This document shows, piece after piece, positions 1 to 64,000 of a stretch of DNA of 64,000 bases. The stretch is from Paludibacteraceae bacterium (GTDB taxonomy: Bacteria > Bacteroidota > Bacteroidia > Bacteroidales > Paludibacteraceae): NCBI GenBank assembly GCA_024689005.1, contig JAILDU010000043.1, positions 16,017 to 80,016 of the forward strand, given 5' to 3'. The notes below the pieces were generated by a model. It made no database searches and was not told where the DNA came from. It worked only from the letters and a program-made list of their open reading frames with translations. The translations under genes and the position numbers were made by a program. How positions within the stretch are numbered: position 1 is the stretch's first letter; the number at the start of each line of letters is the position of its first letter.

Positions 1-867
1 ACATTCTATGCCAACGATGCCGCGCCAGAACTAACACTGACTTTACCTTTGGTATTCCCAGAAGGGACAAATCCCGACTCTGTTCCCAAAACAGGAATAC
101 CCGTTTCTTTCTCAATCAGGAATACCGGTGGTACCTTCCGCGGAGATATATCTGCGCGTGTTTACAAAGGTTCTTTTGCTAAAGGTCAGTATGAGATAAT
201 GGATAGCGTTGTCATTCGCCGCAATCAAAGTCTCAGTTCTGCTTTGCAGCAGAAGTTTGATGCAGCTTTGGAATTAAATCAACAATACAAGATGAAGTTG
301 TGTTGGCGTGCAGGAGAAGGAGATAACTGGCATGATTTTGATGGTACATTGCCTTTCAAACTGTATGATCCCGATTACCACTTGTCGCTGACCGATACTA
401 TCCGCTTTGACCGCAACGATAGTGTACCACGTAGCAATGCTAATCTTAATTATTCGATTCGTAATACCGGTGCTCCCTTCGATGGCGAATTGCAGGTCTC
501 GTTCTATCAGACCTATTTCTCTCGCGGCAAGAGTGAGATACGGGAAGTATATATCGGTACCAATGATACGTTAACTGGAGTGTTCTCCGGACCTCTGGAG
601 CAGGAGGCAGGAATCTACGACGTAGTTCTCCGCTATCGAGACCAGGATGGCGATTGGCAGGATTTTATTGATATTAATGATAACAATATAGGTGCTATCG
701 TTGCGACGGTTTATGATGATACGGTGTCAACCGAAATTAATAATCGTCAACTATCAACTGTCAATAGTCAACTACTAATGCACCTCGGCGCGTATGACCT
801 TTATGTAGTCATCACCCGCGAGGGGAATAAACAGAAACACAAGAAAGTATTTATACCCATTCAATGA
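1..867 (+). CDS. C-terminal part of a secreted beta-sandwich repeat protein (5' end outside window)
   Basis: The frame is open from base 1, so the first TTG at 49 is not a real start and the gene begins upstream. The visible 288 residues contain two copies of a beta-sandwich-like unit. Each begins with a hydrophobic run followed by 'DSVP', then an 'IRNTG' motif, and ends in a 'W.DF' motif (about residues 15-120 and 125-240). The last 25-30 residues ('YVVITREG...KKVFIP') resemble the end of a T9SS type A sorting domain. A 7-nt-period repeat (745-779) lies in the linker just before it and encodes NRQLSTVNSQL. The stop overlaps the start of the next gene (ATGA), so it is probably co-transcribed with the OmpA protein. 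I do not recognise a specific function; a surface-exposed adhesin or enzyme tail is inference. Confidence 0.75.
   Translation, partial: TFYANDAAPELTLTLPLVFPEGTNPDSVPKTGIPVSFSIRNTGGTFRGDISARVYKGSFAKGQYEIMDSVVIRRNQSLSSALQQKFDAALELNQQYKMKLCWRAGEGDNWHDFDGTLPFKLYDPDYHLSLTDTIRFDRNDSVPRSNANLNYSIRNTGAPFDGELQVSFYQTYFSRGKSEIREVYIGTNDTLTGVFSGPLEQEAGIYDVVLRYRDQDGDWQDFIDINDNNIGAIVATVYDDTVSTEINNRQLSTVNSQLLMHLGAYDLYVVITREGNKQKHKKVFIPIQ
745..779 (+). repeat. 7-nt-period array inside coding sequence (5 units)
   Basis: Five consecutive heptamers: CGTCAAC, TATCAAC, TGTCAAT, AGTCAAC, TACTAAT. Seven is not a multiple of three, so the array is read through three codon phases. It gives the peptide RQLSTVNSQL between the second repeat domain and the sorting-like tail. 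It belongs to the same family as the other heptamer arrays in this window. Confidence 0.75.
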
Positions 868-2465
868 AACATTATAAAAAATATTTATTAGTTGGTTTTT
901 TATGTTTGTCAGCATCTTTACATGCTGATGTCAAGCGTGAAGGTATTCATTTTCTGACAACCGAGGCTTCTTTGGGCTATTCGGCTTTGCTTAATCAGTC
1001 AACGTTAGGAACTTCTTCCGGTTTGGCCGGAGCCAAACTGCAAGTAGGCTATGAGTTCAACTATCGTAAGTTGCTGGTCCATGCTGGTATCGAGTTTGCT
1101 TCTATCAATGACCGAGCGCGAGTACAACCCTTCGTGTTGGAAACACCATACACTATCGGTTTGTCTGCGGGGCAGCAGATGATCGAGCATTTTGAGTTCC
1201 AGTCGTTCTCCGAGACCCAGTATATAGGTCAAATCAATATTCCTCTGCAAGTCGGTGCCTGGTTTGATCGCCGATACTATTTCTTGGCAGGTGTCCGCTT
1301 GGGTTTGCCGGTACTCCATAGCGCATCTACTAAGGCGCAAGTACGAACCTACCTGACCGATCCCACTTTGATCGGTGGTCTCGGTGAGCACGAAGAGGTT
1401 CCTACACATGATGCATATACGTCCGACCTGCGTTATTCCCATGCTTGGGCAACATCTCCTATTAACGCACAAGTATCTGCCGAGGTTGGTACAGTACTCA
1501 ACTCTTTTTTCGAGAAACCGCAGAAAGGTAGAAATTCATCTGCTGCGCGTGGCAAAAATGCGAAGAAACCTATCCTCTACCGGGTGGCTCTGTTCGCAGA
1601 CTACGGTGTGATGTCCTGTTGCAATAATTCAGCTCCTGCTGTTGCGTTAGCTTCAGTCTCCCAACCGCGCGAGATTACTATCAATGATTATTACCAAGCA
1701 TCACAAACATCCGTCAATTCATTATTGGTGGGGGCTAAGTTTGCTGTGTTGTTTCAACTCAATATGCCTAAACCTGCCAAGCCTCTGCCTTCTTATTTTG
1801 ATATCTATATCACCGATGCAGTGACAGCCAAATCCATACCTGCAAGCCTTAATATTCGCGATTTGGCTAAAAATAAATCTGTAGTCAAGGAGGCCAAGAA
1901 CGGTCACGTGCGTCATCGTATTAAGGATGGTGAATACTCAATTACTGCATCCAACGAGCAATATATTGCACAATCGCTCAGTGCATCTATGGCCGGAGAA
2001 GGTGTCATAGATACCATACGTTTTGCATTGCAACCTAAACCCAAACCGGTGGTCATAGATACCCCTATTGTTTCCATACCTATCAAGGTGGGTACCAAGG
2101 TCGTTTTGCATAATCTGTTCTTTGCAACCAACAGGACACAAATCTTACCTGAGTCCGAGGCTGCACTGGATGAGTTGTCCACGTTCATGAGCAGCAATGA
2201 GGGATTGGTTATTCGTATCACCGGCCACACGGATAATGTCGGTTCTGATCAAGCCAACCAAATTCTTTCAGAAGGTCGTGCCAAAGCAGTACGCGAGGAA
2301 CTTATCAAACGCGGTATAGCTGCTGAGCGCATTGAGGCAGAAGGCAAAGGTGAGAGCGAACCGGTTGACACGAATGATACAGAAGAAGGCCGTGCGCGCA
2401 ACCGTCGTGTAGAGTTCACTATCATCTCCACCGGCGGAGCGGATATTGAGCAAATCGCTGAATAA
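864..2465 (+). CDS. OmpA-family outer-membrane protein with N-terminal barrel
   Basis: 533 residues. It has a signal peptide (about 1-21, ending SLHA), a predicted outer-membrane beta-barrel (about 30-300) with alternating aromatic strands, a short beta-sandwich linker resembling a carboxypeptidase-regulatory domain (about 310-390), and a C-terminal OmpA domain (about 415-525). The OmpA part has 'TGHTD' and 'LSEGRAKAV', carrying the Asp and Arg that bind diaminopimelate in this family, so the C-terminus should hold peptidoglycan in the periplasm. The start overlaps the preceding secreted-protein gene by 4 nt, indicating translational coupling. It is paralogous to the 736-residue OmpA protein at 19157, sharing the 'LVGAK' last strand and a near-identical OmpA domain. 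Pairing with a probable T9SS cargo suggests a role in surface display or anchoring; that is inference. Confidence 0.9.
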   Translation: MKHYKKYLLVGFLCLSASLHADVKREGIHFLTTEASLGYSALLNQSTLGTSSGLAGAKLQVGYEFNYRKLLVHAGIEFASINDRARVQPFVLETPYTIGLSAGQQMIEHFEFQSFSETQYIGQINIPLQVGAWFDRRYYFLAGVRLGLPVLHSASTKAQVRTYLTDPTLIGGLGEHEEVPTHDAYTSDLRYSHAWATSPINAQVSAEVGTVLNSFFEKPQKGRNSSAARGKNAKKPILYRVALFADYGVMSCCNNSAPAVALASVSQPREITINDYYQASQTSVNSLLVGAKFAVLFQLNMPKPAKPLPSYFDIYITDAVTAKSIPASLNIRDLAKNKSVVKEAKNGHVRHRIKDGEYSITASNEQYIAQSLSASMAGEGVIDTIRFALQPKPKPVVIDTPIVSIPIKVGTKVVLHNLFFATNRTQILPESEAALDELSTFMSSNEGLVIRITGHTDNVGSDQANQILSEGRAKAVREELIKRGIAAERIEAEGKGESEPVDTNDTEEGRARNRRVEFTIISTGGADIEQIAE

Positions 2466-2481
2466 TTCTCTGTTTCCGTCC

Positions 2482-2528
2482 ATTTCAATCAGGTGCGCGG
2501 ATTGACAGTCTGCGCACCTGATTGAAAT
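2482..2528 (+). terminator. Hairpin terminator after the OmpA gene
   Basis: A perfect 17-bp inverted repeat (2482-2498 with 2512-2528) encloses a 13-nt loop, 16 nt after the OmpA stop codon. There is no strong U-tract directly after it. It separates the left operon from the 3285-residue gene. Confidence 0.7.
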
Positions 2529-2589
2529 AGTATATTTGCAATCTCTGCTTGACAAAATTAAAAAAAATCGTTCTTTCTCCGTCAAAATG

Positions 2590-2621
2590 TTGGACGCAGA
2601 GATATTTTGTGCTAACTTTGC
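2590..2621 (+). promoter_or_regulatory. Bacteroidota-type promoter of the 3285-aa gene
   Basis: TTG at 2590-2592, a 20-nt spacer, then TAACTTTG at 2613-2620, which fits the Bacteroidetes -33/-7 consensus. It leaves a leader of about 90 nt. The region 2536-2621 is co-linear with the region upstream of the 1620-aa gene, with the same offsets of 47 and 75 nt between three conserved blocks. Confidence 0.8.
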
Positions 2622-2719
2622 GGCCTATTTTTGTGTTTAATGAACATTTTGTGCTCTTTTTGGCAAAAATATAGCATTTGTGACAACTTGTAAGGTGTAA
2701 TTCTTAGGTATTAGTTAGT

Positions 2720-5700
2720 ATGAGAAAAAAATTGTATAGCATGTTGGCGGCTATAGTAGCTGCGACAATGAGTCTCAGTGCCCAGACTGTAGTGATTGAC
2801 GAAGGTTTTGAGAATGGAATCCAAGAAGATGTGTGGACCCAAGAGTTTGTCTCGGGTCATATGGCTTGGTCGGTAGAGAGTGTTGATGACAATCTTTCAT
2901 ATCCTGCTACTGTATTTCAGGGCACGCATCGTGCCTATCTTCGCAATACAACGGGGCAAACCCAAGGCTATGTTACCCGCCTGGTCAGCAAGGTGATGGA
3001 TCTTAGCCCGGATGCAATATATCGCCCGGAGTTGATTTTCTCATATGCAAATCCGCGCTGGGGAGCGTATCGTGATACACTCCGTGTTCTTTATAGAACT
3101 TCACAAACAGATAAATGGCAACTTATCAACGAGTATTCTAGGGGTACTACTAATTGGGAAAGAGTAGTTCTCCCTTTGCCAAGTGTGAGTTCCACTTGCC
3201 AAATTGCTTTTGAGGCATCAGAGAGTTTAGGTCGAGGTATCGTGTTGGATAGTGTTTTGCTGCGTTCTGAGCCGTTGTGCACTGTCCCGTATGATCTCGG
3301 AGTTGTTAACAAAGGAGCCGGTCGTGTAGAAGTCTATTGGATGGCTAGTTGGGATGCTTATTTTTTTGAGTTGATTGTAAGCAAAGAAAAAATCAATCCC
3401 AATGAGGTAGAATCTGTTGATCCGTCTGTGATTGCTTATCACGGGCAGGTCGATGGATGGACTTTTTCTCACGATCTTACATTGATTCCAGGCGAGACAT
3501 ACTACATGTACGTCCGCTCCTTGTGTGACCGAGAGATAAGCGCTTGGAGTAGTGAGACATCTGCGGATGGTCCGTTCCAATTCCGTGTCCAAACTACAGC
3601 GCAAGTTCCCTATAATTGCACATTTTCTATACCGAGTACAGCCGCTGACCAAGCGCACGAACCCGGTTGGAGTTGGGGAAATAATTTGGGAACAATTGAC
3701 CCATATGTAAATTCCAAGACAACCAACAAGGCAACACTTGCATGTTATTCTCCTGATTCTACATCTTGCCTTATATTTTCGGGTGCAGATGCTAATCCCG
3801 AAACAGCCATTCCATATGGATCGTATGCTTATGCCGCTACGCCGGCGATGGTTGATTCGTTGAATACAAATTTCTCACTCTCTCAGTGTCAGGTCCGTTT
3901 CTGGAGTACGGTATATACATATGCGGGGCGTCAGTATGGACGTAGTTTGATAGTGGGAGTCATGGACAATCCTGAGGATATCACTACCTTCGTCCCTATT
4001 GACACAGTTTATGTGTTGAACTCCAAGACATTTGTTGAGAACGTTGTTGATCTCTCTTCCTATCGTGGCAAAGGAGAATATGTGGGATTTAAGAGCCATT
4101 CTGATAAGCCAAACCTTATCTATATTGATAATGTAACGGTAGAGTATCGTCCTGCTGTGAACAAGGTTACGAAGATTTCCGTTAACCCGCGCGATACCTA
4201 TGCCGATATTACTTGGAAGGGCAATGCTTCCTCATATAATGTGCTGGTTACCAATACGGAGGTAGATCCGGCAAATCCTGCATCTACTGCCGTTGTCGCT
4301 AGAGCTAATGTAACAACTAACAATTACCATTGTGAAGCACTTGAGCCGGATCATACATGGAAAAAACCATACTATGTTTATGTCCAGGCCGTAGGAGCGG
4401 AATGGTCTAATAGATGTCCGTTTATTACGATTGCATCCAAACGTACATTGCCGTACAAGTTTGATTTTGAGCAAACTCCCGGTACAACAGGGATGAGTTT
4501 GTTTAGTAATAATTCCGTCTATCCTCAGACCACAACAACCAATTATTATAAGGGTAGAAAATGTTTGTATCTGAGTAAGGTTGCAGGCATGGATACTTGG
4601 GTCACATTGCCGATGGTTGATAATTTGGATAGTACACAAGTCAAATTTTATCTCAGCGGTTCTAACCAATATACACGTTCACATGCTATTGTGGGTGTAA
4701 TGACTAACCCAATGAATATCAATACATTTATCCCGGTAGCAGATTTCAAGTTGTCTGCTAGAGGTTATTCAATGTGCTACGCCAATTTCAAAAATTATTC
4801 CGGACCGAATGGAGTCATTGCTATTGTTTGGGGAGACGTGGCTGGCATGTCGCAACCTACGATGAATTATATAGACGAATTGAGTGTGGAGTCATTGCTT
4901 GATTGTATCCCCCCTGAGCACGTACAATTAGATGTGCTTCCTGATTCGATGACTATCCGTTGGGACGCTAGTCGGGCAGATAATTGGGATGTCGTGATAT
5001 CTCGCAATGCCTTGAGTGCTGACCAGAAGGAACTAGAATTGGCAGAGTTGTCCGCACTAAACTCTGTGGTATATGCCAATACACTGACATGGGACCAACC
5101 GACCCAGAATCCTACTTTTGGTTTCGGTGGACTTACTCCGCATACTAACTATTATTTCTACGTACGTACGGGTTGTTACGGTGAAACTACATGGTGGACC
5201 GAGTATCAATTCGAGACTCCATGTAGAGATGCTGCATTCCCATTTAGAGATGATTTTGATAGTTACGCTAATGGTGCTACAGAGATTGGATGTTGGAAAC
5301 TAAAGAACTATAAGGGCGTTGGCTATCCTAAAGTATTAAGCGTCAGTTCAAATAATCTGCTTAACTTGGTGTCTAGTGATTCCAAGGATCGTAGTCTTGC
5401 TGTCATGCCACCGGTCGATGGAGACCTTAGTGATATGATGCTTGTGTTCGAGACGCGTTCGAGAGAACTGCGAAGTACCAAGTCTGTAATTCATGTGGGC
5501 ACAATAGGTAATGTTGATGACCCCGATTCGTTTGTTCCGTTTGCTACTATAAACAACTCTGTTGGCGAAATCAATACTGTGAGACTATTCCTGTCGGACT
5601 ATAATTTAGTTCACAATCAGATTGCATTCTCATCCGGTGTTAAAGACAGAGAGGTAACCAGTGACGTAGTAATTGATAACGTAGAGTTGCGTGATGCTAA

Positions 5701-8700
5701 GTGTACCGAGGCATATGACATGCGTCAGACTGCATCAACAGCTCATTCCGTTGATTTTGATTGGAGTGGTAATGCTGTTAATAATCAGTGGAGAGTTATT
5801 GTGTTGAGGCTGCCTATGCGAAACGGAACCTACGACCCGCGTGAAGCAATTGTAGATGACTCGCTTGTTGTCGGCAATACGTTCCATGTCACAGGTCTGG
5901 ATCCTATTTGTTTCTATTATGTTTATGTGCGTCCTGATTGTGCAGCCGGATATAGTGTGCTTGAGGTGCAAACGGGATGTGAACTGCTCAACCCGAATAA
6001 ACCTAATAAAGAAACTTTTGAGTCTTACCAAAGCAGTTCTGTTGGTAACTCTGAATATCAGGCTTCATGCTGGACGGCTGATAAAGCACATGCGTTTATA
6101 TGCAGCAATAGACAATATGCCGCATCAGGAAGCAATGTATATAAGCTTTCCTCAACAAAGGAGATGATGCTTCCTTCATACATTGCTTCGCCGGCTATAG
6201 ACTGTCGGTCTATGTCGGAACTGACTGTAAGTTTCTCATACTCTGGAGATTCTTATTCGTGGATGATAATAGGTGTAATGAGTGACCCTTATGATCTGAG
6301 TTCTTTTGTTGCTTTAGATTCTATAGAGTGCCGGAATACCGTAGATACTCGAACAATATCCTTGAGCGAGTATGCAAGTCGTATCCCTTCCGATGCACGT
6401 CATTTCGCATGGAGAACGTCGTATCGTACTACCGCTTCTCTTTATATTGATGATGTGTCTATTGTCAGACTGACGTGCCCCTCTACCAACCCGAGATTCT
6501 CAAGGTTGACGCAGCATAGTGTGCGTGTCCACAGTGGCCTCTATGAAGATATATCATGGAAGTTGTTGGTAACCTCATTGCCATTGAATATTGATTCCCT
6601 TAATAGCGAGACATATGCCTTGCCTCCATCATTTGTTACTACTGTTGATAGCCGTTCTACTGAAGTAACGGGATTAGAGGCAGGAACGCGCTATTATGTC
6701 TATACATCAACTGATTGCGGATCAGAAATATCGCTATGGAACTCAGTTTCGTTTGTTACACCATGCACTGCGCAAACTCCTGATGCCTTAGGAACGATTA
6801 CTTTCTCTGAAGATCAAGGATTCGTCCCAGGAACGAAAGGTAATATGCAATGCTGGAGAGTGGGAAGCTCTTCGTCTGCTACGCCGGAGTATATACCGCA
6901 TATTGAGAAGTCGATTTCCATTATGCATAATGGTTACAACTATCTTAAGTTGCAAGATTATGTTCTTTCGTACTCTACTTTTAGCTATACGGGTGCGCAT
7001 GCAGTTATGCCCGAACTGAGTGTTGATTCCATTCGTCACTATCAGGTTAATTTCTGGGCTCGTGGTGACAAATCCATTGTTAACAATCGGATTATAGTGG
7101 GCGTAACCACTGATCCTGCGGATATGTCTACTTTTACTGCAGTAGATACGATTTCTTTGGATCAATCGGAATGGAGAACTTACCATGTTCTGCTTGACTC
7201 ATACCAAGGAGATTTCTTGGGTGTGCATGGTAAGTATATCACCTTCTATTCCAATTTCGGAATTAGCAATATAGCGTATATCTCCGAGGTTTCGGTTCAT
7301 CGGATACCTACTTGTATTGAGCCGTCTTCTTTCTCGGTGGACAACGTGGGTGAGAATACTGCAACCGTAAGTTGGACCGGCAATCAGAAGTCATATCGCT
7401 TATTAGTAGCAGATAGGGAATTATTAGAAGCAGAGAAACCGACCTATCATTATGTAGTTGATTCTCTGGTCTCCCATTCTAATCATGTGTCGATTGGTGG
7501 ATTGAAACTGGCAACTGACTACCATGTTTATGCGCAAGGTATCTGTCAGGATGGTGATAGCAGCGCAATATCTCTTCAGTTTGCCTCATTCCGTACAGAG
7601 TGTCCGCATACCATCGGCTACCCGTTGCCATATGTCGAAAAATTTGATACTTACGCAAATAACGAGCATAATCCGGGTTGTTGGCTATTCCTAAGCACCA
7701 ACACAAGTGAGTATGAGTATCCTAAAATTGAGCAGGTAAATGGTACAAAAGTCTTAGAATTGTATTCTGCCAATAGTGCCAGTTCGCTGGCAATGATGCC
7801 GTTAGTTAGTGGAACAATGCAAAATCAAATATTGTCTTTTGATGCGCGTCCGACGGCCGGTGTTTCTTCTAGATTGTATCTTGGCACAATCGCTGATTCA
7901 GGAGATCCTCGTTCTTTCGTAGTATTCGACTCTTTGACTCTTCCTGTCTCTAATGATTTCAAACATTATGAGATTGAATTGGCTGACTATAATTTGCCCA
8001 ACAGGCACATTGCTTTTACTTGCGGATTTGATATGAGCAAAAGCTCTTTCCTGTCCAATAATGCTTACTTAGACAATATCAAGTTGGATAAGATACCTAC
8101 TTGTCTGGCTCCGGCAATTAATGTGGCTGAGACGTCATACAATTCGATTAAGTTAAATATTGCTCCTGCTAACGAGCATCATCTATCGTGTGAGATAGTC
8201 TCAATCGTAGATTCTGTGTATGCTTCGATCAACGATATCTATTCCTATTTGGACACTGTACGTGGTACAGTTTTGACCGACAATGCTAATCCAATCATAT
8301 CGGGATTGCAACCGGCTACTCCTTACTATATATACGTGCGTGCGCTGTGCGAAGGAGGGGAAAGTTATAGTGCCTGGAGCAAAGAGCCGCTTATAGTATC
8401 AACGAAGTACTATTATCGCGATAGTTATTTCTTTGGATTCGAGAAGAGCGAGCCTTGGATTCGTAGTTCCTATTCGACGAGCGATAATTATTACATCCAT
8501 CCGGCGTTGGTAACTGGTCGTGATGCGTTCAATGTGACAGATTCGTATAATTATTACCCGTATAGCATTAGCAATAATGCCGGACATCTCTATTCTTATA
8601 CGAACGAAGGAGCATTGCTGATGCATTCATCACGCAATTACAATGGTGGTTACATCGTTTTCCCTGCTATTGAAGATGCACAAGATCGTTCCTTTGAGTT

Positions 8701-11700
8701 CAAGGCACGTCCGGCATCAATCAATGCAGAAACACACATGCCGGAAACTTCTGCTAATGCAATTTTGGAGATAGGTCTGATAGATAAAAATAAGGACTTT
8801 GATACCTACAAACTGCTTGCAACGATTAATCTAAGCAGGCTGGATGGCTCATCAGAGGCGACGCAGGAGAATGAGTATCTATTTGGTTCATATACATTGG
8901 ATCTGAATGCGGCTATTGTTGCGTCCAAGCAGATAGTGTTCCATGCTCCAAAGCAGCCGCAAGGTATCTCCGATATCTATATTGATGATGTGACATTAGG
9001 AACTTCAAAAGGTTATAGCCTTGTCTCGTTTACTCGCATCTTGGAAGGAAACGATAACGCAAAAATCGAGTGGGCGAATATCGGAGGGCCGTGGGACCTA
9101 TTCGTGATGGATGCTCATAATGATACGATAGCTCGTTTCAATAATCTATCTTCTACTTCGCAGGTTGTCGAAGGACTCATTCCTCATTCGGAATATACTG
9201 CAGTACTGAAGGCTGCTAATGTCCCGTCCGAATCTGGCTATATCACATCGGCAACCCGCGTATTCCAAACTACATGCCCTACGCAGGAGGCGAATGATGA
9301 TGGAGAGTTTGTTTGGAATTTCGATGATGCAAACGATTGGGTTACCGGTGACATACTTGAAGGAACTCCTTCTGACTCTCTCTATCTGCAACCGGCATGT
9401 TTTGCGGTGGTAACAACTAACGCGGCTCCCGCTAATGGATATCAGTGGTTGATTCAGCGCAAAGGCTATAATTACTATTCTGCCGCAGTACCGAGTCAGT
9501 CCTATTCTAACTATGAAGTAGGTCTTGACAATAGTAATGCTGTGCGTATTTTCTCCGACAAGAAACATCTTGGCTCATATCTGGTATTGCCAGAGATGAA
9601 GTGTGATTTCGATACGATGATGATTGAATTCTATGGTCGTTGTTTCGCTAACTACGATGAATCAGCTTCTGTGTCTAACCGAGGAAAGATTGTTGATGTA
9701 TCCTATTTGGGACCTCAGTATAGCCAATCACTTGTAGTGGGCACGTTGGCTAGTCCCAAAGATATAACCACATTAGAAGTGTTGGATACATTGTCCTATC
9801 GCTATACTGGTTTGAAGGAGGGAGACAACGTAAATGATGATCCGGCTGGCAAACATTACTGGGAAAAGATGCAATTGCCGCTGACGGGTGCAAAAGGCAA
9901 ATATATTGTGCTTTTCCAACCGGCAGAAGGTCTGTTCTTCGTGGACAATCTAAGTATTAAGCCGATTGGTAGCACATTGTTTGCTCCTACAGAGTTGCGA
10001 GTAGATGTTGCCGCTGCAACATCGGCTGAACTATCATGGCATGCACATCACCCTACTTTGTCTTCTGTTGTGGTTGTCCTTGATGCTACGGGTAGCAATG
10101 AGATTATTCGCGACACAGTGGTTGGCAATACCTATTCAGTAACCGGACTTAGCGGAGGAACGTCTTATCAATGTTATGTATATCAGACCGATGGAATACA
10201 TGACGGACAATCTTCTGCATCTCTATATTTTGCAACTGAATGCGTGGCGATTACGCCTGCTTACACTTGTGGCTTCGAACAGGAGAACGGATGGAGTTTG
10301 TTAAAAGATCAATTAGGACAAGTAGCAAAACAAACTCTATGTTGGACTTATGCTGATGCTGCAAATAATAACTGGAACGGTAGCTATGACGCAGCTAACG
10401 TGGAGAATGCTGGCGCGTATAGGTATAGTTATTCCGGTACATCTGCGGTATTCATGCATGGTGTGAAAGGAAGCAAGATCTCTTACCAGCCGTATATCGC
10501 TATGCCTGCAATGGACATTGCGGCTTACGATACGTTGCAAGTCTCCTTCTGGATGCGACCGGCAAATGTGAGTGCTTCGACCGGTAAAGTTGTAGAGTCA
10601 TTCACAGGTAGTAATTATGCCAAGTCGATTATCATTGGTACGATGACGGATCCAAGCGATGCTTCCACTTTTATGCCGATAGATACGGTTACCTACGACG
10701 GCCAATTGTCAACGGGCGATGTGGCTTCTGTTGAGAATAACTTCCTCTATCAGAAAATGAAGGTTGCATTAGTTGGGGCAACTGGTTCGTATGTGGCATT
10801 TATGACTTCGTTCCAAGAGAAAGAAAAATCTGCGTATAAAACGCACGACTGCATCTATTTGGATGACATCGCCTTTTCGCACATAAGCGAATGTGCAGAC
10901 CCGACCGATTTGACATTGGTTCAAGCCGGATCAACCTCTGCTACACTTCAATGGACAGGAAACGATCCGAATGCTGCATATCTGTTACAAGTCTCAACAG
11001 ACCCGTCATTTGTTCAACCGAATGCGTTTGTGTTTAATGATATAGTGCGTACGAATCAGTATACAGTTACCGGTTTGCAGAGTCTTACCGGTTACGCATG
11101 GCGCGTACAGAGTATCTGTAGTGGAAACAGAGGAGAAAGCTGGTTCTCTCGTAAATCAACATTCACTACTATACGTAGCCCGTATCACTTGGAGCAATTT
11201 GATGCTATTCCGTCTGATTGGCTATTCAGTAATGTCAGATGTGATTCTACTATAAATGGCGTAGCCATAGCCACTGGTGTAGATTCCCATGACTTCAGTC
11301 GTGCAACGAATAATTTTGGTTTGCAAAGTCCGCACTATGTTGCTAAATGTCATACTAACTCTTCCAACTGGTTGATATCTCCGGCTTTCTATATTTCCGA
11401 CAAGGACAGCGTACATTTGTCTCTTGACCTGGCCTTAACAGCATGTAATGCGGCCAATGTTCCTACAGCTTCGCCTGCTACAGAGGAAAACCTAAAGGAT
11501 GACTATCAGTTCCTTATTATTGTTTCCGAAGATGGGGGGTCAACGTGGAATGTAAAGAATATCATAGCGACATGGAAAGGTAAGCAGTTACTTAATTTAC
11601 CTGCTACCGGAACTAACCTTCGACTCAGCCTTGCTCGGTACGCAGGAAAGAGTGTTCGCTTTGGTTTCTACCGAGGAGCTAATTCGACGTCTACTACGGG

Positions 11701-12577
11701 AGTGGCTGTACATGTGGACAATTTCCGCTTGGCATATTTCAATAAAATTGCTGATCGTATATCTACTTGTATGTATGAGGATGTACAGGTGGGAGATATA
11801 TCACTCTCCGGTGATGAAATCAAGCCGGGTATCTATTCTTTCCCAACGACCTCTTTCGCAACGGACCAGGAAGCAAGAAATGGTGCATTTGATGTCGTCA
11901 ATGCTACAGAAATAGAAGTGTTTGAAGAAGCCCGTACGATAATGTATGATACGATCTGTCAAGGAGAGACCTACACGGATGCTAATTTCCAATGTATTAA
12001 TCAATCTAAGCCATATGATAGAAGGTTAACTTCCATTCATGGATGTGATAGTATAGTAACGCTGAATTTATATGTAAAGCCGCGTTCGTATGCAGAGGAG
12101 GAAACAGCACTCATCTGTCGTGGAGAGATCTTCGAATGGCATGGCCATCAGTATGATCGTGCAGGCGTGTACCGTGATACTGCGGTGTCTGTCATCGGGT
12201 GCGATAGCATAGAGACATTAATTCTCTCGTATATGGGAGCAGAAGATACTATATTTGATGCTACGCAGATTTTTGACAATGAACTTCCATTCACGTATAC
12301 TAATGTTTCGCATCCGTACATCATTGGGCAGGCTCCTATCTTTTATCCGGTCGGAACGCCTTATGGTGAATACAAGGACACTGTAATGGTGCAAGGAACG
12401 ACATGTACTGCTCCGTTGGTTCATACATTGACCATCATCAAGAGTGATGGTATAGAAGATGTCAACGCTGAGCGTAGCGGAGCTAGAAAGATTCTCTACC
12501 AAGACAATATGTACATCATCATTAACGATGAATGGTACAATGTCTCCGGTCAGATAGTATCCGACCCACGCAAATAG
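2720..12577 (+). CDS. Giant secreted multi-domain adhesin-like protein (FN3 and jelly-roll modules)
   Basis: 3285 residues. A signal peptide (about 1-22, ending SLSAQ) is followed by about ten alternating units. Each has a jelly-roll domain of the cleaved-adhesin/choice-of-anchor J type, with recurring 'VGVMTDPxDxxTFxxVDT' and 'Y.DDV' motifs. A fibronectin III-like domain follows, starting with 'C.xPxxL' and centred on 'W.G'. FN3-like starts lie near residues 186, 479, 728, 995, 1253, 1532, 1795, 2099, 2421 and 2725. Two 'CxGExY...GCDSI.TL' repeats lie near 3080 and 3133. The last ~30 residues ('YQDNMYIIINDEWYNVSGQIV') match a short T9SS-type tail. Similar modules occur in Porphyromonas gingipain and hemagglutinin adhesins. 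A role in adhesion to host or polymer is inference. It is monocistronic, between its own promoter and a UUCG hairpin. Confidence 0.88.
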   Translation: MRKKLYSMLAAIVAATMSLSAQTVVIDEGFENGIQEDVWTQEFVSGHMAWSVESVDDNLSYPATVFQGTHRAYLRNTTGQTQGYVTRLVSKVMDLSPDAIYRPELIFSYANPRWGAYRDTLRVLYRTSQTDKWQLINEYSRGTTNWERVVLPLPSVSSTCQIAFEASESLGRGIVLDSVLLRSEPLCTVPYDLGVVNKGAGRVEVYWMASWDAYFFELIVSKEKINPNEVESVDPSVIAYHGQVDGWTFSHDLTLIPGETYYMYVRSLCDREISAWSSETSADGPFQFRVQTTAQVPYNCTFSIPSTAADQAHEPGWSWGNNLGTIDPYVNSKTTNKATLACYSPDSTSCLIFSGADANPETAIPYGSYAYAATPAMVDSLNTNFSLSQCQVRFWSTVYTYAGRQYGRSLIVGVMDNPEDITTFVPIDTVYVLNSKTFVENVVDLSSYRGKGEYVGFKSHSDKPNLIYIDNVTVEYRPAVNKVTKISVNPRDTYADITWKGNASSYNVLVTNTEVDPANPASTAVVARANVTTNNYHCEALEPDHTWKKPYYVYVQAVGAEWSNRCPFITIASKRTLPYKFDFEQTPGTTGMSLFSNNSVYPQTTTTNYYKGRKCLYLSKVAGMDTWVTLPMVDNLDSTQVKFYLSGSNQYTRSHAIVGVMTNPMNINTFIPVADFKLSARGYSMCYANFKNYSGPNGVIAIVWGDVAGMSQPTMNYIDELSVESLLDCIPPEHVQLDVLPDSMTIRWDASRADNWDVVISRNALSADQKELELAELSALNSVVYANTLTWDQPTQNPTFGFGGLTPHTNYYFYVRTGCYGETTWWTEYQFETPCRDAAFPFRDDFDSYANGATEIGCWKLKNYKGVGYPKVLSVSSNNLLNLVSSDSKDRSLAVMPPVDGDLSDMMLVFETRSRELRSTKSVIHVGTIGNVDDPDSFVPFATINNSVGEINTVRLFLSDYNLVHNQIAFSSGVKDREVTSDVVIDNVELRDAKCTEAYDMRQTASTAHSVDFDWSGNAVNNQWRVIVLRLPMRNGTYDPREAIVDDSLVVGNTFHVTGLDPICFYYVYVRPDCAAGYSVLEVQTGCELLNPNKPNKETFESYQSSSVGNSEYQASCWTADKAHAFICSNRQYAASGSNVYKLSSTKEMMLPSYIASPAIDCRSMSELTVSFSYSGDSYSWMIIGVMSDPYDLSSFVALDSIECRNTVDTRTISLSEYASRIPSDARHFAWRTSYRTTASLYIDDVSIVRLTCPSTNPRFSRLTQHSVRVHSGLYEDISWKLLVTSLPLNIDSLNSETYALPPSFVTTVDSRSTEVTGLEAGTRYYVYTSTDCGSEISLWNSVSFVTPCTAQTPDALGTITFSEDQGFVPGTKGNMQCWRVGSSSSATPEYIPHIEKSISIMHNGYNYLKLQDYVLSYSTFSYTGAHAVMPELSVDSIRHYQVNFWARGDKSIVNNRIIVGVTTDPADMSTFTAVDTISLDQSEWRTYHVLLDSYQGDFLGVHGKYITFYSNFGISNIAYISEVSVHRIPTCIEPSSFSVDNVGENTATVSWTGNQKSYRLLVADRELLEAEKPTYHYVVDSLVSHSNHVSIGGLKLATDYHVYAQGICQDGDSSAISLQFASFRTECPHTIGYPLPYVEKFDTYANNEHNPGCWLFLSTNTSEYEYPKIEQVNGTKVLELYSANSASSLAMMPLVSGTMQNQILSFDARPTAGVSSRLYLGTIADSGDPRSFVVFDSLTLPVSNDFKHYEIELADYNLPNRHIAFTCGFDMSKSSFLSNNAYLDNIKLDKIPTCLAPAINVAETSYNSIKLNIAPANEHHLSCEIVSIVDSVYASINDIYSYLDTVRGTVLTDNANPIISGLQPATPYYIYVRALCEGGESYSAWSKEPLIVSTKYYYRDSYFFGFEKSEPWIRSSYSTSDNYYIHPALVTGRDAFNVTDSYNYYPYSISNNAGHLYSYTNEGALLMHSSRNYNGGYIVFPAIEDAQDRSFEFKARPASINAETHMPETSANAILEIGLIDKNKDFDTYKLLATINLSRLDGSSEATQENEYLFGSYTLDLNAAIVASKQIVFHAPKQPQGISDIYIDDVTLGTSKGYSLVSFTRILEGNDNAKIEWANIGGPWDLFVMDAHNDTIARFNNLSSTSQVVEGLIPHSEYTAVLKAANVPSESGYITSATRVFQTTCPTQEANDDGEFVWNFDDANDWVTGDILEGTPSDSLYLQPACFAVVTTNAAPANGYQWLIQRKGYNYYSAAVPSQSYSNYEVGLDNSNAVRIFSDKKHLGSYLVLPEMKCDFDTMMIEFYGRCFANYDESASVSNRGKIVDVSYLGPQYSQSLVVGTLASPKDITTLEVLDTLSYRYTGLKEGDNVNDDPAGKHYWEKMQLPLTGAKGKYIVLFQPAEGLFFVDNLSIKPIGSTLFAPTELRVDVAAATSAELSWHAHHPTLSSVVVVLDATGSNEIIRDTVVGNTYSVTGLSGGTSYQCYVYQTDGIHDGQSSASLYFATECVAITPAYTCGFEQENGWSLLKDQLGQVAKQTLCWTYADAANNNWNGSYDAANVENAGAYRYSYSGTSAVFMHGVKGSKISYQPYIAMPAMDIAAYDTLQVSFWMRPANVSASTGKVVESFTGSNYAKSIIIGTMTDPSDASTFMPIDTVTYDGQLSTGDVASVENNFLYQKMKVALVGATGSYVAFMTSFQEKEKSAYKTHDCIYLDDIAFSHISECADPTDLTLVQAGSTSATLQWTGNDPNAAYLLQVSTDPSFVQPNAFVFNDIVRTNQYTVTGLQSLTGYAWRVQSICSGNRGESWFSRKSTFTTIRSPYHLEQFDAIPSDWLFSNVRCDSTINGVAIATGVDSHDFSRATNNFGLQSPHYVAKCHTNSSNWLISPAFYISDKDSVHLSLDLALTACNAANVPTASPATEENLKDDYQFLIIVSEDGGSTWNVKNIIATWKGKQLLNLPATGTNLRLSLARYAGKSVRFGFYRGANSTSTTGVAVHVDNFRLAYFNKIADRISTCMYEDVQVGDISLSGDEIKPGIYSFPTTSFATDQEARNGAFDVVNATEIEVFEEARTIMYDTICQGETYTDANFQCINQSKPYDRRLTSIHGCDSIVTLNLYVKPRSYAEEETALICRGEIFEWHGHQYDRAGVYRDTAVSVIGCDSIETLILSYMGAEDTIFDATQIFDNELPFTYTNVSHPYIIGQAPIFYPVGTPYGEYKDTVMVQGTTCTAPLVHTLTIIKSDGIEDVNAERSGARKILYQDNMYIIINDEWYNVSGQIVSDPRK

Positions 12578-12587
12578 CATTAATAAT

Positions 12588-12619
12588 CATCAAGGGCTAC
12601 CTTCGGGTGGCCCTTGATG
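12588..12619 (+). terminator. UUCG-tetraloop terminator
   Basis: A 14-bp stem (12588-12601 with 12606-12619, including one G-U pair) is closed by a C(TTCG)G tetraloop, 10 nt after the stop of the 3285-aa gene. Confidence 0.85.
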
Positions 12620-12718
12620 GTTATGTTCCCGAGATGGTCGCGGTGCTATAAGTATGCGGTACCATATTAGTACTGATGCGATAAAATTAGACAAAAACCG
12701 AGAAAACATTTTCTCGTA

Positions 12719-12795
12719 CATTGTCCCTTTGTCCATCTCCTGTCCCACGCCCCCGTAACCTATAACCCATTCCCCGTAACCTCTCACCTTCAATT
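12719..12795 (+). repeat. Degenerate 7-nt-period array (about 11 units)
   Basis: The clearest units are CGTAACC, TATAACC, CATTCCC, CGTAACC, TCTCACC and TTCAATT (12754-12795). They are preceded by C/T-rich units in the same phase from about 12719. The array abuts the conserved promoter module of the 1620-aa gene. Confidence 0.6.
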
Positions 12796-12847
12796 GCAAT
12801 CTCTGTTTGTCAAAATCAAAGAAATTTACTCTTTGTTGCGCAAAATG

Positions 12848-12879
12848 TTGCCAGAACATAAAAAAAATGCTAACTTTGC
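12848..12879 (+). promoter_or_regulatory. Promoter of the 1620-aa gene, twin of the one at 2590
   Basis: TTG at 12848-12850, a 20-nt spacer, and TAACTTTG at 12871-12878. Upstream blocks TTGCAATCTCTG (12794) and CAAAATGTTG (12841) recur at the same distances before the 3285-aa gene, so both genes probably answer to the same regulation. Confidence 0.8.
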
Positions 12880-13015
12880 AGCCGTTTTTCGTTGTTTTAA
12901 AAGCAATTTGTGATTTTTTGTAGAAAAACACGATTTTTTTGTAAAGTCTGTTACTTGTTATGAAACTAATTAGTAGTTTGTTTATTTTTATATTAATTCT
13001 TTAAAATCAAAGCTT

Positions 13016-16000
13016 ATGAGAACATTCACTCAAAAGTTATTATGTTCACTCGTGTTATTGCTTTGTTGCGTAAGTTTGCAGGTAAGGTCTGAAGAACTTA
13101 TTGTGGCAGATGGCGCTGCAACCAATACCAATTTGCCGATAAACGGCACGTGGGTAGATGCGGCAGGTACACGCAGTCAGTGCCTATATCCTAGTGATTC
13201 CTTGACGGACTTAGAAGGCGCAACGATTACTAAAATGACGTTCTATATAGACCCGGAGGACGCCAGTGGATGGGCTAATGCCATATTCCAAGTCAGCCTG
13301 GCAGAAAGTACAGAATCCGGACTTACTAAAAGTGAGTTTTTGGAGAACTTGACGTCGGTCTATTCTGGAGGACTGAGTGTGTCCCAGCCGACAATAGAAG
13401 TGGTATTTTCTTCGCCATATCTTTACTCTGGCGGAAACCTCGTAGTTGATTTCCAGGTACAAACAGCAGGTACGTGGAAAACTGTTAATTTCTATGGCGT
13501 TGATGATATTGGTTTTGTTGCTGGTCACTATTTTTTTAGTAATAACCATGACCTTAAACAGTTTCTTCCCAAAGTCAAATTTGATTATATTCCTGCTAGC
13601 GGACCTAAATGTGAAAGACCCTCCTCTCTTGATGTTATCGATCTGACTACATCAACTGCTTCACTCGTATGGGCTGGGGGTAGCGGAGAGTACAATGTTG
13701 AATATAAGGCTGCATCAGCCACTGACTGGACTTCTCTGCTTGCTAATTCGAGTGCTTTAACAACCTCCCTTAGCAACCTTGCTCCTGCTACTACATATCA
13801 GGCGCGTGTCCAGGCTGTCTGCGAAGAATCTACTAGCGGAAGAACATCCATCTCATTCACGACCCCATACGCTATCCCGTATGAGCAAAACTTCTTTGGA
13901 AATGCGATGCCTGCTGATTGGCTTACATACAAAGGTCTTCTTAGTGAAGTCCTTGCTGGTACAGCTTCATTATCCCGTGCATCTGACAATATCAAATGGA
14001 AATTCTCGTCTTCGGCTGCAGGAGAACTATCTCAACATGCATATTGCGAGATTATGGAAGATAATACTAAGGATTGGCTGGTACTGCCTGCTGTTCAGAT
14101 GGACTCAAATGTCCAACTGTCATTCTGGATGGCTTTGTCCAATAGTTCTGGTCTCCCGGTAACAGCAGGTTCTCAACCGGATGACAAGTTTGCAGTATTG
14201 CTTTCTTCGGATAACGGAGCTACATGGACGATACTACGTCAGTGGGATAACAGTGGTGCGTCACAGTATTCTTACGATAACATTAGTCCTAACGGAGAAG
14301 AAATATCCATTGATCTTAGTGCGTACAGTAGTGGATTGATCAAGTTGGCGTTCTATGGTGAATCTACAGTGAGTGGAGGTGGTGCCCGTCTTCATATAGA
14401 TAGTGTGCTTGTGGATAAGATCCCAACTTGCTTTAAGCCGACCGCTCTCGAAGCAAGTGCTATCTCGAAGAACTCTGTACAACTGAGTTGGGTAGCTAAT
14501 AGTGGTGAGACGGCATGGAAGATCCAGTATAAGAAATCTTCCGAAACCGCATGGCAGACTATTGATGTTACAGAGAATCCATATGTGCTTTCTGGGTTGG
14601 AAAGTTTGACCGATTACGATGTGCACGTTGCTGCTGTATGTGATGGCTCTGCTTCAGATGGAACAAGCAAGTATAGCCAGACCATTCATTTCAAGACGGT
14701 AGCTGGTGTGCCTTATACTGAGCCGTTCAGTGCATCATCTATGCCTGTCGATTGGTCTACGTATAGAGGATTGTTAAGCGAAATCATGAATAACGAAGCA
14801 ACGCTTAATTTGGTGGCTACCTCTGCTACTTGGAAAGTAGCGTCCGGCAATGGTGTATTCGCAGGGGAGACGCATCTACTTCTTTTGAATTCAGGTGCAG
14901 ACTCCAGAGCTTGGGCTGTTTCTCCGGAAATACAATTGGATGATAATGTTCAGCTCTCGTTTGACTTAGCCTTGACTGGCTCGAACAATATCTTGCAGCC
15001 GGTTGTTCCTGGTGAGCAGGATGATGACAAGTTTGTAGTGCTCATCAGTACGGATAATGGAGCAAACTGGGGTAAACTCAAGGAGTGGAATAATACCGAT
15101 TCAGAGAATTCGTACGATGCTATCAGTTGTACTTCAGAAGGTCAAGAGGAAGTATGCAATTTGTCGGCATATGCAGGTCAAAAAGTTAGAATCGCATTCT
15201 ATGGCGAATCAACTGTTAAGGGAGGAGATAGTTATATCCATATCGGCAATTTGCATGTTGATTACATTCCGGCATGTGAGAAGCCTCTTGGCTTGATTCT
15301 ATCCGACGTCACGAGTGCATCCGCTACGTTTGAGTGGAATGAAGCTCAGAGCGGTTCGGAACCATGGATCTTTGGTGTTGCTGCTAATCCTGCAGATGAT
15401 TTCTCACCCGAAGCCGCTGATTTTACTGGTAGTACTTCGGATACGTGGGCAGAGATAGATACTTTGAGAGAAAATACGGATTATATCTTCTTCATCCGTA
15501 GAAATTGTGGTGGCGAAATAGCTACACGTCGCTTCCATACCTCTCAAGCCCCGGCTAATTTGCCATATGCAGATGACTTCGAGAGTGGTAATAAGTGGGC
15601 ATTCAATTGTGGTGGAATGACCAACGCATGGGCATACGGTTCTGCTACCAACAATGGAGGTTCGCATGCATTGTATATTTCTAATGATGGTGGTGCTACT
15701 AACGCCTATACATTAGGAAGTGATAACACAGTCGTTTATGCAACCAAGTTATTTGCATTCGAAGATGGCACTTATACTTTCCAATACGATTGGAAAGCCA
15801 AAGGAGAAGGCTTATCAGATTATCTGCGCGTTGTCTTAGTCCCTGCTTCTGTAAATCTTTTTGCGGGTTCGACACTGCCATCAGGTCTGACAAATAGCGC
15901 AGTACCGGCTGGTTGGAAAGCATTGGACGGCGGCACTAAACTCAACTTGAGCAACAATGAGTGGAAGACTGTTAATTTGGAGGTAGAAGTTGCTGCAGGT

Positions 16001-17878
16001 GAATACAATGTGGTATTCGTATGGCGTAACGATGCTACTAGTGGTTCTCAAACTCCTGCTGCTATTGACAATTTCAGTATCACTCCGACCTTGTGCGCTA
16101 GACCTATAGCAGATAGCGTTGCTACGAATATATCAACTCATTCTATTTTGCTAAAGTGGAAACGTCAGGATAGCGATGCATGGTTGATCCAATACAAGAA
16201 GAGTGACGCGAATAGTTGGACTACACTTTCTGAGCCTATCCTTACGGATTCCTTCCGAGTAGAAGGTCTTGAGTCGGCTACTTCGTATGACTTCCGTATA
16301 GCTGCTTGGTGTGACGTGACAGATCCGGCTACTATCAGCGAATATAGCGCACCGTTTACTGCGCTCACCGCTTGTGAAGCCATTTCTTCTTTCCCGTATA
16401 GTGAGAATTTCGATGGTATTACTGTTACTCAAACTTCATCGCCGAGCAAGCGTGTATTGCCCCTATGTTGGAATTTTATTAATTCATCTATCAATAGTAG
16501 CAATAATGTTTACCCGACTATATTCAAATATTATGCCGGATATTATGCTTCGTCACCTAACTCGTTGCGTCTCCACTCTAATTATAGCAGTACGACCAAC
16601 AAGGATCCGCAAGACGAGTATGCTATACTCCCGGAGATGCTCGGCGTCAATGGATTGCAAATGACGTTCAAGGCACGTGCATATTCTACAGCAAACGCAT
16701 ATTCCGCTAAGTTTACGGTAGGAGTGATGACAGATCCGTCCGATACGGCTACATTCGTGGAGCTTGCTACCTTTGAACCTACTACTACTACCTTCCAGCC
16801 ATTTGAGGTGAAGTTTAATAGTTATAATGGTACAGGCAGATACATAGCCTTCAAGTTGGAGGCTGCGGATGCAAACAAATCCAACCATAGTGTGCTGATT
16901 GATGATATCGCAATTGACGAACTGCCATGCTATGAGGCTTCCGGTTTGGCTGTTTCTGACATCACATCCGCGGGTGCTACATTCTCTTGGAATAGCGAGG
17001 TTAACGGAGCTTGGAAATACGCAGTCGCATCAGCTTCTGATGCAGAGCCTGCAGAGGATGCGTTTATTGCTATCGATACCAATGCTGTTATTATTGATGC
17101 CTTGACAGACCTTAGCGACTATGTATTCTATTTGAGCCGTGTATGTAAGGATGGATTGAGTCAAAGTATCTCAGTCGCTTTCAGTACTACACAGCAGGTT
17201 GCAACTATTCCTTTCGCAGATGACTTTGAGGATGCCAATAGTTGGCTGTTTGTCAATGGTACATCTACCAATGCTTGGGCTTATGGACAAGCAACCGCTA
17301 ATGGTGGTTCGCACGCATTGTACATCTCTAATGATGGCGGAGTAAGCAACGCTTATACTGCTACTGAGGCGGCTATGGTATATGCTACCAAGTTGTTCTT
17401 CTTCGAGGAAGGCACCTATGCCTTCAGCTATGATTGGAAGGCTGAAGGACGAAATAACGAAGATGTTCCGGCAGACTACCTGCGCGTAGCGCTCGTTCCG
17501 GCAACGGCTACTTTCCCGGCAGGAATGAAACTTCCTTCTTTCAGTGGTACTAATCTGCCTAATGGTTGGATTGCTCTTGATGGAGGACACCAACTTAATC
17601 AAAGTGCAGAATGGCAAACCATCAGTATAGAAGATGTTGCTATCGAAGAAGGTACATACAAGATTCTTCTTGCATGGAGAAACGAATCGACAGATGGCGT
17701 AGCAAATACTCCGGCAGCAGTTGACAATTTCACTATCACAAAGAAATCTGTCGCTACCGGAATCAATAGCGCTGAGACTTCTGACAAACCGCTTAAGTTC
17801 ATCCGCAATCGTCAGGTCTACATCCTTGTCAATGGTGTTGTCTATGATACGATGGGACGCAAAGTGGTTGTGAAGTAA
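13016..17878 (+). CDS. Large secreted adhesin-like protein (jelly-roll and FN3 modules)
   Basis: 1620 residues. The signal peptide is about 1-25. An N-terminal beta domain of about 170 residues follows, then five FN3-like domains starting near residues 199, 472, 754, 1027 and 1305 ('C.xP' starts), alternating with jelly-roll units. Two internal duplications are visible. The 'MPxDWxTYxGLLSE' units occur near 300 and 575. The 'WAYGxAT.NGGSHALYISNDGG' units occur near 865 and 1420. The tail 'FIRNRQVYILVNGVVYDTMGRKVVVK' fits a short T9SS-type C-terminal signal, like that of the 3285-aa protein. It is probably monocistronic, with its own promoter and terminator. Adhesion or matrix binding is inferred from the domain types only. 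Confidence 0.87.
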   Translation: MRTFTQKLLCSLVLLLCCVSLQVRSEELIVADGAATNTNLPINGTWVDAAGTRSQCLYPSDSLTDLEGATITKMTFYIDPEDASGWANAIFQVSLAESTESGLTKSEFLENLTSVYSGGLSVSQPTIEVVFSSPYLYSGGNLVVDFQVQTAGTWKTVNFYGVDDIGFVAGHYFFSNNHDLKQFLPKVKFDYIPASGPKCERPSSLDVIDLTTSTASLVWAGGSGEYNVEYKAASATDWTSLLANSSALTTSLSNLAPATTYQARVQAVCEESTSGRTSISFTTPYAIPYEQNFFGNAMPADWLTYKGLLSEVLAGTASLSRASDNIKWKFSSSAAGELSQHAYCEIMEDNTKDWLVLPAVQMDSNVQLSFWMALSNSSGLPVTAGSQPDDKFAVLLSSDNGATWTILRQWDNSGASQYSYDNISPNGEEISIDLSAYSSGLIKLAFYGESTVSGGGARLHIDSVLVDKIPTCFKPTALEASAISKNSVQLSWVANSGETAWKIQYKKSSETAWQTIDVTENPYVLSGLESLTDYDVHVAAVCDGSASDGTSKYSQTIHFKTVAGVPYTEPFSASSMPVDWSTYRGLLSEIMNNEATLNLVATSATWKVASGNGVFAGETHLLLLNSGADSRAWAVSPEIQLDDNVQLSFDLALTGSNNILQPVVPGEQDDDKFVVLISTDNGANWGKLKEWNNTDSENSYDAISCTSEGQEEVCNLSAYAGQKVRIAFYGESTVKGGDSYIHIGNLHVDYIPACEKPLGLILSDVTSASATFEWNEAQSGSEPWIFGVAANPADDFSPEAADFTGSTSDTWAEIDTLRENTDYIFFIRRNCGGEIATRRFHTSQAPANLPYADDFESGNKWAFNCGGMTNAWAYGSATNNGGSHALYISNDGGATNAYTLGSDNTVVYATKLFAFEDGTYTFQYDWKAKGEGLSDYLRVVLVPASVNLFAGSTLPSGLTNSAVPAGWKALDGGTKLNLSNNEWKTVNLEVEVAAGEYNVVFVWRNDATSGSQTPAAIDNFSITPTLCARPIADSVATNISTHSILLKWKRQDSDAWLIQYKKSDANSWTTLSEPILTDSFRVEGLESATSYDFRIAAWCDVTDPATISEYSAPFTALTACEAISSFPYSENFDGITVTQTSSPSKRVLPLCWNFINSSINSSNNVYPTIFKYYAGYYASSPNSLRLHSNYSSTTNKDPQDEYAILPEMLGVNGLQMTFKARAYSTANAYSAKFTVGVMTDPSDTATFVELATFEPTTTTFQPFEVKFNSYNGTGRYIAFKLEAADANKSNHSVLIDDIAIDELPCYEASGLAVSDITSAGATFSWNSEVNGAWKYAVASASDAEPAEDAFIAIDTNAVIIDALTDLSDYVFYLSRVCKDGLSQSISVAFSTTQQVATIPFADDFEDANSWLFVNGTSTNAWAYGQATANGGSHALYISNDGGVSNAYTATEAAMVYATKLFFFEEGTYAFSYDWKAEGRNNEDVPADYLRVALVPATATFPAGMKLPSFSGTNLPNGWIALDGGHQLNQSAEWQTISIEDVAIEEGTYKILLAWRNESTDGVANTPAAVDNFTITKKSVATGINSAETSDKPLKFIRNRQVYILVNGVVYDTMGRKVVVK

Positions 17879-17918
17879 GCATCACTTATCGACATACGGC
17901 TTACCGCCGATTATACTC

Positions 17919-17945
17919 CAAAGGGCTGCCTCGTGCAGCCCTTTG
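17919..17945 (+). terminator. Rho-independent-like hairpin
   Basis: A perfect 11-bp stem (17919-17929 with 17935-17945) with a 5-nt loop CTCGT lies about 40 nt after the stop of the 1620-aa gene and is followed by a T/C-rich stretch. Confidence 0.85.
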
Positions 17946-17955
17946 AGCATTTTCC

Positions 17956-17979
17956 TTCATTCGTTCATTCGTTCTTTCG
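17956..17979 (+). repeat. 8-nt tandem repeat (3 units)
   Basis: TTCATTCG, TTCATTCG, TTCTTTCG, directly after the terminator. The period differs from the 7-nt arrays, but the composition and intergenic placement are similar. Confidence 0.6.
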
Positions 17980-18087
17980 TTCCAATCCTAACCCGACATC
18001 CTATGTTCTTTTTCTTTCCTGAAAGTTATTTTTTGTAATGATTATTAAACAAAAACAATGAGAAAGTGCTAAAAATATGTCAATTAT

Positions 18088-18119
18088 TTGCACATCTCAA
18101 AAAAAAGCAGTACTTTTGC
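18088..18119 (+). promoter_or_regulatory. Promoter of the 318-aa barrel gene
   Basis: TTG at 18088-18090, a 20-nt spacer and TACTTTTG at 18111-18118. The spacer and -7 box (CATCTCAAAAAAAAGCAG then TACTTTTGC) are almost identical to those before rfbA at 53489-53520. Confidence 0.8.
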
Positions 18120-18151
18120 CGCTCAAATCGCTTTATAATTGCAATTAGTCT

Positions 18152-19108
18152 GTGAGAAGGTACGTTCTATTAATATGCATTATTGGGCTTAGTGTATCTG
18201 TCAGTGCCCATACCAGTCTCTCTCCGGAGACCCATCATTTTGTGTCCCTTCATGGAGATCTGGGCTTTTCTATGCTCCTTCATTCGATCGACAATCAGAG
18301 TCCTGCAAAAGGACTGAATCCGAATATCGGTGTCGATTATCGTCTCTTTCACAACAATTTCTTACTCTCCGTAGGTGTGGAGGGTATGTATGGATTGTAT
18401 GCCAACTCTCTGGAAGGAATAGAGGAAGTCATTCCGATGATGGATACCGAGGGTGACCTCTTCAATATGCATGTGTCTGTAAGCGCAGCGCGCGATCATG
18501 CGCACATGATTAACGCTAATGTACCATTATTGATAGGAGGTGAGTGGGGATGCTTCTATTTCCTTGTTGGACCCAAACTCTCTCTCAATCTCTATGGTGT
18601 CACTTCTTCCTCTGCGCAAGTTACTACGTATGGCGAATACGACCGTTATTACGACGATTTCTACGATATGCTCAACCACCAGTTTGAGACCAATCGCCCT
18701 ATGACCAGTGGTACGCTTCCGCTCAAGTGGAATATGAACGTTATCGCTCATCTCGAGGTCGGAGGACGTCTCGATGACTTCCCTAAGAGTTCGGGTTATT
18801 ACGCTAATCGAAACAAGGTGCGCGTTTATCTTGCCGGATATGTGGATTTCGGTGTCCTCAATCTGAAAACTGCCGGCAATGGAGAACCATTGTTCCAATA
18901 TCGCGAAACCGATCAGGGCTTGCAATTCTATATCCAACCGCTATTGGTAAGCAATCGTTCGGATAATGCCGTGATTCGCAATCTCAGTCTGGGCGCCAAA
19001 CTGACAGTCGCATTCCCGATGGCTGAGCATGGCAAGTCCTACAAGTACGACTCGCGTCGTGTCAAACTCAATTATCGTAAACGTGGCGGAACCCAAGCGC
19101 TGTATTAA
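18152..19108 (+). CDS. Predicted outer-membrane beta-barrel protein
   Basis: 318 residues from a GTG start. That start gives a clean signal peptide (MRRYVLLICIIGLSVSVSA) and lies about 30 nt after the -7 box. The mature part alternates aromatic and polar residues typical of barrel strands, with 'LGAKLTVAF' near the end. It resembles the barrel portions of the two neighbouring OmpA proteins but has no OmpA domain. The downstream OmpA gene begins 48 nt later, after a heptamer array, so the two may be one transcript. I do not recognise a named family. A structural or assembly role alongside the neighbouring secreted proteins is inference. Confidence 0.75.
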   Translation: MRRYVLLICIIGLSVSVSAHTSLSPETHHFVSLHGDLGFSMLLHSIDNQSPAKGLNPNIGVDYRLFHNNFLLSVGVEGMYGLYANSLEGIEEVIPMMDTEGDLFNMHVSVSAARDHAHMINANVPLLIGGEWGCFYFLVGPKLSLNLYGVTSSSAQVTTYGEYDRYYDDFYDMLNHQFETNRPMTSGTLPLKWNMNVIAHLEVGGRLDDFPKSSGYYANRNKVRVYLAGYVDFGVLNLKTAGNGEPLFQYRETDQGLQFYIQPLLVSNRSDNAVIRNLSLGAKLTVAFPMAEHGKSYKYDSRRVKLNYRKRGGTQALY

Positions 19109-19113
19109 TGTTT

Positions 19114-19155
19114 ACACACTACACATTACGCATCAAACATTAAACATTAAACACT
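19114..19155 (+). repeat. 7-nt-period array forming the leader of the 736-aa OmpA gene
   Basis: Six heptamers: ACACACT, ACACATT, ACGCATC, AAACATT, AAACATT, AAACACT. They end one base before the ATG at 19157, so the array sits where the ribosome would bind. Confidence 0.8.
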
Positions 19156-19156
19156 G

Positions 19157-21367
19157 ATGAAACGATTATTCCATATATTGCTTATTTCTTTGGCTTTTGC
19201 CTTTGTTGCACCGGCTTTGTCCGTAGTTGATAGCCGCATCGCAGCAGTCTATGCTGTGGATGCTAAGGCTAAAGCTAAAGCACAACGTGAGAAAGAGAAG
19301 GCTAAGGCAGCTAAAGAACGCGAGAAGGCTAAAGCGGCTGCTCAAAAACAAAGAGAGAAAGCAGCCGCCCAGAAGAAGAAAGAACAGGCTAAGTCTGCTG
19401 CTCAGAAGCAAAAGGCTAAGGCTAAAGCACAGCAAGCTAAAGCAGCCGCTAAACCGGCTCCTAAACCTGCTGCTTCTAAGCCCGCGCCCAAGGCCATTGC
19501 TGCCATGACTCCGGAGGAGGAGAAGACGCAGTATATGGAGCAGAAAGCCACTGTGGATAAAGCCAACGCAAGAGCCGAGGCATACAATAATCGTGATATC
19601 ACCCACCGCCTTGGCTTTTGGGGGCAAGTAGGCTATAGCAACCTCTTTACTTCCGGCATCGCTTTCGAGGCAGCTACTCCTAACCCTGTCGGTTTCGAGA
19701 ACAAAGACAAAGGCTTCGTTGGTGGTGGCCTTGGTCTTGGCTATCAGATGCGCTATCGGCAGATGATCCTCACTACGGGTCTCGAATTCAATACGTACAA
19801 TTCCGTCATGGCGTTCTCTAATCAGCCGGATGGTACTATGCTTCTCCAATACGGAATGAGCCCGTATGCATCTACTATGACTTATCACTATGCGTTCGAT
19901 TCGATGCAAGACAAATTGATTGGTGGCTTTGCTCAAATACCTGTCTTGTGCGGTATGGAGTTGAGTAATTCCCCGCTCTTCTGGCAGGTTGGTCTGAAAA
20001 TCGGTATGGGAGTGATGGGCCAATCGACCATTAGTGGCAATATGACTACTTCCATCGAAGACAAAGAGTTGATCGAAGGTCTGCAAAATATGTACAACCA
20101 TTTGTTGGTTTCTGATCAGGCTGTTCAACGCCCCGCTACATCGGTTAAGTTCGGCCTCAATCTGGCTGCCAGTGCTGAGATTGGCGTTAATCTCGATCAG
20201 TGGATCAATGCTTCGCCTCGCCTGCGTGCATCGCTTTTTGCGGATTATGGTATCCTCAATTCGCTTAGCTACAAGGCTGCTGACGGCGCGCAAGATATAC
20301 CTATGCAGATGACGGTGGCTGCTAATCCGTTGGATTATCCTACCAATTCTACACTCGCTACCACCTCTGCGGCTAATGCCCAAGTCCATCCGTTCTTGGT
20401 AGGTGCCAAACTCTCCGTATGGTTCGATCTGCCGCGCAAGCAGAAACCTGTTATGGATTATCCGGCTATGCCGGCTTCGCGTTTGGGAGTTTATTTGTAT
20501 GATCAGGAGAATGAGTCGGCTTTGGGTGGCGTGTCTGTCGAAATCATCGATGTTGCTACTGGCAAGTCTTTGCAGAAGAATACCAACCGCCAAGGTCTGC
20601 TCCAGAATCGTTTTGCTCCGGGTCAGTATCGTGTCTTGGCTACCAAGAACGGCTATCTGCCGTCTGATACGATTCTTCAGACTGTCGAGGAGTTCTCGTT
20701 CGACACGCTGCGCTTGCCTATGCATCGTATTGTCGCACCTGTGGTTCATACGTTGTGCCTCAATATCTTTGATGCAGATACTCGCGCGCCTATCGAGGCT
20801 GCTGTGCGCATCGTTTCTATAACCGATCCTGCTGTCGGCTATACGGCTCAGTCTTCGGATGACGGCTTCATCGAGACCCCGCTTACTGCAGGAGATTATA
20901 TCGCCCACCTGAGCGGAACAGGCTATCTGTCCAAGGATGATACGCTCCACTTCGTGCTGGATACTCTGGATTTGTTTATGCAGCATATCCAGGAGGGTGT
21001 CAAGGTGAAGATTGAGAACCTCTTCTTTGCAACCAACAAGACTTATATCCTCCCGCAGTCCGAGCAGGCTATGTCAGATCTCGCTACTTTCCTCTTGGAG
21101 AATCCGACTGTCTCTATCCATATCGTAGGCCACACCGATGCTGTCGGTTCGGATGAGGCCAACCAGATCCTGTCTGAGGGACGTGCTAATGCCGTACGCG
21201 ATGACCTTATCAAGCGTGGCGTGGCTGCAGAGCGTCTCAGCGCTGAGGGTAAGGGCGAGCAGGAGCCGGTGGCTGACAACGATACCGAAGAAGGACGCCA
21301 ACTCAACCGTCGTGTAGAGTTCGTCATCACCGGAACGGATGGTAAAGATATTGAGCAAGTTTATTAA
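19157..21367 (+). CDS. OmpA-family protein with Lys/Ala-rich extension, barrel and regulatory-like domains
   Basis: 736 residues. It has a signal peptide (about 1-32) and then a highly charged K/A/E/Q-rich stretch (about 35-120) predicted as coiled coil or extended helix, like TolA. A barrel (about 145-425) ends in 'LVGAKLSVWFDL'. Two carboxypeptidase-regulatory-like beta-sandwiches (about 435-520 and 530-605) and an OmpA domain (about 620-730) follow. The OmpA domain keeps 'GHTDAVGS' and 'LSEGRANAV', the peptidoglycan-contact residues. It is paralogous to the OmpA protein at 864, with one extra beta-sandwich and the charged extension. The next gene follows within 35 nt, so the two are probably co-expressed. 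The charged stretch lies before the first barrel strand and should therefore be periplasmic. Confidence 0.88.
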   Translation: MKRLFHILLISLAFAFVAPALSVVDSRIAAVYAVDAKAKAKAQREKEKAKAAKEREKAKAAAQKQREKAAAQKKKEQAKSAAQKQKAKAKAQQAKAAAKPAPKPAASKPAPKAIAAMTPEEEKTQYMEQKATVDKANARAEAYNNRDITHRLGFWGQVGYSNLFTSGIAFEAATPNPVGFENKDKGFVGGGLGLGYQMRYRQMILTTGLEFNTYNSVMAFSNQPDGTMLLQYGMSPYASTMTYHYAFDSMQDKLIGGFAQIPVLCGMELSNSPLFWQVGLKIGMGVMGQSTISGNMTTSIEDKELIEGLQNMYNHLLVSDQAVQRPATSVKFGLNLAASAEIGVNLDQWINASPRLRASLFADYGILNSLSYKAADGAQDIPMQMTVAANPLDYPTNSTLATTSAANAQVHPFLVGAKLSVWFDLPRKQKPVMDYPAMPASRLGVYLYDQENESALGGVSVEIIDVATGKSLQKNTNRQGLLQNRFAPGQYRVLATKNGYLPSDTILQTVEEFSFDTLRLPMHRIVAPVVHTLCLNIFDADTRAPIEAAVRIVSITDPAVGYTAQSSDDGFIETPLTAGDYIAHLSGTGYLSKDDTLHFVLDTLDLFMQHIQEGVKVKIENLFFATNKTYILPQSEQAMSDLATFLLENPTVSIHIVGHTDAVGSDEANQILSEGRANAVRDDLIKRGVAAERLSAEGKGEQEPVADNDTEEGRQLNRRVEFVITGTDGKDIEQVY

Positions 21368-21401
21368 TAGTGTACCCTTACACAAGATACATCACACACA
21401 A

Positions 21402-24400
21402 ATGCGTAAGTTCTTCTTATATATCAGTTTGATGGTTTCTGCGCTCATTTCCGCGCAGACCCTTCCTTACGAATGTAGTTTTGAGGAATCCGAAGATTTG
21501 TCTAACTGGCATTTTAATGCTGGCTCTGCCTCTAATAAAGACAAGTGGATAGTAGGTACTGCTACGCACAGTACGGGCAAGCGCTCTCTGTATATATCTT
21601 CCGATGGTGTCAGTCCTATATATGGAGCCAAACCGAATGTGTCGGTTTCTTATCTGAGCTTTGATTTTCCTACAGATCCTAACCCCCAAAACTATGATGT
21701 TAGTTTCGATTGGGTGGGAATGGGCGATGTGGACAAGTCGCATCTCCGTGTTATAATTTGCCCCGAATCTGCTCTTTCATCAGGAACGTTAAGTCTGGAC
21801 AATATTGCATCCGACAACTCTGGAGTAATAAGTAGTGATAATATCGAACCGAAATGTATGGATTTGGGATCTCACGGAAGGAAAGCTTGTGGTAGTGCTA
21901 CATGGATAAATGTATCAATCCCGGTAACGGTAAGATCCAACTCTCCTACTTATGCTATAGTTTTTATATGGGAGAATAATAATACCGACACCACTGTGCG
22001 CCATTCTTCTATAGCTATTGACAATGTGCAGATCGCTTCGAACAAATTAAGAAAACCGACAAACTTGGAAGTTATACCGGCCTGCGACTCAACACTGGCC
22101 CTTACCTGGGAGGCCGCAAGTTTACCACAAGGAGCAAGATTTGAGGTGGGATACCGTCTCGTCGGTTTGTCTAATTGGATAACATTTGAGCCGGACCAAA
22201 GCGACGGACTCCAAAAAATAGGAACGTACAAATACTCTTATACGATTAGTGATGTTTTGGAAGGAGCATATGATGTGCGTGTGCGTGTTGAGAATGGTAA
22301 CCTAACTACTAATTATACGTATAGTAATTCAGTGTTCCTTTATTGCCCGGAGAATCATTGTGTCAATTATGCGCGTCTTGATGCTTCTAATGTTAAATGT
22401 GCATATGGCCATCATCCGGACTACGAGCACAACCATAGCCATCGTGTTAATGAAGAGGAAGGAATAGTTGATTTCGGACCGGCCGCAATGGAGAGTCGTC
22501 ATACCGTTCATGTGGACCCAACCGAGACCGACCCGCGTACAGGTGGCGAATTGTACACAGTCCCCAAGGGAGCTTTAGCCTCTGTTCGCTTGGGTAACTG
22601 GGGTACAGGAGCCGAAGCAGAATCTATCACGTACGAAATAGATGTGGATTCTGCCAGTTACTTGCTCGTTCAGTATGCGGTTGTGCTTCAGGAACCTGGA
22701 CATCCTGGAGAACCGGAGTTCAAACTCGAAGTGTTGGATGAGAATGGTCAACTCATAAACCATAGTATGTGTGGTCAGGCTGATTTTACCTATACGCAAG
22801 CGTATAATGATCCTCACTGGAAAACCTTTACTCATGAAGGCAGTAGTATTGTATGGAAGAATTGGACTACCATAGGAGTCGATTTGTCTGATTATTATAA
22901 GAATAGTATCCAAGTCCGCTTCACTACTATGGATTGTACCGAAACTGCTCACTATGGCTATGCGTATTTTACAGTAGATTGTGCTAGTGCGACTATCAAG
23001 ACCAATAACTGCGGTAAAGATCCGTATCTTTCATGCTACGCGCCGAAGGGATTCAAATACGAGTGGACCGACGAGCAAGATTCGGTTGTCGGACGCGAGC
23101 GCGAACTGGAGGTGCCGGCTACTCCACAGAGTTATACCTGCAAGCTGACCTTCCTTGAGAATGATACATGTTATTTCACTATTAGCACTTACTATGCTCC
23201 GCGTTTCCCAGTTCCGGACTATAAAGTTGATACAGTATTTGAGGATTGTACAAGCCTACTTAAATTTACTAATAAGTCGCATGTGATGTACATGATTGAC
23301 GGTGTACCTGAGCATAAAGATAGCGAACTGTGTGAAGCTTGTCATTGGCAGTTTCGTAGTATTACAAAAAATACTGTCATTAAGGAAGACGATAGTAAGA
23401 ACCCCACATGTCCATGCCCTTTGCAGGGAGACTCCATTGAGATAACCTTGACGGCTTATGTGGGAGCAGATAACCATTGTGATAGTGTTCGCGTGGATAC
23501 TATCGTTGTGCCGAATATACTGACTCCGGACTCCATCCGTCGTGTGGATACGTGTTCTATTAATCTTCCCGTTTCATTTGATGGCAAATTATACTACGAA
23601 GATACAATCGCTGTGCATCCTCACAAGAACATCTTCGGTTGCGACTCCTTACTTTGGCTCTATTTGAACGTGTATCCTGATGCTCCGGATCGTTATATTC
23701 ACGACTCTATATGTTCTGACTCTGTCGCTACAATTGCAGGGTTTACCTTCAACGAACCTATTGTCAATCATAGGATCAATCTTGAGACCGTTCATGGGTG
23801 CGACAGTATAATATTTTATACACTGACAGTCAATGAGCGTTTGCAGGCAACGGTTGACCGGATGCCTTATGCATGTGCCGACGACGAGCAACTCTATGTC
23901 TCTTTCGATATCGCAGCCGGAGTATATGACAGTCTCGAGATTAGGTTCAATACACCCGAACTGCGTGACACAATGATATATGACCCGAGTGTGGTATCGG
24001 TCTCAATCCCTTACCCGTCGGATATTGCGCCGGGGCATTATCAGGCCACTATACGTTTCCATCAGTTCTGTTGTGGTATCTACGAGGAAACACGCGATTT
24101 CGATATCCGCTTTCGCAGTTCCATCGTGGAGCAGAAGTGGAACGATGTGCTCACGTTGTTGAGTCCGAAAGCCAATGGTGGCTTCGAGTTTACTGCCTTT
24201 CAGTGGTACAAAGATGACGCGCCGCTTTTGGGAGAGACCAAGTCTTATCTCTACCAACCCCTGGATATGGACGCTACCTACTATGTAGAGCTTACCCAGC
24301 CGGACGGCTCTGTGGTTGCTACTTGTCCGATTCAGCCTGTTTATCATGAGCAGCAGACGGCGTTCCCGACTATCGTATCGGCTGGCCAGCATCTGCCGAT

Positions 24401-24578
24401 GTATATGGAGCATTCCGCTACCATTTGGTACTATACCATCTCTGGTCAACTCTATACCACCTTCTCCCTTCCGCAGGGTTATACCTCGCTTTCGATACCG
24501 GGTCAAAGTGGATCATATATCGTTAAATCCGTCAATTCAGAGGGGGAAACCCAGGCTCAAGTCATGATTGTTCAATAA
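21402..24578 (+). CDS. Secreted multi-domain protein with T9SS-like tail
   Basis: 1058 residues from the ATG at 21402. This start gives the signal peptide MRKFFLYISLMVSALISAQ; an in-frame start at 21339 would overlap the OmpA gene and bury the signal. Domains are a jelly-roll unit (about 20-210, 'LYISSDG'), an FN3-like unit (about 215-320) and a conserved module around 'DPRTGG...ASVRLGNW' (about 330-525). Ig-like segments and 'GCDSL/GCDSI' repeats lie near 750 and 800. The C-terminal ~60 residues ('YYTISGQLYTTF...GSYIVKSV...AQVMIVQ') have the layout of a type A sorting domain. Its tandem neighbour at 24598 is a clear paralogue. The function is unknown; a cell-surface protein is the best supported reading. 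Confidence 0.85.
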   Translation: MRKFFLYISLMVSALISAQTLPYECSFEESEDLSNWHFNAGSASNKDKWIVGTATHSTGKRSLYISSDGVSPIYGAKPNVSVSYLSFDFPTDPNPQNYDVSFDWVGMGDVDKSHLRVIICPESALSSGTLSLDNIASDNSGVISSDNIEPKCMDLGSHGRKACGSATWINVSIPVTVRSNSPTYAIVFIWENNNTDTTVRHSSIAIDNVQIASNKLRKPTNLEVIPACDSTLALTWEAASLPQGARFEVGYRLVGLSNWITFEPDQSDGLQKIGTYKYSYTISDVLEGAYDVRVRVENGNLTTNYTYSNSVFLYCPENHCVNYARLDASNVKCAYGHHPDYEHNHSHRVNEEEGIVDFGPAAMESRHTVHVDPTETDPRTGGELYTVPKGALASVRLGNWGTGAEAESITYEIDVDSASYLLVQYAVVLQEPGHPGEPEFKLEVLDENGQLINHSMCGQADFTYTQAYNDPHWKTFTHEGSSIVWKNWTTIGVDLSDYYKNSIQVRFTTMDCTETAHYGYAYFTVDCASATIKTNNCGKDPYLSCYAPKGFKYEWTDEQDSVVGRERELEVPATPQSYTCKLTFLENDTCYFTISTYYAPRFPVPDYKVDTVFEDCTSLLKFTNKSHVMYMIDGVPEHKDSELCEACHWQFRSITKNTVIKEDDSKNPTCPCPLQGDSIEITLTAYVGADNHCDSVRVDTIVVPNILTPDSIRRVDTCSINLPVSFDGKLYYEDTIAVHPHKNIFGCDSLLWLYLNVYPDAPDRYIHDSICSDSVATIAGFTFNEPIVNHRINLETVHGCDSIIFYTLTVNERLQATVDRMPYACADDEQLYVSFDIAAGVYDSLEIRFNTPELRDTMIYDPSVVSVSIPYPSDIAPGHYQATIRFHQFCCGIYEETRDFDIRFRSSIVEQKWNDVLTLLSPKANGGFEFTAFQWYKDDAPLLGETKSYLYQPLDMDATYYVELTQPDGSVVATCPIQPVYHEQQTAFPTIVSAGQHLPMYMEHSATIWYYTISGQLYTTFSLPQGYTSLSIPGQSGSYIVKSVNSEGETQAQVMIVQ

Positions 24579-24597
24579 TTAATAGTTTGTTTGGTTT

Positions 24598-27500
24598 ATG
24601 AAGAATCGCTTATATTTGTTTATCCTATTAGTCATGGTGAGCTTCTCGCTCCCCGCAAAAGCTGTCAAACAGTACACGTGTGATTTCGAATCTCCTGAAG
24701 ATCGTGCTCGTTGGACATTGAATCCTGTAGACGAGAATATGACCTTGCCCAATAAATGGTATTTCGGAAATTTGGGAAATAACGACAGAGACGGGCAGTA
24801 TGGACTCTACATATCTAACGACGGAGGAGAATCCGCCCGTTACACCAACAAGGGGTGTTGGGTCTTTGCTTATGACACGGTGTCTCTCGATCATCTTACC
24901 GCCGATTCGGCCTATTATACCATTACCTTCGACTATGTCGCTATGGGTAATGTCGCAAGTAATTTCGACGGACTATACTTGTTGTGGATCCCTATGACGG
25001 ACAATAATGGCGATTCTATTGATATACAATCTGCTATTCTGCAGCACGAAGAGAAACTAGTAAAATACGATGACTATGTCCGATTGCTTCAACCGACCTC
25101 CGGCAGTACGTATCTCAACGGAACTTCCACTTGGCGTCAGTGTGCCCACCGATTACCCGGTAAATCTTGCGACGGCAAACCGCATTATCTGGCTTTTGTA
25201 TGGGCTAATGGCAGAACGATCATGCAGCAACCTGGAGCTAAGTTAGACAATATATCTATCACCAACAATATCATTTGTAAAGCGCCCGACTCCTTGTATG
25301 TATCCACGAGCGGAACAACTGCTAATGTATCCTGGGTTGGAGAGGCGCAGAGTTACGAACTCTCTGTCTATTCCTATGAGACACAAACGTGGCTCGGACC
25401 GATGATCGTTGAGGGAACACAAACAACGGTTTCCGGTATTCCTGTCGGCCAGGCGGACTTTATTGTTCGCTCGGTGTGTGAGGATAATATCTATAGCCTA
25501 AAGACTATCCTCTCTAAACTCATGTACTATCCGGACCAATTATGTGTGGATTACCTCAACTTAGATAATGCCATCTGCTATGTTAATAGTGAACCACCTG
25601 CCAGTACATTAGATTTTGATGCTTTCCGGATAGTACGGCCTGTTGATAATGGACCATCTGATAGATTCAGCCGCCATGTGGTCCATTTCGATCGAGAGGA
25701 AACTGATCCCCGCACGGGAGGTATGGCTAAGACTATTCCGGATGGAGAACTGGCTTCTGTGCGGTTAGGCAACTGGGAGGTTGGTAATGAGGCAGAACGT
25801 ATCGATTTTTCTTTTGAAGTTGATGCGATTGAGCATCCGATACTCTTGCTCAAGTATTTGCCTATCTTGGAGGCCCCTGACCATGTGCGTAATCACAACC
25901 CACGATTCAAACTTGAACTCTTTCATAACGGGAAATCAATAGGAGAATGTGGCATGGCCAATTTTAGTGCAGATGATGTGCTCAACAAAGAGAAAACAGC
26001 ACTTTCTGATAGTGCTAAGGCGCAAGGCTGGCATTTGACGCCGGCATCCGTGGCATTCTCTGGCCCTGGTCAACAAGACCGAGCTGATGTGGTGTGGAAA
26101 GAGTGGACTACTGTCGGTATAGATCTTAGCGCCTATGACGGAGAAACCATTAAGGCGCGTCTGACTACTCATGATTGCCAAGAAACAGGACATAGCGGTT
26201 ATGCATATTTCACGTTAGGATGTTCTGACGCCAATTTCAAAGGCATGATGTGTGGCGCAGTCAATCCGGAATTTGAGGCTCCCGAGGGATTCTCTTATCG
26301 TTGGATGTATGCGTCAAGCGAACAATATCGAGACGATGCTGATGGTGGTTCCGTTCCCGAGCAATATGTGTTAGGACGTGATCGGCATTTCGTGGCCGGG
26401 AACAAGGATGATAGTGTATATGTAGTGGATTGTATGTTCTCTATGGATACTACATGCTATTTCTCGCTCTATACTACTACGCTGGCTACTGCTCCTATTC
26501 CCGTGATGAATGAGCCTAAGATCCAGCCTGATTGTCGTGAGGACAAGTATATCGTTTCTTTCGATGCTTCTCCTTCGTGGGTGAGAGAGATTGATCATGT
26601 TAAGAACGATACAATCCCCAGTCGCCTCTATCATATTGAGCACTACGAGTGGTTTGTCGAGGGTATTGCTGGTGGCTGGTCCGACCGGGTGACTCCTTCT
26701 TTCACGTTCCCTCCTACAGGAGGCGACTACAAGGTGAGTCTGCGTGTCTCTGGAGGAAACTGTGATTCCACGCTCTATTATAATCTTCATTTGGATACGT
26801 TGGGCTTAGTCCGAGATACAACGGTAATAACCCTCTGTGATGATGTGCGCAAGAACGGCTATGTATGGGGCGAAAAGTCAGATACTATATACCATTCATA
26901 TGGCTTGGATTCAGTCAATATTCATAATGAGATTAATGGTTGCGATAGTGTGCGTTACCTCGTCCTTAGAGAACCGCATCGTCTACTCATAGATACGTTC
27001 GTAGTACCGGAATCGCTGCCTTTCAACTATCGTGGGCGCACTTATAATGCTAACGCTGTAGATACGATTCCCATCTCCGATTCCAATTGTGATACTACTT
27101 GGGTCCTCAATTTCGAGGTTTACGAGTCATTGCAAGCCTCTATGCAAGATAGTATCTTTGTGTGCGCCGGAGAGCCGTTTGCATCGCTCGGTTATGAAGT
27201 GACGAGAGGACGTAGCCTGCGCTATTCATATGCGTTTACCGACGCCTCGCTCACGTCCATCGATCCTATATCTGATGAGCAAAAACAAGGACATTATGAG
27301 GTGAATATTCCTCTGTCTGCAACGCTGACGCCGAATATCTATTCAGGAACGCTTTTGTTAGAGGACCTGAAGCCGAGTTGCAATGTGACTCTGCCTTTCA
27401 AGCTGATAGTGCAATACGCGTCCTCGGTTATAACCCAACGTTGGAACGATGTGCTCGCTATCCGCAATAGTGATTATAACGGCGGCTTTGAGTTCGATTC

Positions 27501-27882
27501 CGTTCAGTGGTACCTGGGCAATACACCTATCTTGGGTGCTACGGGATTCAATTATTATGCCGGCGATGGTATCCATCTGAACTTTGGCGAATCATATAGC
27601 GCACTGCTTACGCGACGGGATGGTGTCAAACTCTTTACATGTCCGTTCATACCGCAACCGGTGGCAGCTGATATCAACGATCTGCCTACTTTGGTGTCGC
27701 CTTCTGCTCCTATGCATATCCCGGGCAAGGGTACTGCCTATTGGTATGATATTCTCGGACGCCAATATCATGCGCAGCCATACAACGATTCGGATATAGC
27801 ATCACCTGCAGCCAAGGGCTATTATCTCCTCGTCTTGCAGACACCCGCTGAACGTTCGATTCATCCTATTATGGTTAGATGA
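24598..27882 (+). CDS. Secreted multi-domain protein, paralogue of the preceding gene
   Basis: 1094 residues starting 20 nt after the previous gene. The signal peptide is about 1-22. A jelly-roll unit (about 25-220, 'YGLYISNDGG') is followed by an FN3-like unit (about 225-310) and the 'DPRTGG...ASVRLGNW' module (about 365-560). A PKD-like unit ('YEWFVEG...GDYKVSLRV') lies near 680-720, then a GCDSV repeat and Ig-like segments. The C-terminal tail 'YWYDILGRQY...GYYLLVLQT' resembles a T9SS type A domain. Domain order matches the 1058-residue neighbour except for the PKD-like unit, pointing to tandem duplication and divergence. It is the last gene of the surface locus and is closed by a strong hairpin. 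Confidence 0.85.
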   Translation: MKNRLYLFILLVMVSFSLPAKAVKQYTCDFESPEDRARWTLNPVDENMTLPNKWYFGNLGNNDRDGQYGLYISNDGGESARYTNKGCWVFAYDTVSLDHLTADSAYYTITFDYVAMGNVASNFDGLYLLWIPMTDNNGDSIDIQSAILQHEEKLVKYDDYVRLLQPTSGSTYLNGTSTWRQCAHRLPGKSCDGKPHYLAFVWANGRTIMQQPGAKLDNISITNNIICKAPDSLYVSTSGTTANVSWVGEAQSYELSVYSYETQTWLGPMIVEGTQTTVSGIPVGQADFIVRSVCEDNIYSLKTILSKLMYYPDQLCVDYLNLDNAICYVNSEPPASTLDFDAFRIVRPVDNGPSDRFSRHVVHFDREETDPRTGGMAKTIPDGELASVRLGNWEVGNEAERIDFSFEVDAIEHPILLLKYLPILEAPDHVRNHNPRFKLELFHNGKSIGECGMANFSADDVLNKEKTALSDSAKAQGWHLTPASVAFSGPGQQDRADVVWKEWTTVGIDLSAYDGETIKARLTTHDCQETGHSGYAYFTLGCSDANFKGMMCGAVNPEFEAPEGFSYRWMYASSEQYRDDADGGSVPEQYVLGRDRHFVAGNKDDSVYVVDCMFSMDTTCYFSLYTTTLATAPIPVMNEPKIQPDCREDKYIVSFDASPSWVREIDHVKNDTIPSRLYHIEHYEWFVEGIAGGWSDRVTPSFTFPPTGGDYKVSLRVSGGNCDSTLYYNLHLDTLGLVRDTTVITLCDDVRKNGYVWGEKSDTIYHSYGLDSVNIHNEINGCDSVRYLVLREPHRLLIDTFVVPESLPFNYRGRTYNANAVDTIPISDSNCDTTWVLNFEVYESLQASMQDSIFVCAGEPFASLGYEVTRGRSLRYSYAFTDASLTSIDPISDEQKQGHYEVNIPLSATLTPNIYSGTLLLEDLKPSCNVTLPFKLIVQYASSVITQRWNDVLAIRNSDYNGGFEFDSVQWYLGNTPILGATGFNYYAGDGIHLNFGESYSALLTRRDGVKLFTCPFIPQPVAADINDLPTLVSPSAPMHIPGKGTAYWYDILGRQYHAQPYNDSDIASPAAKGYYLLVLQTPAERSIHPIMVR

Positions 27883-27904
27883 TAGATTCTCCCTTTTTCC
27901 ATAG

Positions 27905-27935
27905 CAGCCCGTCATATCTCGTGACGGGCTGTTTT
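27905..27935 (+). terminator. Terminator closing the surface locus
   Basis: A perfect 10-bp GC-rich stem (27905-27914 with 27922-27931), a 7-nt loop and a TTTT tract lie 22 nt after the stop of the 1094-aa gene. The left arm overlaps the stop codon of the convergent small ORF (27912-28301, - strand). Confidence 0.88.
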
Positions 27936-28301
27936 GTATATCGTGACAAAGACATAGTTGTAGAAGTGATAACCGCTTTCTCCGGGTTTCAAACTGCGTT
28001 TGTATTCCGCATACCTGATCTCCCATTCTTTGCGCAACTCAGGGTCACGTTCTATATCGTGGGCAGTCCGTTGTGCTGCCTTGATCATCTCTCGGTTCCG
28101 CGTCGCGGCATCCGACCATTTGCCTTCGTGGAAATGGTAGTAGTACAGCTCGTGCCATCTGCTGCCGTCCTTGTCATAACTCTTTTCGCCATAGTCATGA
28201 CGACGAACCACAAGACGTCTGCGGTTCTTTTGTCCTTCTTTTGCGTTGTCTATCGCGCCCCACATGGACGCTATTCCATCTGAAAATGTTACTTTTGCCA
28301 T
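27912..28301 (-). CDS. Small hypothetical protein, Arg/Lys- and Tyr-rich
   Basis: 129 residues, start MAKVTFSDGIASMWGAI. It is strongly charged, with 'KNRRRLVVRRHDYG', several aromatic residues and a helical central part rich in R/E/K. No signal peptide or membrane segment is seen. I do not recognise the family. The + strand frame opposite is also open but has no sensible start context. This frame is preferred for its ATG after an A-rich leader and its soluble-protein composition. It is convergent with the surface locus and its last codon lies inside the terminator stem. A 7-nt array lies immediately upstream. It could be an accessory or phage-derived gene; no function is claimed. Confidence 0.6.
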   Translation of the reverse strand: MAKVTFSDGIASMWGAIDNAKEGQKNRRRLVVRRHDYGEKSYDKDGSRWHELYYYHFHEGKWSDAATRNREMIKAAQRTAHDIERDPELRKEWEIRYAEYKRSLKPGESGYHFYNYVFVTIYKTARHEI

Positions 28302-28323
28302 TTTTTTCTAAATTAATATTTTT

Positions 28324-28379
28324 ACACAATACCCATTACACACTACACACTACCCATTACCCATTCCCTTTTCAATTAA
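28324..28379 (+). repeat. 7-nt-period array (8 units)
   Basis: ACACAAT, ACCCATT, ACACACT, ACACACT, ACCCATT, ACCCATT, CCCTTTT, CAATTAA in one unbroken phase. It is the most regular heptamer array in the window and lies just upstream of the small - strand ORF. Confidence 0.85.
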
Positions 28380-28390
28380 CGGTCGATCTC

Positions 28391-28447
28391 GAGACAATCC
28401 TAGACAATACAGCGGGTAATTAGCGGGTCTTAAGCCACTCTCGCGCT
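28391..28447 (+). repeat. 10/11-nt-period array ending in a conserved tail (copy 1)
   Basis: Two AGACAAT units lie 10 nt apart and two AGCGGGT units 11 nt apart (28411 and 28422), followed by AGCCACTCTCGCGCT (28433-28447). The block 28418-28447 matches 48598-48627 at 25 of 30 positions, and there too it follows an 11-nt array. Confidence 0.65.
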
Positions 28448-28483
28448 ACTTTTGCCCCTTCGACTTTATTTGTGTTGTCGCTC

Positions 28484-28570
28484 TGTCGCTCTTGTCGCTA
28501 TCCTGTAACAGTTTCTAATTCAGCAACTTATATGCTTCTGGTGTGCAGAACAAGAGCGACAAGAGCGACA
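28484..28570. repeat. 16-bp perfect inverted repeat downstream of the DUF3987 gene
   Basis: The arm TGTCGCTCTTGTCGCT (28484-28499) is exactly complementary to 28555-28570, with 55 nt between. Each arm is itself a near-tandem of GTCGCTCT. It ends 5 nt before the DUF3987 stop codon. It may act as a terminator for the - strand gene or be the end of a mobile element; no second copy of the arm is seen beyond the gene. Confidence 0.6.
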
Positions 28571-28575
28571 CAGCG

Positions 28576-29814
28576 TCATCCTATTTTCTTATATTCTCCG
28601 AAATTTGTCTTTTGAACAAGCCCTTTTTCCATCCATATCATATTCCATCTTTCCGCGGTTCGCTTGGATATGCCTTGGCGTTGTGCTTCTTCTGCTAAGT
28701 CTCTGTGGCTGTACTTTGTATTCAATTGTTCGAATAGGATCTTTTTGGGGTCCAGCGGTTTGATCTCTGGCACCAAGTCCTGCTTGTCTCCTTCGATCAT
28801 TCTGAATGTGGCGGCCATGTGGAGCAATAGTTTGTTGCCAATTAGTTCTGCTGTTTGATAATCTTCGTCTCTGCATATCCATGCCTCGTTGCCTTTCCCC
28901 CTCATCGCCGATAGAATCATAGCGATGCGGATTATATGTACTGCCATGCGGAGAACTACAGAGTGAAAATTTTCGCCCAACAGATGGATGAGTGTGTTGT
29001 ATTCGGTCTCCAGATGCGAACCCAATCGCTCTTTTTGCTCATCGCTTAGACTCCATTCTTGTTCCCCGTTCTGTGTCAAATGCTCATAGATATTTAGCAA
29101 CTCAAGACCAACCTGCTTGGCAACGGCAGACTTGTTGCCCGTCGTGGTTACATAGTGTTTGTTGAATGGATTTTGCTCGCGAATAACTAATGTCAGTAGT
29201 CGGGAAAAATAACCGTTCTCAATCGAAGGAACCAATGTGCGATACTGATTAAATGTGCCTGTCAGTAGCATAGATAATCGTGGCGAACCGATTTCCGAAG
29301 CTCCCGTGCAGCGGTTTCGGCTGATAGGCTCATGTTCCGCTGCCTTACGCAACGCTGTGTTGTAGTTCGCGGCGCCTGATTTCCAGATGTCCGTGATGAC
29401 CGAACCTTCCGATTCATGCATATATCCGCAACCGTTGCGCTCCATCAGCGCTTTGTACCATGCTGCTAATGTGCTGTCGCCCGAGATGAGCAATGGATAC
29501 CGCTCGTCTATCACGCGTACCATCTCCAACACTTGGTTGGCTATGCCTTTTCCGCTCGCTGAGGCTGCGAGAATGAAGCATTGCAGATTGCTGTAATAGC
29601 GTTTGCCGGTTGGACCGTATCGGAAATAGAGATTAGGTACGCACGCGCTTGCGGCCGTGAGTGTCGCCAACAGCAGAATGTCTTGCTCCTCGGGCGTTGA
29701 TGCTAATGTCAGCATTAGTCGTAGTGGCTCCGGCAGGCTTTGTGTGTCTAGATGTTCGACGATACGGAGGTTGCCCTGCTCTTCCGAGCAGAGAATGTTT
29801 GGTTGTAGATTCAT
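28576..29814 (-). CDS. DUF3987 domain protein (P-loop, primase/helicase-associated type)
   Basis: 412 residues. A P-loop-like 'AASASGKGI' near residue 85 is followed by 'LLISGDSTLAAWYKAL' and a central alpha/beta part. The C-terminus 'HRDLAEEAQRQGISKRTAERW...MEKGLV' looks like a helix-turn-helix or winged helix. This matches the DUF3987 family. In Bacteroidota it is often fused or next to a VirE/BT4734-like primase domain and linked to integrated elements or capsule loci. Here it stands alone, without the BT4734-like N-terminus, DUF4248, HU or amidase partners, so it is either a reduced version or a relic of a mobile island. Its upstream region contains a 14-bp palindrome. Role in DNA handling is family knowledge; the partner and substrate are unknown. 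Confidence 0.8.
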   Translation of the reverse strand: MNLQPNILCSEEQGNLRIVEHLDTQSLPEPLRLMLTLASTPEEQDILLLATLTAASACVPNLYFRYGPTGKRYYSNLQCFILAASASGKGIANQVLEMVRVIDERYPLLISGDSTLAAWYKALMERNGCGYMHESEGSVITDIWKSGAANYNTALRKAAEHEPISRNRCTGASEIGSPRLSMLLTGTFNQYRTLVPSIENGYFSRLLTLVIREQNPFNKHYVTTTGNKSAVAKQVGLELLNIYEHLTQNGEQEWSLSDEQKERLGSHLETEYNTLIHLLGENFHSVVLRMAVHIIRIAMILSAMRGKGNEAWICRDEDYQTAELIGNKLLLHMAATFRMIEGDKQDLVPEIKPLDPKKILFEQLNTKYSHRDLAEEAQRQGISKRTAERWNMIWMEKGLVQKTNFGEYKKIG

Positions 29815-29855
29815 ACAGTAAAAATTGTTTTTAGAGGTTAAACATTTTTTCGCTT

Positions 29856-29869
29856 ACGCGTATACGCGT
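29856..29869. promoter_or_regulatory. 14-bp perfect palindrome, possible operator
   Basis: ACGCGTATACGCGT lies about 40 nt upstream of the DUF3987 start, in its presumed leader. A perfect palindrome at this place could bind a dimeric regulator. No similar site is seen elsewhere in the window. Confidence 0.45.
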
Positions 29870-30016
29870 TGTAATATAATCGATAGTATACTTTTGTGTA
29901 TGCTTAATATGCAAATTTTTAGCAAAAAATTATATTATCTATGTTTCTGCACTCACCAATAGACAAGATTAGGCAAGATTTGTTTTGCCAACCAATCGTG
30001 CCCGTCTGGTGATAAG

Positions 30017-30051
30017 AACTATCAACTGTCAATTATCAATTATCAATTACC
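30017..30051 (+). repeat. 7-nt-period array (5 units)
   Basis: AACTATC, AACTGTC, AATTATC, AATTATC, AATTACC, intergenic, upstream of the PRiA4_ORF3-like gene. Confidence 0.8.
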
Positions 30052-30064
30052 ATCCCCCCATAAT

Positions 30065-30089
30065 AACGCGCGCGACGCGCCCGCGCGTT
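30065..30089. repeat. GC-rich inverted repeat
   Basis: AACGCGCG (30065-30072) pairs with CGCGCGTT (30082-30089) around an equally CG-rich loop. It is an island of CpG-type alternation in an AT-rich spacer and could fold into a strong hairpin. Confidence 0.5.
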
Positions 30090-30150
30090 CAATATTACAG
30101 ACCTTACAATAGCTATCATACCGAAAAATGCAAGTAATTTGCGTTTTCTC

Positions 30151-30182
30151 TTGCATATGTGCGAAAAATGTAGTAATTTTGC
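30151..30182 (+). promoter_or_regulatory. Promoter of the PRiA4_ORF3-like gene
   Basis: TTG at 30151-30153, a 20-nt spacer and TAATTTTG at 30174-30181. The ATG follows 22 nt later. Confidence 0.8.
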
Positions 30183-30203
30183 ACGCCCAAATTGTATAAA
30201 TAT

Positions 30204-30755
30204 ATGATTTATAAACTTACATTTTCGTGTGAGGAAGGCGATCCGAACTTCCGCCGCGTGTTTGAAGCTGACGCAGATGCTACGTTTTTGGACCTGCACA
30301 ATGCTATACTAAAATCAGTTGATTATCCTGACGACCAAATGACCTCTTTTTATCTCTGCAACGATGAGTGGGAGAAGGGTCAGGAGATTACGTTGGTAGA
30401 AATGGACTCTAACTTCGAGTACGACAATATGGTCATGAACGAGACTAAGTTGAGTGACTTGCTCGAGGAACAGGGCCAGCGCCTCATCTATGTGTTCGAT
30501 CCTATGTTCGAACGCTATTTCTTTGGTAGTCTCAAGGAAATCAAGGCCGGCTCAATGAATGGGGTAGAGTGCGTGGAGAGCAAGGGCAAGGCACCTAAAC
30601 AACTTAAGTCTGACGACCCGCTATCCAATATCGGTTCTACCAAAGGAGGAGACAACCTCGATTTCGATGATGAGTTCCGTGACGAGTTGGACCTCGGTGA
30701 CATTGATATGGAGGGATTCCAGGACTTGAGCTTTGACGACGGTAGTATGTTTTGA
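30204..30755 (+). CDS. PRiA4_ORF3-like (IS1096 passenger TnpR family) protein
   Basis: 183 residues from the ATG at 30204 (MIYKLTFSCEEGDPNFRRVF). A TTG 12 nt upstream is a less likely start. The first ~120 residues show the pattern of the plasmid pRiA4b ORF-3-like fold: 'Y.LKI.L.....FRR.....D.TF.DLH.AI', then 'FYL', 'YD' and 'L..LL'. The tail (about 140-183) is very acidic, with 'DLGDIDMEGFQDLSFDDG'. The family is common as a single chromosomal gene in Bacteroidota, usually annotated as a TnpR passenger although it is not a resolvase. Its biochemical role is not established. The gene precedes miaA by 59 nt and has its own promoter. No transposon ends are seen around it. Confidence 0.75.
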   Translation: MIYKLTFSCEEGDPNFRRVFEADADATFLDLHNAILKSVDYPDDQMTSFYLCNDEWEKGQEITLVEMDSNFEYDNMVMNETKLSDLLEEQGQRLIYVFDPMFERYFFGSLKEIKAGSMNGVECVESKGKAPKQLKSDDPLSNIGSTKGGDNLDFDDEFRDELDLGDIDMEGFQDLSFDDGSMF

Positions 30756-30814
30756 TGGCTTGTTGCGTAGCTGTTAATAACATGCCTCTGAATTAAATTA
30801 ATGAGCAATCGCGA

Positions 30815-31747
30815 ATGGCTAATCCTAAGACCCTGCTTCTCATACTTGGTCCCACAGCTGTGGGAAAAACAGAGTTAGCTCTGCGTGTTGCCGAGCACTT
30901 GCGATGTCCTATCGTCAATTGTGATAGCCGTCAGATCTACCGAGAGATACCTATCGGCACTGCTGCGCCAACTCCTGCAGAGCAAGCGCGTGTACACCAT
31001 TATTTTGTTGGCACGCATGCCTTGGACCAAGATCATAATGCCGGGAAGTACGAACAGGGCGTCTTGTCTCTTCTGTCTACTATCTTCGCAGCACACGATG
31101 TGGCCATCTTGACAGGCGGTTCAATGCTCTATGCTGACGCGGTATGCCACGGCTTGGATGATTTACCGGCTGTGCCGCCCGAGGTGCGCGAATCGGTTAA
31201 TAGAGGATTCGAGCAGGGCGGATTGGTTTGGTTGCAGTCAGAGGTGCAACGTTTGGATCCTGCATATTGGCAGATAGTTGATAGGCAAAATCCGGCGCGG
31301 TTGAGGCATTGTGTCGAACTGAGCATGGTACTCGGCAAACCATATTCGTCGCTACGTACCAATAGTGTAAAAGAGCGGCCATTCCGTATCGTCAAGGTTG
31401 GATTGGACCGCCCTCGCGCAGAATTGTACGCGCGGGTGGACGAGCGCGTGAGACAAATGATGGATGCCGGTTTCTTGGAGGAAGCCAAAAGCGTTTATCC
31501 GCACCGCCGACTGAATAGCCTGCAGACCGTGGGGTACAAAGAGTTGTTTGCTTATCTTGATGGAGAATATGATCTCAATAGAGCAATCGAATTGATACAA
31601 CAAAACACACGTCATTATGCCAAAAGACAACTTACTTGGCTTAGACGTGATAAAGACATCCATTGGTTGGATGCACGAGAAGAATATGAGAAAAATATTG
31701 ATATTATTGACTCTCTGTTGCGCGCTGATTGCATGCAAGAGAAATGA
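30815..31747 (+). CDS. miaA: tRNA dimethylallyltransferase
   Basis: 310 residues. MiaA transfers a dimethylallyl group to N6 of A37 in tRNAs that read codons starting with U. The P-loop 'GPTAVGKTELA' lies at about 10-20, the 'DSRQIYREIPIGTAAP' substrate motif at about 35-50, 'GGSMLYADA' near 100, and 'VGYKELFAYLDGE' and 'TRHYAKRQLTWLRRD' near the C-terminus. Length and motif order are normal for the family. The ATG starts an operon-like run. The following lipoprotein gene starts inside its last 62 nt in another frame. Confidence 0.96.
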   Translation: MANPKTLLLILGPTAVGKTELALRVAEHLRCPIVNCDSRQIYREIPIGTAAPTPAEQARVHHYFVGTHALDQDHNAGKYEQGVLSLLSTIFAAHDVAILTGGSMLYADAVCHGLDDLPAVPPEVRESVNRGFEQGGLVWLQSEVQRLDPAYWQIVDRQNPARLRHCVELSMVLGKPYSSLRTNSVKERPFRIVKVGLDRPRAELYARVDERVRQMMDAGFLEEAKSVYPHRRLNSLQTVGYKELFAYLDGEYDLNRAIELIQQNTRHYAKRQLTWLRRDKDIHWLDAREEYEKNIDIIDSLLRADCMQEK

Positions 31748-32720
31748 AGTTGAGTTTGTTTATAGTCCGGAGGCTCCGCGTGCGGGACAACCGGTTACTT
31801 TTAGCAATCAGTCCACTTCCGGAGAAGAGTGGGCATGGTCTTTTGGTGATGGCGTGACCTCAACGCTCAAGTCACCCACTCATACCTACAAAAAACCTGG
31901 TAAGTACCTCGTTACTCTCCAGGTGGATAAGAAAAATGCATGGAAGGTGGCTAAGGAAATCACTATCTACGACACGGTGCCCTCTTTCACCTGCGCTGAT
32001 ACTATCTTCTATATCTACCAAGACTATACTTTTACGGCGTGTATCTATAATCCGTACAAATATGAAGTGCAGTATGCATGGTCGTTCCCTGCCAATACCC
32101 CTTATGTAGTCATGGCAGATGAGAATGCATCTCTTTCGGGCTCAGGTATCACGTTGTGTTTTACCCAACCGATGGAGGCTGCACCTGTTTGTTTGGATAT
32201 TACTCTTAATGGCGAGACTACTCATATCCAAAAGTCATTCGTTGTTCTGGATAGACCGACCCATTCTCTTTTGATGCGAACGGAGGTTGCTGATTATCGT
32301 CAACGTATCTTCGGAAAACGTGCTGAGCAGGCAAAAACCGATGCAACAGCTACGGCCCTTCTGAATGCAGAACAAGATACATTGCAGACGTATAACGGCA
32401 GGGAGTTTTCACTCACTCAGCTGGTAACTTTCTTTGATGGCATACAGGGCTTCCATATCGCTAATCGTAAACTCTATTACCGCGCTGATGGATTGTGGGT
32501 AGCTAATATTGATGGCAGCAATCGAGTGCAGATTGATACGGCTCAATGCTCTGCCATGACATTGGATATGACTGATAATCGTATCTATTGGGCTACAAGC
32601 CAAGGTGTTTGGTATATGCCTCAAGTCGGATCGGACAACAACAAATTTGTTACTATTCCCCAGCAACTCAATGCCATATCCGGTGTTAACGTTCTTGCTG
32701 CTGACAGCGAACTTAGATGA
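31686..32720 (+). CDS. PKD-domain lipoprotein
   Basis: 344 residues from the ATG at 31686. This start gives a lipoprotein signal MRKILILLTLCCALIAC; in-frame starts at 31617 and 31671 would add an unlikely N-terminus. Cys17 is the lipid site. Residues about 25-105 form a PKD domain ('TFSNQSTSGEEWAWSFGDG', 'HTYKKPGKYLVTL'). The C-terminal half (about 240-344) has 'LYYRADGLWVANIDGSN' and 'IYWATSQGVW', resembling blades of a beta-propeller (YWTD/SMP-30-like). The gene overlaps the end of miaA by 62 nt, an unusually long overlap. Probably exported and anchored to the outer membrane. Ligand or role unknown. Confidence 0.82.
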   Translation: MRKILILLTLCCALIACKRNEVEFVYSPEAPRAGQPVTFSNQSTSGEEWAWSFGDGVTSTLKSPTHTYKKPGKYLVTLQVDKKNAWKVAKEITIYDTVPSFTCADTIFYIYQDYTFTACIYNPYKYEVQYAWSFPANTPYVVMADENASLSGSGITLCFTQPMEAAPVCLDITLNGETTHIQKSFVVLDRPTHSLLMRTEVADYRQRIFGKRAEQAKTDATATALLNAEQDTLQTYNGREFSLTQLVTFFDGIQGFHIANRKLYYRADGLWVANIDGSNRVQIDTAQCSAMTLDMTDNRIYWATSQGVWYMPQVGSDNNKFVTIPQQLNAISGVNVLAADSELR

Positions 32721-32759
32721 ACCCCTTTGATTTTCATTTGTCATTGATAATTACTTTTG

Positions 32760-34292
32760 ATGAAACAGCCTGATTATATTTTCGAAACCAGTTGGGAAGT
32801 ATGCAATCGTGTAGGAGGTATCTATGCGGTGCTCAGCACGCGTGCTGCCAGTATGCAACTGGAGCATCCGGACAAGGTGGTTTTCTTCGGTCCCGATTTT
32901 GGAGAACATAGCAATATATGGTTCCGCGAGGACAAAACTATCCTCCGCGAATGGCAAAAATCACTTGCTAAATCTTCTATTTCGGATATTCCCGTTCGTG
33001 TCGGACGGTGGGATATACCTGGCCAGCCTATTGCAGTTCTGCTCAAAGCGGACGCTGAGTTTGCGCGCAAGAACGAAATCTATGCGTGGGCATGGGAGAA
33101 ATACGCGGTACAGAGTCATGCTGCTTATGGAGACTACGATGAGTCATGTATGTTTGGCTATGCCGCAGGCCGTGTCATGGAGAGCCTTTACCGCTATCTC
33201 CTCTCTGCTAACGAGGGTTTGACATTCTGCGCACATGCCAATGAGTGGCAAACGGTATTCTCTATCTTCTATCTCCGTGACTATTGTCCGCAAATAGCAA
33301 CTCTCTTCACTACTCACGCTACAGGCATAGGTCGTTCCATTGCTGGTAATGGCAAACCTCTCTACGATTATTTCGAGGGCTATCATGGCGATCAGATGGC
33401 ACAGGAACTCAATATGGTCAGCAAGCATTCTGTCGAGAAGCAGGCTGCGCATTATGCCGATTGCTTTACTACGGTCAGTGATATTACCGCTCGCGAGTGC
33501 AAACAATTGCTGGATAAGGAGCCGGACATCGTCACACCTAATGGCTTTGAACTCGATTTTGTACCGCGAGGAAAAGCTTTTGCTACTAAGCGTGCAGCCG
33601 CACGCGAGGCATTGCATCGGGTTGCAAGTAAGTTGCTTGATAGAGAGATACCGGACAATGCGCTCATGATCTGTATAGCCGGACGCTTGGAAATGAAAAA
33701 CAAAGGTATAGATGTCTTTGCCGAGGCTTTGGACGTCTTAGCCCAAAAAATCTATCGGAGCCGGAACGAAGAGCGAGAAGTTATCGCATTCGTAATGATT
33801 CCTTATTTGGATAGAGCACCGGCACGCAAGTACAAAGTGAATGCTGTGTTCGTTCCGTACTATCTGGATGGGCGTGATCCGCTTTTTGGCATGACTTATT
33901 ACGACCTGCTCATCGGTATGGATGCTTCGGTTTTCCCGAGTTATTACGAACCATGGGGATACACGCCGTTGGAGTCATGCGCTTTCCATGTACCTACTAT
34001 AACGACTTCACTGGCTGGCTACGGCGAGTGGTGTCAACGCCACTTCGAAGCAACCGATATCAAACAAGGCGTAGTCACTATCAATCGAACGGACTCTAAT
34101 TTCCACGTAGTGGCAGAGGCTATTGCTGACAACTTGCTAACGTACATGCATTTGCCGGAGAAGGAGGTAGAAAAAGCTCGTTCTAACGCTGCATCCATTG
34201 CCCAAAAAGCACAGTGGAAATACTTCTTTAAGTATTACCGCAAGGCTTACGAAATAGCATTAAACAAATCCATTAAACGCAACAAGAAATGA
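32760..34292 (+). CDS. Glycogen/starch synthase, GT3-like
   Basis: 510 residues from the ATG at 32760 (a TTG codon precedes it). It should elongate alpha-1,4-glucan from a sugar nucleotide in the cytoplasm. The N-terminus 'FETSWEVCNRVGGIYAVLST' is the donor-site signature of the eukaryote-like glycogen synthases found in Bacteroidota. 'HANEWQTVFSIFYLRD' and 'TTHATGIGRSIAGN' follow. The catalytic region is 'FPSYYEPWGYTPLESCAFHVPTI' with the expected glutamates. It is shorter than eukaryotic GT3 but typical for the bacterial form. No other glycogen genes are adjacent. Its end overlaps the next gene by 4 nt. Confidence 0.9.
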   Translation: MKQPDYIFETSWEVCNRVGGIYAVLSTRAASMQLEHPDKVVFFGPDFGEHSNIWFREDKTILREWQKSLAKSSISDIPVRVGRWDIPGQPIAVLLKADAEFARKNEIYAWAWEKYAVQSHAAYGDYDESCMFGYAAGRVMESLYRYLLSANEGLTFCAHANEWQTVFSIFYLRDYCPQIATLFTTHATGIGRSIAGNGKPLYDYFEGYHGDQMAQELNMVSKHSVEKQAAHYADCFTTVSDITARECKQLLDKEPDIVTPNGFELDFVPRGKAFATKRAAAREALHRVASKLLDREIPDNALMICIAGRLEMKNKGIDVFAEALDVLAQKIYRSRNEEREVIAFVMIPYLDRAPARKYKVNAVFVPYYLDGRDPLFGMTYYDLLIGMDASVFPSYYEPWGYTPLESCAFHVPTITTSLAGYGEWCQRHFEATDIKQGVVTINRTDSNFHVVAEAIADNLLTYMHLPEKEVEKARSNAASIAQKAQWKYFFKYYRKAYEIALNKSIKRNKK

Positions 34293-35998
34293 GAAAATAT
34301 CTTTTCGCAGCTGCGCTGCTTCTTTCAACATTCAACATTCAACATTCAACAGTCATTGCCTGCACCAATTTTCTGGTTGGTAAGGACGCTTCGGTAGATG
34401 GCAGTACTATCATATCATACGCAGCCGATTCATACGCGTTGTATGGCACCTTGCGTTTTTCACCTGCCACCGATTGGCCCGCCGGCGCTATGCGCGAGGT
34501 TAAAGATTGGGATACCGGACGCCCGCAAGGATTTATTCCGCAAGTAAGCCATACATACAAGGTGGTTGGCAATATGAATGAACACCAAGTCACTATCGGC
34601 GAAACTACTTGGGGAGGACGCGAAGAACTGTGGGATACGATAGGTGTAGACTACGGTAGCCTCATCTATATCGCCTTGGAACGTAGTCGCACTGCACGCG
34701 AAGCGATTGAGTGTATGATTTCTTTGGTCAATGAGTTTGGGTATGCCAGCGAGGGAGAGTCTTTCTCTATTGGCGATCCCAATGAAGTCTGGATAATGGA
34801 TTTGATTGGCAAAGGAAAAGGACAGAAAGGAGCTCTGTGGGCTGCTGTCCGTATTCCGGATAACGCAATCAGTGGTCATGCCAACCAGGCACGTATTACT
34901 ACTATCCCGGTTGGAAAAACTAAACTGACCAAAGAGCAAAAACGCTTGGAGAAGAAACTGAATTGCGTCTGCAATGGAGATTGGATGTATGCTCGGGATT
35001 TGATTTCTTTTGCTCGCGAGAAAGGCTATTTCACTGGTAAGGATGCAGAGTTCAGTTACCAAGAGGCATATGCGCCGTTCGACTTCTCGGGCTTATTCGT
35101 TTGCGAGGCACGTGTATGGTCGTTCTTTCGCCATTTTAGAAGCGACATGGACCGCTATTATGATTATGCCGCCGGAGTCACTTTCTGCGAGACAAATGGA
35201 AAAAATGCAGGAGAACATATGCCGTTGTGGATCGTGCCTGAGCACAAAGTGAGTGTGCAGGATATCAAAGAGTGTATGCGTGACGAATACAAAGGAACCC
35301 CGTTGGATATTACGCAGGGCACAGATGCCGGTCCATGGAATAGTAAATTGCGCTATGGCGGACTCGGCTTCAAACTGACAGACCCGGTAGATACAGCGAA
35401 AACGACGCAATATTGGTATGAGCGCCCGACTGCAACGCAGCAAACGGCATGGTCCTTTGTGGCACAAATGCGAACAGACAAACGTGGTATCTTTTGGTTT
35501 GGTGTAGATGATGCCGCATGCAGTTGCTATGTGCCAATGTATTGCTGTATCAATACTGTCCCCGAGTGCTTCGCTGAGAACAATGGAGATCTTTATACCT
35601 ATAGCCCGACGAGCGCGTGGTGGACCTTCAATGTTGTAGCCAATTGGGCATATACCAAGTACAGCCGCATGTATCCGCATATTCGCGAGCAGCAAATGGC
35701 CTGGGATGATAAGTTCAACACCCAGGTAGCAGGCATAGATGCACAGGTAGCTGAAATGAATGATGAAGAAGCGTGTGCCTTCCTGACCAAATATAGTTGC
35801 TCACAGGCCGAGAATGTCGTGGCTGATTGGCAGCGTCTGGGTATTTATCTTATGACTAAGTTCTTGGATGGACAAGAACGCAAGGAGGAGAACGGACATT
35901 TCAAACACAATTCGTATGGCAATAGTTGCAGTCCGGATCGTTTGTCTTTGCCGGAGACTTTCTTGCGAAAAGTTGCATCAGAAGTAACACATGAGTAA
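34289..35998 (+). CDS. C69-family dipeptidase
   Basis: 569 residues. Peptidase family C69 are N-terminal-nucleophile dipeptidases. 'ACTNFLVGKDASVDGS' gives the nucleophile Cys25 directly after the signal peptide, so processing would expose it. 'EHQVTIGETTWGGREEL' (about 90-110) and 'SEGESFSIGDPNEVWIMDLIGKG' (about 150-175) are family motifs. The signal peptide is unusual: after MRKYLFAAALLLS it reads TFNIQHSTV, encoded by a 7-nt tandem array (34324-34351). The start overlaps the glycogen synthase stop (ATGA). It is probably periplasmic or extracellular and used in peptide catabolism. Confidence 0.92.
   Translation: MRKYLFAAALLLSTFNIQHSTVIACTNFLVGKDASVDGSTIISYAADSYALYGTLRFSPATDWPAGAMREVKDWDTGRPQGFIPQVSHTYKVVGNMNEHQVTIGETTWGGREELWDTIGVDYGSLIYIALERSRTAREAIECMISLVNEFGYASEGESFSIGDPNEVWIMDLIGKGKGQKGALWAAVRIPDNAISGHANQARITTIPVGKTKLTKEQKRLEKKLNCVCNGDWMYARDLISFAREKGYFTGKDAEFSYQEAYAPFDFSGLFVCEARVWSFFRHFRSDMDRYYDYAAGVTFCETNGKNAGEHMPLWIVPEHKVSVQDIKECMRDEYKGTPLDITQGTDAGPWNSKLRYGGLGFKLTDPVDTAKTTQYWYERPTATQQTAWSFVAQMRTDKRGIFWFGVDDAACSCYVPMYCCINTVPECFAENNGDLYTYSPTSAWWTFNVVANWAYTKYSRMYPHIREQQMAWDDKFNTQVAGIDAQVAEMNDEEACAFLTKYSCSQAENVVADWQRLGIYLMTKFLDGQERKEENGHFKHNSYGNSCSPDRLSLPETFLRKVASEVTHE
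34324..34351 (+). repeat. Perfect 7-nt tandem repeat (4 units) inside a signal peptide
   Basis: Four exact TTCAACA units encode the residues TFNIQHST just before the catalytic Cys of the C69 dipeptidase. Three units (21 nt) would keep frame; one or two would shift it. Confidence 0.9.
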
Positions 35999-36013
35999 TA
36001 TTAAGCACAAATC

Positions 36014-36871
36014 ATGAAAAGAGTATTTGCTATCATAGGAGTATGCTGTTTGGCACATTTCTTGTTGAGCGGTTGTCAGCTATTGGAGCGTAAGCAGCAA
36101 GCAGGAGCGATTGTCGAATTGGATGGCCATTATTTGTATGAGACCACGTTAGACTCATTGACTCTGGGCTTGACGGGCGAGGATAGTGCACAAGTGGCAC
36201 AGCAATTTATCAGCCAGTGGGCAAAAGACGTGCTGATGTACGAAGCAATCAAGGATAATTTGACTCCCGAGAAGAATCGAGAGTTGGAAAACTTGGTTGC
36301 TGCCTATCGCCGAGCCCTCTATGTACATGCCTATGAGGAATATTTGGTGACAGCCCGTATGCCTAAGGGAGTGGCTGATAGTACCATCGAGCAGATGTAC
36401 GCTCGTATGCCCGAACATTTCCGCCTTTCTGAGAGTATCGTCAAGGGTATGCTAATCGTGTTGCCTAACGCTGCTCCTAAAATGAATGAACTGAGAGAAG
36501 GCATGAGCAAACTGAACATGGATAATATAGAAAAGTATGCCTATCAATATGCTTCAGGTTATGAGTTGTTTGTCGATCGTTGGGTGACTTCTACCGACTT
36601 GCTCCTCCAGATGCCTTTTGGACGAGATGACTTGGACGCAAGACTGCGTGAACAGAAGCAGCAGATAGAAATTAGTGACTCGACAAAAACATATATACTG
36701 CAAGTTACTGACAAACATCTGCGTGGCGAACAAATGCCTCTGGATTACGCACGACCGGAAATCGAAAAAATGGTGTTGAGAGGACGGCAGACTGATTTCC
36801 TTCAAAAGGAACGTGAGCGGTTGTACCACGAGGCTGTGCAAGAACAACGTATTAAATTTAATCAACAATAA
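36014..36871 (+). CDS. SurA-N-like periplasmic lipoprotein
   Basis: 285 residues. It has a lipoprotein signal with lipobox 'LLSGC' (Cys21). The rest is mainly helical and charged, with 'LENLVAAYRRALYVHAYEEYLV' and 'MPEHFRLSESIVKGMLIVLPN', the arrangement found in the chaperone part of SurA/PpiC proteins. No parvulin catalytic motif ('GGELG') is present. It starts 15 nt after the C69 gene and ends 7 nt before the GTG start of the true SurA-like gene. In Bacteroidota such lipoproteins accompany SurA homologues, so a role in outer-membrane protein folding is likely. The lack of an isomerase domain is seen; chaperone-only function is inferred. Confidence 0.75.
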   Translation: MKRVFAIIGVCCLAHFLLSGCQLLERKQQAGAIVELDGHYLYETTLDSLTLGLTGEDSAQVAQQFISQWAKDVLMYEAIKDNLTPEKNRELENLVAAYRRALYVHAYEEYLVTARMPKGVADSTIEQMYARMPEHFRLSESIVKGMLIVLPNAAPKMNELREGMSKLNMDNIEKYAYQYASGYELFVDRWVTSTDLLLQMPFGRDDLDARLREQKQQIEISDSTKTYILQVTDKHLRGEQMPLDYARPEIEKMVLRGRQTDFLQKERERLYHEAVQEQRIKFNQQ

Positions 36872-36878
36872 TATCGTA

Positions 36879-38228
36879 GTGAAAAAGATTTTATTAATAG
36901 CAACTCTGTCCTTTAGCCTTTGGACTAACGCGCAAACCAATGGTATTATCGACGAGGTAGTATGGATTGTCGGTGATGAAGCCATCTTGCGTAGTGAAAT
37001 AGAGGAAGAGCGCATGCGCGCGCAATATGAAGGAGTGCCTATTCAAGGTGATCCTTATTGTGTCATCCCGGAGCAATTAGCTGTGCAAAAATTGTTTTTG
37101 CACCAGGCGGAATTGGATTCTATAGAAGCCAATGAATCCAGCGTGAGCCACCAAGTGGATATGCGACTCAATTATTATATCAACCAGATTGGGTCCAAAG
37201 AGAAAATGGAAGAGTATTTCCGTAAAACCAGCAGTGAGATACGCGAGGAGATGATGACTACTGTGCGCAATCAAATGATTATTCAACAGATGCAGGCCAA
37301 ACTGACGCAGCATATCAAGCCCACACCGGCAGAAATACGCCGTTTCTACAATTCGCTGCCTGCCGATTCTATTCCTATGATGCCCGCACAAGTAGAAGTG
37401 CAAATCCTTAGTTTTGAACCTGCTGTACCTATCGAGGAAACTGAACGAATCAAGCAGCGTTTGCGCGAGTTTACCGAGCGTGTACAATCTGGTAGCGCTG
37501 ACTTCAGTATGTTGGCCCGTCTCTACTCCGAGGATACCGAGAGTGCCAAACGAGGCGGAGAGTTGGGATTTGTAGGAAAAGGACAATTGGTCAGCGAATT
37601 TGCCGATGTAGCCTTCAATCTGAATGATCCTAAGAAGGTCAGCCGTATCGTGCAGACAGAATATGGTTATCATATTATCCAGCTTATAGAGAAAAAAGGA
37701 GAGCGCATCAATTGCCGTCACATCCTCCTCAGACCGCGTGTCAGTGCATCGGATAAGGTCAAGGCTATTGAGCGTTTGGACAGCATTGCCAAGCAGATCA
37801 AGACCGGCAATCTCTTGTTCGAACAGGCGGTAATTCAGTATTCACAAGACAAGAATACTGCCATGAGCGCCGGATTAATGATCAATCAGAATACGGGTAG
37901 CAGTAGTTTCGAATATCAGGACCTGGCTCCCGAAATCGCCAAACAAATATACACAATGCAAGAAGGCGATATCTCGCAGCCATTTGTGATGATGGATCAA
38001 CAGAAGAACCGCGAGGTATGTGCCATCGTGCGCCTTAAGAAGAGAACGGACATCCATCGTGCTAATCTCTCTGATGACTTCCAGACTATCAAGTCTATGC
38101 TTGAGCAACAGCAGAGCCGTGAGTTTATTCATGATTGGATTATCAAGAAACAAAAAAGCACCTTCGTACAGATCGATCCGGAGTGGCAAGGATGTGATTT
38201 TCAATACCCAAATTGGATACACGAATAG
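36879..38228 (+). CDS. SurA-like periplasmic peptidyl-prolyl isomerase
   Basis: 449 residues from the GTG at 36879, which gives the signal peptide VKKILLIATLSFSLWTNAQ. A longer frame from 36813 would overlap the upstream gene. The SurA N-terminal chaperone domain ('IIDEVVWIVGDEAILRSEI') covers about 20-160. Parvulin domain 1 is at about 165-270 ('SGSADFSMLARLYSEDTESAKRGGELGFVGKG', 'TEYGYHIIQL'). Parvulin domain 2 is at about 275-390 and is more divergent ('RHILLRPRVS'; the GG motif is replaced by 'SAGLMINQNTG'). It should assist beta-barrel proteins crossing the periplasm. It is followed without a gap by an OstA-like gene, giving an outer-membrane biogenesis cluster. Confidence 0.9.
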   Translation: MKKILLIATLSFSLWTNAQTNGIIDEVVWIVGDEAILRSEIEEERMRAQYEGVPIQGDPYCVIPEQLAVQKLFLHQAELDSIEANESSVSHQVDMRLNYYINQIGSKEKMEEYFRKTSSEIREEMMTTVRNQMIIQQMQAKLTQHIKPTPAEIRRFYNSLPADSIPMMPAQVEVQILSFEPAVPIEETERIKQRLREFTERVQSGSADFSMLARLYSEDTESAKRGGELGFVGKGQLVSEFADVAFNLNDPKKVSRIVQTEYGYHIIQLIEKKGERINCRHILLRPRVSASDKVKAIERLDSIAKQIKTGNLLFEQAVIQYSQDKNTAMSAGLMINQNTGSSSFEYQDLAPEIAKQIYTMQEGDISQPFVMMDQQKNREVCAIVRLKKRTDIHRANLSDDFQTIKSMLEQQQSREFIHDWIIKKQKSTFVQIDPEWQGCDFQYPNWIHE

Positions 38229-39815
38229 TTGAGAACTTATAAGCACATAGTATTTCTGCTTGCTGTTCTGTTGGCAATTCTCAATCGTCAATTGTCAACG
38301 GCTCAGACCATGGTCTATCTGGAGCGGGCCGAAACTCTGGACTTTGACCAGGAGCGCATTGCCGACGCACAAATCCTGCGCGGCGATGTCGTCTTTCGTC
38401 ATGAGGAGGCTTTGATGTATTGCGATAGCGCATATTTCTACGAGCAGACCAACTCATTGGATGCCTTCGGGCATGTACGCTTCGAGCAGGGCGATACACT
38501 ACGAGGATTCGGAGAAGCGCTCTTCTATGACGGCAATACCAAGATTGCCCATCTGCGCCATAATGTCAAGTTAATACATGGTCTCGAGAAAGGACCGCGA
38601 GGCAGTAAGGGCAATCCAACTATCTTGACAACGGATAGTTTGACTTATGATCGCAACGAGAACTTGGCATACTACTATACGGGAGGTACTATTGCTGATA
38701 CACTCAATACATTGACCTCCGTGCGTGGTCAGTACGCACCGAATACCAAGCAGGCGGTCTTCAGCGAGCAAGTGCGATTAGATAACCCAAAGTTTATCTT
38801 GACCAGCGATACACTCATCTACAATACTGAGACTAAAGTTACTGATATAGTTAGTCCGACGACCATTGTTTATGAAAAAGAAACCACTATTCGCACTTCC
38901 CGAGGTTGGTACAATACCGACAACGAGCAATCTATGTTATTGGACCGATCAGTTGTGGAACATGCCGATGGCAAGATGATGACAGGCGACACTATCTATT
39001 ATGACAAAGCGATTGGCTACGGGCGCGTCTTGGGCAAAATGGAGATGAGAGACTCTGTCCAGCAAGCCACTCTTTACGGCAACAAAGGCGAGATGTGGGA
39101 GACGGACAGCCGAGGTTATGCTACTGATAGTGCTTTGATGGTCGATTGGTCCGACGAGGAACATTATGCCTATATTCACGCAGATACACTCTTTACAGAG
39201 GAAATGCATTATACCGACAGCGCCAAGACTGATAGCACATATCGCCGCGTACGTGCCCATTACGGCGTGCGTGTATTTAGAGATGACATGCAGATGAAGT
39301 GTGACTCTATGATCTATTTGGGCAGCGATTCTACTATTCACCTGTTCACCGACCCCATCTGTTGGAGTGACAATCAGCAAATATCCGCAGATAGTATTAC
39401 TGTCTTCATCGTAAACGAGAAGGTTGATCACGCAATCGGTACAGGCAATGCGTTAACGGTTATGGAGGATTCTGCCGGAGTGTACAACCAGATGAGTGGC
39501 AAAGAGATTACGGCTACTATGCATGACGGAGAAGTTGAGCTGATAGACATCAGCGGAAATGCACTCACCATCTACTATCCTAAGGAGGAAAATGGTGACT
39601 TGGTCGGCATGAATACCACCGAAAGCAGTTTTATCCGAGTCTATGTCAACAATCGTGAAGTAGAACGTATCCGATTCACCAAAGAGACAACCGGAGTCCT
39701 CTATCCTATGGACCAGATACCGGCCGGCGGTGATCGATTAGCGTCTTTCTTTTGGGCAAGCAAAGTTAGACCAACCGACCCGATGGATGTGTTCCGAAAA
39801 GTTGACGATTTTTAA
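38229..39815 (+). CDS. OstA/LptA-like lipopolysaccharide-transport protein
   Basis: 528 residues from a TTG that directly follows the SurA stop codon. No other start would keep the signal peptide (MRTYKHIVFLLAVLLAILNRQLSTAQ). The mature protein is a long run of beta-jelly-roll strands with OstA motifs: 'LDFDQERIADAQILRGDVVFRHEEALMYCDSAYFYEQTNSLDAFGHVRF' and repeated 'L.GDTI.YD' units. It is much longer than LptA of Proteobacteria, as usual in Bacteroidota. It probably forms part of the periplasmic LPS bridge. The end of the signal peptide is encoded by a 7-nt array (38275-38302). Confidence 0.87.
   Translation: MRTYKHIVFLLAVLLAILNRQLSTAQTMVYLERAETLDFDQERIADAQILRGDVVFRHEEALMYCDSAYFYEQTNSLDAFGHVRFEQGDTLRGFGEALFYDGNTKIAHLRHNVKLIHGLEKGPRGSKGNPTILTTDSLTYDRNENLAYYYTGGTIADTLNTLTSVRGQYAPNTKQAVFSEQVRLDNPKFILTSDTLIYNTETKVTDIVSPTTIVYEKETTIRTSRGWYNTDNEQSMLLDRSVVEHADGKMMTGDTIYYDKAIGYGRVLGKMEMRDSVQQATLYGNKGEMWETDSRGYATDSALMVDWSDEEHYAYIHADTLFTEEMHYTDSAKTDSTYRRVRAHYGVRVFRDDMQMKCDSMIYLGSDSTIHLFTDPICWSDNQQISADSITVFIVNEKVDHAIGTGNALTVMEDSAGVYNQMSGKEITATMHDGEVELIDISGNALTIYYPKEENGDLVGMNTTESSFIRVYVNNREVERIRFTKETTGVLYPMDQIPAGGDRLASFFWASKVRPTDPMDVFRKVDDF
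38275..38302 (+). repeat. 7-nt-period array (4 units) inside a signal peptide
   Basis: CAATTCT, CAATCGT, CAATTGT, CAACGGC encode residues AILNRQLSTA at the cleavage region of the OstA-like protein. This is the same peptide (NRQLST) as in the array at 745. Confidence 0.8.
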
Positions 39816-39827
39816 GATTATGTCACT

Positions 39828-39882
39828 ATCGAACGCATATCGAAGTCATCTCGAACTCACATCGAGGTTAAATCGAGGTTTC
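39828..39882 (+). repeat. 11-nt-period array (5 units)
   Basis: ATCGAACGCAT, ATCGAAGTCAT, CTCGAACTCAC, ATCGAGGTTAA, ATCGAGGTTTC. CGA recurs every 11 nt without a gap. It fills most of the spacer between the OstA-like gene and the small barrel gene. No ORF crosses it. Confidence 0.85.
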
Positions 39883-39934
39883 TTCGCAACAAATATACAT
39901 ATAAAACATGCGATTTTTTAAGATTTCAATATAT

Positions 39935-40648
39935 ATGAGAAAATTATTTGTATCAGTTATCTTAGTGTTTTTCGCTATTAATGCAATGGCTATAGACCTG
40001 CCCAAGCAAGGATTCGGTATGCAAATCGGTTTTGCCGCTCCAACGCTGAGGCTCAACGACAAGAGTCTTAACCCAAAGGACTCGTTGATTAACGTTACCA
40101 AACTCAATGGATTGAAACTTGGTATTGTTTATGATGCTAGTTATATAGCCGGTTTCGGTAGCACATTAGGTATCAACTATACATTCGCTGCAAATACGAC
40201 TCCGTGGGTTCAAAAGTATCAAATGAAGACTCAACCAGAGACTCATACCAGAACATTTTATCATGAAGTTGAAGTGTTTGTAGATTGGCAGTATAAGTTT
40301 GAACTTGCCAAAGAAACATATTTAATGCTTTACACTGGACCAAGCATACAATATGGTATAGCTTTCAATGTGTATAAAGATGAACGTGCTTGGGGAACGA
40401 TTACTCCTTTGCCAGAGGAAACCAAATTGCGTTACCATGCAGAAGGCGACGAACAATTGAAAAACCTCAATGTAACATGGGGTGTTGGAGCAGGATTCCA
40501 ATACCAGCGTTTCTTCTTACGTGGAGGCTACGATTTCGGTATCCTCAATCCTTATAAAAATACTAAGTTCGAAGGTTCCGACCGCTACACGCGCGGGCGT
40601 CTGGACCAATGGTCTATCAAGGTTGGTATGTACTTCTTGTATAAATGA
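39935..40648 (+). CDS. Porin-family outer-membrane barrel protein
   Basis: 237 residues from the ATG at 39935, giving the signal peptide MRKLFVSVILVFFAINAMA. An ATG at 39908 would add nine residues before it. The mature protein has strand patterns of a small 8-10-stranded barrel: 'GFGMQIGFAAPTLRL', 'GFGSTLGINYTF', 'YLMLYTGPSIQYGIAF', 'WGVGAGFQYQRFFLRGGYDFGI', with a final strand 'DQWSIKVGMYFLYK' ending in an aromatic-containing C-terminus. The stop overlaps the dnaG start (ATGA). It is a generic OMP_b-brl type; its substrate is unknown. Confidence 0.82.
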   Translation: MRKLFVSVILVFFAINAMAIDLPKQGFGMQIGFAAPTLRLNDKSLNPKDSLINVTKLNGLKLGIVYDASYIAGFGSTLGINYTFAANTTPWVQKYQMKTQPETHTRTFYHEVEVFVDWQYKFELAKETYLMLYTGPSIQYGIAFNVYKDERAWGTITPLPEETKLRYHAEGDEQLKNLNVTWGVGAGFQYQRFFLRGGYDFGILNPYKNTKFEGSDRYTRGRLDQWSIKVGMYFLYK

Positions 40649-42672
40649 TTCCACGCGAGACTGTTGATAGAATCTTTGCCGCTGCCAAGATAGAAGAGGT
40701 CGTGAGCGATTATGTGACACTGCGCAAACGCGGTGCCAACCTCATCGGCTTATGTCCTTTTCACAATGAGAAAACAGGATCGTTTACGGTTAGCCCGTCT
40801 AAGGGTATTTACAAGTGCTTCGGATGTGGAGCCAGCGGACACGCTGTACGTTTCATTATGGAGATAGAGCAGTGTTCTTTTGCCGATGCTGTGCGCCAAT
40901 TGGGAAAGAAATATCATATCGAGGTAGAGGAACGACAACTCACTGCAGAAGAACAGCAACGTCAGGACGACCGAGAGTCAATGTTCGTCCTCAATGATTA
41001 TTGCAATCAATGGTTTCAGCAACAGTTATGGGATTCCGACGAAGGACAAGCTGTCGGCCTCAGTTATTTTCGTGAACGCGGCCTACGAGACGATATTATC
41101 CGCAAGTTCCAGCTCGGATATTCGCCCGAAAAAGGTAGCCCGCTGGCTAAAGCTCTCTTGAAACAAGGATTCAAAGAAGAGTATATACTCAATAATGTAG
41201 ATACTAAAATAGGCTGCGGAGTGTGTGGCAAAAGTGAACAGGACGGACATCTCTACGACCGTTTTCGTGATCGTGTTATATTCCCGATTTTTACGGTTAG
41301 CGGCAAACCTGTTGCTTTTGCAGGACGTATCCTCAAGAAAAAAGACAATGTCGGTAAGTATGTCAACTCGCCCGATTCCATCATCTATTCCAAAACCAAC
41401 GAGTTGTACGGCATCTTCCAGGCCAAACAGTCTATCGCACGTTTAGATATGTGCTATCTCGTTGAGGGACAGATGGATGTGATTTCCATGCATCAATCGG
41501 GAATCACCAATGTGGTTGCCAGCGGTGGAACAGCGCTGACCAAACCGCAGATTCGGCTCATCAAACGATTCACATCCAATATCACCGTTCTCTACGACGG
41601 CGATGCCGCAGGTATCCACGCAGCGCTACGAGGCATTGATATGTTCCTCGAAGAGGGATTCAATGTCAAAGTTCTGCTCCTACCTGACGGAGAAGATCCC
41701 GATAGTTTCGCACAGACGCACGATGCTGCTTTCTTTATCGACTATATAGAACAGAACAAAACTGACTTTATCAAATTCAAGCTCGACTTATTGAGCCAAG
41801 CGGCAGGAAATGATCCGCAGAAACGCAACGATTTGGTTAAAGACGTTGCCATGTCCATTTCTGTCATCCCGGATATCATCACTCGTAGAAATTATATACG
41901 CGAGTGTGCTATGCAGCTACATGTTGATGAACAAAGTCTAATTCTTGGAACTGATAAACTGCGTAGAAACAAACTCGAGGAAGAGAAAAAGCGCAAAGAA
42001 GAGGAAGCCCGACACCATGATAATGAATCTCCGATATCAGAAAACATAGCCGATACCGGCACGGAAGATGTTTTTGATAATATACAATTCTTAGATCAGG
42101 TTGTTTCCAATAAGTTAGAAAAAAACTATTACAACCTCATTCAATTGGTAGTCCGCTATGGAGATCGCCAGATAGAAGTAGATGGAGATGTATATACTAT
42201 TGGCGACGTCATTATTTATACGCTTGAGGGCGATGAAATAAAAGCTCCGCAACCCGTCTATCAGAAGATTATTGACGAATTCAAACTGCATAGCAAGGAA
42301 CCGGATTTTTGTGCAGAGTCGTTCTTCAAGTTTCATCCCGACCCTGACATCAGTGCTATGGCAATTGATATGATTGCCGATAAGTATCAACTAAGCACTA
42401 TTTATGCTCGTCAGAGTATCTCAGAGAATGTGCAACGCCAAGTCAATGTCGGAGATGAGAGCCGTTTGGGAGAACTGGTAACCCAGTTGCTCTATGAAAT
42501 CAAACTCACCGTTATCAATCTTCAAATAGAAGAGTTGGATGCCGGACTCAAAGAGGCGCAGGCAGCTGGAGATATGGAACGCCAATTGCAACTCCTGGCG
42601 CATCAGCCGGAATTGATTAATGCACGCAATCAGATTTGTAAAATATTAGGAAACCGAGTAATCAATATATAA
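40645..42672 (+). CDS. dnaG: DNA primase
   Basis: 675 residues. DnaG makes RNA primers for replication. The N-terminal zinc-binding CHC2 domain has 'CPFHNEKTGSF' and 'YKCFGCGASGHA' (about 37-70). The catalytic TOPRIM core has 'YLVEGQMDVISMHQSGI' (about 270-287) and 'LYDGDAAGI' (about 316-324). A long C-terminal region with a charged linker ('EEEKKRKEEEARHHD') near 450 should be the helicase-interacting domain. Length is normal. It is coupled by 4-nt overlap to the barrel gene upstream and by 1 nt to the radical SAM gene downstream. Confidence 0.97.
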   Translation: MIPRETVDRIFAAAKIEEVVSDYVTLRKRGANLIGLCPFHNEKTGSFTVSPSKGIYKCFGCGASGHAVRFIMEIEQCSFADAVRQLGKKYHIEVEERQLTAEEQQRQDDRESMFVLNDYCNQWFQQQLWDSDEGQAVGLSYFRERGLRDDIIRKFQLGYSPEKGSPLAKALLKQGFKEEYILNNVDTKIGCGVCGKSEQDGHLYDRFRDRVIFPIFTVSGKPVAFAGRILKKKDNVGKYVNSPDSIIYSKTNELYGIFQAKQSIARLDMCYLVEGQMDVISMHQSGITNVVASGGTALTKPQIRLIKRFTSNITVLYDGDAAGIHAALRGIDMFLEEGFNVKVLLLPDGEDPDSFAQTHDAAFFIDYIEQNKTDFIKFKLDLLSQAAGNDPQKRNDLVKDVAMSISVIPDIITRRNYIRECAMQLHVDEQSLILGTDKLRRNKLEEEKKRKEEEARHHDNESPISENIADTGTEDVFDNIQFLDQVVSNKLEKNYYNLIQLVVRYGDRQIEVDGDVYTIGDVIIYTLEGDEIKAPQPVYQKIIDEFKLHSKEPDFCAESFFKFHPDPDISAMAIDMIADKYQLSTIYARQSISENVQRQVNVGDESRLGELVTQLLYEIKLTVINLQIEELDAGLKEAQAAGDMERQLQLLAHQPELINARNQICKILGNRVINI

Positions 42673-43439
42673 TGTTGTTTTCCGAAATAGCATATGGTCC
42701 TATTCATAGTCGACGCTTGGGCACAAGTCTTGGTGTTGAATTGATGCCACTTGACCATAAACTTTGCACATTCAATTGTGTCTATTGTGAATGCGGATGG
42801 AATCAACCCGTTTCTCATCCGAAGTTGCCGACGCGGGAGCAAGTACGTGGGGCATTGGAAGCGAAACTGCAAGCCTTGCTAAACGAAGGAGTCTCCTTGG
42901 ATGTAATTACTTTCTCTGGAAACGGGGAACCTACTTTGCATCCTGATTTCTTGGATATCATTCGTGATACAATCGCTTTGCGTAATCGCTTCTTCCCGTT
43001 GGCCAAAGTGAGTGTGTTGAGCAATAGCACGCAACTCTGTCGCCCGGATGTCGTTGAAGCACTGAAGTTGTGCGACAATCGTATCCTCAAACTCGATGCC
43101 GCCACCGACGAAATGATGCGACGTATTGATTTGCCTGTTAATGACCAAATATCGGTCTCTACTATAGTTCGTTGGTTGGCACAGTTTGATGGCAACTTTA
43201 CGCTGCAGACATGCTTTCTGCGAGGAGAACATAATGGACTACTCATAGACAATACTGCTGCTGACCAGCTCAATGCTTGGTACGAGGCAGTTGATATTCT
43301 CCATCCTAAACAAATCATGATTTATGTCATCGATCGCAAGACTCCGGAGGAACATTTGCAGAAGATTCCTCGCGATGAAATGGAGCAAATTGCAGAGCCG
43401 CTTCGTCACAAAGGGTACGATGTTATTGTTTCAGCTTAA
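42672..43439 (+). CDS. Radical SAM protein
   Basis: 255 residues. 'CTFNCVYCECGW' (about 34-45) is the CxxxCxxC motif that binds the [4Fe-4S] cluster and S-adenosylmethionine. 'TFSGNGEPTLHPDF' (about 78-91) is the second hallmark of the superfamily. The fold and length fit the COG0731-like group related to wyosine synthetases, but no tRNA-binding extension is seen and the substrate is unknown. It overlaps the dnaG stop codon by one base and precedes a glycosyltransferase by 14 nt. Confidence 0.87.
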   Translation: MLFSEIAYGPIHSRRLGTSLGVELMPLDHKLCTFNCVYCECGWNQPVSHPKLPTREQVRGALEAKLQALLNEGVSLDVITFSGNGEPTLHPDFLDIIRDTIALRNRFFPLAKVSVLSNSTQLCRPDVVEALKLCDNRILKLDAATDEMMRRIDLPVNDQISVSTIVRWLAQFDGNFTLQTCFLRGEHNGLLIDNTAADQLNAWYEAVDILHPKQIMIYVIDRKTPEEHLQKIPRDEMEQIAEPLRHKGYDVIVSA

Positions 43440-43453
43440 TTCCGCTTTGAATA

Positions 43454-44446
43454 ATGAAAATCCTTGTAGCACCGCTCAATTGGGGACTTGGTCATGCTTC
43501 CCGTTGTATTCCTCTTATCCGTCAGTGGGTTGCAGAAGGCAATGAAGTTGTGTTGGGAGGAGATGGTGATAGCCTACTGTTGTTGCGCAAGCAGTTTCCG
43601 GCATTACGATATGTGCAATTGGCTTCTCTGAATTTACGTTACAGTGCAAGTAGTAGCCAAGTATGGTCTATGCTCGTAGCAATTCCAAAGCTGATATTCT
43701 GGTCGGTTAAAGATCACTTGCTGCTTCGGGCCATCTTGAGCGAAGAGAATTTCGATATGGTTGTTTCGGATAACCGTTTTGGGTTGTATATTACTCGTCC
43801 CAATGCATCTGGCCAACCGGAATGTAAATGTATTTACATCACTCACCAACTTCTCATTCCTTTGCCAGAAACATGGGAGTGGGCACAACCGATTACTGCA
43901 CGTCTCCATGCACGCATATATGCGCGCTTTGATGAATTGTGGGTGCCGGACTATGAGCCCTTGGAAGTGAGCCTGGCAGGAAAACTGAGCCATTCGCAGT
44001 GCGATAATCATCAGTTGTTACCTATTCGCTATCTTGGTCCTCTTAGTCGTTTCAATGCATTACCAAATCAAGACTCACCATTGACCTCCCGATATGATGT
44101 GGTCGCTGTTTTAAGCGGATTGGAACCGCAGCGCTCTATGTTGGAGAAAAAGTTGATTGAACGCTATCTGGGAAAGAGTGAGTCTCTTCTTATTGTTCAG
44201 GGATTGATCGGTCGTCCAAATATACGTATCACACGTGGCAATATTACTCAAGTGCCGTATATGCGAGACGAAGAGTTGATTCCTCTTTTGCTGCAAGCTA
44301 CTCGTATAATTGCTCGTTCTGGCTATTCTACAATCATGGATCTCCATGCTTTGAACTTATTAAGCAAAGCAGAATTGATTCCCACTCCGGGACAGCCTGA
44401 ACAAGAATATTTAGCTCATTGGATGTCTTCTAAATTGTCACAATAG
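43454..44446 (+). CDS. Glycosyltransferase, MurG/GT28-like fold
   Basis: 330 residues. The N-terminus 'MKILVAPLNWGLGHASRCIPLIR' is the glycine-rich loop of GT-B enzymes of the MurG/GT28 type. The C-terminal half has 'VVAVLSGLEPQRSMLEKKLIE' and 'ARSGYSTIMDLHAL...PTPGQPEQEYLA', matching the nucleotide-sugar side. No signal peptide is present. The acceptor is not recognisable; it differs from true MurG in length and is not in a cell-wall cluster. The stop overlaps the GTG of the TonB receptor gene. Confidence 0.82.
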   Translation: MKILVAPLNWGLGHASRCIPLIRQWVAEGNEVVLGGDGDSLLLLRKQFPALRYVQLASLNLRYSASSSQVWSMLVAIPKLIFWSVKDHLLLRAILSEENFDMVVSDNRFGLYITRPNASGQPECKCIYITHQLLIPLPETWEWAQPITARLHARIYARFDELWVPDYEPLEVSLAGKLSHSQCDNHQLLPIRYLGPLSRFNALPNQDSPLTSRYDVVAVLSGLEPQRSMLEKKLIERYLGKSESLLIVQGLIGRPNIRITRGNITQVPYMRDEELIPLLLQATRIIARSGYSTIMDLHALNLLSKAELIPTPGQPEQEYLAHWMSSKLSQ

Positions 44447-46848
44447 TGAAACGAATCATAGGCATATTATCTTTTTCAATTATCGTAGTTGCTCTGATGG
44501 CGCAACGCGCATCCACTTATACCGTTAGTGGATACGTATCAGATGCCGAATCCGGCGAACGACTCATAGGAGCCGCTGTGTTTGACACGATTACTCACCA
44601 AGGAGCTGTTACTAATACAGCCGGATTCTATACGCTGACTTTACCTGCTCATCAGTCTTGTGCCTTGGTGGCAACATATGTTGGTTATTCTCCCAGTCAT
44701 GTGTTTTCCGCTGACTCAGCGCAGACCCATAGTTTTGCTTTGACGAGTACTACACATCTTCAGGAAGTCACAGTTACCGGCCATGTTTCTATCTCTGCAC
44801 CGGATAATGTTCAGATGTCGGCAATAGACGTGCCGGTAAATCAGATTCTTGCTATCCCGGCTATCGGTGGAGAAGTGGATGTGCTCAAAGCTATTCAGTT
44901 ATTGCCGGGAGTCCAATCTTCCGGGGAAGGTAGCGCGGGTATTTATGTCCGCGGTGGTGGTCCCGACGAGAATCTTATAATGCTTGACGGAGCGCCTTTA
45001 TATAACATCAACCATGCCATGGGCATGTTCTCTGTCTTCAATGCTGATGCTATCAAGAATGTAACGCTCTACAAAGGTAATTTCCCTGCACGTTTCGGAT
45101 CTCGCCTCAGTTCCGTTATTGATGTGCAGCAGAAGGAGGGTAATAATAGCTATTGGCATGGCGGTGTGTCAGTCGGGTTGATTGCTTCTAAAATAAATGT
45201 AGAGGGCCCTATTTTCTCCAAATCGCAGTTAGATAGCCTTCGCCAGGGTTATTCCCCGCGTGCCAAGACTACTTTCAACCTCTCTGCCCGTCGCACTTAT
45301 TTTGACCTTTTTACGGCTCCGCTTATTGCTGCTGTGACGGCCTCCGCAGACATGGCGCTTTGGGCCGGATACTATTTCTACGATGTCAACGCAAAACTGA
45401 GCCATACCTTTTCTGAGAAGGATCGCCTAAGAATCGGATTCTACAATGGTATGGACGTACAATATACCAATACGAAACAGGAGGATGAGGATGCATCCGG
45501 CTTCTATAGTTTTGATATGCGTTATACATGGGGAAATACTCTGGCCACTATAGATTGGCAACATCGTATCAACCACCAGTTGTTTCTCAATACGCAAGTC
45601 TATTATAGTGGCTATTATTGTCGCCTTAAGCAACAGATGGAGATAGAGAGCCGCGACGCGGGTATCTACACGGGATTCAATCAGGGTATGGGTTACAATA
45701 GTATGATCAACGATGTTTCGGCTTCTACACACTTGGAGTTCACGCCCAACCAGCGTCACCAGCTTACAGCCGGCATACAATATATTTACCATCATTTCCG
45801 TCCTTCTGTCCAGAATAACTATATCTTAGCCGTCGGCGACACGTCCAATGCACTTGCTAATGTGGATACAGTCTATGGCGGGCAAGTGTTACATGGTCAC
45901 GAAATGGCTGCCTATGTTGAGGATACATGGACTCCGTGTCCTTGGTTTCGTCTTAACTATGGCGCACGATTCAGTCTCTATTCTATCAGCGGCCAAGTCT
46001 ATCCTTCTGCAGAACCACGTATAGGTATGCGCTTCCTCTTGCATAGAGACGTAGCGCTCAAGATGAGTTATTCCTATATGTCACAATACGTTCATCTGCT
46101 TAGCAATAGTCGTGTCTCTTTCCCAAGTGATCTTTGGGTTCCCGTTACGCGCGAAGTGCCACCCATGCGCTCCATGCAAGTGGCTTCGGGTCTCAGTTAT
46201 GATGTGCTCGGCCAGGTCGAGTTGAGCGTAGAAGGATACTATAAACGTAGTCTCAATCTCTTGGAGTACAAAGAAGGAGCCAATTTTATGACTAATTCCC
46301 AAGGATGGCAAACGCAGGTCGAAATCGGAAACGGATGGAGTTATGGCGTAGAATTCCTTGCCCAACGCAAGGTGGGACCTGTTACAGGTTGGATCGGTTA
46401 TACATGGAGTCGCTCTATGCGTCAGTTTGATAATATCAACGAAGGAAAGCCCTTTCATGCCAAGTATGATCGTGAACACGATTTGAGTATTACGCTTATG
46501 TACCAAATCACACCGAGAATTGACATAGCAGGCACATTTGTCTATGGTACGGGCAATCGAGGTACACTTGCTACGCAGATTTACTATGACAATTATGGAG
46601 AAGTGGAGTATTATAAAGAACGCAATAGTTATCAGTTCCCGGATTACCATAGACTCGATTTGGCAATCAATTTCCATTTCCCGCACAAGAAATGGTCACA
46701 TGCCGAGCACATGCTCAATGTGAGTTGTTACAACGTCTATTGTCACATGAACCCTGTCATGATTGAATCAAATATATATTCAGGCTCGCTCTATCAAATT
46801 AGTATTTTCCCAATTTTGCCGAGCATAAGTTATATTTTCAAATTCTAA
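44446..46848 (+). CDS. TonB-dependent receptor with carboxypeptidase-regulatory-like domain
   Basis: 800 residues from a GTG that shares a base with the previous stop codon. A signal peptide (about 1-20) is followed by a CarboxypepD_reg-like domain ('TVSGYVSDAESGERLIGAAVFD', about 25-110). The plug domain ('VLKAIQLLPGVQSSGEGSAGIYVRGGGPDENLIMLDGAPLYN', about 125-220) precedes a 22-strand-type barrel ending in aromatic strands ('PILPSISYIFKF'). It should import an unknown ligand with TonB energy. The downstream DUF4249 lipoprotein, only 4 nt away, is its usual partner in Bacteroidota. SusD is not present. Confidence 0.93.
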   Translation: MKRIIGILSFSIIVVALMAQRASTYTVSGYVSDAESGERLIGAAVFDTITHQGAVTNTAGFYTLTLPAHQSCALVATYVGYSPSHVFSADSAQTHSFALTSTTHLQEVTVTGHVSISAPDNVQMSAIDVPVNQILAIPAIGGEVDVLKAIQLLPGVQSSGEGSAGIYVRGGGPDENLIMLDGAPLYNINHAMGMFSVFNADAIKNVTLYKGNFPARFGSRLSSVIDVQQKEGNNSYWHGGVSVGLIASKINVEGPIFSKSQLDSLRQGYSPRAKTTFNLSARRTYFDLFTAPLIAAVTASADMALWAGYYFYDVNAKLSHTFSEKDRLRIGFYNGMDVQYTNTKQEDEDASGFYSFDMRYTWGNTLATIDWQHRINHQLFLNTQVYYSGYYCRLKQQMEIESRDAGIYTGFNQGMGYNSMINDVSASTHLEFTPNQRHQLTAGIQYIYHHFRPSVQNNYILAVGDTSNALANVDTVYGGQVLHGHEMAAYVEDTWTPCPWFRLNYGARFSLYSISGQVYPSAEPRIGMRFLLHRDVALKMSYSYMSQYVHLLSNSRVSFPSDLWVPVTREVPPMRSMQVASGLSYDVLGQVELSVEGYYKRSLNLLEYKEGANFMTNSQGWQTQVEIGNGWSYGVEFLAQRKVGPVTGWIGYTWSRSMRQFDNINEGKPFHAKYDREHDLSITLMYQITPRIDIAGTFVYGTGNRGTLATQIYYDNYGEVEYYKERNSYQFPDYHRLDLAINFHFPHKKWSHAEHMLNVSCYNVYCHMNPVMIESNIYSGSLYQISIFPILPSISYIFKF

Positions 46849-46852
46849 CGCG

Positions 46853-47857
46853 ATGAAACGTATATCTTGTATAATCATAGTATTACTGTCGTTTGCGTCT
46901 TGTGGCGATATGTTTATGCGCGAAATAGAGTACAATGGAGCAACAGAACCGGAGATGCTTGCGCTTTCTGCAGACTTGGCAGTTGGAGGTATGCCTCAGT
47001 TTAAGGTGGGACATTCTCATTTTATAGGCAATGGAAATGCAGACCTTAGTAGTATGCGATCTGTCATGGTTGATGCCTCTATGCGCGTTAATGGCGGACC
47101 ATGGCTGCCAATGACACATAGCGACTCATTGGACGCCTATGTACAAGAAGACATTCTGCTTCAGCCACATGATACAGTCGAAATACGGGCTTCCAATCCT
47201 GATTATCCCATGGCTGTAGCACACCAAGTTATGCCCGGACAACTATCTGCGCGGATTGTCTCATACCAAGTATTACCTAATTATTGGGTCGAACTGACAC
47301 TTGAGTTTGATGTATATCGGGGCAATCCGGATGACATGATTGCCGTCATACTAACCGAAGGTGCCCTGTATGTCCAATCATCTTACGGAAATGCATATGC
47401 GCCATTGACGAATATCTATTCCACAGACCCCGTCTTTGCCGAAGCGCAAAACCCCCAAGTATCTGGATATTATGGCGCGGAAACTAATACATATCTGTTC
47501 TTCCCGTCTTCGGCGTTACAGAACAAACGGCAGATCCGCTTTATTATTGACCGCCAATGGAACGAAGATGATCGCAGCCATGCCATTAATGTCCAATTAG
47601 ACAGATTGAGTATATATGCCTTTGCTACCACATATAGTATCTACCGCTTTGACCGTTCCTCTCTGCTTGCACAACATCAATTCTCTATCTATGCTCCCAG
47701 CGGAATGCCGGAGTCTGACAAATCAATCGTAGATCAAGTGATGGATGCTATCAAAGAGTCCTTGGGGGAGCAAGAACCGATACACGTTTATTCGAACATA
47801 GAAGGCGGAGTGGGGCACATCGGAGGCTGTAGTAGTACCCTTTTGCAGGTTAAATGA
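46853..47857 (+). CDS. DUF4249 lipoprotein, receptor partner
   Basis: 334 residues. The lipoprotein signal is MKRISCIIIVLLSFASC with the lipid Cys at 17. The sequence after it ('EIEYNGATEPEMLALSADL', 'VMVDASMRVNGGPWLPM', 'VEIRASNPDYPMAVAHQVMP') follows the DUF4249 pattern of beta-strands. In this family the gene normally lies directly after a TonB-dependent receptor and is thought to sit on its outer face. Tight spacing (4 nt) supports co-expression. The transported compound is unknown. Confidence 0.87.
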   Translation: MKRISCIIIVLLSFASCGDMFMREIEYNGATEPEMLALSADLAVGGMPQFKVGHSHFIGNGNADLSSMRSVMVDASMRVNGGPWLPMTHSDSLDAYVQEDILLQPHDTVEIRASNPDYPMAVAHQVMPGQLSARIVSYQVLPNYWVELTLEFDVYRGNPDDMIAVILTEGALYVQSSYGNAYAPLTNIYSTDPVFAEAQNPQVSGYYGAETNTYLFFPSSALQNKRQIRFIIDRQWNEDDRSHAINVQLDRLSIYAFATTYSIYRFDRSSLLAQHQFSIYAPSGMPESDKSIVDQVMDAIKESLGEQEPIHVYSNIEGGVGHIGGCSSTLLQVK

Positions 47858-47898
47858 TCCATAAAAGTGCAGAAAATTGCAAAAAAATGCAGAAATAT

Positions 47899-47930
47899 TT
47901 GGTCATGTCAAAAAAAAGTACTACCTTTGC
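47899..47930 (+). promoter_or_regulatory. Promoter of tRNA-Glu and rpsT
   Basis: TTG at 47899-47901, a 20-nt spacer and TACCTTTG at 47922-47929. The tRNA begins about 60 nt later. Confidence 0.8.
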
Positions 47931-47992
47931 ACCCGCTTTTGACGTCAGGATGAGTGGAAATAAGTCCTAAGTCAGTAAATACCAAGTCATTT

Positions 47993-48067
47993 GGTGCCAT
48001 CGTATAACGGTTAGTACTCAAGATTTTCATTCTTGCAATAGGGGTTCGATTCCCCTTGGCACTACCA
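47993..48067 (+). tRNA. tRNA-Glu (anticodon TTC)
   Basis: 75 nt with encoded CCA. The acceptor arm GGTGCCA pairs with TGGCACT and has a G-U pair at 1-72; the discriminator is A. The D-arm GTAT/GTAC has loop AACGGTTA. The anticodon stem CAAGA/TCTTG holds the loop TTTTCAT, giving anticodon TTC. The T-arm AGGGG/CCCCT has the loop TTCGATT. It lies between its own promoter and rpsT with no terminator after it, so tRNA and rpsT are probably one transcript. Confidence 0.95.
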
Positions 48068-48182
48068 AAGACCTTCCCTAAAGTCAAATCTGGAGGCCAA
48101 TCCTCTCAAGGCTAAAGGATATTACTAAACCGCTGAATGCAAATAACGTATTGCTGACAGCAAAAATTAATTTAATAACAAG

Positions 48183-48437
48183 ATGGCAAATCATAAATCA
48201 TCTTTGAAGCGTATCCGCCAGACGGAAACCCGCAAAGCTCACAATCATTACTACGCTAAAACAACTCGTAATGCTGTGCGCGACTTGCGTAAAACTACCG
48301 ACAAAGCTGCTGCTGCTGAGGCTCTGCCAAAAGTAAGCTCCATGCTTGATAAACTGGCTAAGCGTCACATTATTCACGACAACAAGGCTGCCAACCTCAA
48401 ATCGAAATTGGCTCGTTTCGTAAATAAACTCGCTTAA
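48183..48437 (+). CDS. rpsT: 30S ribosomal protein S20
   Basis: 84 residues, very basic. '[21 protein letters not shown]' and '[40 protein letters not shown]' match S20, which binds 16S rRNA in the small subunit. Length is normal. The 115-nt leader after the tRNA is A-rich near the start codon. A strong terminator follows 28 nt after the stop. Confidence 0.97.
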
Positions 48438-48465
48438 GCGGAGCGCATTATTAGGAAAAGAATCG

Positions 48466-48497
48466 GAAGAACCACCTAGGTGGTTCTTCTTTTTTTC
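48466..48497 (+). terminator. Rho-independent terminator of rpsT
   Basis: A perfect 24-nt palindrome (48466-48489) can fold with a CTAG loop and is followed by a long T-run. Its centre ACCTAGGT is the same core as in the 11-nt array 70 nt downstream. Confidence 0.92.
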
Positions 48498-48503
48498 TTT
48501 CGT

Positions 48504-48545
48504 CTATTCATTCTCCATTCACTCTTTGATTCTTTGACTGTCAAT
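48504..48545 (+). repeat. Degenerate 7-nt-period array (6 units)
   Basis: CTATTCA, TTCTCCA, TTCACTC, TTTGATT, CTTTGAC, TGTCAAT, directly after the rpsT terminator and before the 11-nt array. Confidence 0.6.
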
Positions 48546-48555
48546 TACGAGAAAG

Positions 48556-48627
48556 ACCTAGGTGATACCTAGGTGATACCTAGGTTATACCTAGGTTATT
48601 TAGCGACCCTTGAGCCACTCTCGCGCT
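48556..48627 (+). repeat. 11-nt-period array (4 exact-length units) with conserved tail (copy 2)
   Basis: ACCTAGGTGAT twice, then ACCTAGGTTAT twice (48556-48599), followed by the tail ending AGCCACTCTCGCGCT (48613-48627). The tail matches 28418-28447. Each unit contains the self-complementary ACCTAGGT, so single strands could form many alternative hairpins with the adjacent terminator. Confidence 0.85.
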
Positions 48628-48656
48628 CACAAAAACCCGAAAAGTAGCATGTCTGT

Positions 48657-48688
48657 TTGCACATATCGTTTTTTTGTAGTATCTTTGT
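48657..48688 (+). promoter_or_regulatory. Promoter of the SusC-like receptor gene
   Basis: TTG at 48657-48659, a 20-nt spacer and TATCTTTG at 48680-48687. Confidence 0.8.
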
Positions 48689-48742
48689 GCCCGTTTTCAA
48701 TTAAGAAGGAATATACACCTTATGATTATTAATAATGCTATT

Positions 48743-51487
48743 ATGAAAAAATCGTATTCTATTCTTCTATGTCTCTTTATGGTATCTACAGCTATGTGGG
48801 CAGACGAAGCAGCGGTAGATTCTATCAGCGAAATAGTCTCTCTCGGCTATTGGGAAACTGCAAAGTCTGATGTTAACGCCTCTATTGTAACTATCTCCGC
48901 GGAAACGCTTACGGATGCAACTACCTGCGATTTAGGAGATATGCTCCAAGGCAAAATGGCCGGAGTACGAGTTGTCCGTTCCAGCGGTCAGCCCGGTAGC
49001 AGTGCCGAAATCAGTGTACGCGGAATCAACTCGAATAGTGGTGCCGCAATGCCGGTCTATGTGGTGGACGGTATCGTAGGCGGCACATTCAATCCCAATG
49101 ACATAGAGACCGTCTCGGTTCTCAAGGATGCCGGTTCGGCTGCTCTCTACGGCGGAGCTGTCGGAGGAGTCTTTGTCATTACTACCAAGTCCGGTGCTTA
49201 TGGCAGCAAACCGCGCGTTACTATACGTTCGCGCGTGGGCACAGCGATGCCCCAATTCGGCAATTTCGTACCGATGAAATCGGAAGAACTGTACAACTAT
49301 CATAAATCACTCTATAGCGAATCGGAATTCAACGACAAATATCCGGCCTTGAGCGAATTGGCTGACTACAACTGGCGGAACGAGGTTTACCGTAATAGCC
49401 TGATTCAGAACCACTATGTGTCTGTAGCCGGTGGCGGTAAGCGCGTGGGATACTACTGCTCGCTGGATTACTACGGAGAAGACGGTACAATGCAATCCAC
49501 CGGTATGCAAAAGTTCGCCGGCCATGCAGCGCTGAAGATTGACGTTTGCAAGTGGCTGGATATGCATATTAAGACTGATTTCGTCAGTTCAAAAACCAAT
49601 CGACCGTATAGTGGTCGGATGATAAGCGACGCATTCTATAAGTTGCCTTGGGATTGCCCGTACGCATATGATGCCGACGGCAATGTAACGAACCAATATG
49701 TGCGTATTGGCAGCGGTACCCGTCCGGATAACGGTGGCAAATGGTGGAGCAGCCAAACAAATTCCCTGCATAGTGCGCAATACAATTACGATAGGTTAGA
49801 GGAATTCTCTTTCGCCGCTTCGCTCCAACTCAATTTCCACATCACCGATTGGCTGCATTTCACTTCGACCAATTCTTATGATTTCGGGAGTAGTCTGTTT
49901 TCAAGTTATATAGACCCGCGCACGTACGATACCAATTTTAAGGATGGATATTTAGGTAAGCAACCCGGTGAGGGAAGCAATTTTATTACTACCAATATCC
50001 TGAGGGCTGCATATACGTGGGGAGACCATTCCGTTAGCGGTTTGATTGGCGGAGAATACGGATTGTGGAAATCCGAATATTTCACCGCTGATGGAATAAG
50101 GATGCTTGATGGAATGGATGCGCTTAATGTTGTAACTCCTCTTTCTGTAGGTGGATTCGCAACTAAAGGCCTGAGTTATGGCGTGTTTGCGCAAGTGGGG
50201 TATGATTATGCCAAGCGCTATTTTATCAATGCGGCTTATCGTTGTGGAGCAAGTTCTCTCTATGCTCCGGGAAGTCTTCAGGGACACTTCCCGTCTGTTT
50301 CTGCCGCATGGCTGATTAGCAACGAGGCCTTTATGCAAGAACAGAATATAGTTAGTTTCCTTAAACTGCGCGCCAATTATATTTTTACGAGTAACAATCG
50401 TGCTTCTGATGACCTGCCGGACTACACTTCGAGTCATTTCACTGATCCGGGAATGGCTGTGGTGATTCCGCCTTCTATATTTTCCGGTCGGGAGCATTCG
50501 AATACTTATACTGTAGGCATTGACCTGGCTTTCATCAATCGCATTGATATGTCTATCGACCTCTATCAAACCGATTACAATGAGTTGGAGAATGTATATG
50601 TATATATCGTACCTTACTACGGTGGTCATTATTCCAAAATAGAATACAAGATGCGTAGACGCGGTATTGACTATCGTCTGGATGCACAGGTCCTCAATAT
50701 GAACGACTTGCGTTGGAATGTGGGCTTCAATATCGCCTTCAACCAACTAATGTTAACCGAATTGCCGGATTATGGTTTCTCCTTCAGTTACACAACTTCA
50801 TCGCTCAAAGTAGGCGAGGACCCGTACACATGGTATATGAAAGAGTGGGCGGGTGTCAATCCGGCCAACGGTGATCCGTTGTGGTATAGAGTGGATGCAG
50901 ATGGCAATTATATATTGAATGCCGCCGGCAACAAGACCGTTACCAGCAACTACAATGCTGCTTTGCCTCACGCAGTCGGCAAGGTCACGCCGCTCTTCTT
51001 CGGAGGTCTGAATACGCAACTTAGTTGGAAAGGTTTGGCGCTCAGCATCAATACCAATTTCACTTATGGCAACAAGGTGTACAACTACGTCCGCTATTCG
51101 ATGGATGCCGATGGCGCGTACCTTGGTTACAACCAACTCTCGATGGACAACAACCGACTCGGTTGGAGCCGTTGGACTCAGCCGGGCGATATAGCTACCC
51201 ACCCGAAGGCTGTGCTTGGCGGTAACCAGGATGCCAGTCAGTTTTCGTCTCGCTATTTGGAGGACGGCAGTTTCTTCCGCCTGAAGAATATCACGCTCAG
51301 TTATGATTTCTGTGCAACGCTGATTCCGCAGAAGTACATGAGCAAGTGCCGTATTTTCGTTTCGGCGGACAATGTGGCAACCGCCACTCGCTTCTCCGGC
51401 GTCAATCCGGATGTCAGTTCGGGCGAGTATCGCGAGACTTATCCTCTCGCCCGCAACATTGTCGGAGGCATTGAAATAGCATTCTAG
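48743..51487 (+). CDS. SusC/RagA-type TonB-dependent receptor without SusD partner
   Basis: 914 residues from the ATG at 48743, which gives the signal peptide MKKSYSILLCLFMVSTAMWA. An ATG at 48722 would add seven residues. The plug has SusC signatures ('DLGDMLQGKMAGVRVVRSSGQPGSSAEISVRGINS', 'AMPVYVVDGIVGG', 'DIETVSVLKDAGSAALYGGAVGGVFVITTKSG'). The barrel contains the typical 'NFTYGNKVYNYVRYSMDADGAY' and ends in 'YPLARNIVGGIEIAF'. Unusually, the N-terminal carboxypeptidase-like domain is missing and no SusD gene follows; the next gene is an endopeptidase with its own promoter. The substrate is unknown, and a partner could be elsewhere. Confidence 0.9.
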   Translation: MKKSYSILLCLFMVSTAMWADEAAVDSISEIVSLGYWETAKSDVNASIVTISAETLTDATTCDLGDMLQGKMAGVRVVRSSGQPGSSAEISVRGINSNSGAAMPVYVVDGIVGGTFNPNDIETVSVLKDAGSAALYGGAVGGVFVITTKSGAYGSKPRVTIRSRVGTAMPQFGNFVPMKSEELYNYHKSLYSESEFNDKYPALSELADYNWRNEVYRNSLIQNHYVSVAGGGKRVGYYCSLDYYGEDGTMQSTGMQKFAGHAALKIDVCKWLDMHIKTDFVSSKTNRPYSGRMISDAFYKLPWDCPYAYDADGNVTNQYVRIGSGTRPDNGGKWWSSQTNSLHSAQYNYDRLEEFSFAASLQLNFHITDWLHFTSTNSYDFGSSLFSSYIDPRTYDTNFKDGYLGKQPGEGSNFITTNILRAAYTWGDHSVSGLIGGEYGLWKSEYFTADGIRMLDGMDALNVVTPLSVGGFATKGLSYGVFAQVGYDYAKRYFINAAYRCGASSLYAPGSLQGHFPSVSAAWLISNEAFMQEQNIVSFLKLRANYIFTSNNRASDDLPDYTSSHFTDPGMAVVIPPSIFSGREHSNTYTVGIDLAFINRIDMSIDLYQTDYNELENVYVYIVPYYGGHYSKIEYKMRRRGIDYRLDAQVLNMNDLRWNVGFNIAFNQLMLTELPDYGFSFSYTTSSLKVGEDPYTWYMKEWAGVNPANGDPLWYRVDADGNYILNAAGNKTVTSNYNAALPHAVGKVTPLFFGGLNTQLSWKGLALSINTNFTYGNKVYNYVRYSMDADGAYLGYNQLSMDNNRLGWSRWTQPGDIATHPKAVLGGNQDASQFSSRYLEDGSFFRLKNITLSYDFCATLIPQKYMSKCRIFVSADNVATATRFSGVNPDVSSGEYRETYPLARNIVGGIEIAF

Positions 51488-51530
51488 TTAACCAAATATC
51501 ACATTCTATGTGCTGGTTGGATTCGTATCA

Positions 51531-51574
51531 ATAAAACCCCGATAAAACCCCGATAAGAGTTCGATGGTAAATTG
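51531..51574 (+). repeat. 11-nt-period array (3-4 units)
   Basis: ATAAAACCCCG twice exactly, then ATAAGAGTTCG and ATGGTAAATTG. Read from CGA, the units align in phase with the array at 39828 (CGATGGTAAAT against CGAGGTTAAAT). Confidence 0.8.
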
Positions 51575-51612
51575 AGAAAAAGGAAATCCTTAATAAAAAG
51601 TGATGTGCGTGC

Positions 51613-51644
51613 TTGCGTATATCACTTTTTTGTATTATCTTTGC
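51613..51644 (+). promoter_or_regulatory. Promoter of the NlpC/P60 gene
   Basis: TTG at 51613-51615, a 20-nt spacer and TATCTTTG at 51636-51643. Confidence 0.8.
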
Positions 51645-51680
51645 ACTCGATTTATCAGCAGAAGAATCAATTGATATGGT

Positions 51681-52490
51681 ATGATAAAAGCAATCAGTTT
51701 ACATAGTGTAGTGCCGGTACGGGCGGAATCAGCGGAGAGTAGCGAACAAACGACGCAAATGCTCTTTGGTGAGACATGTACAATATTGGAGCAAAAAACC
51801 CGATGGAATCGAATTAAACTACATTCGGATGGTCATGAAGGCTGGGTGGACAGCAAGATGGTAGTTCCTATGTCTGAAGACGAGTACAAAGGTTATGCAA
51901 CCGACTATGTAAATGCGGCACAAGTAGTCTATCCTATGGCATATGCCATGAGCGAAAATAATCACCAAACGATTCCGTTGACTGCCGGTACCAAACTGAC
52001 CAACTATCAGGATGGCCGTTTCTCTTTATTGGGAGTGAGTTTTCGGATAGACCCAAGTATGGTGTCCGTAGCTCCGCTTGAACTCAATGGAAACACATTG
52101 CAACAAGCTGTTCGCTTCTTCTTGAACATACCATATTTGTGGGGAGGAAAAAATGCAATGGGTATGGATTGCTCCGGTTTCACCCAGATTATTTTAAGTC
52201 TGTTTGGCAAGACTCTACTCCGTAATGCAAGCGAGCAAATTACGCAAGGACGGCTCATTAGTGACATAAAGAAGTCGCAAGCCGGAGATCTTGTCTTTTT
52301 TGACCATCAGGGACTAGATGACGGGACCGCAAATCCCGACAAGATATCGCATGTTGGCATCATTTTGGATCCGGAACGAGTAATCCACTGCTCTGGACGA
52401 GTGAAAGTGGAAAAGCTCGATGAAATCGGAATATTTAATGCAGAGAATGGCTCACATTCTCATCACCTTGTACAAATACGTAGAATATAA
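51681..52490 (+). CDS. SH3/NlpC-P60 murein-peptide endopeptidase, YkfC-like
   Basis: 269 residues with no signal peptide, so probably cytoplasmic. An SH3-like domain ('MLFGETCTILEQKTRWNRIKLHSDGHEGWVDSKMV') covers about 25-70. A second SH3-like part spans about 85-130. The NlpC/P60 domain (about 135-265) has catalytic Cys in 'GMDCSGFTQ' (near 163) and His in 'ISHVGIILD' (near 223). This layout matches the gamma-D-glutamyl-diamino-acid endopeptidases that recycle cell-wall peptides. The PhoH gene follows after 10 nt and is probably on the same transcript. Confidence 0.87.
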   Translation: MIKAISLHSVVPVRAESAESSEQTTQMLFGETCTILEQKTRWNRIKLHSDGHEGWVDSKMVVPMSEDEYKGYATDYVNAAQVVYPMAYAMSENNHQTIPLTAGTKLTNYQDGRFSLLGVSFRIDPSMVSVAPLELNGNTLQQAVRFFLNIPYLWGGKNAMGMDCSGFTQIILSLFGKTLLRNASEQITQGRLISDIKKSQAGDLVFFDHQGLDDGTANPDKISHVGIILDPERVIHCSGRVKVEKLDEIGIFNAENGSHSHHLVQIRRI

Positions 52491-52500
52491 AACACAATAA

Positions 52501-53430
52501 ATGGAATCAATCATTACTCTTAACGAAGCGCTTGACACTCCAACCTTCTATGGCGTGAATAACCAGAATATGATGTGCCTGCGCAATCAGTATCCCGATG
52601 TGCGTGTTGTGGCTCGTGGTTACCAGGTTAAAGTAACCGGTTCGGAGACGGCCATCGGCCGTTTTGAGCAAGCTTTACGCATATGCGAGGCATTTTGTAT
52701 CCGGACTAATACATTGAACGAACAACAGATCTTACAATTGTTGCATGGCGAAGAACCGCACGCACAGCAGCCGGACCACCTTATTTTGCACGGAGTTAAC
52801 GGCCGTTCGGTTTTTGCCCGTTCTGTTAATCAGCAAGCTTTGGTTAAAGCATATGAGGATAACGACTTGTTGTTTGCAATCGGACCTGCAGGTAGCGGGA
52901 AGACATACACAGCAATCGCGTTGGCTGTTCGAGCGCTGAAGAACAAAGAAGTCAAACGTATTATACTCTCGCGCCCGGCAGTAGAAGCCGGGGAGAAGTT
53001 GGGATTTTTGCCGGGTGATATGAAAGAGAAGATAGATCCGTATCTCCAACCTTTGTACGATGCCCTGCAAGATATGATTCCGAGTGTCAAACTGACTGAG
53101 TATATGGAGAAAGGAGTAATCCAAATAGCTCCATTGGCCTTTATGCGAGGAAGGACGCTAAGCGATGCTATAGTCATTCTTGATGAGGCGCAAAACACTA
53201 CGGTCCCGCAACTTAAGATGTTCCTTACTCGTCTTGGTATAGGTGGAAAAATGATTGTAACCGGTGATATGACTCAGATTGACTTGCCACCTTCCCAAAA
53301 GTCAGGTTTGCGCGATGCCATCGACCGTTTTAGGAATATAGAGGGTATCAAAATCATCGAATTCAACGAGAAAGATATCGTTCGTCATCCGCTCGTTAAA
53401 CTTATAGTTTCTGCATACGGAAGAAGTTAA
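52501..53430 (+). CDS. PhoH-family ATPase (YbeZ-like)
   Basis: 309 residues. The P-loop 'GPAGSGKTYTAIALAV' lies at about 128-143 and Walker B 'AIVILDEAQNTT' near 223. The sensor region 'KMIVTGDMTQIDLP' follows. The N-terminal ~100 residues form a small alpha/beta domain like that of YbeZ ('VRVVARGYQVKVTGSETAIGRFEQAL'). These ATPases are linked to RNA and ribosome maturation, although no ybeY gene is adjacent here. Length is normal. It probably forms an operon with the preceding NlpC/P60 gene. Confidence 0.93.
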   Translation: MESIITLNEALDTPTFYGVNNQNMMCLRNQYPDVRVVARGYQVKVTGSETAIGRFEQALRICEAFCIRTNTLNEQQILQLLHGEEPHAQQPDHLILHGVNGRSVFARSVNQQALVKAYEDNDLLFAIGPAGSGKTYTAIALAVRALKNKEVKRIILSRPAVEAGEKLGFLPGDMKEKIDPYLQPLYDALQDMIPSVKLTEYMEKGVIQIAPLAFMRGRTLSDAIVILDEAQNTTVPQLKMFLTRLGIGGKMIVTGDMTQIDLPPSQKSGLRDAIDRFRNIEGIKIIEFNEKDIVRHPLVKLIVSAYGRS

Positions 53431-53488
53431 TATGTTTTTGTGAGATAAAACTTTATTTGCAAGGATTCGGTAAAAAAACGCATTTTTT

Positions 53489-53520
53489 TTGCATATCTCA
53501 AAAAAAAGCAGTACTTTTGC
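53489..53520 (+). promoter_or_regulatory. Promoter of the rfbA operon
   Basis: TTG at 53489-53491, a 20-nt spacer and TACTTTTG at 53512-53519. The spacer is almost identical to that of the promoter at 18088, which drives the barrel gene in the surface locus. Confidence 0.82.
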
Positions 53521-53564
53521 ACCCACATAGTTGATCTACACATAGAGCACACAATAAAAACAAC

Positions 53565-54437
53565 ATGAAAGGAATCATTCTAGCCGGAGGTAGCGCAACG
53601 CGTCTCTATCCTCTGAGTAAAGCCATCAGCAAGCAAATCATGCCGGTCTATGACAAGCCTATGATTTATTATCCGCTTTCCAGTCTTATGCTGGCCGGTA
53701 TCCGTGAGGTGCTTGTTATTAGTACGCCACGCGATTTGCCTATGTTTCAGGAATTGTTGGGTGACGGCAGTCGTATCGGTATGCGTTTGGAATACAAGGT
53801 TCAATTGGAACCGAACGGATTGGCGCAAGCATTTGTGTTGGGAAAAGAGTTCTTGAGTGGCGAACCCGGTTGTCTTATATTAGGCGATAATATGTTTTAT
53901 GGGCATGGTTTTAGTGCTATGCTTAAGGAGGCTGTTGCCGGAGTATCTGAAGGAAAGCGTGGCGCTTGTATCTTTGGATACGAAGTGGCAGATCCTCGTG
54001 CGTATGGTGTGGTGGAGTTCGATGCCGATGGCAATGTGTTAAGTTTGGAAGAAAAGCCGTCAGAACCGAAGAGCAACTATGCAGTTCCCGGACTCTATTT
54101 CTATGATAGCACAGTCTGCGACAAGGCTGCAGAACTCAAACCGAGTGCACGCGGCGAATACGAGATAACTGATCTGAATAAGATGTATCTGAAAGAGGGT
54201 ACGCTCAAAGTTAAGTTGTTTAGTCGAGGCTTCGCATGGCTTGATACCGGTAATTGTGACAGCCTGCTGGAAGCTGGTAATTTTATCGCAACAATCCAAA
54301 ATCGTCAGGGATTCTATATCAGTTGTATAGAAGAGATAGCGTGGCGCAACGGATGGATTAGTACAGAGCAATTGAGATCTCTCGGTCGGGAGATGAAAAC
54401 GGCCTATGGTCGGTACTTGGAGCGTCTGGCAAAATGA
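53565..54437 (+). CDS. rfbA: Glucose-1-phosphate thymidylyltransferase
   Basis: 290 residues. It makes dTDP-glucose from dTTP and glucose-1-phosphate, the first step to dTDP-rhamnose. '[36 protein letters not shown]' (about 3-38) is the nucleotide-binding signature. '[12 protein letters not shown]', '[12 protein letters not shown]' and '[20 protein letters not shown]' are in the expected places. Length is typical. The other rhamnose genes (rfbB, rfbC, rfbD) are not in this window. It is first in an operon; its stop overlaps the next start (ATGA). Confidence 0.96.
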
Positions 54438-54955
54438 GAAAACAACTACGCTTAATATTATCCCTGTCGTGCCTATTGATATTGATTGGTTGTGGCAATC
54501 AAGGACCGCAACGTCCGACACGTTGGCTGGGCAAGGAACCTGAGTTGGATAGCGCCCAAATGGCATTGTTGGAACTAAATAGGCAAATGGCCTTAGCCGC
54601 TGACAAAGAACTTCTTCAGTTGGCGCAATCACAAGAAGAAAAGTATGCTCTCTATGACGGAGGTGTTTGGGTTCATCAGATAGAAGCAGGAAGCGACTCG
54701 CTTGTCCGCCTGGGCACGTCATGTACGGTACACATCTGTACCTATAGACTTGACGGGCAGATGCTCACGGATATTGAACAAACATATAGTGTTGGAAAAT
54801 TTGAAATGCCGATGGCCATAGAGCGTAATATAAACAGTTGGAATCATGGAGCCAAAATGCGGATGTATGCGCCATGGTATGCAGCATACGGAATGAAAGG
54901 TACAGAGTATGTTGCGCCTTACGAAAATGTAATATTTGAAATTGAGATACGATAA
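54434..54955 (+). CDS. FKBP-like lipoprotein with divergent active site
   Basis: 173 residues. Lipoprotein signal with 'LILIGC' (Cys20). A helical, charged segment spans about 35-75. The C-terminal ~90 residues fit the FKBP fold: '[29 protein letters not shown]', then '[20 protein letters not shown]' in the position of the family's 'KMRLIVPSELAYG', ending 'VIFEIEIR'. Several loop residues that form the isomerase pocket differ, so activity is uncertain. GldI-like proteins of gliding Bacteroidota are related. It lies between rfbA and DUF4827 with 4-nt overlap and zero-gap junctions. Confidence 0.75.
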
Positions 54956-55534
54956 ATGAAAAGACTTTTCTTTCTGGTATCCGTTGCTCCGGCTCTGCTG
55001 CTGACAGGATGCCATCAAAACACCTATTCAGACTTGCGTAACAAGGAGGATAAACTGATCGCCAATTATATATCGCGCAATAATTTGAATGTTCTAACAG
55101 AAGTACCGGCAGACGATTATGTATGGGGAGAGAAGGATTATCTGAAAGTGCCGGGTTACGACAATTTCTATTTCCATTTAATCAAACGCGGAGATTCTAT
55201 TCGCGTCGATTCCATCGGTCCAAATCGCAAGGATACAATAGATTTGACTATTTCTGCCAATGCCACAATAGTGGCGCGATACAAGCAGTTTGCCTTGACT
55301 GAGAATGCTGATACAATCAGCAGCTGGACTACACTTGACCAAGCATATCCATATGAGTTCCACTATATGAATACAAGCGATTGTGAGGCGGTAGGCTGGC
55401 ACTTGGCTGTAAGGTATATGAAGTACCCGGATTCGCAGTGCTCAATTATCCAACCCAGTAAGTTGGGATTCTCTACTGAACAGAATAGTGTCACACCATA
55501 TGGGTATATTCTGAAGATTAAAGTTAAGCAATAA
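54956..55534 (+). CDS. DUF4827 lipoprotein
   Basis: 192 residues starting directly after the previous stop codon. Lipobox 'LLTGC' (Cys19). Features seen are 'DLRNKEDKLIANYISRNNLNVLTEVPADDYVWGEKDY' (about 25-62), 'FYFHLIKRGDS' and 'VGWHLAVRYMKYPDSQCSIIQPSKLGF...TPYGYILKIKV'. The last part resembles the FKBP-type end of the preceding protein. It matches DUF4827, a Bacteroidota family often next to glmM. Probably a periplasmic or outer-membrane-anchored folding factor related to FKBP; this is inference from the tail and the neighbour. Confidence 0.75.
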   Translation: MKRLFFLVSVAPALLLTGCHQNTYSDLRNKEDKLIANYISRNNLNVLTEVPADDYVWGEKDYLKVPGYDNFYFHLIKRGDSIRVDSIGPNRKDTIDLTISANATIVARYKQFALTENADTISSWTTLDQAYPYEFHYMNTSDCEAVGWHLAVRYMKYPDSQCSIIQPSKLGFSTEQNSVTPYGYILKIKVKQ

Positions 55535-55580
55535 ATACTCAACAGAGTAAAAACATTATCAATCATAAATCGTTATACCA

Positions 55581-56954
55581 ATGAGTTTAGTTAAGAGTAT
55601 TTCCGGAATCCGCGGAACAATAGGCGGACGCGTAGGAGAGGGATTAAATCCCGTTGACATCGTACGTTTTACCGCAGCCTATGCCACCCAGCGACGTGCT
55701 GCTATGCCAAACAACAACACTATCGTTGTAGGACGTGATGCCCGCCTGAGCGGTCACATGGTAGAGCAAATCGTTTGCGGCACACTGATGGGCATGGGTT
55801 ATGACGTCGTGAATATTGGCTTGGCCACTACTCCGACAACCGAGTTGGCTGTTACAGGCGAAAAAGCCGCAGGAGGTATCATCCTGACAGCGAGTCACAA
55901 TCCCAAGCAATGGAACGCGCTCAAATTGCTTAACGAACGCGGTGAGTTTCTCAATGACGCGGAAGGGAAATGCGTGTTGTCAATTGCAGAGAAGGAGGAC
56001 TTTTCCTTTGCAGAAGTAGATAATTTGGGGCACATGTGTTCGAAAGATTATCTTCCTTATCACGTAGAGCAAGTTTTGAAACTCAAATTGGTTGACAAGG
56101 ACGCCATCGCCAAGCGCAATTTCACCGTTGCCATCGATTGTGTCAACTCGGTCGGCGGTCTGGCTATTCCTGCCATGTTGCGAGCATTGGGTGTGAAGAA
56201 TGTCATCGAACTCAATTGTACTCCTGACGGACGTTTTCCGCATAATCCGGAACCGCTACCGCAGCACTTGACGGAAATCAGCGATTTGCTACGTAGCGGC
56301 AAGGCTGACGTGGGATTTGTTGTTGATCCGGATGTAGATCGTCTGGCTATCATTTGTGAGAACGGAGATATGTTCGGTGAAGAGTATACATTGGTAAGTA
56401 TTGCTGATTATGTACTCTCGCACACTCCCGGTAGTACAGTAAGTAATCTCTCTTCGTCTCGTGCATTGAGTGATGTTGCACGCGCTCACGGATGCTCCTA
56501 TAGCGCAGGAGCAGTAGGAGAAGTAAATGTAGTGACAGAGATGAAGCGTGTGAATGCTGTCATAGGGGGAGAAGGAAATGGTGGAGTAATCTATCCTGAA
56601 TGTCACTACGGTCGAGATGCCCTGGTAGGTGTTGCTTTGTTCTTGTCACTCTTGGCCAAGACAGACAAGCGTGTGAGTGAAATACGTCGCTCCTTGCCGA
56701 ATTATTGTATAAGTAAGAACCGTATTGATTTAACTCCGGAAACAAACGTAGATGCTCTCCTCTCGCGCGTTAAAGACGAGTTTAGCAATGAGCGCGTGGA
56801 TACTCGCGATGGCGTGAAAATAGATTTCGCAGAAGGTTGGGTACACTTGCGTAAGAGCAATACAGAGCCGATAATCCGAGTGTATTCTGAAGCGGCAACC
56901 ATGGAGGCTGCTGATGCACTTGCACAAAGAGTAATAGACATCGTCAAGAAATGA
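55581..56954 (+). CDS. glmM: Phosphoglucosamine mutase
   Basis: 457 residues. It converts glucosamine-6-phosphate to glucosamine-1-phosphate for cell-wall and LPS precursors. The active-site serine is in 'TASHNPKQWNALKL' (about 101-114), the metal loop in 'DPDVDRLAI' (about 249-257), the sugar loop in 'GGEGNGGVI' (about 329-337) and the phosphate loop in 'RKSNTEPIIRVYSEA' near 430. The start 'MSLVKSISGIRGTIGG' is typical of Bacteroidota phosphoglucomutase/glucosamine mutases. Another phosphohexomutase specificity cannot be fully excluded. The stop overlaps the surE start by 4 nt. Confidence 0.9.
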   Translation: MSLVKSISGIRGTIGGRVGEGLNPVDIVRFTAAYATQRRAAMPNNNTIVVGRDARLSGHMVEQIVCGTLMGMGYDVVNIGLATTPTTELAVTGEKAAGGIILTASHNPKQWNALKLLNERGEFLNDAEGKCVLSIAEKEDFSFAEVDNLGHMCSKDYLPYHVEQVLKLKLVDKDAIAKRNFTVAIDCVNSVGGLAIPAMLRALGVKNVIELNCTPDGRFPHNPEPLPQHLTEISDLLRSGKADVGFVVDPDVDRLAIICENGDMFGEEYTLVSIADYVLSHTPGSTVSNLSSSRALSDVARAHGCSYSAGAVGEVNVVTEMKRVNAVIGGEGNGGVIYPECHYGRDALVGVALFLSLLAKTDKRVSEIRRSLPNYCISKNRIDLTPETNVDALLSRVKDEFSNERVDTRDGVKIDFAEGWVHLRKSNTEPIIRVYSEAATMEAADALAQRVIDIVKK

Positions 56955-57691
56955 ATATAGTAGTTGTAAATGATGATGGGTGGGGCACTGCTGGCATTCG
57001 TCTATTGGCGCGTGAAATGACCAAATTGGGTCAAGTTACAGTAATCGCACCTGACGGACCACGTAGCGGAAACGGAGCATGTATAACAGTAGAAGGTCAG
57101 ATATGGCTTAAACGGGTGGAAGAACATGACCTGAACGGAGCGGAGGTATATGTAACGAATGGTACTCCTGCAGATTGTGTGAAGCTTGCGCGTGAAGTTG
57201 TCATGCGTGGTAAATCCATAGATTTGCTCGTTTCGGGCATTAATCATGGAAGCAACGCCTCTATCAATGTGATTTATTCCGGAACAATGGGCGCTTGTTT
57301 GGTGGCTGCAGAAAAAGGGATACCTGCTATAGGTTGGTCTATCAATACGCACCAATTAGACGTGGATCTTCATTGGCTGCAACCATTCTTGTGCGACATA
57401 ACTCAACATTTGCTGGAAGAGGGATTTCCTCCATGCACGTGCTACAATATTAATGCGCCGGTGGGTGAAATAGAAGGCATTCGATGGACACGCCAGTGCC
57501 GTGGTCATTGGGCTAATGAATTGGAGGCTGTAGATGAAGTGCCTGCCGATGCAGACAGCGCATGGCGATTGGCGGGAGAGTACATCAATGACGAGCCGGA
57601 AGCCACAGACACGGATATATGGGCACTGGAGCACCAGCAATTGGCTATCACCCCCACTACAATAGATTTGACTGCATATGGATCGCTTTGA
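56951..57691 (+). CDS. surE: 5'/3'-nucleotidase SurE
   Basis: 246 residues. Metal-dependent phosphatase of nucleoside monophosphates. 'VVNDDGWGTAGIRLLA' (about 5-20) holds the metal aspartates. 'APDGPRSGNGACIT', 'VTNGTPADCVKLA' and 'SGINHGSNASINVIYSGTMGA' complete the signature. Length is normal. It overlaps glmM by 4 nt and the next small gene by 14 nt, so all are on one transcript. Confidence 0.95.
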   Translation: MNIVVVNDDGWGTAGIRLLAREMTKLGQVTVIAPDGPRSGNGACITVEGQIWLKRVEEHDLNGAEVYVTNGTPADCVKLAREVVMRGKSIDLLVSGINHGSNASINVIYSGTMGACLVAAEKGIPAIGWSINTHQLDVDLHWLQPFLCDITQHLLEEGFPPCTCYNINAPVGEIEGIRWTRQCRGHWANELEAVDEVPADADSAWRLAGEYINDEPEATDTDIWALEHQQLAITPTTIDLTAYGSL

Positions 57692-57956
57692 CCGTTATTG
57701 GATAGGCATATTGATTGGTTTGATACTGCCGGCGGCATTTGGACTGACGTATATCGAGGCGAATGACCTTTGGTATCCGCTGCGCATGCTTTATTTTAAT
57801 GCAGGCGGTATTCTTAACAAGTTGTTGCTGGTGTCCGTTTTTCCGGACTTGGCGCTTATCTTTGTCTTTTATACTACAGATACTTGGAAATTAAGTAAGG
57901 GCGTCCTTATCGGCGCCCTTCCCTATATACTCGCCTCCATTCTGGTGACGATGTGA
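57678..57956 (+). CDS. Small hypothetical membrane protein
   Basis: 92 residues with three likely membrane segments (about 8-25, 45-65 and 75-92) and few charges. It starts inside the last codons of surE (14-nt overlap) in another frame with 'MDRFDRYWIGILIGLILPAAFG'. A small membrane protein next to surE is common in Bacteroidota, where lpxB may follow; here the next gene is convergent proS, so lpxB is absent from this position. Function unknown. Confidence 0.75.
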   Translation: MDRFDRYWIGILIGLILPAAFGLTYIEANDLWYPLRMLYFNAGGILNKLLLVSVFPDLALIFVFYTTDTWKLSKGVLIGALPYILASILVTM

Positions 57957-57973
57957 TCGAATATTTTACGACA

Positions 57974-57999
57974 TCATCGGACTAATTTCTTTCCGATGA
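57974..57999. terminator. Hairpin between convergent operons
   Basis: TCATCGGA (57974-57981) pairs with TCCGATGA (57992-57999) around a 10-nt loop, between the small membrane protein gene (+) and proS (-). It lies 10 nt from the proS stop and may serve both strands. The U-tract is weak. Confidence 0.55.
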
Positions 58000-58009
58000 A
58001 ATCGCGTGA

Positions 58010-59500
58010 TTAGTAGTTCAGCGCGAATACCACGCGTCCTGCACTCGGTTTGCCGGTAACGATACACTTGCCCGGCTCGTTCTTGTGACCCGGAAGGTCT
58101 GCCAAGGGGATGCAACGGATGGTTGCTTTGGTCTCGTCCTTGATGCGCTGCTCGGTCTCGGCTGTGCCGTCCCAGTGGGCGAGAAGGAAACCACCCTTCT
58201 TCAGTTCCTCTTTGAACTCCTCGTAACTATTCACCTCGCGGGTGTTAGCAATACGGAAATCAAGCGCCTTTTTCAGTAGGTTCTTCTGGATCTCCTCCAA
58301 CAGATTCTTGACAATATCTACGATTCCATCGAGCGAAATGGTCTCCTTGGTTTGCGTATCACGACGTGCAATTTCGATGGTGTTGTTCTCCAAGTCGCGG
58401 CCACCCATAGCCAAACGAACAGGCACACCCTTCAGTTCGTAGTCTGCGAACTTGTATCCCGGTGTATACTTGTCGTCAGTATCCACCTTAACGCGGATGC
58501 CGAGAGCCTTCAGTTGGTCAGCAATCGGGTTGAGTTTAGCCAATAGTTCGGCCAGCTGCTCTTCCTTCTTGTAGATAGGCACGATAACTACTTGTATCGG
58601 AGCCAAGTGCGGCGGCAAAACGAGTCCGTTGTCATCCGAGTGAGTCATGATCAGCGCACCCATCAAACGTGTCGAAACGCCCCAACTGGTTGCCCATACA
58701 TATTCGTACTTATTCTCCTTGTTGAGGAACTGTACGTCAAAACTCTTGGCGAAGTTCTGTCCCAAGAAATGGCTTGTGCCTGCCTGCAGAGCCTTTCCGT
58801 CTTGCATCATTGCTTCGATGCAATATGTATTCAGTGCACCGGCGAAACGCTCGTTAGGTGACTTAACACCCTTCACCACCGGAATAGCCATCACGTTCTC
58901 TGCAAAGTCTGCATAGACATCCAACATTTGGCGTGCGTAATCCTCGGCCTCCTCTTTGGTTGCGTGGGCAGTATGTCCTTCTTGCCAGAGGAACTCGGCC
59001 GTACGCAGGAAGAGGCGGGTACGCATCTCCCAACGCATAACGTTACACCACTGATTGCAGAGGATAGGCAGATCGCGGTAACTGTTAATCCAATTCTTAT
59101 ATGTGGACCAGATAATGGTCTCTGACGTCGGGCGGATAATGAGTTCCTCCTCCAGTTTGGCTTGTGGATCAACAACGACTCCTTTGCCGTTAGGGTCATT
59201 CATTAGTCGGTGGTGTGTAACCACAGCACATTCTTTAGCGAATCCCTCAACGTGCTCAGCCTCACGGCTAAGGAATGATTTGGGAATCAACAGAGGGAAA
59301 TAGGCATTCTTAACGCCTTGTTCTTTGAAACGACGGTCGAGTTCGGCCTGTATGCTCTCCCATATAGCATATCCATATGGTTTGATAACCATGCATCCAC
59401 GTACGGCGCTCTGTTCTGCCAAGTCTGCCTTGACAACCAGTTCGTTGTACCATTTGGAATAGTCCTCGCTGCGAGGAGTTAATTTCTGAAAATTAGCCAT
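58010..59500 (-). CDS. proS: Prolyl-tRNA synthetase, archaeal/eukaryal type
   Basis: 496 residues. Class II synthetase charging tRNA-Pro. '[34 protein letters not shown]' is motif 1, '[26 protein letters not shown]' motif 2, and '[28 protein letters not shown]' motif 3. The anticodon-binding domain covers about 305-410. The C-terminal zinc-binding-like domain ends in a tyrosine. The absence of the bacterial insertion domain and the overall length place it in the ProS type 3 group, as in other Bacteroidota. It has its own promoter on the - strand. Confidence 0.97.
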
Positions 59501-59542
59501 TTATAATAGTTCTTTTATATACGTTTGCAAGAAAATCGGGTG

Positions 59543-59573
59543 CAAAATTACTACAAAAAAATGATATATGCAA
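59543..59573 (-). promoter_or_regulatory. Promoter of proS
   Basis: On the - strand, TTG (59573-59571), a 20-nt spacer and TAATTTTG (59550-59543). The start codon lies about 43 nt downstream. Confidence 0.8.
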
Positions 59574-59600
59574 ATGCGCAGGGTACTTTTCGTCAAAAAC

Positions 59601-59619
59601 AGAGGGTAATCATCCCTCT
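59601..59619 (-). terminator. Terminator of the glnS operon
   Basis: AGAGGG (59601-59606) pairs with CCCTCT (59614-59619). On the - strand the stem is followed by GTTTTTG, and on the + strand by a T-run, so it could work in both directions. It separates the operon from the proS promoter. Confidence 0.65.
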
Positions 59620-59693
59620 TTTTCTTTGTCCAATCCTCAAATACGCATCATTTAGGCTCGAGATAAGTCCGATTACTCAATAGATATGGATGT

Positions 59694-60191
59694 TTAGCAA
59701 ATGAGCCAAGCGTAGAGAACTGCTCCGATAAGGCATGGAATAAGTCCAATCAGCATGCCCCAACAGGATTGTATGAAGTGGTATTTCTTTTGGTGATATG
59801 CAGTGTCCATGTGTTCAGTCCCCGGTAGGCGTACTGATCTCATATTGGCAAATAAAACCCAATCCAAGAAGAAGCAATCGTACCAATCAATAATAAACCA
59901 CATGCCGTAGCCGACAGCAAAAGCAGACCAAAAATCATATGCCCCGGCTAGCCAAACTACCAGAAGAAGCAGCGCAAGTGCAACGAGTACGGCAAAGCCT
60001 TTTTTTAACAAAACAGTAAGGGAGAAGAATTTGGAAGGAATGCGTTCGTGTGTTTTGAAGTATTCCTCCTGAATATCTTCCGGATAATCGGCAATCCACC
60101 AAACCGGGTTTTTAACCAACGGGATGAGAATCATAGCAGTAAAAGCCGCAGTTAGCACAAGTGCTTCAATAATGATAATTGTCCAATTCAT
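59694..60191 (-). CDS. Hypothetical integral membrane protein
   Basis: 165 residues with four likely membrane helices (about 4-26, 65-85, 88-110 and 143-164). Short charged loops lie between them ('DYPEDIQEEYFKTHERIPSK' and 'PGTEHMDTAYHQKKYH'). No known family is recognised. It is the last gene of the glnS-led operon, 19 nt after the CPBP-like gene. Confidence 0.75.
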   Translation of the reverse strand: MNWTIIIIEALVLTAAFTAMILIPLVKNPVWWIADYPEDIQEEYFKTHERIPSKFFSLTVLLKKGFAVLVALALLLLVVWLAGAYDFWSAFAVGYGMWFIIDWYDCFFLDWVLFANMRSVRLPGTEHMDTAYHQKKYHFIQSCWGMLIGLIPCLIGAVLYAWLIC

Positions 60192-60210
60192 TGTAGTTAT
60201 TAATTAGTGG

Positions 60211-60927
60211 CTATATACCGCACATGGTCTCATATAATCCCGGAATGAGTGATGTAGCGAGAATCTGTATTGCGGTAGCCAAGTCGATGACTGCGTGACC
60301 AATCATGACAGGAACGGGATTGCGTCTTTTGTAGTAATAGGCGCATAAAATAATAGTCAGCGGAAGGAATGACAGGAAGCGGTACAAAATGTATCGTCCG
60401 TCAACGAGAAAGGGAATAAAGCAGTGCTGAAAGGCATAGAAGAATGCCGGCACAAGTATAGCGGTGTATTTGTTTTTGATTTGATTAACACCGCATCCCA
60501 AGTATAATCCGTCTTCTGCAAAGACAGTAGATATAGGGAGCAACAGGATGTTGATGATGGCAATCCATTTAGGAATAGGCGCAATGATTACAGAAGGCGC
60601 ATAGAGAAAATTGTTGTAGCATAGGAAACCTGCTAAATACATGCCTGCCATGCCGATGAAGAGAATAATCAGTGTAATAAGCAAGACGGAGGTCCATCCG
60701 GTGGCTCCACGTTGATAATTGATCAGTTGCCCAAAAGTTAGGTTGCTTTTATGTGCAACATAGACGAGCAACATAATGGTTAATATATTTACTACTACAG
60801 CAATTATCGACCACCAGCGGCCGAGGCGTTCTACGTCGGTTTCGGTAATGAGAGCTCCGGCTAAGAACACAAATAAGAATTTAACAGACCGAACGGGCAA
60901 TAATATAGGTAATAACTTATTTTCCAC
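60211..60927 (-). CDS. CPBP/CAAX-protease-like membrane protein with altered motif
   Basis: 238 residues with seven or eight hydrophobic segments. The three conserved parts of the CPBP (Abi/CAAX) family can be aligned. The first motif, usually EExxxRG, reads 'EDGLYLG', keeping the first Glu but losing the second Glu and the Arg. 'FYAFQHCFIP' supplies the FxxxH motif. 'GHAVIDLATA' supplies the HxxxD motif. The metal ligands are therefore mostly present but the first motif is degenerate, so activity is doubtful. It lies 12 nt after the HD gene in the same operon. Confidence 0.7.
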   Translation of the reverse strand: MENKLLPILLPVRSVKFLFVFLAGALITETDVERLGRWWSIIAVVVNILTIMLLVYVAHKSNLTFGQLINYQRGATGWTSVLLITLIILFIGMAGMYLAGFLCYNNFLYAPSVIIAPIPKWIAIINILLLPISTVFAEDGLYLGCGVNQIKNKYTAILVPAFFYAFQHCFIPFLVDGRYILYRFLSFLPLTIILCAYYYKRRNPVPVMIGHAVIDLATAIQILATSLIPGLYETMCGI

Positions 60928-60939
60928 GGAAGATGACTT

Positions 60940-61563
60940 TTATATTAGGATTTTGAGGTTATTGTCATACCATTGTCGGCATAGTGATTGGAGTTCGGGT
61001 TCGTTGCTGATTATGTCTCGCAAGATTTTCAGGTTGGCCACATTGCGTTCGCTATTAAGCCATAATTTAAGGTATCCTCCTTCCGCGTACTTCTCCTGCA
61101 GGTGTTCTTTACTTCGTTTGTATAGTGTATTGAAATCACCATTCGGAAAGAGTTTTGCACTATAGGCCATTGTCCGATGAATGACAAGAACCGGGTCAAT
61201 TTGTCTGTCCGCCTCAGCAACAATTGCTCCGTATATCGTACGTGGGGGATTTTTGCCACTGGCTCTATGGTCTTCTATTGCATCGCGCATTGTGAGCATT
61301 TGTCCTTCGGAAAACCATTGCCTCAATTGCTCGTCTGCCATGAGAATCTCTCCGGAACGGATATGGTGAGTCTCGCGGTCGTAGCGCAATCCCAAGTCGT
61401 GGTATGCAGCAATTACATAAGCCATCTGTGTATCTGCTCCATGCTGTTGAGCCAGATTAAGACTTTCGTCTATTACCATTTGCGCATGGTCGCGTTTGTG
61501 TCCTCCATCAAGCGAATCGTATTGCGGCAAGATAGTGGATTCTATGTACTGCTGTAGAGTCAT
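60940..61563 (-). CDS. HD-domain phosphohydrolase
   Basis: 207 residues. 'GGHKRDHAQMVIDESL' (about 20-35), 'IAAYHDLGLRYDRETHHIRSGEI' (about 51-73) and 'DAIEDHRASG' (about 94-103) supply the H...HD...D metal ligands of the HD superfamily. The C-terminal third is helical and unlike the nucleotide-specific subfamilies I know. It is probably a soluble metal-dependent phosphohydrolase with unknown substrate. The start overlaps the end of the HsdR_N gene by 4 nt. Confidence 0.85.
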   Translation of the reverse strand: MTLQQYIESTILPQYDSLDGGHKRDHAQMVIDESLNLAQQHGADTQMAYVIAAYHDLGLRYDRETHHIRSGEILMADEQLRQWFSEGQMLTMRDAIEDHRASGKNPPRTIYGAIVAEADRQIDPVLVIHRTMAYSAKLFPNGDFNTLYKRSKEHLQEKYAEGGYLKLWLNSERNVANLKILRDIISNEPELQSLCRQWYDNNLKILI

Positions 61564-62009
61564 TGTTCTAATTGTAGGACTGAAAACGGCGGAATGGCGG
61601 TGGTAGTTGTTATTATTCCGTTAGTTGATACTTGTACAAAGAGGGACTGCGGGCCGTTGTGCAATAGCAAGAAAGGGACTGAAAGTCGTCGGTTGTAAGT
61701 GAGTGCCTGGTCCAGCGTTTTTTGTGTCAGAGGGACGGTGTCTGCTTTACATTCGATGATCAAGAGAGGTTGCATGGTTCGGTCGTAAACAACGGCATCT
61801 GCCCGGAACTGTTTTTTGTTCACTGCATATTGTTCGTTGCCAATAGTAAATGCGACCTCAACGGCAATGAGCGAAGCCGGATAGCCCAGCTGCTCCACCA
61901 ATCGGTGAAGCAACTGTTGGCGTACCCATTCTTCCGGGGTGAGTCTTACCCACTTGTGCCGCCAATCGCAGAACACTTGTTCTTTGTTATTGAAAATGCG
62001 CGTGCGCAC
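61560..62009 (-). CDS. Standalone HsdR_N-type (PD-(D/E)xK) protein
   Basis: 149 residues from a GTG sharing one base with the glnS stop codon. 'TPEEWVRQQLLHRLVEQLGYPASLIAVEVAF' (about 25-55) and 'FRADAVVYDRTMQPLLIIECKA' (about 68-89) are the N-terminal domain signature of type I restriction HsdR, including the PD-(D/E)xK catalytic pattern D...ECK. No helicase part, HsdS or HsdM exists here, so it is not a restriction system by itself. Such single-domain proteins are widespread in Bacteroidota next to housekeeping genes. A nuclease role is likely from the residues, but target and purpose are unknown. Confidence 0.85.
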   Translation of the reverse strand: MRTRIFNNKEQVFCDWRHKWVRLTPEEWVRQQLLHRLVEQLGYPASLIAVEVAFTIGNEQYAVNKKQFRADAVVYDRTMQPLLIIECKADTVPLTQKTLDQALTYNRRLSVPFLLLHNGPQSLFVQVSTNGIITTTTAIPPFSVLQLEQ

Positions 62010-63754
62010 TACTTGAGATAATTATCCTTCAAGGAACAGGTTCTGTTGAGCACGAGTTTCTCGGCTGTCGTGTCCGGATCAACAACGAAATAGCCTTGTT
62101 TGAGAAGCTGGTAGTGGTTCTCTTGGGCGATTCCATTGACGATAATAGGAGCGTGTAGTTCGCTACGCAGTGCGCCCTCCACCTTAATGTTCTTCACAAT
62201 CAGGCTATCCGGGTTGAGTAACTCGCGGAAATCTCCTTCTTCAGCACTTGGATTTTCTACAGCAAAGAGTCGGTCATACAAGCGTGCTTCGGCATCAATA
62301 CATGAATTGCATTCAACCCAGTTGATGGTAGCTTTTGTCTTGCGGTTACCACCTTCGGTACCTGATTTGGAATTCGGATCGTAGGTGGCATAGACGGTAG
62401 TGATATTGCCGTTAGCATCCTTGTCGCAGCCTATAGCCTGGATGATATAACTATTCTTGAGACGTACTTCGCGTCCGCCCGGAGAGAGACGATAGAACTT
62501 GTTGTCTGCTTCCTCCAGGAAGTCGCCGCGTTCGATCCACAACTCGCGTCCAAAACGAATCTCGCGTGTGCCAAGATCTTCGATTCCATCGATATTTTCT
62601 GCAGTCAGCGTCTCGCCTTCACCATTATAGTTGGTGATGATGAGTTTAACCGGATCAAAGATAGCGCAGACACGCGGAGCAGTTTCTTTGAGTGCTTCGC
62701 GGATAGTGTGTTCGAGTAGTCCTTGGTCAATCATTCCTTCGACCTTGGTATAACCGATACGATCCATGAAATCGCGAATAGCCTTAGGCGTATAACCACG
62801 ACGACGCAGACCACATACGGTCGGCATGCGCGGATCGTCCCAACCGGCTACAAGTCCTTCCTTAACTAACTGGAGCATCTTACGCTTGGACATCACAGTA
62901 TTGGTGATGTTGAGGCGGTTGAACTCGCGCTGTTTCGGACGATAGTTAGGTCCGTAAGGTGACAGCCCGGCGAAATTCTCTCCTGAAATCTGATCTATGA
63001 AATAGTCGTACAACGGGCGGTGCACTTCAAACTCCAATGTGCAGATAGAGTGGGTTACACCCTCAAAATAGTCAGATTGTCCGTGTGCAAAGTCGTACAT
63101 CGGGTACACATTCCATTTGCGACCAGTGCGGTGGTGAGGATGCGTAGTAATGATACGGTACATGATTGGGTCACGGAAGTGCATATTCGGGTTAGCCATG
63201 TCAATCTTAGCACGAAGAACCATTTTTCCGTCTTCTATCTCACCGCGTTGCATGGCTTCAAAGAGACGCAGGTTCTCCTCGATAGGGCGGTCGCGATAAG
63301 GCGAAGCAACACCCGGTTCGGTCGGAGTGCCTTTTTGCTCAGCGATTTGCTCTGCTGTCTGTTCGTCCACATAGGCCTTGCCTTCTTTAATAAAACGGAT
63401 AGCGAGGTCGTAGAGTTGCTGGAAATAATCGGAGGCATAATAGATATTGCCCCACTTAAATCCCAACCAAGCGATGTCCTGTTGGATGGAATCGACGTAT
63501 TCAACGTCTTCTTTGACCGGGTTGGTGTCATCGAAACGCAGGTTGCAGACACCATTGTATTTCTCAGCGATGCCGAAGTCCATGCAGATGGCCTTGACGT
63601 GGCCGATGTGCAGGTAGCCATTCGGCTCCGGCGGGAAACGGGTCTGGATACGTCCGTCGTTCACTCCCTCCGAGAGGTCTTTCTCCACAATCTGCTCAAT
63701 GAAGTTGAGCGATTTTTCTTCTTTGCCTTCAATAGGCATGTTTGTTTCTTCCAT
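62009..63754 (-). CDS. glnS: Glutaminyl-tRNA synthetase
   Basis: 581 residues. Class I synthetase for tRNA-Gln. 'RFPPEPNGYLHIGHVKAICMDFG' (about 38-60) has the HIGH motif. 'VMSKRKMLQLV' (near 288) is the KMSKS-type loop. The C-terminal two-barrel anticodon domain runs from about 340 to 560. Length is in the usual range. A second ATG five codons in (63739) is an alternative start. It leads a five-gene operon with the HsdR_N, HD, CPBP-like and membrane protein genes. Confidence 0.97.
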   Translation of the reverse strand: MEETNMPIEGKEEKSLNFIEQIVEKDLSEGVNDGRIQTRFPPEPNGYLHIGHVKAICMDFGIAEKYNGVCNLRFDDTNPVKEDVEYVDSIQQDIAWLGFKWGNIYYASDYFQQLYDLAIRFIKEGKAYVDEQTAEQIAEQKGTPTEPGVASPYRDRPIEENLRLFEAMQRGEIEDGKMVLRAKIDMANPNMHFRDPIMYRIITTHPHHRTGRKWNVYPMYDFAHGQSDYFEGVTHSICTLEFEVHRPLYDYFIDQISGENFAGLSPYGPNYRPKQREFNRLNITNTVMSKRKMLQLVKEGLVAGWDDPRMPTVCGLRRRGYTPKAIRDFMDRIGYTKVEGMIDQGLLEHTIREALKETAPRVCAIFDPVKLIITNYNGEGETLTAENIDGIEDLGTREIRFGRELWIERGDFLEEADNKFYRLSPGGREVRLKNSYIIQAIGCDKDANGNITTVYATYDPNSKSGTEGGNRKTKATINWVECNSCIDAEARLYDRLFAVENPSAEEGDFRELLNPDSLIVKNIKVEGALRSELHAPIIVNGIAQENHYQLLKQGYFVVDPDTTAEKLVLNRTCSLKDNYLK

Positions 63755-63770
63755 ATATGTAAGTATTTAA

Positions 63771-64000
63771 TTATTCGTAATATTCAATGACTCGTTCGGT
63801 AGTCGTTTTCGCAACTTTATGAGTGACTCCCTTTAGTATTAACCAATTGTCATATTTATCAAATTTAGAGTATTGCGCACTCATATTTGTTGATTCCATT
63901 TTAATTATATTTCCATTCTTATCAGCAGTATATTTTACGTTCCACGTCTTACCTTCTTTATCAGTAGCACGCTCTGTATAGCTTCCGTTGGGGTAGTATA
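63771..64000 (-). CDS. C-terminal part of an unrecognised protein (5' end outside window)
   Basis: On the - strand a frame is open from the window edge to a TAA at 63773-63771, giving 76 residues. They begin 'YYPNGSYTERATDKEGKTW' and include 'YSKFDKYDNWLILKG' and 'TTERVIEYYE' at the end. The pattern of 'G' turns, 'YDNW' and a final 'R.I.YY' resembles beta-hairpin repeats in lipoproteins with YD/RHS-like or MORN-like ends. It ends 16 nt before the glnS start, so it could be on the same transcript. No family is assigned. Confidence 0.65.
   Translation of the reverse strand, partial: YYPNGSYTERATDKEGKTWNVKYTADKNGNIIKMESTNMSAQYSKFDKYDNWLILKGVTHKVAKTTTERVIEYYE

Follow-up and report, generated by a model that had tools for sequence, protein, structure and literature searches.

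Results

In the window, the 64,000-nucleotide stretch analyzed here from a Bacteroidales genome of 1.96 Mb (107 contigs, 89% complete), a phased 11-bp array made up of six units, each with CG at its positions 7-8, occupies 39824-39889 on the + strand, between an OstA-like gene and a gene for an outer-membrane beta-barrel protein. The first-pass annotation had described five 11-nt units with CGA at a constant place at 39828-39882 (ATCGAACGCAT ATCGAAGTCAT CTCGAACTCAC ATCGAGGTTAA ATCGAGGTTTC), which direct reading confirmed and Tandem Repeats Finder also called. The array exceeds chance expectation; scored with an 11-bp unit matrix (consensus nnnTnwCGaGn) whose training set excluded the window, 39824-39878 reached 34.4 bits over five units and was the sole match in the window above 16 bits over five units. 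The array contains no copy of the invariant core described below and is a core-less member of its family.

A direct repeat brackets the array on the + strand, its left copy (CGATTTTTAAGATT, 39806-39819) overlapping the OstA-like gene at its stop codon and its right copy (CGATTTTTTAAGATT, 39911-39925) preceding the outer-membrane-protein gene. In genome G027, the same two genes have an array between them in its own vocabulary (TCGGTATCTTA units), with a similar flanking repeat at the same place (L181); in G026, G031, G003, and G002, there is no array and the genes almost abut. No direct repeats like those at 39806 and 39911 were seen around other arrays, and a search for flanking target duplications at 35 arrays (no random control) gave best matches that scored 4-8 at scattered distances, compared with ~14 bp at the window locus.

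A second phased array lies at 51526-51580 on the minus strand (TCGAACTCTTA TCGGGGTTTTA TCGGGGTTTTA), between genes for a TonB-receptor plug protein and an SH3-NlpC/P60 protein, so both arrays do sit in spacers between unrelated genes, as had been reported. The unit matrix, trained without the window, found this array too (51526-51569, minus strand, 18.0 bits over four units), and its minus-strand reading over 51531-51574 is CATCGAACTCTTATCGGGGTTTTATCGGGGTTTTATTGA. The proposed kinship of the two arrays therefore stands at the level of the family, but not as a common + strand phase: because the second array is on the opposite strand, the base-by-base + strand correspondence drawn earlier (CGATGGTAAAT with CGAGGTTAAAT) is a coincidence, and phase over 11.7 kb is meaningless.

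The window holds further short arrays. A third 11-nt array, at 48545-48608 (+ strand) between rpsT and the TonB-receptor plug gene, consists of ACCTAGGTGAT units, a unit family apart from the CG family; arrays of this type (here and at L146 194-271) are rich in the rare tetranucleotide CTAG. Tandem 7-nt arrays occur at 19112-19153 (TTAAACA), 28322-28365 (TTACACA), 30020-30049 (TATCAAT), and 34324-34355 (TTCAACA), and heptamers predominate among the arrays of several congeneric genomes (G014, G017, and G007). By eye, several arrays have downstream of them a regular promoter-like sequence, approximately TTGCRTATATGCAA...TAnnTTTGC (window 48655-48690 and 51615-51640; L140 and L144).

The 11-nt arrays recur throughout the genome, where a spaced TCGA pattern had 64 forward and 65 reverse matches and its reversed control none. 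The first-pass annotation had asked for an autocorrelation scan of intergenic DNA and had allowed that the lag-11 signal might be no higher than in shuffled sequence, or the array found nowhere else. The signal is genome-wide: in a 417-kb sample, lag 11 was the strongest lag (z 14.8), followed at its multiples by lag 22 (8.6) and lag 33 (3.6). Some contigs of this sample were picked for bearing arrays, so densities are inflated while the lag-to-lag contrast is unaffected. A 924-kb sample contained 144 arrays at lag 11, compared with 1-33 at each of lags 7-10, 12, and 13, and all but 3 of the 144 lay outside coding sequence as delimited by a simple gene caller of our own. With 18 bits over five units as the minimum score, the unit matrix found 223 matches in this sample at pitch 11, compared with 0-3 when the pitch was set to 8-10 or 12-14.

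Within long arrays, the unit families differ and the register is still kept, and units are common to several loci within one species. Among spacers of at least 100 bp, arrays were about equally frequent in the tandem (29%), divergent (41%), and convergent (30%) classes, and we rejected an association with promoters or terminators; in tandem spacers, the arrays lie closer to the end of the upstream gene.

Many arrays surround a core, CAATCCTAGAC. Its 10-mer AATCCTAGAC was the most over-represented in a k-mer census of the sampled DNA (56 copies against 0.10 expected, a ratio inflated up to about twofold as the sample includes stretches fetched for holding the core). The 26 copies of this 10-mer with a single mismatch equal the 26 of a reversed-word control, with no excess. 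In the entire 1.96-Mb genome, there are 56 exact copies of AATCCTAGACNNTA, or ~28 per Mb. In complete elements, the invariant site at the center reads (C/T)AATCCTAGAC followed by approximately WWTAC. The window contains a core-bearing element at 28373-28449 (+ strand), in which CAATTAACGGT CGATCTCGAGA precede the invariant core CAATCCTAGAC (28395-28405, + strand) and AATACAGCGGG TAATTAGCGGG TCTTAAGCCAC TCTCGCGCTAC follow it. The family suspected in the first-pass annotation thus exists, although this core copy had been overlooked and the coding copies described below were outside its view.

The units flanking the core are constrained at particular positions. Of 324 flanking units, 287 (89%) carry CG or GC at position 7-8 (CG in 214 and GC in 73), compared with 5% at other phases. 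Aligned on the core, the nearest units carry CG/GC in 91-98% of cases, and the signal decays on both sides, sinking to the background level near units -7 and +6, so the ends of the element are gradual. Information in these core-flanking units, not in every core-less array, is concentrated at positions 4, 7, 8, and 10, with 0.74-0.87 bits at 7, 8, and 10 and ~0.05-0.09 bits at 2, 5, and 11, and such unevenness does not fit uniform decay of a repeat. Conserved phase among varying bases, as had been claimed, is therefore supported, but the accompanying view that selection acts on spacing more than on sequence is not, because the CG/GC step is itself under constraint and the core does not vary.

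Direct-repeat polarity is identical on both sides of the core. Cores in spacers favor the C-rich strand by 36:13 (p 0.0014), a bias that may partly be a consequence of the core's own C-richness, and within tandem spacers there was no strand preference relative to the genes (16 versus 10). We found no RNA structure in the elements (mean z -0.77 and -0.29). Some copies sit in dispersed repeats of 500-750 bp with 84-90% identity (L224, L226, L233, and L243, and partly L138, L210, L206, L204, and L139), which hold the core element followed by GTCGCTATGGTCCCG...GATCCGCTGACGAACATA and an 11-nt array of TTATTATGTGA.

Cores also occur inside genes, both in variable protein linkers (ValRS, an ABC-F-type ATPase, and a DAHP synthase-chorismate mutase fusion) and in conserved enzymes (DapA, UGD, PurD, a Sua5/YrdC protein, a MiaB/RimO-like radical-SAM protein, and ArgS). 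In ORFs of at least 200 aa, the in-phase CG/GC fraction was 0.74 in the source genome and 0.54 in relatives, compared with 0.03-0.13 at other phases. As 11 is not a multiple of three, codon structure cannot produce this pattern. The dapA and ugd products align without gaps to core-less orthologs in the source genome, which excludes insertion or slippage there; these collinear copies were therefore built by substitution. A constraint or drive acting on the DNA itself must have governed the substitutions that made the phased coding copies. Orthologs of seven genes keep the core at the same position between species whose codons for the same amino acid agree at only 36-60%; most of these loci had been found through the core, so that the identity of the core is ascertained and its common position is not.

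The core is restricted to a single genus of rumen-associated Bacteroidales. Counting the source genome, AATCCTAGACNNTA was found in the genomes of 24 of 61 species of the genus, with almost no control matches and up to 18 copies per genome outside the source genome. A stricter form had one match among ~390 other genomes of the order, which we take as chance. In relatives, 42 of 64 cores were phased, compared with 3 of 640 shifted-phase tests, and none of 25 chance cores in viral contigs was phased, which led us to reject carriage of the element by phage. Arrays of ATCGA in named genomes matched many phyla, but a phased core was present at none of those loci. One species-specific version (G009 C24:13848-13910, L279) carries three cores in tandem with a 22-nt period (CAATCCTAGAC AATACCCGTAC).

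Spacer positions of the core turn over: among the relatives' loci examined, orthologous cores shared with the source genome were found only in coding sequence and none in spacers. We saw no evident equivalent of the core in 220 kb each of the core-less species G014 and G017. Core-less congeners mainly have 7-nt arrays (in G014, 31 at lag 7 and 13 at lag 11), and species lacking the core have arrays of 7, 8, and 9 nt at the same spacers and in the same linkers of proteins, so part of array formation is unrelated to the 11-bp pitch. In 314 kb from other Bacteroidales, we saw no such tendency to form short tandem arrays. The element with the phased core resembles a structure built upon a general tandem-array background of the genus.

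Discussion

We put the probability at just under one half (about 0.48) that the array at 39824-39889 belongs to a genus-specific element that is recognized as double-stranded DNA and has a role in structure or regulation. Each element is a row of degenerate 11-bp sites (~nnnTnwCGaGn), all in the same direction, which places the constant CG on one side of the helix at each turn. Complete elements center on an invariant site, with weaker sites fading over about five turns to either side. A putative protein would bind cooperatively, head to tail, with one protomer per helical turn, anchoring on the core where it is present and spreading or wrapping along ~120 bp; arrays without a core, 39824-39889 among them, would serve as secondary sites. 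The first-pass annotation had offered either side-by-side protein binding on one helix face or phased bending. Judged by the phase and the position-specific constraint, binding is the best reading, and bending alone leaves the CG/GC preference unexplained. We infer that the purpose is more likely chromosome organization or regulation than a role at any single operon. Against a recognition element stand the lack of a single-mismatch excess, the turnover of spacer positions, the arrays of other periods, and the core-less state of the window array, which could belong either to the core-element layer or to the background-repeat layer, though its matrix match is strong.

We weighed this reading against three others. 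The exactness of the core is what one would expect of an uptake or recombination-drive motif like the Pasteurellaceae USS, in which a receptor prefers the exact core with phased flanks and recombination both disseminates and restores the motif; regulatory sites of the usual kind are less exact than such cores, a point made for uptake sequences (PMC1626085). In USS, perfect copies outnumber near-perfect ones, copies are enriched in spacers and also found in coding DNA, flanks are spaced by about one helix turn, and the motif is family-wide with subclade versions (PMC1626085). The element here similarly has a short exact core with far more perfect than single-mismatch copies, is enriched in spacers yet also present in genes, has flank contacts one helix turn apart, and exists across a genus in related versions, each specific to its species. 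ComEC was found in 34 of 37 genomes, but core-less species have it equally, and it therefore does not discriminate. USS and the DUS of Neisseriaceae occur about once per kb, far more densely than this core. They also have no orientation bias (PMC1626085), whereas the spacer cores here are biased with GC skew, and up to about five phased units stand on each side, with core-less phased arrays in addition; the parts of the USS literature consulted describe no long multi-unit arrays. As density and orientation do not fit, we do not class the element as an uptake sequence, and we regard this origin as rather unlikely, although among functional alternatives it is the leading one.

The arrays could instead be neutral or selfish minisatellites that arose in unconstrained DNA when strands slipped or switched template between short homologies (TCGA and CGAG), with units copied between loci by recombination. 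Such an origin would suit arrays in spacers of every orientation class and in protein linkers, the 7-, 8-, or 9-nt arrays of sister species in the same linkers, the units shared among loci, and the absence of the window array between nearly abutting genes in four genomes. It is the best account of the arrays with other periods and perhaps covers some core-less 11-nt arrays, the window array possibly among them. As an explanation of the family as a whole, we consider it unlikely: the core-flanking units do not differ merely by uniform decay and are uneven in information across positions, decayed cores do not rise above background, phased cores stand in collinear coding sequence without duplication, and chance cores lack phase. 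Insertion of a small MITE-, RUP-, or RPE-like mobile element at many sites would explain about 57 dispersed copies, the location of some of them within the 84-90% identical repeats (L224, L226, L233, and L243), and the direct repeat around the window array. The collinearity of coding copies with core-less orthologs, where an insertion relative to the orthologs would be looked for, largely refutes it; in addition, the arrays have no consistent flanking duplications, the hairpins or terminal inverted repeats of MITEs and palindromic repeats (RPE and REP) were not found, and the ends are gradual rather than sharp. We consider a mobile element very improbable.

For the recognition element, two known systems show, by analogy, how proteins can read rows of repeats. 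BldC, a MerR-like protein, binds head to tail on direct repeats of variable number, with one protomer per repeat and asymmetric polarity (PMC5859096). The elements here share the direct repeats, the variable number, and the polarity, but BldC repeats are 9 bp, lie at promoters, and have no genome-wide invariant core. ParR of plasmid R1 binds 11-bp direct repeats in parC, and the DNA wraps around the bound protein (PMC9426499); parC is a single plasmid locus beside parM/parR, whereas here there are ~90 chromosomal clusters in half a genome, also in genes. A fixed near-helical pitch with uniform polarity, as in sites of such head-to-tail binders, was found at pitch 11 only.

Known repeat families differ more. 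Long simple sequence repeats of prokaryotes have near-identical units of 5-11 bp and lie in spacers, and are not known to have a conserved core or position-specific constraint. TAACTGA heptamer direct repeats occur in Beggiatoaceae, Cyanobacteria, and some Bacteroidetes, including Paludibacter, as many dispersed short arrays, mainly intergenic with some in ORFs and of unproven function (PMC4679880), much as here. Those repeats are, however, 7-nt copies of one fixed word, mostly near start codons in the best-studied genome, whereas the arrays here have 11-nt units of variable words with a constant CG and no link to start codons or strand. In the literature searched, we found no phased family of 11 bp from Bacteroidetes. 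We therefore raise, tentatively and as somewhat doubtful, a previously undescribed class of chromosomal element, with an invariant core, an array of one contact per turn extending ~60 bp each way, polarity following GC skew, spread into genes and spacers by substitution, and a vocabulary diversifying by species. If real, this class would imply that Bacteroidales have a one-face DNA-binding machine for organizing the chromosome or exchanging DNA.

A motif of such strength, shaping spacers as well as coding sequence throughout a genus, points to a putative DNA-recognition system. Should the element prove to be a nucleoprotein site, it would lead to a chromosome-organizing protein, of which, to our knowledge, few are known in this group. 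Should it prove to be an uptake motif, it would show which rumen bacteria exchange DNA, and we know of no earlier example in Bacteroidales. On either reading, the sequence of the element would be a ready probe with which to fish out its protein.
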